Positions 1-28,524 of a stretch of DNA of 28,524 nucleotides are shown one piece after another. How positions within the stretch are numbered: the stretch's first letter is position 1; every line of letters starts with the position of its first letter. Origin of the DNA: Pseudolabrys sp. (GTDB lineage Bacteria > Pseudomonadota > Alphaproteobacteria > Rhizobiales > Xanthobacteraceae); NCBI GenBank assembly GCA_026125925.1, contig JAHCKF010000007.1, positions 1 to 28,524 of the forward strand, read 5' to 3'. The notes below the pieces were generated by a model. That model saw nothing but the letters and a program-made list of their open reading frames with translations, was not told where the DNA came from and made no database searches. The position numbers and the translations under genes were made by a program.

Positions 1-16
1 TTTCAAACTGGCGCGC

Positions 17-46
17 CCCCGGATCGCGGCTGCGCCGCGTCCGGGG
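17..46 (-). terminator. Strong GC hairpin downstream of oxc
   Basis: Two 13-base arms (CCCCGGA then CGCGGC, against GCCGCG then TCCGGGG) pair around a 3-base loop, with one bulged T. The hairpin starts 13 bases past the oxc stop. A second small inverted repeat (GACGC TTC GCGTC, 48-60) overlaps the stop codon. There is no U-tract on the minus strand, so this may be a stabilising 3' hairpin or a non-canonical terminator. Confidence 0.4.
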
Positions 47-58
47 TGACGCTTCGCG

Positions 59-1786
59 TCATTTCTTCTTCAACTGGCTCTGCGGGTTGAGATTGCCGAT
101 GCGGCCGGACTCGCTGCCGGCGCCCGGATCGAGCACGGCGTTGATGAGGGTCGGCTTGCCGGAATCCATGGCGGCGTTGACGGCGCGCTTGAGTTCGTCG
201 GGCGACGTGGCGTTGACGCCGACGCCGCCGAAGGCCTCGATCATCTTGTCGTAGCGCGCGCCCTTGACGAACACGGTGGTCGCCGGATCGTCGCTCGCCT
301 TGTTGACGTCGGTGCCGCGATAGATGCCGTCATTGTTGAAGATGACGATGCAGACCGGGAGGTTGTAACGGCAGATCGTCTCGATCTCCATGCCGCTGAA
401 ACCGAAGGCCGAGTCGCCCTCGACGCACAGCACCGGCTTGCCGGTCTCGACCGCCGCGGCGATGGCATAGCCCATGCCGATGCCCATGATGCCCCAGGTG
501 CCGACGTCGATGCGCTTGCGCGGCTTGTAGACATCGATGATGCCGCGCGCGAGGTCGAGCGTGTTGGCGCCTTCGTTGACCAGCATGGCGTCCGGCCGCT
601 CCTTGACGATGGTGCGCAGCACGCCGAGCGCGCCGTGATAGTCCATCGGCACGTTGTTGTTCATCAGGCGCGGCGCCATCTTGGCGACGTTGTCCTCGCG
701 CTTCTTGGTCACCGCCGAAATCCAGTCGGACGGCGGCGCCGGGAACTTTTCGCCCATGCCCTTGAGCAGGGCCTCGACGCAGGAACCGATGTCGCCGACG
801 ACGGGAGCAACGATCTCGACGTTGGAGTCCATCTCCTTCGGCTCGATGTCGACCTGGATGAACTTCTTCGGCGCTTCGCCCCAGGTCTTGCCCTTGCCGT
901 GCGACAAGAGCCAGTTGAGGCGCGCGCCGATCAGCATGACGACGTCGGAGTCCTTCAGCACCGTCGAGCGCGCCGCGCCCGCGCACTGCGGATGCGTGTC
1001 CGGCAAGAGGCCCTTGGCCATGCTCATAGGCAGGAACGGGATGCCGCTCTTTTCCACCAGCGCCTTCACGGCATCGTCGGCCTGCGCATAGGCCGCGCCC
1101 TTGCCGAGGATGATGAGCGGCTTCTTCGCGCCCTTGAGCACGTCGAGCGCGCGCTTGACCGCATCCGGTGCCGGAAGCTGCGCCGGGGCCGGGTCGATCA
1201 CCTTGACCAGCGACTTGCGGCCCTTTTCCGCGTCGATGACCTGGCCGAATAGCTTGGCCGGCAGGTCGAGATAGACGCCGCCGGGACGACCGGAAACCGC
1301 GGCACGAATGGCACGGGCGATACCAATTCCAATGTCCTCGGCATGCAGCACGCGGTAGGCGGCCTTGCAGAGCGGCTTGGCGATGGCGAGTTGGTCCATC
1401 TCCTCATAATCGCCCTGCTGGAGGTCGACGATCTCGCGCTCGGACGAGCCGGAAATCAGGATCATCGGAAAGCAGTTGGTGGTGGCGTGCGCCAGCGCGG
1501 TGAGGCCGTTGAGGAAGCCCGGCGCCGAGACGGTGACGCAGACGCCCGGCTGCTTGGTCAGGAAGCCGGCGATCGAGGCCGCATAGCCGGCATTCTGCTC
1601 GTGGCGAAACGACAGGACGCGGAGACCTTCGGCCTGCGACATGCGCAGGAAGTCGGTGATCGGGATGCCCGGCACGGCATAGAGCGTCTTGATGCCGTTG
1701 AGCTTGAGCCCGTCAATGATCAGGTTGAAGCCGTCGGTCAGCTCCTGCTCGGTCTCGGCCGCGTTTTTCACCGCTGCTTCAGCCAT
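59..1786 (-). CDS. oxc: Oxalyl-CoA decarboxylase
   Basis: This is a 575-residue thiamine-diphosphate enzyme that converts oxalyl-CoA to formyl-CoA and CO2 in the cytoplasm, the second step of oxalate breakdown. The N-terminal pyrimidine-binding domain carries the activating glutamate in [10 protein letters not shown] (E63). Y127-E128 and the C-terminal SGRIG (S560, R562) match, with a constant +7 offset, the active-site residues I recall for the Oxalobacter enzyme (Y120, E121, S553, R555). The C-terminal PP domain has the diphosphate/Mg motif EGDSAFGF followed by FNNDGIY. Length fits the family (about 568). The ATG is preceded by AAAGGGAG. It lies 73 bp downstream of the gntR gene in the same orientation, so co-transcription is plausible. 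The usual partner, formyl-CoA transferase, is not in the window. Confidence 0.95.
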
Positions 1787-1859
1787 CGTCTACTCCCTTT
1801 CCTTTGCTCGCCAGCCGCCGCTCACCCTGGGCGCGACGCGGGCATGTCCGTTTTTTGGT

Positions 1860-2615
1860 TCAGTCGAGATAATCGGCAAACTTGGCGACGTGATCGGCAA
1901 GGCCCAGTGCGTGATCGCGCACGAGCTGCTCGGCGCGCTTGGTGTCGCGCGCTTCCAGCGCCTCGATGATCGCCATGTGATCCTTGATCGAGCGGTCGGC
2001 ACGATCCTTTTCGCCGATGGTGGTGCGGCGGATCATGCGCATATGCGTGAACAGGTTCGCCGCCAGATCGATCAGCACCTGGTTCTTGCTGAGCCTGATG
2101 ATGGTCTGGTGGAATTCGATGTTGGCGTCGGAATATTCGTCGAGATGCGCGCGCAGTTCGCCGTCGATGAAGGCCGCGAACATCTCGCGCAGGCCTTCGA
2201 TCTCGTCGTCGGTGGCCGCGATGGTGATGAGACGGGCCGCCATGCTTTCCAGGGCCGCCCAGGCGGTGATCATCTCGATCACTTCCTGCTTGGTCTTGCG
2301 CACCACGTAGATGCCGCGGCGCGGCACCGAGCGGACGAAACCCTCGCTCTCGAGCTGGGCCATGGCTTCGCGCACCGGCGTGCGGCTGATGCCGAAGTCC
2401 TGCGCCAGCTTGCGCTCGTCGAGGCGGATCTCATCGCGGCTGTGATAGACGTCCATCGCCACGATGGCGTTTTTGAGCGCCGCGTACGCCTTGTGCTTGA
2501 AGCTCGGCGACTCCGCGATCGGCGGCAAGGTCGGGCGCTGCGCCATTGCTGGTGTGCGCGCCGCACTACGGCTGCGGGAAGAAACGTTGCGGGTACTGAC
2601 GCCTTTGGTGCTCAT
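1860..2615 (-). CDS. GntR/FadR-type (FCD) transcriptional regulator
   Basis: This 251-residue one-component regulator has an N-terminal winged helix-turn-helix (about 38-105, with LAQDFGISRTPVREAMAQLE followed by the wing SVPRRGIYVV) and an all-helical FCD ligand domain (about 112-240). N165/H169, H213 and H235 fit the metal-binding D/N-H-H-H set of FCD proteins, so a carboxylate bound through a metal is the expected effector (family knowledge). It lies between oxc and the tctCBA transporter on the same strand. An inverted repeat 20-36 bp upstream of its start recurs upstream of tctC, suggesting autoregulation and control of the transporter. The first 35 residues are basic and low-complexity, and no clear ribosome-binding site supports this ATG. 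The inner Met at residue 24 is an alternative start. Confidence 0.88.
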   Translation of the reverse strand: MSTKGVSTRNVSSRSRSAARTPAMAQRPTLPPIAESPSFKHKAYAALKNAIVAMDVYHSRDEIRLDERKLAQDFGISRTPVREAMAQLESEGFVRSVPRRGIYVVRKTKQEVIEMITAWAALESMAARLITIAATDDEIEGLREMFAAFIDGELRAHLDEYSDANIEFHQTIIRLSKNQVLIDLAANLFTHMRMIRRTTIGEKDRADRSIKDHMAIIEALEARDTKRAEQLVRDHALGLADHVAKFADYLD

Positions 2616-2634
2616 GAGCGACTGCTTACCGTGC

Positions 2635-2651
2635 TGGTATACATAATGCCA
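2635..2651. promoter_or_regulatory. Candidate GntR operator, copy 1
   Basis: TGGTAT-ACATA-ATGCCA is a 6-5-6 imperfect inverted repeat (TGGYAT half-sites) ending 20 bp before the gntR start codon. A related sequence, 13 of 17 bases identical, sits at 6179-6195 in front of tctC. Size and spacing fit operators of FCD-type GntR regulators. That this GntR protein binds here is inference. Confidence 0.5.
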
Positions 2652-2855
2652 GAGGGTTCATCGGGCCGCAACCGGCAAACGGGCGTGACGGAGGCGCCCT
2701 CCCGGTGATTTCGCCGAGCGTCCGGCCGGCCCGGCGCCTGTCTGAGCTCGGACGCCCCCCTGGAGCGGCCCGAAACTCGGCATCGTTGCCGCGGCACAAC
2801 GGGGATCGGGCGCGTCATGTCTCCTCCGCCGGCCCAGGCCGGCACCTGCTCCGGG
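2652..2855. other. GC-rich spacer between tctA and gntR
   Basis: No gene is supported here. It must hold the gntR promoter if gntR is not read through from tctA. A GCCGGC-CCAG-GCCGGC hairpin at 2828-2843, 12 bases past the tctA stop, is a weak terminator candidate because no U-tract follows. Confidence 0.35.
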
Positions 2856-4376
2856 CTACTCCGCCGGGCGCGGCTCGCCAGCGGAACCGCGCAACCTGGT
2901 CCAGGTGTTTTGAATGATCGGCCAGAACAGGGCGATCAAGCCGAGCAGCATGATCGCGGAGACCAGCGGCGTCGACCAGAAGATGTTGAACGAACCCTGC
3001 GAGCCGAGCAGCGACTGGCGGAAGGATTCCTCCGCCTTGTCGCCGAGCACGATGGCAAGAACCATCGGCGCCAACGGATAGTTCGTCTTCTTCATCAGGT
3101 AGCCGACGATGCCGAAGACCACCATCATGACGATGTCGAAGGTGTTGTTGTGCACCGTGTAGGCGCCGATCGCGCAGAACACGAGGATGACCGGCGCGAT
3201 GACGCTGAACGGAATGCGCAAAATTGCGGCGAACAAAGGCACACAGGTCAATACGATGATAAGGCCGACAATGTTGCCCATATACATCGAGGCGATGAGG
3301 CCCCAGACGAAGTCCTTCTGCTCGGTAAACAGCAGCGGGCCGGGCTGCAGGCCCCAGATCAGCAGGCCGCCGAGCAGCACCGCCGCGGTCGGCGAGCCCG
3401 GGACGCCGAGCGAGATCATCGGCAGCAGCGCCGAGGTGCCGGCGGCATGCGCCGCGGTTTCCGGCGCTACGACGCCTTCGATCTCGCCCGTGCCGAAGAA
3501 ACGGCCGCGCTTGGAGATGCGCTTGGCGATGCCGTAGCTCATGAACGAGGCGGGCGTCGCGCCTGCCGGGCTGATGCCCATCCAGCAACCGATCAGGCAG
3601 GAGCGCAGCGACAGCATCCAGTAACGCGGCAACTCGGCCCAGGTCTGCAGCACCACCTTCATGTTGAGCTTGGCGGACTTGCCCCGGAATGACAGGCCCT
3701 CCTCCATGGTGAGGAGGATTTCACCGATACCGAACAGGCCGATGACGGCGATAAGGAAGTCGAAGCCGCTCAACAGGGATTCCGCGCCGAAGGTCAGGCG
3801 CAGCTGTCCGGTCATCTGATCGAGGCCGACGGCGCCAAGGCCGAAGCCGAGCATCATCGAGGCGATGGTCTTGAACGGCGGTTCCTTCGACAAACCGACG
3901 AAACTGCAGAAGGCCAGGAAGTAGACCGAGAAGATTTCCGGCGGCCCGAACTCGAGCGCGAAGCTGGCGACCAGCGGCGCCACCAGCGTGATGACAATGA
4001 CGGCAAACAGCGCGCCGACGAAGGACGATGTGAAGGCGGCGGTGAGCGCTTCGCCGGCCTTGCCCTTCTGCGCCATGGGGTAACCGTCGAATGTCGTGGC
4101 CACGGACCATGGTTCGCCTGGTATGTTGAACAGGATCGACGTGATGGCGCCGCCGAACAGCGCGCCCCAATAGATACATGACAGCATGATGATCGCCGAC
4201 GTCGGCGACATCGAGAAAGTCAGCGGCAGCAGGATGGCGATGCCGTTGGCGCCGCCGAGGCCGGGCAGCACACCGACGATGACGCCGAGCACGATGCCGA
4301 CGACCATCAGCACCAGGTTGTACGGCTGGAGCACCACCGCAAAGCCGTGAAACAGATTGCCGATGTCTTCAAACAT
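2856..4376 (-). CDS. tctA: TTT transporter large membrane subunit, TctA family
   Basis: This 506-residue polytopic inner-membrane protein forms the main permease of a tripartite tricarboxylate transporter with TctB and the periplasmic TctC. Its near-identical TctA signatures are visible: GVLPGLGGANGIAILLPLTF near the N-terminus, then GGAITSILFNIPGEP with the following DGYPMAQKGKAGEAL, and in the second half PAGATPASFMSYG with GVPGSPTAAVLLGGL. These correspond to the two repeat halves of the family. About a dozen hydrophobic segments are visible and length is typical. It is last in the tctC-tctB-tctA order, 65 bp after tctB. The Shine-Dalgarno is weak, so translation may depend on the upstream genes. 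The substrate cannot be read from sequence. The neighbouring oxc suggests oxalate or a related carboxylate, which is inference. Confidence 0.93.
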   Translation of the reverse strand: MFEDIGNLFHGFAVVLQPYNLVLMVVGIVLGVIVGVLPGLGGANGIAILLPLTFSMSPTSAIIMLSCIYWGALFGGAITSILFNIPGEPWSVATTFDGYPMAQKGKAGEALTAAFTSSFVGALFAVIVITLVAPLVASFALEFGPPEIFSVYFLAFCSFVGLSKEPPFKTIASMMLGFGLGAVGLDQMTGQLRLTFGAESLLSGFDFLIAVIGLFGIGEILLTMEEGLSFRGKSAKLNMKVVLQTWAELPRYWMLSLRSCLIGCWMGISPAGATPASFMSYGIAKRISKRGRFFGTGEIEGVVAPETAAHAAGTSALLPMISLGVPGSPTAAVLLGGLLIWGLQPGPLLFTEQKDFVWGLIASMYMGNIVGLIIVLTCVPLFAAILRIPFSVIAPVILVFCAIGAYTVHNNTFDIVMMVVFGIVGYLMKKTNYPLAPMVLAIVLGDKAEESFRQSLLGSQGSFNIFWSTPLVSAIMLLGLIALFWPIIQNTWTRLRGSAGEPRPAE

Positions 4377-4441
4377 GAGTGCTGTCTTTCGCCTTCACAG
4401 GTGAGTCTTGTTGTCGTGGTGACTTTCGGGGCGGCGCGTCG

Positions 4442-4948
4442 TTAGAATCCGAGCGCGGCTTCCAGCGGCCCCTTCGGCAGCGGCACCAGGAACCAGATTT
4501 CGAAGGTCATAAATACGGCAACCGGCAAGCCGAGCGCCACGGCGGCGACGATCGCCCAGTTGTAACGACCGAACCATCGCATGAAGAGGGCGATCAGCAC
4601 CGCCGATGCGACATAGATTCCGATATACGGGACCGCCAGCGCATAGATCGCGGTCGGCACCAGAACCTGCATCACCTTGCCGAGTTGGCTCCAGGTCGCG
4701 AAGGTCGAGCCGTCGTCGGCATGGCGCAGGACGCTTGCGATGTTGACGGCGCAGGAGATCAAAACGATCACGCTGATATAGAAGGGAAAGAACCCGGCGC
4801 GCGGACCGTCGGCAGCCCAGCCGATGCCTACTTTGAGACTGCCGATGACGCCGATGATCGCGACGATCGCCATCAATACGGCCACGCCCAGTTCCGCGCT
4901 TCGATGCGACGGTCCGGCGCCGGCGGCTTCTTCTGCGTTGTGAGTCAT
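4442..4948 (-). CDS. tctB: TTT transporter small membrane subunit, TctB family
   Basis: This 168-residue protein has four hydrophobic segments: about 21-41 (LGVAVLMAIVAIIGVIG), about 53-77 (GFFPFYISVIVLISCAVNI), and two in the second half (LVPTAIYALAVPYIGIYVASAVLIALF as a longer pair region, then WAIVAAVALGLPVAVFMTF). The GPRAGFFPF motif at the start of the second helix is typical of TctB. It is the small membrane partner of TctA in secondary, binding-protein-dependent uptake. The start ATG is preceded by GAGGGTGGA. It lies between tctC and tctA on the same strand. A strong hairpin precedes it in the tctC-tctB gap. Confidence 0.9.
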   Translation of the reverse strand: MTHNAEEAAGAGPSHRSAELGVAVLMAIVAIIGVIGSLKVGIGWAADGPRAGFFPFYISVIVLISCAVNIASVLRHADDGSTFATWSQLGKVMQVLVPTAIYALAVPYIGIYVASAVLIALFMRWFGRYNWAIVAAVALGLPVAVFMTFEIWFLVPLPKGPLEAALGF

Positions 4949-4974
4949 TCCACCCTCATGTCACTGGAGCAGCA

Positions 4975-5004
4975 ACCAACGCCGCGCGGGCGGCGCCGGT
5001 TGGT
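4975..5004 (-). promoter_or_regulatory. Intercistronic hairpin between tctC and tctB
   Basis: CGCCGC-gcgg-GCGGCG forms a perfect 6-bp stem, extended outward by ACCAA/TTGGT across a 4-base bulge. It lies between the tctC stop and the tctB start. Such hairpins commonly protect upstream binding-protein mRNA so that it outnumbers the permease message. That role here is inference. Confidence 0.45.
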
Positions 5005-5062
5005 CTCGTTCATCGCCGACATCGAATGCCGACGTCAGCAGGCCGATATCAGCTGGTCTTGA

Positions 5063-6079
5063 TCAGTTCGTTTTGGCCATGAAGCCGGCCTCTTTCATCA
5101 GGCCTTCATGAAGCTTCTCGGCATCGGCGACCCACTTCTTGTACTCGTCGCCGGTCATGAACGACTGATTGAAAGCGCCGTCGCTCATCAGCTTCTTCCA
5201 CTCCGGCGTCTCGCGCACCTTCTTGAACAGGTCGATGTAATAGGCGACCGCGTCCGCGCTGACACCCGGCGGCATGAAGTAGCCACGCAGCATCACGTAT
5301 TCGACGTCGAGACCGGCCGACTTGCAGGTCGGGATCGAATCCCAGGCCAAATCGCCGGCGATCTTTTCGTGGTAGTCGAGCTTCTTGGCGTCGAAGACGC
5401 AGAGCGGCTTGACCTTGCCGGCGCGCCAGTGCGCCACTGCTTCGATCGGGTTGTTGACCGACGAGTCGATGTGGTTGCCGACGAGCTGCACGGCCACCGC
5501 ACCGCCGCCTTTGTACGGGATATAGGTCAGCTTCTTGCCGACGGCCTTCTCCAGCGCGACGGTGATGATCTGGTCTTCCTGCTTCGAGCCGGTACCGCCC
5601 ATCTTGAAGCTGTTGTCGGGCTTGGACTTGATGTCGTCGATATAGTCCTTGACGGTCTTGTAGGGCTTGTCGGCGTTGACCCAGAGAATGAATTCGTCGA
5701 GCGCCATCATGGCGACCGGCGTCATGTCCTTCCAGTTAAACGGAATGCCCGTGGCCATCGGTGTGGTGAAGAGATTCGACAGCGTGATGATCAGCTTGTG
5801 ATCATTGCCTTTCGAATTCTTCACATCGAGGAAGCCTTCACCGCCGGCGCCACCGGATTTGTTGATAACCACCACCGATTGCTTCGAAAGATTGTGCTTG
5901 GTGATGATGCCCTGCATGGCGCGCGCCATCTGATCCGCGCCACCGCCCGTACCTGCCGGCACGATGATTTCAATGGGATGGCTCGGCTCCCAGGCCTTGG
6001 CCGGAACGGCGGAGAGTGCGATTGCGCCGCTGGCGACAGCGGCGGTACCGAGCGTGAGTACTTTTTTGGCAACAGACAT
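5063..6079 (-). CDS. tctC: TTT transporter periplasmic substrate-binding protein (Bug/TctC family)
   Basis: The protein is 338 residues from the chosen ATG. The start was picked because GGGAGG lies 5 bases upstream and a clean signal peptide follows (MSVAKKVLTLG, hydrophobic core, SAVPAKA-W cleavage). A longer in-frame ATG 28 codons upstream would bury the signal peptide. The mature protein starts WEPSHPIEIIVPAGTGGGADQMARAM, the standard Bug strand-turn-helix that binds a carboxylate, and later has YIPYKGGGAVAVQLVG, the second conserved Bug loop. It is exported and delivers substrate to TctAB. It is the first gene of the tctCBA unit, with a candidate GntR operator about 100 bp upstream. The ligand is not determined by the sequence. 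Confidence 0.92.
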   Translation of the reverse strand: MSVAKKVLTLGTAAVASGAIALSAVPAKAWEPSHPIEIIVPAGTGGGADQMARAMQGIITKHNLSKQSVVVINKSGGAGGEGFLDVKNSKGNDHKLIITLSNLFTTPMATGIPFNWKDMTPVAMMALDEFILWVNADKPYKTVKDYIDDIKSKPDNSFKMGGTGSKQEDQIITVALEKAVGKKLTYIPYKGGGAVAVQLVGNHIDSSVNNPIEAVAHWRAGKVKPLCVFDAKKLDYHEKIAGDLAWDSIPTCKSAGLDVEYVMLRGYFMPPGVSADAVAYYIDLFKKVRETPEWKKLMSDGAFNQSFMTGDEYKKWVADAEKLHEGLMKEAGFMAKTN

Positions 6080-6178
6080 CAAAGCCTCCCTGTTCGTATT
6101 GTGCGCGGCCGATCTTGTCGTCGGCTCTGTTGTTTCTGCAAGCTTGCTTGCTGCAGCCGCCACTTTCCGCTTGGCGTA

Positions 6179-6195
6179 TATTATACATTATACCA
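6179..6195. promoter_or_regulatory. Candidate GntR operator, copy 2, upstream of tctC
   Basis: TATTAT-ACATT-ATACCA keeps the right half and core of the 2635-2651 site (TAT-ACAT-AT-CCA in common). It overlaps the palindrome GTATATTATAC (6176-6186) in an unusually AT-rich stretch that probably holds the tctC promoter. The assignment to the nearby GntR gene is inference. Confidence 0.45.
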
Positions 6196-6355
6196 ATACA
6201 AATTCGGAGCCGCTGCAAGCGGAATCGGCCCGGCAGCGCCGGTGCAGGCGCAGCAAAAAGCGCTGCAATGCAAAAAAGTCAGACTATCAATGTGAGAAGA
6301 CGGAACATGCGCGTAGCGTTGCGCTGCTCAGAGAAATCGTTGGCGCGGAACAGAA

Positions 6356-6384
6356 AACCCGACAGACAATGAAGCTGTCGGGTT
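6356..6384 (-). terminator. Rho-independent terminator of the FNR/Crp-family gene
   Basis: AACCCGACAG (6356-6365) and CTGTCGGGTT (6375-6384) form a perfect 10-bp stem with a 9-base loop. On the minus strand the stem ends in GGGTTTT, a short U-run. It lies 72 bp past the stop of the regulator gene at 6457, between that gene and the tctC promoter, and would insulate the two units. Confidence 0.7.
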
Positions 6385-6456
6385 ATCGAACGACATCAAT
6401 GCGTGGCGAATGATACTTGCCGACCCGCACTGACGGTGCAGGTTACGCGCGGCAGG

Positions 6457-7326
6457 TCATCGCCAATCGGCAACGCGGTGCAATTCGCTCGCGTTCAGGA
6501 TCGTCAGTGAGCGGCCGCTGATTTCGATCATGCCCGCACGCTGCAATTCGCCGAGAATCTTGCTCACATGCACCGGCGTCAGGCCAGTCGCATCGGCGAT
6601 GTGCCGCTGGCGCAGCGGAAAATCGAAAGTCTGGGTCCGCACCAGCGAGCGCTTTGCGACCTTCTCCGACAACCGGAGGATCAGTCGGGCAATACGCTCA
6701 TCGGCGCGCCGGCGGCCGAGATCAAGCGCGAGCTGATCGGCGCGGGCCTTGGCTTCGTTCCACAGCGTGAACAGCCGCTCCAGCAGATCGGCGCGACTGA
6801 AGAGCAGTTCCTTGATCTCCTGGCGCTTGAACTTGCGGTACGTCACTTCGGTGATCGCCTCGACCGTGTGGCCGGACAACGGCGCCAGCAGGCTGCCGAC
6901 CGAGACGATATCGCCAGGCAAAAGGAAGGAGATAACCTGCCGCCGGCCGTCGGGCAGCGCGATCGATGACATCGCCCAGCCGCTGCAGACGATCGGGACG
7001 AATTCCGACCATTCCTTGGGATGCAGGATGAGCCGGCGGGCGGGAATGGTGTGCAACGTCCCGGAGATCGGCAAGGGCGAGAGACCGCCGTCTGCCTCCT
7101 TGGACATGCCGCCACACAGCAGATTGTAGGCGGGGCAGAGGCTGCAAGCGGTGTCACATGACACCGCGCACATCGCGGTGGACGTGGTCGCTTCCGCAAC
7201 GCCGAATGCCGTCATGGACCCCGCCATGACCTCGGCGGCAACCTGCCCGGCGAGGTAGCTCGGCGTATCCTGCTTTTCGGCTTCGTGGATCGGATTCATA
7301 GCGTTCTTTGTTGCGAGGCTGGTCAC
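6457..7326 (-). CDS. Crp/FNR-family regulator with N-terminal cysteine cluster
   Basis: This 289-residue protein has a cyclic-nucleotide-binding-like beta-roll (about 90-190, including LPDGRRQVISFLLPGDIVSVGSL), a dimer helix, and a C-terminal Crp-type helix-turn-helix (LRQRHIADATGLTPVHVSKILGELQRAGMI). Before the beta-roll lie C53, C57, C61, C64 and C71. The C-x3-C-x2-C-x6-C spacing of C57-C71 resembles the Fe-S ligand cluster of FNR/FnrN proteins. The place of the fourth FNR ligand (ITEVTYRKFKRQEI) has no cysteine, although C113 lies earlier in the beta-roll. It is probably an oxygen- or redox-responsive regulator (inference). The start is a GTG with GGGGAT upstream. An ATG nine codons later has no clear ribosome-binding site. 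A terminator follows the gene. Confidence 0.85.
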   Translation of the reverse strand: MTSLATKNAMNPIHEAEKQDTPSYLAGQVAAEVMAGSMTAFGVAEATTSTAMCAVSCDTACSLCPAYNLLCGGMSKEADGGLSPLPISGTLHTIPARRLILHPKEWSEFVPIVCSGWAMSSIALPDGRRQVISFLLPGDIVSVGSLLAPLSGHTVEAITEVTYRKFKRQEIKELLFSRADLLERLFTLWNEAKARADQLALDLGRRRADERIARLILRLSEKVAKRSLVRTQTFDFPLRQRHIADATGLTPVHVSKILGELQRAGMIEISGRSLTILNASELHRVADWR

Positions 7327-7860
7327 AATTCAGCATCCCCGTGAGCGGTAACGCGAGCATTCACACGCAAGCACTACAACCGCGGATAGCCATTCTCGCA
7401 AACTTAACGCTGACATCCGTAGTATTGCGACGCAACAGGGAAGTCGGGAGCGAATCAGTTCCCTCAACTTCCGAATGAAGCATACGTCTTCTACATGTAG
7501 AGTACAGGGGGAATGCAATAATCCAGATTGCTGATCCCTACCGCTGCACCGCAAATACAGTAGAAGCCACGTACAATTCGGACCGATCCAGTATACCCGC
7601 AGAATCGGAGCCGTAGTCGCAGACTCGGCCGGTGAGGCCACTGAGCATCCCGGCGAGGCATGGCCCCGTTTGTTATTCCAGATTGTCATTCTTATCGACG
7701 AAATGCGTTAACGACCCGTTAGCCTGAATCGGCAAAATTGGATGCGCTCCCAGGATGCCCTAACGCAGGATTAGGCGATGGTTCGGCGCGAGCGGTCTGC
7801 AGGCTCCCAACCGATACGCCGAACGCTGCGGTCGACCAATCGATCGCCCCAAGGCCGGCA
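7327..7860. promoter_or_regulatory. 534-bp divergent intergenic region
   Basis: No convincing gene is present. The open frames here have low-quality, cysteine/serine/arginine-rich translations. The stretch separates the FNR-type gene (minus) from the receiver gene (plus), so it must hold both promoters. TTGCG-A-CGCAA at 7425-7435 is a perfect 11-bp palindrome with a spacing unlike the FNR box (TTGAT-N4-ATCAA). No sigma-70 boxes were assigned with confidence. Confidence 0.35.
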
Positions 7861-8448
7861 ATGAAAAATTCGACGATCAATCTGCGCGACCTGCTCATCC
7901 TCGTCGCGGACCCCAATTCCTATTTGCGGCGGGTCGTCAACGGCATGCTGCGCGGCTTCGGCGCGAACAAGGTTATGGAAGTCGACAACGCGACCGGACT
8001 ATTTCAGGCGCTTTCGAGTCAAAAGGTCGACATTCTGTTATGCGACATGCGCCTGCCGCCGCACGGCGGATTGAAACTGACCCGCACCATCCGGCGCAAT
8101 GCCGACAATGAAAACAGGACGATTCCGATCCTGTTGATGTCGAGCGACACCAGCGAATCCACGGTTAAGAATGCGCGCGACGCTGGCGCCAACATCGTGG
8201 TTGCAAAACCAATGTCGCCGAGCGGGCTTTATGATAGGCTTGGTTGGATCGTCTTCAATCCGCGACCCTTTGTCGATTGCGCCACCTATTTCGGACCGGA
8301 CCGCCGTTTCAAGATCGAGGGCTATCCGGGCGGCGTCGGCCGGCGCAAAGGTGATAAGATAATCGAGGTCGGCGCCGAAGCCGGGCCGTCCCTCGATCAG
8401 GACGATATCGATAGTCTCTTTTCGAATGCTCGCTCAGGACAAGACTGA
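7861..8448 (+). CDS. CheY-like receiver protein with C-terminal docking-like tail
   Basis: This 195-residue protein is a single receiver domain (about 10-130) with a tail. The phosphoacceptor is D62 (LLCDMRLP), the switch serine lies in LLMSSDTS, and the lysine is K116 (VVAKPM). The usual N-terminal acidic pair is reduced to A16-D17. The tail has FGPDRRF and GVGRRKGD arginine-rich motifs, then LDQDDIDSLF at about 178-187. That last motif resembles the FliM N-terminal CheY-binding peptide (LSQAEIDALL) and the CheZ C-terminal peptide. The ATG at 7861 is chosen because the receiver fold starts there and AAGG lies upstream; the frame is open further upstream. It overlaps the next gene by one base (TGATG), so the two are translationally coupled. 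A role in the chemotaxis circuit is inference. Confidence 0.85.
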   Translation: MKNSTINLRDLLILVADPNSYLRRVVNGMLRGFGANKVMEVDNATGLFQALSSQKVDILLCDMRLPPHGGLKLTRTIRRNADNENRTIPILLMSSDTSESTVKNARDAGANIVVAKPMSPSGLYDRLGWIVFNPRPFVDCATYFGPDRRFKIEGYPGGVGRRKGDKIIEVGAEAGPSLDQDDIDSLFSNARSGQD

Positions 8449-8963
8449 TGGCTAACAAGCAGGGCAACTCGGAAGCCACCATCTTTTTCGCGGACACCCG
8501 CTTCGAACGTCTGGCTCGGCGGCCCGGCGGCATCAGTCGCGAGGAAGCCCTCGAACGCGCGCAGACCGCCGTCGAAGAGATGAAGACGGATTTCACCGAC
8601 TGGATCGATCAGCAATACAGCGAGCTCAGCGCCAGTCTGGCCGATATTGCAAAGGATCCTGGCGACACGGACGCGCTGGAGCGAGCCCAGCAGAAGTGCG
8701 CCTATCTACGCGACGTCGGCAGCACCATGGGCTACACGCTGGTGACGTTCGTCGCCACGACCTTGTGCGACATTCTCGAGGCCTATATCGCGGGCGCCAC
8801 CTACGACAAGAACGTCATTGACTGCCACATGGATGCGTTCCTGCTGGCGCGCACCGACGAGTACCGCCACCGTCGGCCCGAAGAGGTGCCTGAACTCGCC
8901 AACGGCCTGCTCCGCGTCGTCGAGGTGGCAAGCATCGTGCCGCCGGCCAGCCCCAAGGACTGA
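8448..8963 (+). CDS. Helical partner of the receiver protein, unknown family
   Basis: This 171-residue soluble, mostly helical protein is not assigned to a named family. Its start codon overlaps the stop of the preceding receiver gene (TGATG). Residues 30-65 form a long amphipathic helix containing DFTDWIDQ (48-55), reminiscent of the CheZ catalytic stretch DFQDLTGQ (D and Q four apart). Residues about 77-105 (CAYLRDVGSTMGYTLVTFVATTLCDILE) resemble the central helix of an Hpt domain, with tyrosine where the phospho-histidine would be. Either reading would make it a phosphorelay accessory acting on the upstream receiver. Both similarities are short and could be chance. It is convergent with the DUF2336 gene across a 64-bp gap. 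Confidence 0.7.
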   Translation: MANKQGNSEATIFFADTRFERLARRPGGISREEALERAQTAVEEMKTDFTDWIDQQYSELSASLADIAKDPGDTDALERAQQKCAYLRDVGSTMGYTLVTFVATTLCDILEAYIAGATYDKNVIDCHMDAFLLARTDEYRHRRPEEVPELANGLLRVVEVASIVPPASPKD

Positions 8964-9027
8964 AGGCAAGCGTGACGGGCCGCGCTACAAGCCGGACCCT
9001 CAACCTTCCTCGTCAGTACCGTTATCG

Positions 9028-10104
9028 TCAGACCTGACGCCGGCTGCGCTGGAAGGCAATGACCTGCGCCGCGGTCTCCGGCTTCATTTTGTTGAAGATC
9101 GTCCGGCAGCTTTCCAGCGTATCGGCGGCGAGCCCGCCACGCCCGGCGCACAGCATCAGCAGAGCACGCGCCGTCGCCCACGACAGCTTCATGGTCTTGG
9201 CAACGAGCAGGATCGGTTCCACACGGTCCAGCACCATGGCACGCTCGACCAGGGTAAACGGCAAATCGCCGAGCACGGACAGGGCTACCGCGGTTTCCTC
9301 GAACTTGCCGGCCCGCGCGAAGGCGTCGACGTCGCGCTCCGACAGGTTATTCGACCGCTTCATATTCTCGATCAGATCGCGCGCGGCGGTGTAGTCGCGC
9401 GACATCGCCGCCTGCTTCTGAATGTCGATGGCGACTCGATCGACCACCGCTTCGACATGACCGGCGATTTCCGGATGCGCGTTCTGCAGCGAGATGCGCA
9501 CGGCCTTGGACGCCGTGCTGAGCAGCCGCAGGAAGTGCTGGCGCGGAATTTCGGGGCGTGAGCCTACCGTTCGCGCCAATTCCTCATCGCCCACCGAGCG
9601 CTTCACCAGCCTCAGGTAGCCGACATCGGAGAAGCGGGCGCCCTTGTTGCGGGCGACGTTGAGCGCGACGTCGCGGTCGCCACGTTCGACCAGGACGTCG
9701 GTGACGGTCTCCGCGAGCACCTTGCGATTCGAAATCGCCATCAGGTGGGGCTGGCTCTTGGTGCGGGCGGTCTCGACCAGCGATGCGTTGTCGATGCGGT
9801 CCGACTCGGTGAGGACCGGCCCGGCCACCGCGATATCGTCGTCCATCGCCAGGGTCCGGATCACGCCCACCGGCGCATTCGGCACCGATTTCAGCCGATC
9901 GGCCAGCGCGGCGCGGGCCGAGGTCTCGATGTTGACCATGAGATTCTGAAAGACCCCGTCGAACATGGCGACGTGATCTTCGGAAAAGTGGCTGGCGCCG
10001 AAGACAAACAGATCGGTAACCCGGCGCAAGGTCTTGGCACGCTTTTCCGCGGGACCATTGGTGAGAGCTTCTTCGAGCTCCGTGAGAAAAGCATTGTTCG
10101 ACAT
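9028..10104 (-). CDS. DUF2336-domain protein (long form)
   Basis: This 358-residue soluble protein consists of stacked helices resembling HEAT-type repeats. It matches what I recognise as DUF2336: LRRVTDLFVFGASHFSEDHV near the N-terminus, AVAGPVLTES, SQPHLMAISNRKVLAETVTDVLVERGD in the middle, and a second helical half ending with TMKLSWATARALL. The family is common in alphaproteobacteria and I know of no established function. It closes the chemotaxis series, 42 bp after the small DxxxQ gene, with a good GAGGGT ribosome-binding site. A short paralogue lies at the far end of the locus (23620-24228). Position and co-orientation suggest a role in chemotactic signalling (inference). Confidence 0.85.
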   Translation of the reverse strand: MSNNAFLTELEEALTNGPAEKRAKTLRRVTDLFVFGASHFSEDHVAMFDGVFQNLMVNIETSARAALADRLKSVPNAPVGVIRTLAMDDDIAVAGPVLTESDRIDNASLVETARTKSQPHLMAISNRKVLAETVTDVLVERGDRDVALNVARNKGARFSDVGYLRLVKRSVGDEELARTVGSRPEIPRQHFLRLLSTASKAVRISLQNAHPEIAGHVEAVVDRVAIDIQKQAAMSRDYTAARDLIENMKRSNNLSERDVDAFARAGKFEETAVALSVLGDLPFTLVERAMVLDRVEPILLVAKTMKLSWATARALLMLCAGRGGLAADTLESCRTIFNKMKPETAAQVIAFQRSRRQV

Positions 10105-10146
10105 CAGACCCTCGCGACTGCTTTGGGTGCATTAAATGTGGATGCT

Positions 10147-10557
10147 TCAGTACAGAACATCGACGCCGACCTCCGCCGCCTGTTCTGCCGAAACCTCCGG
10201 CAACAGCATCTCATCCGAAGCCGGCACCAGCCGGCTGAGCAGACGATCTTTCAGATCCGCGACCGTGATCCCCGAGATGACGTCATGGCCGAGCTGCAGC
10301 CGGGCCGCGCCGGATTCCGGTGTCGTCCCGTGAGCCTCGGCGTATCGCGCCAGCGCGTCACCGAGCGCTTCGAACTCCTGCTTGATGCGGTCGAAGCTCT
10401 GCAAGGTTACGATCGTGTCGCGATCCGGCTTATTGCTCATCACGAAGTCGGTCACGCGGCCAACGGTTTCATCGAGCTGCAGGACGTTGTCGAGCAACAA
10501 GGCGGCAAGCACGGCCAGAAACGCGCTGACGTCGTTATCGGTATCTTCGCCTGCCAC
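10147..10557 (-). CDS. Small helical protein with CheZ-like DxxxQ motif, next to cheY
   Basis: The protein has 136 residues from a GTG start, chosen because a near-ideal AGGAGAAGA precedes it. A TTG 11 codons upstream has no comparable signal. It is mostly helical. An N-terminal hydrophobic helix (SAFLAVLAALLLDNVLQL) leads into a long helix with TLQSFDRIKQEFEAL. LQ-x2-D-x3-Q resembles the catalytic DxxxQ of CheZ phosphatases, and a C-terminal acidic tail follows. It lies 37 bp after the cheY stop and before the DUF2336 gene. No canonical cheZ is visible in the window, so a CheY-P phosphatase is an attractive guess. It could equally be an unrelated chemotaxis accessory protein. Confidence 0.75.
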   Translation of the reverse strand: MAGEDTDNDVSAFLAVLAALLLDNVLQLDETVGRVTDFVMSNKPDRDTIVTLQSFDRIKQEFEALGDALARYAEAHGTTPESGAARLQLGHDVISGITVADLKDRLLSRLVPASDEMLLPEVSAEQAAEVGVDVLY

Positions 10558-10594
10558 TCGTCTTCTCCTGGCCGGTTCGACCGATTGCAACTTC

Positions 10595-10984
10595 TTACGA
10601 CAGCTTGCCGATTACCTGCTCGATCTTGCCGCGCAGGATCGCCGACGTGAACGGCTTGACCAGGTAGTTGTTGACGCCGGCCTGAGCAGCTTTCACCACC
10701 AATTCGCGGTCGCCGCGGCCGGTCAGCATGATGAACGGCACCTTGCGCGCCACCGGATGACCGCGCACCGCTCGCAGGAAGCCGAGTCCGTCCATTTCCG
10801 GCATGTTGTAATCGGAGATGATCAGGTCCAGCGGCTGCACGGCCGCCGTTTCCATGCCCTGGACGCCGTTTTCCGCCTCCTGGATGTGGCGGAAACCGAT
10901 CTCCTCCAGCGCCATCCGGGTCATCTGCCGGACGCTGTTCTGGTCGTCGACGATGAGGACCTTGATTGCTCCTGCAACTGGCAT
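10595..10984 (-). CDS. cheY: Chemotaxis response regulator CheY
   Basis: This 129-residue stand-alone receiver domain has a complete active site: acidic pair D13-D14 (VLIVDDQ), phosphoacceptor D58 (IISDYNMPEMDG), T88 (FIMLTGRGD) and K110 (YLVKPF). It is phosphorylated by CheA and, in the family, acts on the flagellar switch FliM or as a phosphate sink. It follows cheA by 52 bp, with GGAGT before the ATG. A second receiver is fused to CheS upstream of cheA. Which of the two drives the motor cannot be told from sequence. Confidence 0.93.
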   Translation of the reverse strand: MPVAGAIKVLIVDDQNSVRQMTRMALEEIGFRHIQEAENGVQGMETAAVQPLDLIISDYNMPEMDGLGFLRAVRGHPVARKVPFIMLTGRGDRELVVKAAQAGVNNYLVKPFTSAILRGKIEQVIGKLS

Positions 10985-11036
10985 TTTTTCTTACTCCTTA
11001 TGCGACCTGCGCGCCGTCCGACGCGCGGAATCGATC

Positions 11037-13181
11037 CTAGTTCAAGGCGGGCTGCGCCGCTTTCATGGTTGCGTTGTTGGTGACTGGTGTATGAACCGCC
11101 AGCTCTGACAGCTTTTCGACGTCGAGAATGAAGGCAACGCGTCCGTTGCCGAGGATCGTCGCGGCGGCGATTCCCGGAACCGCGCCGTAGCTTTCCTCAA
11201 TGCTCTTGATCACGACCTGCTGGTGGCCGAGCAATTCGTCGACGACGAGTCCGATGCGGGAACCTTCGCCGGTGTCGGTGATGATGACGACGCGCTCCGA
11301 ATTGTTCCCCGCCGACGAGCCGATGCCGAGCAGATCGCCGAGCATGACGATCGGCACGAACTCGCCCCGCAACTGCAACATGCCGTGGGTGCCGATCAGA
11401 TTCGAAATCTCGCCGCGCGACGGCCGCAAGCACTCGACGATCGCCGACAGCGGCATCACGTAGGTCTGCGTGCCGGTCTTGATCACCATGCCGTCCATGA
11501 CCGCAAGCGTCAGCGGCAGCGCCAACTGAATGGTCATGCCCTGGCCGCGCACCGACTTCAGCGTGATGCGCCCGCCGAGATCCTGGATATTGCTGCGGAC
11601 GACGTCCATGCCGACGCCGCGGCCGGAGATGTCCGAGATGGTCTCCGCGGTGGAGAAGCCCGGCATCATGATCAGGTTGTTGATCTCGTCCTCGCTGAGC
11701 TGCGCGTCCGGACCGACCAGGCCCTTCTCCCGCGCGATCTTCAGCACGCGCTCGGAATTGATGCCGGCGCCGTCGTCCTTGATCTCGATAACGATGCGGC
11801 CGCCGCGGTGTTCGGCGGACAGGCGGATGACGCCTTCTTCCGGCTTGCCGGCGGCAAGGCGGGCCGCCGGCGCTTCGACGCCGTGATCGACCGAATTTCG
11901 GATGATGTGGGTGAGCGGGTCGCCGAGGCGCTCGATGATCGAACGATCGACTTCCGTGGTTTCGCCGTGCGTCTCCAGCCGCACCTTCTTGTGCGTCTTG
12001 GCGGCGACTTCGCGGACCAGACGAGGCATGCGCTGGAACACCGAGCCGACCGGCTGGGCACGCATGGACATGACGCTGTCCTTGAGTTCGCGGGTGTGGT
12101 GCGCGACCTCGTCAAGGATCTGGATCAGCCGCATGCTGGTCGTTTCCGGCAGGTCCTGGACGATCTGGCCGAGCATGGCCTGCGAGATGACGAGTTCGCC
12201 GACCATGTTGACGACGCGGTCGATACGCTCGAGCTCGATGCGGGTCGTCGTCGCGGCCGGCTTGGTGCGGCCGGCGCCGCCGGCGATGGCCGGTTCGGCC
12301 TCGGTTTTCGGCGCGGCGATCGGAGTGGGCTTGGTCTCGACCGGGGCGAGCGGCATTTCCGGCGCCAAGGGCGGGGCGTCGACCACGGGCATAGCCGCGA
12401 CCGGGGCCGGCGTCATGTCCTCGATGGACAGATCGCAATCGCCCGAGACGAATTCGAAGACTTCGTCGACCTGGCCGCGGGCTGCTTCGGTGCGCAGCGT
12501 GGCGGTCCACCACAAGTACGGGACGTCCGTCTCGATGTCGCTCAGCGCCGGCAGGTTTTCGGCGTTCGCCGTGAGTTCGACCTCGCCCAGCTTGCGTAGC
12601 TCGCGCAGGACGTAAAGCGGTTCATTGGCCTTCTTCAGCATTTCCGGCTTCGGCCGGAAGGTGATGTTGTAGATGCGCTGGCCGTCGGCCTGCTGGTCGG
12701 CCGCAATCTCGTCGAGATCGACCGCGACCGGCATAAAGTCGAGGCCATCGAAATCGGCCGGTGCGATCTCGCCATCGTCCCCGCCGCTGCCGCCGCCTTG
12801 CTCGATGATCTGCTCGAGCGCGTTGCGGCACTCGCCGCCGAAGCCCGGCGCGATTTCCTGCCCCGAACGCGACATCTGCACCAGATCGGACAGCACGTCA
12901 CTCGACGACAGCAACACGTCGAGATTGTCCGAGGTCGCCGTAAGGCTGCCGTTACGCAGGCCGTCCAGCACTGTCTCGAAGACATGGGCGAATTCGACGA
13001 GCTGTTCGAAGCCGAAGATGCCGGCGCCGCCCTTCACCGAATGGACGCCGCGGAACACGGCATTGACAGTTTCGTCATTGCCTTCGCCCGATCGGATATC
13101 GGTCAGGCCGATCTCGATCTGCTGCATCGCTTCGTCGCATTCGTCGAAGAATGTCTTCTTCAGATCGTCCAAGCTTGCCAT
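11037..13181 (-). CDS. cheA: Chemotaxis histidine kinase CheA
   Basis: This 714-residue class II histidine kinase has an N-terminal Hpt/P1 domain (about 1-110, phosphorylated H47 in RGVHSVKGGAGIFG) and a P2-like regulator-docking module (about 145-235, YNITFRPKPEMLKKANEPL). A Pro/Ala-rich linker (about 238-300) follows, then a dimerisation helix pair (IDRVVNMVGELVISQAML). The ATPase carries the N-box DPLTHIIRNSVDHGVE, the G1-like IKDDGAGI and the G2 region SGRGVGMDVV. A CheW-like regulatory domain completes it (about 560-705). It takes input from MCP-CheW arrays and phosphorylates CheY and CheB. It starts 42 bp after the CheS-CheY fusion. In related rhizobial operons CheS is reported to bind CheA and speed CheY1-P dephosphorylation (from memory). 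Confidence 0.96.
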   Translation of the reverse strand: MASLDDLKKTFFDECDEAMQQIEIGLTDIRSGEGNDETVNAVFRGVHSVKGGAGIFGFEQLVEFAHVFETVLDGLRNGSLTATSDNLDVLLSSSDVLSDLVQMSRSGQEIAPGFGGECRNALEQIIEQGGGSGGDDGEIAPADFDGLDFMPVAVDLDEIAADQQADGQRIYNITFRPKPEMLKKANEPLYVLRELRKLGEVELTANAENLPALSDIETDVPYLWWTATLRTEAARGQVDEVFEFVSGDCDLSIEDMTPAPVAAMPVVDAPPLAPEMPLAPVETKPTPIAAPKTEAEPAIAGGAGRTKPAATTTRIELERIDRVVNMVGELVISQAMLGQIVQDLPETTSMRLIQILDEVAHHTRELKDSVMSMRAQPVGSVFQRMPRLVREVAAKTHKKVRLETHGETTEVDRSIIERLGDPLTHIIRNSVDHGVEAPAARLAAGKPEEGVIRLSAEHRGGRIVIEIKDDGAGINSERVLKIAREKGLVGPDAQLSEDEINNLIMMPGFSTAETISDISGRGVGMDVVRSNIQDLGGRITLKSVRGQGMTIQLALPLTLAVMDGMVIKTGTQTYVMPLSAIVECLRPSRGEISNLIGTHGMLQLRGEFVPIVMLGDLLGIGSSAGNNSERVVIITDTGEGSRIGLVVDELLGHQQVVIKSIEESYGAVPGIAAATILGNGRVAFILDVEKLSELAVHTPVTNNATMKAAQPALN

Positions 13182-13223
13182 GTTCGTCAGCCTTGTCCGT
13201 CAACCTTGCATCAATGCGATCTG

Positions 13224-13991
13224 TTAGGGGGCGACCTTGCGCACGGTGGCCACCAGCCGCTCCGGATCGAACGGCTTGACCATCCATCCGGTCGCTCCGG
13301 CTTCGCGCGCCTGGCTTTTCTTGTCGCCGTCGCTTTCGGTGGTGAGCACCAGGATCGGCTTCGACTTGTAGGTCGGGTCGCGCCGCAGATTGCGGATCAC
13401 TTCGTATCCATCCATGCGCGGCATGTTGATGTCGGTAATAATGACGTCGACTTCCGTCTGCTCCCTGGCCAGCACGTCGAGGCCGTCCTGGCCGTCCACG
13501 GCCTGGATAACGTCGAAGCCTGCCTCGGCGAGAGTGAGCATCAGCATGTCGCGAATCGTCTTCGAGTCGTCGATCGTCAGAATGCGCTTGCTCATGACTT
13601 TCTCGCTGATTGGAGGGGCTTCGACGTCAGCCACCAGCGCCGCCTCGTCCGGCGCCACGTCGAGCGGTTCGCCAGTGGGAGCTTGCCCTGCAGAAACGTC
13701 TTCGCGAATCTGGCGCTGATCGAGATGGGCCTGCCAGTCGAGGCCGAAATCTTCGAAGGTGGCGACGAACGCCGCGGACGGGTTCCTGATCTTGATGCTG
13801 TCGCCGGCACGCAGCGCCGCGAGCACGATCTGTGTACACGGCAAAGTCAGCGTCTCGACTTCGGAGGCGTCGAGCGCTAGCGGCGCATCGCCGCTGACGC
13901 GCTGGCGCATCAGTTCGAGAAAGGACTCGGCCGCTGCCTGATCCAGCATCGGCGGCAGCATCACCACGTTCTGTTCGGCGTTGCCCATCAT
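13224..13991 (-). CDS. STAS-domain (CheS-like) protein fused to CheY receiver
   Basis: This is a single 255-residue open frame with two parts. Residues about 8-90 form a STAS-like domain (MLPPMLDQAAAESFLELM, then LALDASEVETLTLPCTQIVL and IRNPSAAFVATFEDFGL). After an acidic, Pro/Ala-rich linker (about 91-131), residues 133-255 form a full CheY, with the acidic pair at D141-D142, phosphoacceptor D187 (IITDINMPRMDGY), TT at 217-218 and K239. In rhizobial che operons I know these as separate genes, cheS then cheY1, directly before cheA as here. The start at 13991 is favoured because AGGAA lies 7 bases upstream, overlapping the cheB stop; an earlier ATG would overlap cheB. An internal ATG at 13595 with a weak GAGAAAG could yield a free 123-residue CheY. 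The open frame argues for a real fusion. Confidence 0.88.
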   Translation of the reverse strand: MMGNAEQNVVMLPPMLDQAAAESFLELMRQRVSGDAPLALDASEVETLTLPCTQIVLAALRAGDSIKIRNPSAAFVATFEDFGLDWQAHLDQRQIREDVSAGQAPTGEPLDVAPDEAALVADVEAPPISEKVMSKRILTIDDSKTIRDMLMLTLAEAGFDVIQAVDGQDGLDVLAREQTEVDVIITDINMPRMDGYEVIRNLRRDPTYKSKPILVLTTESDGDKKSQAREAGATGWMVKPFDPERLVATVRKVAP

Positions 13992-14001
13992 CGCATCATT
14001 C

Positions 14002-15072
14002 CTATGCTCGTGCCGCAGCTTTGGCGGATGCGGCCGTACCGTCGCAGGCATCGAGGATCGCCTCGGCCATATGCGAGAGAGACACCTGACGCATCACCGC
14101 GCCACGTTCGAAGGCGACTCGCGGCATGCCGTAAATGAGAGCGGAAGCTTCGTCCTGGCCGAGCGTGTAGGCGCCCGCCTGGCGCATCGCCAGCAGGCCC
14201 TCGGCGCCATCCTTGCCCATGCCGGTGAGGATCGAACCGACGGCCGCCTTCCCCGCCACCTTCGCCACCGAGCGGAACAGAACATCGACCGAGGGCCGGT
14301 GGCCCGAGACGGGCGCGGAGTCGCTCAAAGTGCAGCGATACTCATTGCCCGCGCGCACCACCTCGAGATGGTGGGAGCCCGGGGCGATATAGACATGGCC
14401 GGCTTCGATGGTCTCATTGTGCATCGCCTCGGACACCTTCATCGGGCATTCCCGGTTGAGGCGCTCGGCGAACGCCGCCGTGAACCGCGGCGGCATGTGC
14501 TGAGTAATGACGATCGGCGGGCACTCCGCCGGAAGCTGCATCAACACCTTCTTGAGCGCTTCGACGCCACCGGTGGAGGCACCAATGGCGACGAGGCGTT
14601 CGCCCGCGCCTGCGCTGTAGGCCCGGCGCGGCTTTGTCGGCGCGAGCGCTGCGGAGCCGCGGCCGACACGTGCCCGGGCCGCCTGCTTCACTTTGGCCTG
14701 TAATTCGCCGGCAATTTCTGCGAGACCCTGCGCGACGTCCTTCACCGGCTTGGCAACGAAGTCCACGGCGCCGATCTCGAGCGCTTCCAGCGTCGTTTCC
14801 GCGCCCGCTTGAGTCAGGGTCGAGACCATGATGACTGGCATTGGCCGCAGCGTCATGATCTTACGCAGGAAAGTGACGCCGTCCATGTTCGGCATCTCGA
14901 CGTCGAGCGTGACAACATCGGGATTGAGCGCCTTGATGCGGTCGCGTGCGATCAAGGGATCGCCGGCGGTGCCGACGACTTCGATTTCCGGATCCTGCGA
15001 CAGCAGCATCTGCAACAACTGCCGGATCACGGCGGAGTCGTCGACGATAAGAACCCTGACCTTCTTGTCCAT
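14002..15072 (-). CDS. cheB: Chemotaxis methylesterase/deamidase CheB
   Basis: This 356-residue protein has an N-terminal receiver domain (acidic pair D11-D12, phosphoacceptor D57 in VVTLDVEMP, lysine in FVAKPV). A flexible Ala/Arg-rich linker (about 125-155) leads to a C-terminal methylesterase domain with the catalytic triad S166 (GASTGG), H192 (TQHMPP) and D288 (GMGKDGAEG). It removes methyl groups from MCP glutamates when phosphorylated by CheA, opposing CheR. It sits 14 bp after cheD, and its stop overlaps the ribosome-binding site of the CheS-CheY gene, implying coupled translation. Length is typical. Confidence 0.96.
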   Translation of the reverse strand: MDKKVRVLIVDDSAVIRQLLQMLLSQDPEIEVVGTAGDPLIARDRIKALNPDVVTLDVEMPNMDGVTFLRKIMTLRPMPVIMVSTLTQAGAETTLEALEIGAVDFVAKPVKDVAQGLAEIAGELQAKVKQAARARVGRGSAALAPTKPRRAYSAGAGERLVAIGASTGGVEALKKVLMQLPAECPPIVITQHMPPRFTAAFAERLNRECPMKVSEAMHNETIEAGHVYIAPGSHHLEVVRAGNEYRCTLSDSAPVSGHRPSVDVLFRSVAKVAGKAAVGSILTGMGKDGAEGLLAMRQAGAYTLGQDEASALIYGMPRVAFERGAVMRQVSLSHMAEAILDACDGTAASAKAAARA

Positions 15073-15086
15073 TGGCGTTTCCGTTA

Positions 15087-15728
15087 TCAGTCGAACAGCG
15101 TAATTTCGCCGCCGGTCTGCCGCTTCGAGATACGGCTGACATATTCCTTCTCCTCCCGCACGACCGCCGGCGAATCGCCGGAGCCGAGCAGACGGCGGAT
15201 GACCTTTCCCGTCGATGGCGCGTACTGGATGCGACGCGGCAGGTTGCCGCGCAGATCCTGCGCAGCGCAGCGCAGCCCTTCGGCCTCCAGATACCGCAGG
15301 ATGAAGTCGGAGTTGTCGGTTCCAATTGCGTTTTGCGTGTCGGTAACGTTACCGCCGCCAAACACCTTGATCTCGAGCGAATTGCGCGAGCAGCCAGCCT
15401 TCAACAATTCGTTGATCAGCTTCTCCATTGCGAAGTTGCCGAACCGGGTGGATTGCATGTCGCCCGCCCAGTTGCCCGCCTTGCTGTGGGGCAGCATGAA
15501 GTGGTTCATGCCACCGATGCCCACGCGTGGGTCGCGGATGCAGGCGGCGACGCAAGACCCGAGAATCGTCACGAGGACTTCGTCGGGCTTCGACGTGACG
15601 TAATATTCGCCGGGAAACACCTTGACCATCCAGGTCTGGCTGGCCGTGTCGAAGAACTTGCGCGACGCGAATGCCGCATTGGCGTCGGCTGCGGAGTCGC
15701 CTGGACGGGCCATCGTGGCAAAGCTCAT
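15087..15728 (-). CDS. cheD: Chemoreceptor glutamine deamidase CheD
   Basis: This 213-residue protein converts receptor glutamines to glutamates. The catalytic residues fit the family: C59 in LVTILGSCVAACI, H76 in GGMNHFMLP and a conserved threonine, T54. Other CheD signatures are the metal/turn region KVFGGGNV and the C-terminal strand of GKVIRRLLG. The start is certain: the ATG overlaps the cheR stop (ATGA) and GGAGG lies 5 bases upstream. The frame stays open far upstream over cheR, but that extension is only overlap. In other species CheD also interacts with CheY-P phosphatases of the CheC type. No CheC is seen here. Confidence 0.95.
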   Translation of the reverse strand: MSFATMARPGDSAADANAAFASRKFFDTASQTWMVKVFPGEYYVTSKPDEVLVTILGSCVAACIRDPRVGIGGMNHFMLPHSKAGNWAGDMQSTRFGNFAMEKLINELLKAGCSRNSLEIKVFGGGNVTDTQNAIGTDNSDFILRYLEAEGLRCAAQDLRGNLPRRIQYAPSTGKVIRRLLGSGDSPAVVREEKEYVSRISKRQTGGEITLFD

Positions 15729-16612
15729 GCGGTCCTCCGATAGATGGTGCGACCGACGAGGCTGATTCCGGGATGGACGCCGTTGAGGGATTCCGAATGC
15801 CCGATGTAGAGGAAACCACCGGGCCGGATCATGGCGGTGAAGCGATCGATCAACTGCATCTTCGTTGGCGTATCGAAATAGATCATGACGTTGCGGCAGA
15901 AGATGGCATCGAACGGCCCCTTGAACGGCCACGTCTCCATCAGATTGAGGCGCTTGAAGGCGATCAGGCTGCGCACCGCACGCGCTACCGCCATGTTGTC
16001 CGCCTTGCCGGCCGCGCGTTCGAAGTATTCGTGATAGGGACGCGGCACTTCCTCGAGCGAGGTCGAGGGATATTCGCCGCGCGTGCCGCGGGCGACCATT
16101 TCGGTGTCGATATCGGTAGCGAGGATCCGCACGTCCTGCCGCTCGACATCGCGAATTTCGCGCTTCAGCACCATGGCGATCGTGTAGGGCTCCTCGCCAC
16201 TGGAGCAGCCCGCCGACCACACCCGTAGGCGGCCGCCCGTCCTGTTCCGCGCATACGGTGCAGCGATGTGGTCGCGGAAGTGATCGAAGTGATGCGACTC
16301 GCGAAAAAACTTCGTCAGATTGGTCGATATCGCGTTGATGAAGTTCTCGCGCTCGGCGTCGGTCTCGTCGAGATAATTGCGGTATTCGGCAAAGGAGCGA
16401 AGTCCGAGCGCGCGCAGGCGACGAGACAATCGGCTGTACACGAGGTTGCGCTTGCTATCCGCAAGCGCAATACCGGCATACTGATAGGCGAGCTCGACGA
16501 AGCCGCGGAAGTCGGCGTCCGAGAAGGGAAACTCGCGCATGGCGTCATTCGGCGAAGGCAGCGGCGGGACCGCCGGCATCGCCGTTGTACGTGACGCTGA
16601 TGTCGTCTTCAT
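15725..16612 (-). CDS. cheR: Chemotaxis MCP methyltransferase CheR
   Basis: This 295-residue S-adenosylmethionine-dependent methyltransferase methylates glutamates of MCPs. It has the helical N-terminal domain (about 28-110, including SRLSRRLRALGL) that contacts receptor methylation sites. The catalytic domain follows, with the SAM loop VWSAGCSSGEEPYTIA (about 131-146), ATDIDTEMV, and FCRNVMIYFD near 238-247. It starts 88 bp after mcp1 and ends inside the cheD start codon. The first 25 residues are a Pro/Ser-rich leader, so M25 is an alternative start. The DWKEF/AWKEF tails of the neighbouring MCPs fit the pentapeptide that tethers CheR in many bacteria. Confidence 0.95.
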   Translation of the reverse strand: MKTTSASRTTAMPAVPPLPSPNDAMREFPFSDADFRGFVELAYQYAGIALADSKRNLVYSRLSRRLRALGLRSFAEYRNYLDETDAERENFINAISTNLTKFFRESHHFDHFRDHIAAPYARNRTGGRLRVWSAGCSSGEEPYTIAMVLKREIRDVERQDVRILATDIDTEMVARGTRGEYPSTSLEEVPRPYHEYFERAAGKADNMAVARAVRSLIAFKRLNLMETWPFKGPFDAIFCRNVMIYFDTPTKMQLIDRFTAMIRPGGFLYIGHSESLNGVHPGISLVGRTIYRRTA

Positions 16613-16700
16613 TGCGAGAGGTCTCTCTACTCGGTGCCTGTTCGAGCTACGTTTAGTTCGATCCGCGTGGCGCGAATGAGCGCCGGGCGATTACCAGCCG

Positions 16701-18521
16701 TTAGAACTCTTTCCAATCATCGGCCTTGACCGCTGTCGCCAGCGCGGCCTGCATGCGGCGAGCCGGGCCGACATTCGCCGAACCGCGAGCTGATACCGCG
16801 GCATGAGCGATCGCCGGCCTTTTCATCGCAGGTGCCGATCGTGCCGGGGCCGGCGCGACACGCATCGCCGGCTGGGTTGCTGCCGTCATCGGCGCACGCG
16901 CATCGTGACCGGCGGCGATCTGGAAGAACGCGACCTGGCTGTCCATCGCCTTGGCCTGCTGTTCCAATGTCTTCGCGGTGGCCGCGTTTTCTTCGACCAA
17001 CGCCGAGTTCTGCTGCGTCACTTCATCCATCTGCGTCAGAGCACGGTTGATCTCGTCGATGCCGGTCGCCTGTTCGGCAGAGGCGTTGGCGATCTCGGCA
17101 ACAACGACCGAAACCTTCTTGATCGACTCGACGATCTCGTTGAGCGACTGTCCTGCCTTGTTGACGAGATCGACGCCGTCTTTCACCTGGCCGTTTGAGT
17201 TGGTGATGAGGTCCTTGATGTCCTTGGCGGCCTGCGACGAGCGTTGCGCCAGGCTGCGGACCTCGGAAGCCACGACGGCGAAGCCGCGTCCGGCTTCGCC
17301 GGCGCGCGCCGCTTCTACCGCGGCGTTGAGTGCCAGGAGGTTGGTCTGACGCGCAATCTCGTCGATGACGCCGATAATGTCGGAAATCTTGCGCGACGAC
17401 TCTTCGATCCGCGCCATGGCGTCGACGGCCTTGGCGACGACCTGTCCGCCTCGATCCGCCACTTCACGGGTGACGTTGGCGTCCTGATTGGCAAGCTGAG
17501 CGTTCTCCGCGTTCTTGCGTACGGTCGCGGCGAGCTCTTCCATGGCCGCGGAGGTCTGCTCAAGGCTCGCGGCCTGCTCTTCGGTCCGCTGCGACAGATC
17601 GGTCGTCGAGGTCGCGATCTCAGCCGAGGCGTTGGTGACTTCACGGCCCGACGATATGATCTCCGCGATCGTGCTGCTGACCCTCTGCGCCATCGACTGG
17701 ACGGCGGCGGCAATCTGGCCTACTTCATCCTTACGGTCGGTGCCTGGTACCGTGATGGCGAAGTTGCCCTCGGCGACGGTTTCCAGCGGTGCCACCAGGG
17801 CCCGCAGCGGACGGGCGATCATCACTGTACCCAGCAGAGCGGTGAGAGCCATCACGGCGATCGCCACGACGCCGAGTACGATCGTGACGAGGCTGGCGAA
17901 GTTCACGGCCTGCTGCGCTGCAGCCTTGGACTCTTCCGCGGCCTTGGTCGTCGCAACGACGATTTCATCGGTCATTTTTATGATGGCCTGGGCAGCGGGG
18001 ATCGCCTTCACGGCGCCCTTGGCTGCGGAGTCTTCCAGTTGGTCGATCCGCGCCTTGTCGGCTTCCGACAGGGCACCGCCCTTGGCTTTGTCCTGAATGG
18101 CGATGATTTCGCGTCGCCCGGCCTGCAGGTCGCCAACGACCGCCGCGTAGATCGCGCCATTCGTCTTCATCAGCTTCGTCTGATCGACCCGCGCAGGGAT
18201 CGTCGTCGTCGAGGCGATATGATCAACTTTCTCTACGAACTCGGCGTAAGCCTTCTTGTAGTCACCGAACTGCGTTTCGAGAGACTTGATGTCGTTCGCC
18301 TGCCGGATATACGTCGCGGCAATTCGCATCCCGCGGACGGCGCCTTTCGCGAGCGCGGCGTCGAGGGCGAGGTCGGTGCGCCGGTCGGTCGCCTCGTTCG
18401 AGGTTCTGATTTGTGAGGCCGTCATCAATTGACTGATGATAAGGACGGCGACGAGGCCAATCGTGATGGCCGACATGGCCGCTAGTTTCAGACCGATGCG
18501 AAGATTCGACAGCCGCAGCAT
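16701..18521 (-). CDS. Methyl-accepting chemotaxis protein (mcp1)
   Basis: This 606-residue transmembrane chemoreceptor has TM1 at about 11-33 and a roughly 175-residue periplasmic helical sensor (likely four-helix bundle). TM2 lies at about 208-236, followed by a HAMP domain ([19 protein letters not shown], about 236-285). The cytoplasmic coiled coil has the hairpin tip [20 protein letters not shown], which contacts CheW/CheA. A flexible Ala/Pro-rich linker of about 50 residues leads to the conserved tail element [11 protein letters not shown] and the final DWKEF, a W-x2-F pentapeptide of the CheR/CheB-tether kind. It follows cheW by 90 bp. The ligand is unknown, and the sensor differs from those of mcp2 and mcp3 while the signalling halves are close paralogues. 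Confidence 0.95.
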
Positions 18522-18572
18522 TTCAATTGATTTCCAGAAGAGGGCGTTGCGTTCGAAGAGAAGAAGCGTGAA

Positions 18573-18604
18573 CGCCGGCCGCTGCAGTAGGCTGCGGGCC
18601 GGCG
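18573..18604 (-). terminator. Intercistronic GC hairpin between cheW and mcp1
   Basis: CGCCGGCC (18573-18580) pairs perfectly with GGCCGGCG (18597-18604) around a 16-base loop that can extend the stem. It starts 8 bases after the cheW stop. No U-tract follows on the minus strand, so processing or partial termination is more likely than a full stop. Confidence 0.35.
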
Positions 18605-18611
18605 CATGGCC

Positions 18612-19133
18612 TTAGTGCTCGGTACCGGCGTCATCCTGTACCGACAGCAGATTCGGCAGGTCGATCAGCGCGATCATGACATTGTCGTGGGTGACCAGGC
18701 CGGAGAGGAAGTCCGTCTGATGACCGTTGCCGGTTCGCGGCACCTTTTGGATCTGCGCTGCATCGACTGAAACGATGTCGAGCACGCGATCGCCGATCAG
18801 GCCGATCTGGCGGCCGCCGATCTGCACGATGATCACGATGTGCAGCGGTGTCGTCTCGGTGAGGCCCTGGCCAAAGCGGCAACGCAGATCGACGATCGGA
18901 ACGATCGCACCGCGCAGGTTCAGGACGCCGCGGACATATTCCGGCTGCTTCGGCAGGTGCGTGATATCGGACCAGCCCTTGATCTCGCGCACCGCCATGA
19001 TGTCGACGCCGTACTGATCATCGCCGATCGCGAAGCTGATGAATTGTGTCTGGTTGCCCGCGCTGTGAGCGGCGCCGGAGCCGTTCCAGTCGTTCGGCTG
19101 TACGGCGGTGTCCGTAGCGGCTAACTGATTCAT
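18612..19133 (-). CDS. cheW: Chemotaxis coupling protein CheW
   Basis: This 173-residue adaptor links MCP tips to CheA. It has the CheW SH3-like double barrel: FISFAIGDDQYGVDIMAVREI, then LPKQPEYVRGVLNLRGAIVPIVDLR (the conserved core), LIGDRVLDIVSVD, and a final MIALIDLPNLL. The frame is open for 45 more codons, but the region before MNQL is not CheW-like, so the ATG at 19133 is chosen; its ribosome-binding site is weak. It is the only CheW in the window, although three MCPs are present. A 283-bp gap to mcp2 upstream suggests it may begin its own transcript. Confidence 0.93.
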   Translation of the reverse strand: MNQLAATDTAVQPNDWNGSGAAHSAGNQTQFISFAIGDDQYGVDIMAVREIKGWSDITHLPKQPEYVRGVLNLRGAIVPIVDLRCRFGQGLTETTPLHIVIIVQIGGRQIGLIGDRVLDIVSVDAAQIQKVPRTGNGHQTDFLSGLVTHDNVMIALIDLPNLLSVQDDAGTEH

Positions 19134-19381
19134 GAGATCGTGACTCGCCCGTGATGGCCGTGAGGCCGGTGACATACACACCGCACCCAAGGCACCGCGT
19201 GAACCCGGCGCGATGGCGCGGTTCCGCGAGCCTCTGGCGGCAATGGGCGTCGCTCGTGCGATTCCCACGCGGGAAGTCTAGAAAAGCGCCGTGACAAAAG
19301 ACTTTAATTGTCCCTAGAGACGGCAGGATAATGTGAATTGATAAAATAGATTATTAAAGCGACTGCACAGATGGACGGTTG
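19134..19381. promoter_or_regulatory. Spacer upstream of cheW, likely promoter region
   Basis: The stretch around 19270-19370 is clearly more AT-rich than its surroundings (for example TTTAATTG, and TAAAATAGATTATTAAA on the plus strand). No gene is seen. It probably holds a promoter for cheW-mcp1-cheRDB and downstream genes. Individual boxes could not be assigned. Confidence 0.35.
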
Positions 19382-19405
19382 CCGGATGCCGAACTCGGCA
19401 TCCGG
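19382..19405 (-). terminator. Hairpin downstream of mcp2
   Basis: CCGGATGCCG-AACT-CGGCATCCGG is a perfect 10-bp stem with a 4-base loop, 11 bases past the mcp2 stop. No strong U-tract follows at once; a T-rich stretch appears about 25 bases on. It is a probable 3' end of an mcp3-mcp2 transcript. Confidence 0.5.
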
Positions 19406-19416
19406 GCACCGCAATC

Positions 19417-21195
19417 CTAGAACTCCTTCCAGGCGTCCTCGTCCACTGCTGCCGCCAGGGCGGTCTGCATCCGGCGGGCCGGACCCAAACGAGTGGCGGC
19501 CGGCGCGGCCCGCCCGACAGTTTTAACCGCCGCCGGCTTGGCCCCGGCAATCGGCGGAACCGCAGGCCGCGGCGCCGCAGCGGGCACATCGTGACCCGCC
19601 GCGATCTGAAAGAAGGCCACCTGCTCATCCATGGCCTTGGCTTGATGCTCGAGCGTCTTGGCGGTCGCCGCATTTTCCTCGACGAGCGCCGAGTTCTGCT
19701 GCGTCGCCTGATCCATTTGGTTGAGCGCCCGATTGATCTCGTCGATGCCGGTGGCCTGCTCGGCGCTGGCATTGGCGATTTCGGATACGACGACGGCGAC
19801 CTTCTTGATCGACGCGACGATCTCGGCCAGCGACTCGCCGGCCTTGTTGACCAGTTGGACGCCGTCCTTCACCTCGCCGTTCGAACTGGTGATCAGGTCC
19901 TTGATGTCCTTGGCCGCCTGCGACGAGCGCTGCGCCAGGCTGCGAACCTCGGAGGCAACCACGGCAAAACCGCGGCCAGCCTCGCCGGCGCGCGCGGCTT
20001 CCACCGCGGCGTTGAGCGCCAGCAGGTTGGTCTGCCGCGCGATCTCATCGATGACACCGATGATGTCGGAAATCCTGCGCGACGACTCCTCAATGCGCGC
20101 CATCGCCTTGACGGCGCGGCCGACCACCTCGCCGCCGCGATCGGCCACGTTCTGGGTCGCGCTGGCGTCACGGTTGGCGAGCTGGGCGTTCTCGGCGTTC
20201 TTGCGCACCGTCGCCGATAGCTGTTCCATGGCGGCCGACGTCTCTTCGAGACTCGCCGCCTGTTCTTCGGTGCGCTGCGACAGATCCGTGGTCGAGGTGG
20301 CGATCTCGGCCGAGGCGTTGGTGACTTCGCGACCCGACGCCTTGATCTCTGCGATGGTGGTGCTGACCTTCTGCGCCATCGACTGGACGGCAGCGGCGAT
20401 GTGGCCGATTTCGTCGCCCCGATCAGCCCCCGGCACGGAAATGGCAAAATTGCCCGCCGCAACGCTTTCGAGCGGAACGAGCAAGGCGCGCAATGGCCGA
20501 CCGATCGTGACGACACCGATGACTGCCGAGATCGCCAGGATGGCGATCGCCAGAAGCCCAACCGCAAAGCCGATGGCGCCGCTCGACGACATCGTCGCCA
20601 CGGCGGCTTCGAAACCCTTCGCCGCGTCCTGCGACACCTGCGCACCGAGATTCGCCACGCTGTTCTCGATCTCCATGCCGATCGGACGAAGGCCGTCGCG
20701 CGCGAAACGTTGGATTTCGGTCGTCAGCCGATCGGCCTTGTCGACTTCGTCGGGCAGTCCATTACTGCGCAGCGTGAGGATCTCGCCTTTTGTCGCGCCG
20801 ATCTTTCCGGCGTCGGCCGCGTATCGATCGACGAGGGACTTGATCTTTTCAGCCTGGGTGCGGCGATCGGGCTGGACGAAAGTCGGAATCATCGCGTCGA
20901 TCTGATCACGCGCCGACTTGTGATAACTCTTAATCTGCGCCAGCGTCCGGGCGAGGTCGTCCTTCGAGGCCGACACCAGCGATTCATTCACGGCGAACTG
21001 CATGCCGCGCTCGGCGGCCAGGATCGACTGCAGATCGCGGGCCTTGAGCAGGCGCTCATTCGCGGCGTGGACCGCGCTTGAAACCGACGAATCGGCGCGC
21101 ATCTGGTTGGCCAGAATGCCGGCCACCAACAGGATGCCAAGACCCGATATGACTGCGAGTTTGATGCTGATCCTGACGTCCGAAAGCTTGAACAT
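19417..21195 (-). CDS. Methyl-accepting chemotaxis protein (mcp2)
   Basis: This 592-residue chemoreceptor has the same layout as mcp1. TM1 is at about 11-31. The periplasmic helical sensor begins [22 protein letters not shown] and includes [20 protein letters not shown], a pattern common in four-helix-bundle and nitrate/nitrite-sensing-type sensors (weak hint). TM2 is [21 protein letters not shown], followed by a HAMP domain and a signalling coiled coil with the tip [17 protein letters not shown] short Pro/Ala-rich linker and the conserved [11 protein letters not shown] element lead to the terminal AWKEF. The start has GGGGGGGA just upstream. It follows mcp3 by 89 bp and ends in a hairpin. 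Confidence 0.95.
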
Positions 21196-21284
21196 TATCC
21201 CCCCCGTGCAACACTTGAATCTGCCGATTGGCCGGCGAACCCCACATTCGCGCGACCTCGGCTCAACCGCTTCTCAGCCCGATT

Positions 21285-23162
21285 CTAAAATTCCTTCCAG
21301 TCGTCCTCATTGACGGCCGTCGCCAGCGCGGTCTGCATGCGGCGCGCCGGGCCGATGCTTGCCGCGGGCGATGGCGCCGGTGCGGATGCCGACTTGACCG
21401 GCGCCGGCTTTGCAGAGGCGGTCGATTTAGTGGCTGATTTGACGGCTGGCTGGACAACCGAGTGGACCTTTGCCGGAGCCGTGGCGACTGCGGCCGACGC
21501 CGGCTGCGGCGACGGCTGCGCCGCCACATCATGGCCGGCCGCGATCTGGAAGAACGCCACCTGCTCGTCCATGGCCTTGGCTTGGTGCTCGAGCGTTTTC
21601 GCCGTCGCTGCATTTTCCTCGACCAAGGCCGAGTTCTGCTGCGTGACCTCGTCCATCTGCGTCAGCGCGCGGTTGATCTCGTCGATGCCGGTCGCCTGCT
21701 CGGCAGAGGCGTTGGCGATCTCGGCGACGACGACCGAAACCTTCTTGATCGATTCGACGATCTCGTTGAGCGACGCACCCGCACGATTGACCAGTTGCAC
21801 GCCGTTCTTCACCAGACCGTTCGAGTTCGTAATGAGGTCCTTGATATCCTTGGCGGCCTGCGAAGAACGCTGCGCCAGGCTGCGGACTTCGGAAGCGACG
21901 ACGGCGAAACCGCGTCCGGCTTCGCCGGCGCGCGCCGCTTCCACCGCAGCGTTGAGCGCCAACAGGTTGGTCTGGCGCGCAATCTCGTCAATGACGCCGA
22001 TAATGTCGGAGATCTTGCGCGATGAGTCTTCGATGCGTGCCATCGCCGTCACCGCTTCGCCGACCACGGCGCCGCCCCGTTCGGCGACATCACGCGTGGC
22101 GTTGGCGTCCTGATTGGCGAGTTGGGCGTTCTCGGCATTCTTGCGCACGGTGGCGGCCAGTTCCTCCATCGCCGCGGACGTTTCCTCCAGGCTCGCAGCC
22201 TGCTCCTCGGTGCGTTGCGACAGGTCTGTGGTCGCCGTCGAGATTTCGGCCGAGGCATTTGTGACCTCGCGGCCGGACGCCTTGATCTCGGCAATGGTGG
22301 CGCTGACCTTTTCCGCCATGGCCTGCACCGCCATCGCGATCTGCCCGACCTCGTCCTTGCGGCCGGTGCCCGGCACCACGACCGCGAAATTGCCGCCAGC
22401 AACGCTTTCCAGCGGCGCCACGAGCGCGCGCAGCGGACGCGCGATCGCGGAGACGCCAAGGACCGCGGTGGCAATCAGCATGAGGACCGCGAGGCCGCCA
22501 AGCCCCATGGCGAGGCGGAATGCCGTCGCCTGAGATTGATCGGCCAGTGCTTCGGCCTGCCGGCGCGCGGTTACAGCCTGCTGATCCGTCTCGTCGATCA
22601 GCTTTTCCGCCTCGGCCGCGACCGGCTTCATGTCCATCGCCGTGCCCATCTGCTGAGCATCGAGCATCTCGATGTCCATGCCGAGGGATAGATATTCGCC
22701 CGACTGCTTGACGATGGCGGCCTTCTGCTTTGCCTCGGTGGCGAAACGCTCGGTCATGATCGGAACGATCGCTTCGGCCAGTTTGAGGTATTTGTTGCTC
22801 AGCGCGATGACCTTCTCCACGCGAGCGCGGGCTTCGCCGTCGGTCAGTTGCGGCAGCAGCGGCTCGGCCGTGTCACGGACGTCCTTGAGACGCGCCTGCG
22901 CGACCTGCATCGCCTTTTTCAGATCGGCGTCGTTGCGCGTTGCCAGCACGTCCTGAACCGCCATCTGCAGGCCTCGAAACGAGGCCCGGGTCTTCAGGAT
23001 ACTGCGTCCGATCTCGCTCTGAAGGTCCGCCGCCTGCTGTGACGAATCGACAGCGGCGCTCCCGACGATCTGGCCGACGATCATGCCGAGGACGAGCAGG
23101 ACTCCCAGCCCGGACATGATCGCGAGTTTCGTGCCGATGCGGATATTCGAGAGGTTGAACAT
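21285..23162 (-). CDS. Methyl-accepting chemotaxis protein (mcp3)
   Basis: This 625-residue chemoreceptor is first in the minus-strand series. TM1 is at about 11-31 ([18 protein letters not shown]), with a helical periplasmic sensor to about 205 containing DMEMLDA-like and QADLQSEIG helices. TM2 is [23 protein letters not shown]. It continues with a HAMP domain ([19 protein letters not shown]), a signalling coiled coil with the same tip as mcp1 and mcp2, and a Pro/Ser/Ala-rich linker of about 60 residues. The tail element [14 protein letters not shown] ends in DDWKEF. The cytoplasmic part is nearly identical to that of its neighbours, consistent with tandem duplication and a divergent sensor. 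GGAG lies upstream of the ATG. Confidence 0.95.
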
Positions 23163-23619
23163 TCCGGAGGACTCCCCATTCCAACGCGAGGCAGATTCGA
23201 TGACCGCAAGCAGGCTCGCCCATCATGTGCGCGCACCAGCCTTGCGGCCTTCTGCTCCAGCGCCGCCCAAAAAACGACAGATCGCGAGTGCAGCGGCGAT
23301 TACCGCCGCGCCATGGTTGAACCAAAACGCATAATTAAATTCTTACTTGTTGCATCTTTCGGTTTGTCGATAAACTTTGCCATTCCGGAATATGACGATT
23401 TGAAACAAAGCATTAACGACTGAGCGAACGCGGCCCTCGGCCACACGGCACTGGCGCGTTGGATATCCATTACGGCCACGCCACTGCTCACGGCGACGTC
23501 TGGAGCGTTGCCTTAAATGCCATGTTAATTGAAGTTTGCTCTGGTGGCGGATGGTGTATCCGGATCAGTCGATCGCACAGCCGGGTACGAGTACAAAGTG
23601 CGTTCAGGAACCGCCGCAG
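23163..23619. promoter_or_regulatory. 457-bp divergent intergenic region, mcp3 / short DUF2336
   Basis: No gene is supported. The middle part (about 23330-23420) is AT-rich (CATAATTAAATTCTTAC and similar) and should carry the promoters of the mcp3 series (minus) and of the DUF2336 gene (plus). No flagellar-class or sigma-54 box was recognised. Confidence 0.4.
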
Positions 23620-24228
23620 ATGAGTACGGCCAAGCAATCGCTGATTCTCGAGCTCGATGCCGCGCTCAGCAAGGCGTCGAACTTCCGACAATTGCAGATT
23701 CTGCGGAGCATCACCGACCTGTTCGTGCTCGGCGCCGATTCCTACAGCGAGGAACAGGTGGCGATCTTCGACGACGTGATCACGCGCCTGATTGAGAACA
23801 TGGACCAGCGCTCGCTGGGCGAATTGTCGGCCCGGTTGGCCGATGTCGCCAATCCGCCGAAGGGCGTGGTCGCGCAACTGTCCGGCTCCGACAACATCGC
23901 GATTTCCGGACCTGCGCTGGAGAAGTCGGAAGGCCTGAGCGACGAGGCGCTGGTCAGCATCGCCACCAGCAAAAGTCAGAAGCATCTGAAGGCGATCGCC
24001 GCCCGGCGCAGCTTGAGCGAGGTGGTGACGGATGTCCTGGTGGAGCGTGGCGATCCGGAAGTGTCGCGCCGCGTCAGCGCGAATCTGGGGGCCCGGCTTT
24101 CGGAAATGGGCTTCGTGAAGCTGATCAACCGCGCCAAAAAGGACCGCAGCCTGGCCGATACCATTGCGGGTCGCGACGACCTGCCGCCCGAGCTGGTTCC
24201 GTTTCTCAAGCTTGCCCAGGAATCCTGA
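23620..24228 (+). CDS. DUF2336-like protein, short form
   Basis: This 202-residue protein aligns over its whole length with the N-terminal half of the 358-residue DUF2336 protein at 9028-10104. Shared stretches include ITDLFVLGADSYSEEQVAIFDDV, IAISGPALEKSE, KSQKHLKAIAARRSL and VVTDVLVERGDPEV. It stops just after the segment equivalent to RPEIPRQHFLRLL, so the second helical half is missing. The end is clean, not a ragged pseudogene. The ATG at 23620 is chosen for AGGAA 9 bases upstream; an upstream extension is possible but not DUF2336-like. It is divergent from mcp3, placing a DUF2336 gene at each end of the chemotaxis locus. Function unknown. Confidence 0.82.
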   Translation: MSTAKQSLILELDAALSKASNFRQLQILRSITDLFVLGADSYSEEQVAIFDDVITRLIENMDQRSLGELSARLADVANPPKGVVAQLSGSDNIAISGPALEKSEGLSDEALVSIATSKSQKHLKAIAARRSLSEVVTDVLVERGDPEVSRRVSANLGARLSEMGFVKLINRAKKDRSLADTIAGRDDLPPELVPFLKLAQES

Positions 24229-24286
24229 GGGCCGCCGCGATCCGGCCGGCTGAAGCCGCTTAACAAATTGATTTTAAATGATAATT

Positions 24287-24364
<78 letters not shown>

Positions 24365-24604
24365 CCAAAGAGATTGGCCTGATATAACAATTACATGTCA
24401 GATGCAAAGGCTTCTTCGCCCCAGCACCGGGATTCTTCGATTTAATTTTGCGGGCGCCCGATCCTGGGCCAATTGATGAGGAACAAGCGCATCGGCCGCC
24501 AGCCATGCGCTAATGTCCTAAACCGGCCATCCGGCGACCTCCCGATGGGCGGAAAGCCCCCACTTTTCATCGACTTGACACATGTTCACGCCAAAAGACG
24601 CAGC

Positions 24605-25513
24605 ATGAATGAGGCTGAGGCCCACGATCGCCAAGAGGCGGAGGATGCGTTCGGCGGCAGCCTGACGGCCGCCGCCCGTGCCATCATTGCCGACGCCCGT
24701 TCCGCGCTTTCCGATTCGGAGCTGAGCGATGCGGAGGTGGTGCACGCCATTCGGCGAGCCTTCAAGCGCTGGCGGGCATTAATGCGCCTGTTGGCCGAAC
24801 CGCTCGGCGAACCCGCCGACCGGATGCGCACCGAGGCGCGCGATCTGATGCGCACTTTGTCCGGCAGCCGGGACGTCCAGGCTGCTCTCGATGCGCTGGC
24901 CGACCTCACCAAATCCGACCTGCCATTTTCTGAGACCTCGGTGAAGACCATCGAAGCCCGGCTGACCAAGCTCCGCAGCGAGGCCGAAGCCGCGCATTTC
25001 ACGCCAGAGCTACGTCAACGGGTGGCAGAGTATCTGGAAGCGGCCGAACTGGCGGTCGAGCAATGGTCGCTGGCCGAAATCGAGTTCGATACCATCGCCG
25101 ATGCGATGACGCGCACCTATCGTCGCGGCCGCCAGCTCATTCCGCACCATTGGATGGACGCCGAGGGCGAGCACCTGCACGAATTGCGCAAACGCGTTGT
25201 CGAGCACCGTCATCAGATGGAGCTGCTCGACGCGCTGTGGCCGCGTCTCGCGAAGGTTTGGGCGCAGGAGGCGCAGCGCCTGCGCGAACGTCTCGGCGCC
25301 TGTCAGGACCTCACGGTATTTGCCGGCTACATGGCGCCCCGCGGACCGCTGGCGCCGTGGCGCTCGCGCCTGCAGCCCTTGATCGAGGACCGCCGCACCG
25401 CCCACCTCAACGCCGCCGCCAAATTGGCCAGCCGTCTGTTTGCCGAACGGCCGAAGGCGTTTCGTTCGCGCATTCGCGCGCTGTGGTCGGCGCGGCAGTC
25501 GCTGGCGCGATAG
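24605..25513 (+). CDS. CHAD-domain protein
   Basis: The protein has 302 residues from the ATG at 24605; in-frame ATGs at 24473 and 24545 are possible but add a segment unlike the domain, and no start has a strong ribosome-binding site. Two helical repeats carry the conserved histidine and basic residues of CHAD domains: AEVVHAIRRAFKRWRALMRL in the first half and LHELRKRVVEHRHQMELL in the second, each followed by a helical bundle. CHAD proteins bind polyphosphate or related anions through this basic surface (family knowledge). No CYTH triphosphatase domain is attached. It ends one base before the convergent doxX-type gene. The role in this organism is unknown. Confidence 0.88.
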   Translation: MNEAEAHDRQEAEDAFGGSLTAAARAIIADARSALSDSELSDAEVVHAIRRAFKRWRALMRLLAEPLGEPADRMRTEARDLMRTLSGSRDVQAALDALADLTKSDLPFSETSVKTIEARLTKLRSEAEAAHFTPELRQRVAEYLEAAELAVEQWSLAEIEFDTIADAMTRTYRRGRQLIPHHWMDAEGEHLHELRKRVVEHRHQMELLDALWPRLAKVWAQEAQRLRERLGACQDLTVFAGYMAPRGPLAPWRSRLQPLIEDRRTAHLNAAAKLASRLFAERPKAFRSRIRALWSARQSLAR

Positions 25514-25514
25514 C

Positions 25515-26000
25515 TCAGGCCACCAGCGGCCGCAGCACCGCATTGTCCTTGACGAAGCGCAGGTTCTCCACCCAACCGTCGAGCCCGAAGACATGGCCCG
25601 CGCGCTTATAGATCAGGTATGCCAGCACGCCGGCATAGACCAGGTGATAATCGAATATCAGGTTGTTGCTGTTCTCGACGAAGGGCCAGTCCATATGCGC
25701 CATCCAGTAGACGAGCATGAGGGCGATGCCGAAGGCGGCGCTGACGCGCGTCATCAAGCCGAACAACAGCGACAGGCCGATGAGCAGGTGGCCATATTCG
25801 ACGAGGAACGTCGTGATCGGCGCCATCGCCGGCGTGGTGAAGACTGCAAACTCGTCGTGAAACGTCTTCGTCGATTTGAGGAAGCCGACGACGCTGAAAT
25901 CGTGGACGAAGACCTGGTGCGAGGCGGCGTAGAGAAATGTCCACGCCATGGTGAAGCGGAAGAAGACGATCAGGAATTTCTCGGTGGTCGAGTTTGTCAT
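25515..26000 (-). CDS. DoxX-family membrane protein
   Basis: This 161-residue inner-membrane protein has four hydrophobic segments: FLIVFFRFTMAWTFLYAA (about 9-26), MAPITTFLVEYGHLLIGLSLLFG (about 57-80), AAFGIALMLVYWMAHM (about 86-101) and LVYAGVLAYLIYKRAG (about 119-134). The EYGHLLIGLSLLFGLMTRVSA pattern is typical of DoxX/DoxD-like proteins, some of which associate with quinone or thiosulfate redox chemistry, though most are uncharacterised. The start at 26000 is favoured by GAGA upstream and because the longer frame is not hydrophobic. It is tail-to-tail with the CHAD gene. Confidence 0.82.
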   Translation of the reverse strand: MTNSTTEKFLIVFFRFTMAWTFLYAASHQVFVHDFSVVGFLKSTKTFHDEFAVFTTPAMAPITTFLVEYGHLLIGLSLLFGLMTRVSAAFGIALMLVYWMAHMDWPFVENSNNLIFDYHLVYAGVLAYLIYKRAGHVFGLDGWVENLRFVKDNAVLRPLVA

Positions 26001-26131
26001 GGTCGGTCTCGAAATCATGGCGTCGCGCCCCACGCCAACCTGCGGCCGCGGTGCCGGTATCGAATTGAGCCAGCGCAAGAGCTGAACGATTTGTAATGAT
26101 GCGGCGCCGGCGCGCGCTCCGCCCAAATGAA
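26001..26131. other. Spacer upstream of the doxX-type gene
   Basis: No gene is seen. It should hold the doxX-type promoter. It is bounded upstream by the cluster of inverted repeats at 26132-26219. Confidence 0.3.
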
Positions 26132-26160
26132 AAGCCGCCGCGGATCCCCCACGGCGGCTT
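26132..26160. terminator. Hairpin terminator, repeat 1 of 3
   Basis: AAGCCGCCG (26132-26140) pairs with CGGCGGCTT (26152-26160) around an 11-base loop. A T-rich tail follows on the plus strand (CTCTGTTTTT) and CTTTTC on the minus strand, so it could work in either direction. Confidence 0.65.
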
Positions 26161-26164
26161 CTCT

Positions 26165-26189
26165 GTTTTTGGAGGGCAGCTCCAAAAAC
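26165..26189. repeat. Perfect inverted repeat, repeat 2 of 3
   Basis: GTTTTTGGAG (26165-26174) and CTCCAAAAAC (26180-26189) form a perfect 10-bp stem with a 5-base loop. It uses the T-run of the first hairpin and the A-run before the third, so it may be an alternative fold competing with its neighbours. Confidence 0.7.
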
Positions 26190-26219
26190 AAAACGGCCGC
26201 CATCTCGGACGGCCGTTTT
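26190..26219. terminator. Hairpin terminator, repeat 3 of 3
   Basis: AAAACGGCCG (26190-26199) and CGGCCGTTTT (26210-26219) form a perfect 10-bp stem with a 10-base loop. On the plus strand the stem runs into six Ts. On the minus strand it ends in CGTTTTGTTTTTGG. This is a classic bidirectional terminator. On the minus strand it would end the amidohydrolase transcript about 130 bp past its stop. Confidence 0.8.
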
Positions 26220-26352
26220 TTCTATTCGTTGTTGGCCGAGAATCTAACGGCCGGAGCCGCCAATAGCAAGGATTTCCCGGCCGCCGGGGGTTCTTTTTAC
26301 GGCCATTTTCTCCTTCAAAAACAGCACCTTAGGTAGCGGCCGAGTTCCCGTC

Positions 26353-27408
26353 TCAGAGCCGGAAGACCCGCTCCGCCGTGGTCTGGAAAAACGCCTTCTT
26401 GTCGGCGTCGCTGATCGCCATGGCGTCCTGCGCCCGCACCTCGTCATGCACGTATTGGTAGGGGTAATCCATGGCGTACATCACCCGGTCCATGCCGATC
26501 ACCTGCTGGGTGAAGGCGATCGCCGGCTCCCACGGCATGCCGCTGGTCGTGTAATAGAAATTGTCGCGCAGGTAGTCGCTCGGCTTTTTCTTCAGCGGCT
26601 TGAGGAAATCGTAGCGGCCCGAAGTCACCGTGCCGCGATGCATGAAGTCGAGGCGGAACAGCCAGAACGGCAGCGCCTCGCCAAGATGGCCGAGGACCAC
26701 CGTGAGATCCGGATAACGGTCGAACACGCCCTTCACGACCAGCCGCAGCGCGTGCATGCCGGTTTCCACCGCGAAGCCGTAAATCGCGCCGTCGAGGCCC
26801 GACTCGAGCAGCGGCTCGATCATGCGCTTCGAGGGCGTATTGGGATGCAGGTAGACCGGCACCTTGAGCGCGGTCGCCGCCTCGAAGATCGGGAAGAACT
26901 TCGGATCGTCGAGATATTCGCCGAGCGTATGCGAATTGATGATCACGCCCTTCATGCCGAGCCTGGTAACGGCGCGCTCGAGCTCCTTGGCAGCCTCGGC
27001 CGGATTCTGCGGCGCCACCGCGGCGAGCGCGGCAAAGCGCGTCGGATGACGGCGCACCGCCTCGGCGGCCTGGTCGTTGGCCAGCCGTGCCATCTCGACG
27101 GCGACGTCCGGCTTGAGCACCTGCACGCCCGGCGAGGTCAGCGACAGGATCTGCATGTCGATGCCGGCCGAATCCATGTCGGCGAGACGACGCTCGCCGA
27201 TATCCTGCAGGCGCTCGCTGACATTGCGCGCGCGTTCGCTCGGATGTCGCAGATAATAGCCGACGAGGCTGTTGAACCCCGGATCGTCCACCGAGCCGTC
27301 TTCGACCAGCTTGCATTGCAGGCGGTGCAGTTCGGGCGGGATGAAAGCTTCTTCGGTGGCGATGCGGCGGTAGCCCTTGGCGGGCCCGACAGGCGAAACG
27401 GTCGACAT
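26353..27408 (-). CDS. Amidohydrolase_2 family, likely aromatic-acid decarboxylase-like
   Basis: This 351-residue TIM-barrel metal enzyme is of the amidohydrolase_2 group (relatives: LigW 5-carboxyvanillate decarboxylase, gamma-resorcylate decarboxylase, ACMSD). Motifs in order are RIATEEAFIPPE (E19/E20, with Ala where resorcylate decarboxylase has His), PVYLHPNTPSKR (H188), VVLGHLGEALPFWLFRLD (H241), FYYTTSGMPWEP, and MYAMDYPYQY (metal-binding D314). This order fits the non-hydrolytic decarboxylase branch. The start at 27408 is chosen for GGGAG 10 bases upstream; an ATG 7 codons earlier is possible, and the frame is open much further. It is divergent from a Bug-type binding protein, which suggests uptake and breakdown of a carboxylated compound. 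Exact substrate unknown. Confidence 0.87.
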   Translation of the reverse strand: MSTVSPVGPAKGYRRIATEEAFIPPELHRLQCKLVEDGSVDDPGFNSLVGYYLRHPSERARNVSERLQDIGERRLADMDSAGIDMQILSLTSPGVQVLKPDVAVEMARLANDQAAEAVRRHPTRFAALAAVAPQNPAEAAKELERAVTRLGMKGVIINSHTLGEYLDDPKFFPIFEAATALKVPVYLHPNTPSKRMIEPLLESGLDGAIYGFAVETGMHALRLVVKGVFDRYPDLTVVLGHLGEALPFWLFRLDFMHRGTVTSGRYDFLKPLKKKPSDYLRDNFYYTTSGMPWEPAIAFTQQVIGMDRVMYAMDYPYQYVHDEVRAQDAMAISDADKKAFFQTTAERVFRL

Positions 27409-27634
27409 GCGTGGAATACTCCCGGTCATTTCCTCTGCGTGAGTGTAGGAGCATTTCGTGCGCGCGGTCGAGCTAGGCACGGCATGCGCATGATGCACGC
27501 CCGTGGGCGCGCGCCCACGATCGCAACTGTTAGCGCATGCAGCATGGTGCGTTGTTCCGTCGGCGCCCTTGCGCCTCCGCGCGTTCGGGGTTGGAATGAT
27601 GGCAACAACAAAGAATTGTCCGGAGGAACTGCCC
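27409..27634. promoter_or_regulatory. Divergent promoter region with perfect palindrome at 27502-27519
   Basis: The 226 bp between the amidohydrolase and the binding-protein gene include CGTGGGCGC-GCGCCCACG, an 18-bp perfect palindrome, roughly midway. CGCATGATGCA-like and CGCATGCAGCA-like repeats flank it on either side. This is a good candidate operator controlling both genes. The regulator is not in the window. Confidence 0.45.
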
Positions 27635-28524
27635 ATGCGCCGGCTCTCGCTCGCTGCCATCACGTGCCTCGTTGTTGCCGCTGCCTTGATCGGATTGCCA
27701 CGGCCGTCATCCGCCTACCCGGACCGGCCAATACGATTGATCGTCGTGTTCCCGCCCGGCGGCAGCAGCGACTCGATGGCTCGCATCGTGCAGAACTTCG
27801 TCGAGACCAGGCTCGGGCAGCCCATCGTCATCGAGAACCGTCCCGGCGCCGGCGGCGTCGTCGGCCTCGAGGTCGTCAAGAAGGCCGCCCCCGACGGCTA
27901 TACGATCGCCATGGCCGGCGCCGGCGCATTGGTGACCGACATCGGCGCCAAGCAGGCGAGCTACGATCCGCGCACCGATTTCACGCCGATCACCGGCATT
28001 GGCTCGTCGCCGTTTCTGCTGACGGCCGCCAAATCGTTTCCCGGCAAGACGCTCAAGGATGCGATCGAGATCGGCAAGAAGCGCGGCGCGGCGCTGATCG
28101 GCCACGGCGGCAACGGCACGCTGATGCATCTGACGGCCGAGATGTTCAACCAGAAGGCCGGCACGCAATTCGACCTGGTGCCCTATCGCGGCATGGCGCC
28201 GGTGTTGACCGACCTCATGGGCGGCCACGTGCCGCTCGGCATTCTCGATCCGCCATCGGCCAAGGCGGCGATCGACGCCGGCCAGATCGATGTCCTCGGC
28301 ATCACATCGAAGGAACGCTTCGGCATCCTGCCGAATATCCCGACCATGTCGGAAGCGGGCCTGCCCGGCTTCGAGGCGACCGGCTGGTTCGGCATCGTCG
28401 CGCCGCGGGGCATTCCCGACGATGTCGCGACCAAGCTCAATGCAGCCTTTGTTGCGGCGCTGAAGGATCCGGGAATCGCGGAGAAGATCCGCGCGCTCGG
28501 CAGCGAACCGATGCCGATGACGCC
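27635..28524 (+). CDS. Bug/TctC-family substrate-binding protein, partial at window end
   Basis: The frame starts at the ATG at 27635 (GGAGGA 7 bases upstream) and runs off the window with 296 codons read; most of the usual 320-330 residues are present. A signal peptide is clear (MRRLSLAAITCLVVAAALIG, ending PSSA-Y). The mature protein starts YPDRPIRLIVVFPPGGSSD, the Bug ligand loop, followed by GQPIVIENRPGAGGVVG, then DLVPYRGMAPVLTDLMGGHV and ITSKERFGILPNIPTMSEAG, all hallmark Bug motifs. It is an exported binding protein for a carboxylate. No TctA or TctB partner is in view beside it. Divergence from the amidohydrolase suggests a shared substrate pathway (inference). Confidence 0.93.
   Translation, partial: MRRLSLAAITCLVVAAALIGLPRPSSAYPDRPIRLIVVFPPGGSSDSMARIVQNFVETRLGQPIVIENRPGAGGVVGLEVVKKAAPDGYTIAMAGAGALVTDIGAKQASYDPRTDFTPITGIGSSPFLLTAAKSFPGKTLKDAIEIGKKRGAALIGHGGNGTLMHLTAEMFNQKAGTQFDLVPYRGMAPVLTDLMGGHVPLGILDPPSAKAAIDAGQIDVLGITSKERFGILPNIPTMSEAGLPGFEATGWFGIVAPRGIPDDVATKLNAAFVAALKDPGIAEKIRALGSEPMPMT

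Follow-up and report, generated by a model that had tools for sequence, protein, structure and literature searches.

A CheS-type STAS domain fused to a CheY1-type receiver in the chemotaxis operon of Pseudolabrys, and the conserved start codon inside the fusion

The rhizobial phosphate sink, made up of the kinase CheA, the response regulators CheY1 and CheY2, and the STAS-domain protein CheS, is a model of how one kinase with two regulators can give a sharp threshold. In the main chemotaxis system of Sinorhizobium meliloti, called F7 in the published work, CheY1 acts as a sink for CheY2~P via CheA; the affinity of CheY1 for CheA/CheS is approximately 100-fold that for CheA, and the Hill coefficient measured in vitro rises from 3.43 to 7.61 with CheS. 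CheS and CheY1 are two proteins in S. meliloti and Agrobacterium, whereas in the stretch of Pseudolabrys sp. DNA analyzed here (the window; 28,524 nucleotides) the corresponding sequences lie in one open reading frame with a long acidic linker between them. This locus raises the questions of whether the fusion is real, how far it extends among related bacteria, and whether the fused gene yields only a CheY1 that is permanently attached to its CheS-type partner or a free CheY1 as well.

The fused gene, its domains and its neighbors

A STAS domain and a CheY receiver in a single frame directly before cheA, as proposed in the initial annotation, were confirmed: the frame encodes 255 residues and carries both Pfam domains (Table 1). 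The STAS_2 match, at 32.5 bits, is only slightly above the curated cut-off of 29.2, and Response_reg spans residues 137–250. An AlphaFold2 model based on a 26-row alignment (mean pLDDT 77.9) contains two folded domains, with pLDDT below 50 at residues 1–6 and across the linker; the flexible acidic linker of about 40 residues described earlier is indeed both disordered and acidic.

Table 1. Features of the fusion gene and of adjacent che genes in the window
Feature	Position	Strand	Basis
cheS-cheY1 fusion gene	13224..13991	minus	255 codons + stop; 41 database homologues of similar length
STAS (CheS-type) domain	13737..13949	minus	residues 15–85; Pfam STAS_2 E 1e-7; folded in model
Disordered acidic linker	13596..13712	minus	residues 94–132 (~39 residues); pLDDT <50
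CheY1-type receiver	13227..13595	minus	residues 133–255; Pfam Response_reg E 7e-26
ATG inside the fusion (codon 133), candidate start codon for free CheY1	13593..13595	minus	conservation in fused genes
GAGAAAG, weak Shine-Dalgarno-like stretch 5' of the internal ATG	13598..13604	minus	energy ~−3.6
cheA, proposed docking partner	11037..13181	minus	Hpt, H-kinase_dim, HATPase_c and CheW domains; 42% identity to S. meliloti CheA
cheY2, separate output regulator	10595..10984	minus	52% identity to S. meliloti CheY2
cheB, upstream neighbor	14002..15072	minus	Pfam CheB_methylest + Response_reg

The fusion gene sits between cheB and cheA in a minus-strand run with the order mcp, mcp, cheW, mcp, cheR, cheD, cheB, STAS-receiver, cheA, cheY2, a gene for a 147-aa protein and a DUF2336 gene, in which cheR and two mcp genes (21195–19417, 18521–16701) were named from their translations rather than from the family scan. 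The components of the S. meliloti/Agrobacterium sink recur here, as does the placement of the STAS coding sequence immediately ahead of cheY1 and cheA; in contrast, cheD, cheB and cheR precede the fusion in the window but follow cheA in S. meliloti.

The fused receiver shares 57% identity with S. meliloti CheY1 and 32% with CheY2, while the free receiver (10984–10595) shares 52% with CheY2 and 42% with CheY1; these comparisons show, at the level of sequence, orthology of the fused receiver to CheY1 and of the free receiver to CheY2. The best PDB match of the free receiver is an entry named CheY2 (1p6q), which is presumably from S. meliloti. By a count by eye on its alignment with S. meliloti CheY1, the fused receiver has five (S, K, R, W, V) of the eight CheY1 surface residues published for A. 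fabrum (S86, A88, K91, R95, W102, V104, A115, and R118). The STAS half is similar to CheS, as shown by 33% identity over 86 columns to the S. meliloti STAS protein (E 4e-9), although the match is a distant one, comes from a two-sequence comparison, and involves a protein that is itself one of the 12 rows of our STAS profile A3. Because this domain stands in one frame with a receiver in all 36 distinct fused genes, it is best described as a CheS-type domain and not as a stand-alone CheS. With these qualifications, the CheS-type and CheY1-type identities assigned initially hold. Gene order, length and the nearby fliF suggest that the 97-aa S. meliloti STAS protein is the published CheS and that the main che operon of S. 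meliloti is on the record labelled pSymB. That record (CP090106.1; loci L001/L125) is 3.7 Mb long, with che genes and then fliF, and its pSymB label looks doubtful by the known replicon sizes.

In the 11 named genomes with a fused gene, the next best receiver scored at most 85.7 bits with the fused profile, so that no second CheY1 gene is seen in them. Each of these genomes (G001–G011) has a second CheA, and G002 has three; the second frame is approximately 860–910 aa long, and since receiver matches fall in frames of this length the second CheA seems to carry a receiver. G003, G006, and G007 each have one shorter CheA frame (492–593 aa).

Two further genes complete the run. The 147-aa protein (window 10590–10147, minus strand), encoded between cheY2 and the DUF2336 gene, has an invariant LQ-x-F-D-R-x-x-Q-E-F stretch, with D67 and Q71 invariant in 8/8 rows. 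Its LQ-x-x-D-x-x-x-Q pattern is also present in S. meliloti CheT, for which a DXXXQ phosphatase motif has been described. Assignment as CheT was rejected, the likeness being confined to the motif (BLASTP E 12; hhalign probability 1.8%), and homology to CheZ was likewise not seen in sequence or fold; the PDB folds matched by a weak model (mean pLDDT 64.4) were generic, with none at E 0.001. Judged by its motif, the protein could be a CheY phosphatase. The DUF2336 protein (window 10104–9028, minus strand), which ends the run, matches NCBI SpbR below threshold (92.9 bits; cut-off 400).

Distribution of the fusion and its origin from a split pair

A database search with residues 1–132 returned 41 proteins, all of 241–264 aa, and both Pfam domains are present in 40 of them (the exception, P0036, has Response_reg only). 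Of the 12 loci found when named genomes were scanned, 11 are fused and one (L016) has no receiver beside the STAS. Frequency was surveyed, as the initial annotation had suggested, in 391 genomes from the family of Pseudolabrys sp. Root1462 (G002) with the STAS profile at E 1e-10; a strong STAS match was found in 43 genomes, 34 with frames of at least 246 aa and nine with frames of 115–153 aa (an earlier draw at E 0.001 had matched 46 of 296 genomes). All 34 long frames were examined and hold both domains in one frame, so that 34 of the 43 matching genomes are fused; two of the nine short frames were examined, and both are split. Within the genus, 18 of 43 genomes have a STAS match. A missing match may reflect an incomplete genome or a more distant STAS. 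In total, 36 distinct fused genes, including that of the window, were examined at the DNA level.

Two outcomes that had been named as telling against a true fusion, an error at the junction and near relatives with split genes throughout, did not materialize: all 18 matching genus genomes are fused, and the occurrence of the same fusion in independent genomes means that the junction is not an artefact, a chance event or a base error. That sequencing or assembly joined two separate genes by mistake is virtually impossible, given the same fusion in 34 family-sample genomes and 41 database protein clusters. No description of a CheS-CheY1 fusion was found in the literature searched, which included the available portions of PMC12654446, PMC4214558, PMC8225110, PMC8429497, and PMC13390405.

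Beyond the family, STAS matches were found in 79 of 397 genomes sampled from the order, 44 of 385 from the class and 67 of 299 from the phylum. The 58 loci obtained from the order and class searches comprise one fused gene (that of G002 itself), 52 split pairs and five loci without a receiver beside the STAS; one further long frame, G593 (L107), is split, and the phylum search added no locus beyond those already classified. The classified loci leave out the long frames of G495, G371, G424, G435, G484, G505, and G596 from the order, G743, G773, and G686 from the class, and G1290, G1253, G1208, and G1280 from the phylum, and short-frame matches at these three ranks were classified where they were among the loci returned; a rare independent fusion outside the Pseudolabrys-related lineage may exist. 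A match in Caballeronia (H23) was rejected as a fusion, as a free 121-aa receiver there follows a different frame in which no STAS was seen by eye.

A tree built by a quick method from 211 columns, with 62 split pairs and 33 fused genes, places all of the fused genes in one clade (SH-aLRT 99), and the distribution of fused and split forms requires one change of state; a treekit warning of long branches concerned split rows, and no row that it named is fused. The fusion has a single origin in this tree. In 59 of the 62 split pairs, the first position of the receiver falls within −23 to +31 nt of where the STAS frame ends, including 24 in which the receiver starts at −1 (ATGA-type overlap), and the codon at this first position is ATG in 53/62 and GTG in 4/62. 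In S. meliloti, the stop codon of the 97-aa STAS gene is 3 nt before the CheY1 ATG and in the same frame. A fusion of rhizobial-type cheS and cheY1 would have been fixed once, in the ancestor of the Pseudolabrys-related lineage.

Three observations deserve separate mention. Genome G209 has two fused genes (L030 and L106), the second with the longest linker seen, 104 residues. Two metagenome-assembled genomes titled Rhizobium sp. Q54 (L009, L011) cluster with Pseudolabrys-type sequences in the tree, and their titles may be wrong. At L129 the fused gene lies inside a 736-aa open frame (84–2292, plus strand), the start of which looks like an out-of-frame reading of the preceding gene and is therefore probably not coding.

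The linker varies widely among the 33 fused genes, from 24 to 104 residues, and is acidic overall (23% Asp+Glu, 2% Lys+Arg). In ten close pairs, dN is 0.29–0.39 in the linker, 0.01–0.02 in the receiver and 0.02–0.21 in the STAS domain. By these measures the linker behaves as a spacer.

Conservation of the internal start codon

The position of codon 133, the first of the receiver, is occupied by ATG in 33 of the 36 distinct fused genes (counting L043, where the ATG is one residue further on) and by GTG in one, and by no start codon in two (L105 and L130); all 41 database proteins have Met at the receiver junction. Across the 33-row fused subtree, this position requires 1 parsimony change, compared with 13 for the residue before it and 11 for the residue after it, and the 16 linker positions preceding it require a mean of 17.6. 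Among 13 control receivers, taken from different proteins in genomes of the same kind, nine were judged internal and none of these has Met at that position; the four left out (L113, L120, L122, and L123) have a receiver that seems to be at a true N-terminus, with Met in three. The comparison of sequences shows the internal start position to be under strong constraint; no other position of the junction is as conserved, which points to free CheY1 as a second product.

The ribosome signal at this position is less clear. The internal start has a mean anti-Shine-Dalgarno energy of −3.78. This is lower than the means for 1260 linker positions (−2.08) and for 250 other internal Met codons (−0.93), but the starts of 56 split cheY genes average −6.17. 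A selected Shine-Dalgarno sequence is not supported, because a codon-shuffle null was not beaten (49/300 shuffles were as low) and the amino-acid sequence alone thus accounts for the signal. In a group of 13 genes the start is preceded by Ser-Glu or Gly-Glu, and this Glu is encoded by GAG in 13/13, vs. 15/53 Glu codons elsewhere in their linkers; one codon is kept at 0/5 of the other invariant Glu columns and at 4/34 two-fold columns. Since the rows share ancestry, the preference is given without a probability. The initial annotation had called the internal start at 13595 weak, which is true of its ribosome signal, weaker than that of true cheY starts, but not of its position, which is strongly conserved.

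The strongest competing explanation is that the 255-residue fusion is the only product, a tethered sink with CheS and CheY1 fixed at 1:1, and that the Met is kept for structural reasons at the edge of the first strand. The weakness of the ribosome signal, which is within the range of codon shuffling, is consistent with this, as is the finding that, of the 59 receiver positions after the junction Met, 19 match it in conservation. However, the flanking residues vary freely, and the internal control receivers dispense with Met at this position. An N-terminal Met followed by Ser, Ala or Thr is removed from the free protein, and one of these three residues follows the junction Met in 27/33 cases, so that the fold probably does not depend on the Met; moreover, what the one gene with GTG has retained is a start codon, without the Met side chain. 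We consider a single product unlikely. The earlier proposal that the fusion would fix a 1:1 ratio fares correspondingly poorly, as the conserved internal start points to a second, free CheY1 and makes a strict 1:1 ratio improbable. Such a ratio would also be odd given the levels measured in S. meliloti, 1.5, 20, and 20 as quoted in a published legend (taken here as CheA, CheY1, and CheY2, respectively), if CheS acts at CheA.

A proposed leashed and free phosphate sink

The reading that we favor, with somewhat better than even confidence, is that one gene makes both a CheA-tethered sink and free CheY1. By analogy with published CheS work, the CheS half would dock on CheA and hold the CheY1 receiver alongside on a disordered leash. 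The tethered CheY1 would then be a local sink for phosphate, drawn from CheA~P and, by back-transfer through CheA, from CheY2~P; a tethered sink had been suggested from the outset, and is plausible. The old cheY1 start codon would still be used within the fusion gene and give free CheY1 from the same message, as the conservation of that codon suggests. If the S. meliloti levels are valid here, CheA can accommodate only a minority of the sink molecules, and a free form would make sense. Several points count against this explanation: two fused genes have no start codon at the junction, the ribosome signal there is weak, the match of the STAS half to CheS is distant, and in A. fabrum loss of CheS is reported to have altered the CheA-CheY interaction only slightly.

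The other alternative concerns function, namely that the STAS half is an anti-sigma antagonist-type partner switch or another localizer and that the receiver steers expression or a non-flagellar output instead of serving as a sink. A review speculates that CheS may act on sigma factors, as most small STAS proteins do, and no flagellar gene was found among the families identified in the window frames scanned, but the STAS-cheY1-cheA order matches that of S. meliloti and the receiver is orthologous to CheY1. In addition, when the STAS half is aligned, weakly (E 0.038), with a Stage II sporulation STAS protein, its matching stretch lacks the Ser-Ser-Ala-Gly of that protein, which we take to be its phosphoserine site. 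A partner switch of this kind seems to us quite improbable, more so than a single product.

There are precedents for the two-product arrangement that is preferred here. Escherichia coli makes a short CheA from an internal start. HrcQ/SctQ is likewise listed among genes that give a long and a short protein. The logic is the one proposed for the fusion, in which a conserved internal start would yield the C-terminal part as a separate protein too. Neither HrcQ/SctQ nor short CheA is homologous to the fusion, and the short product is here a prediction from sequence.

The natural fusion is evolutionary evidence that CheS and CheY1 act as a unit at CheA. One cistron would supply two forms of the sink, leashed and free, in a ratio set by translation, and this could tune the sharpness of the chemotactic threshold, a proposal to which we give even chances. 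If the second product is real, the locus would be a clear case of a gene fusion that has kept the separate protein.
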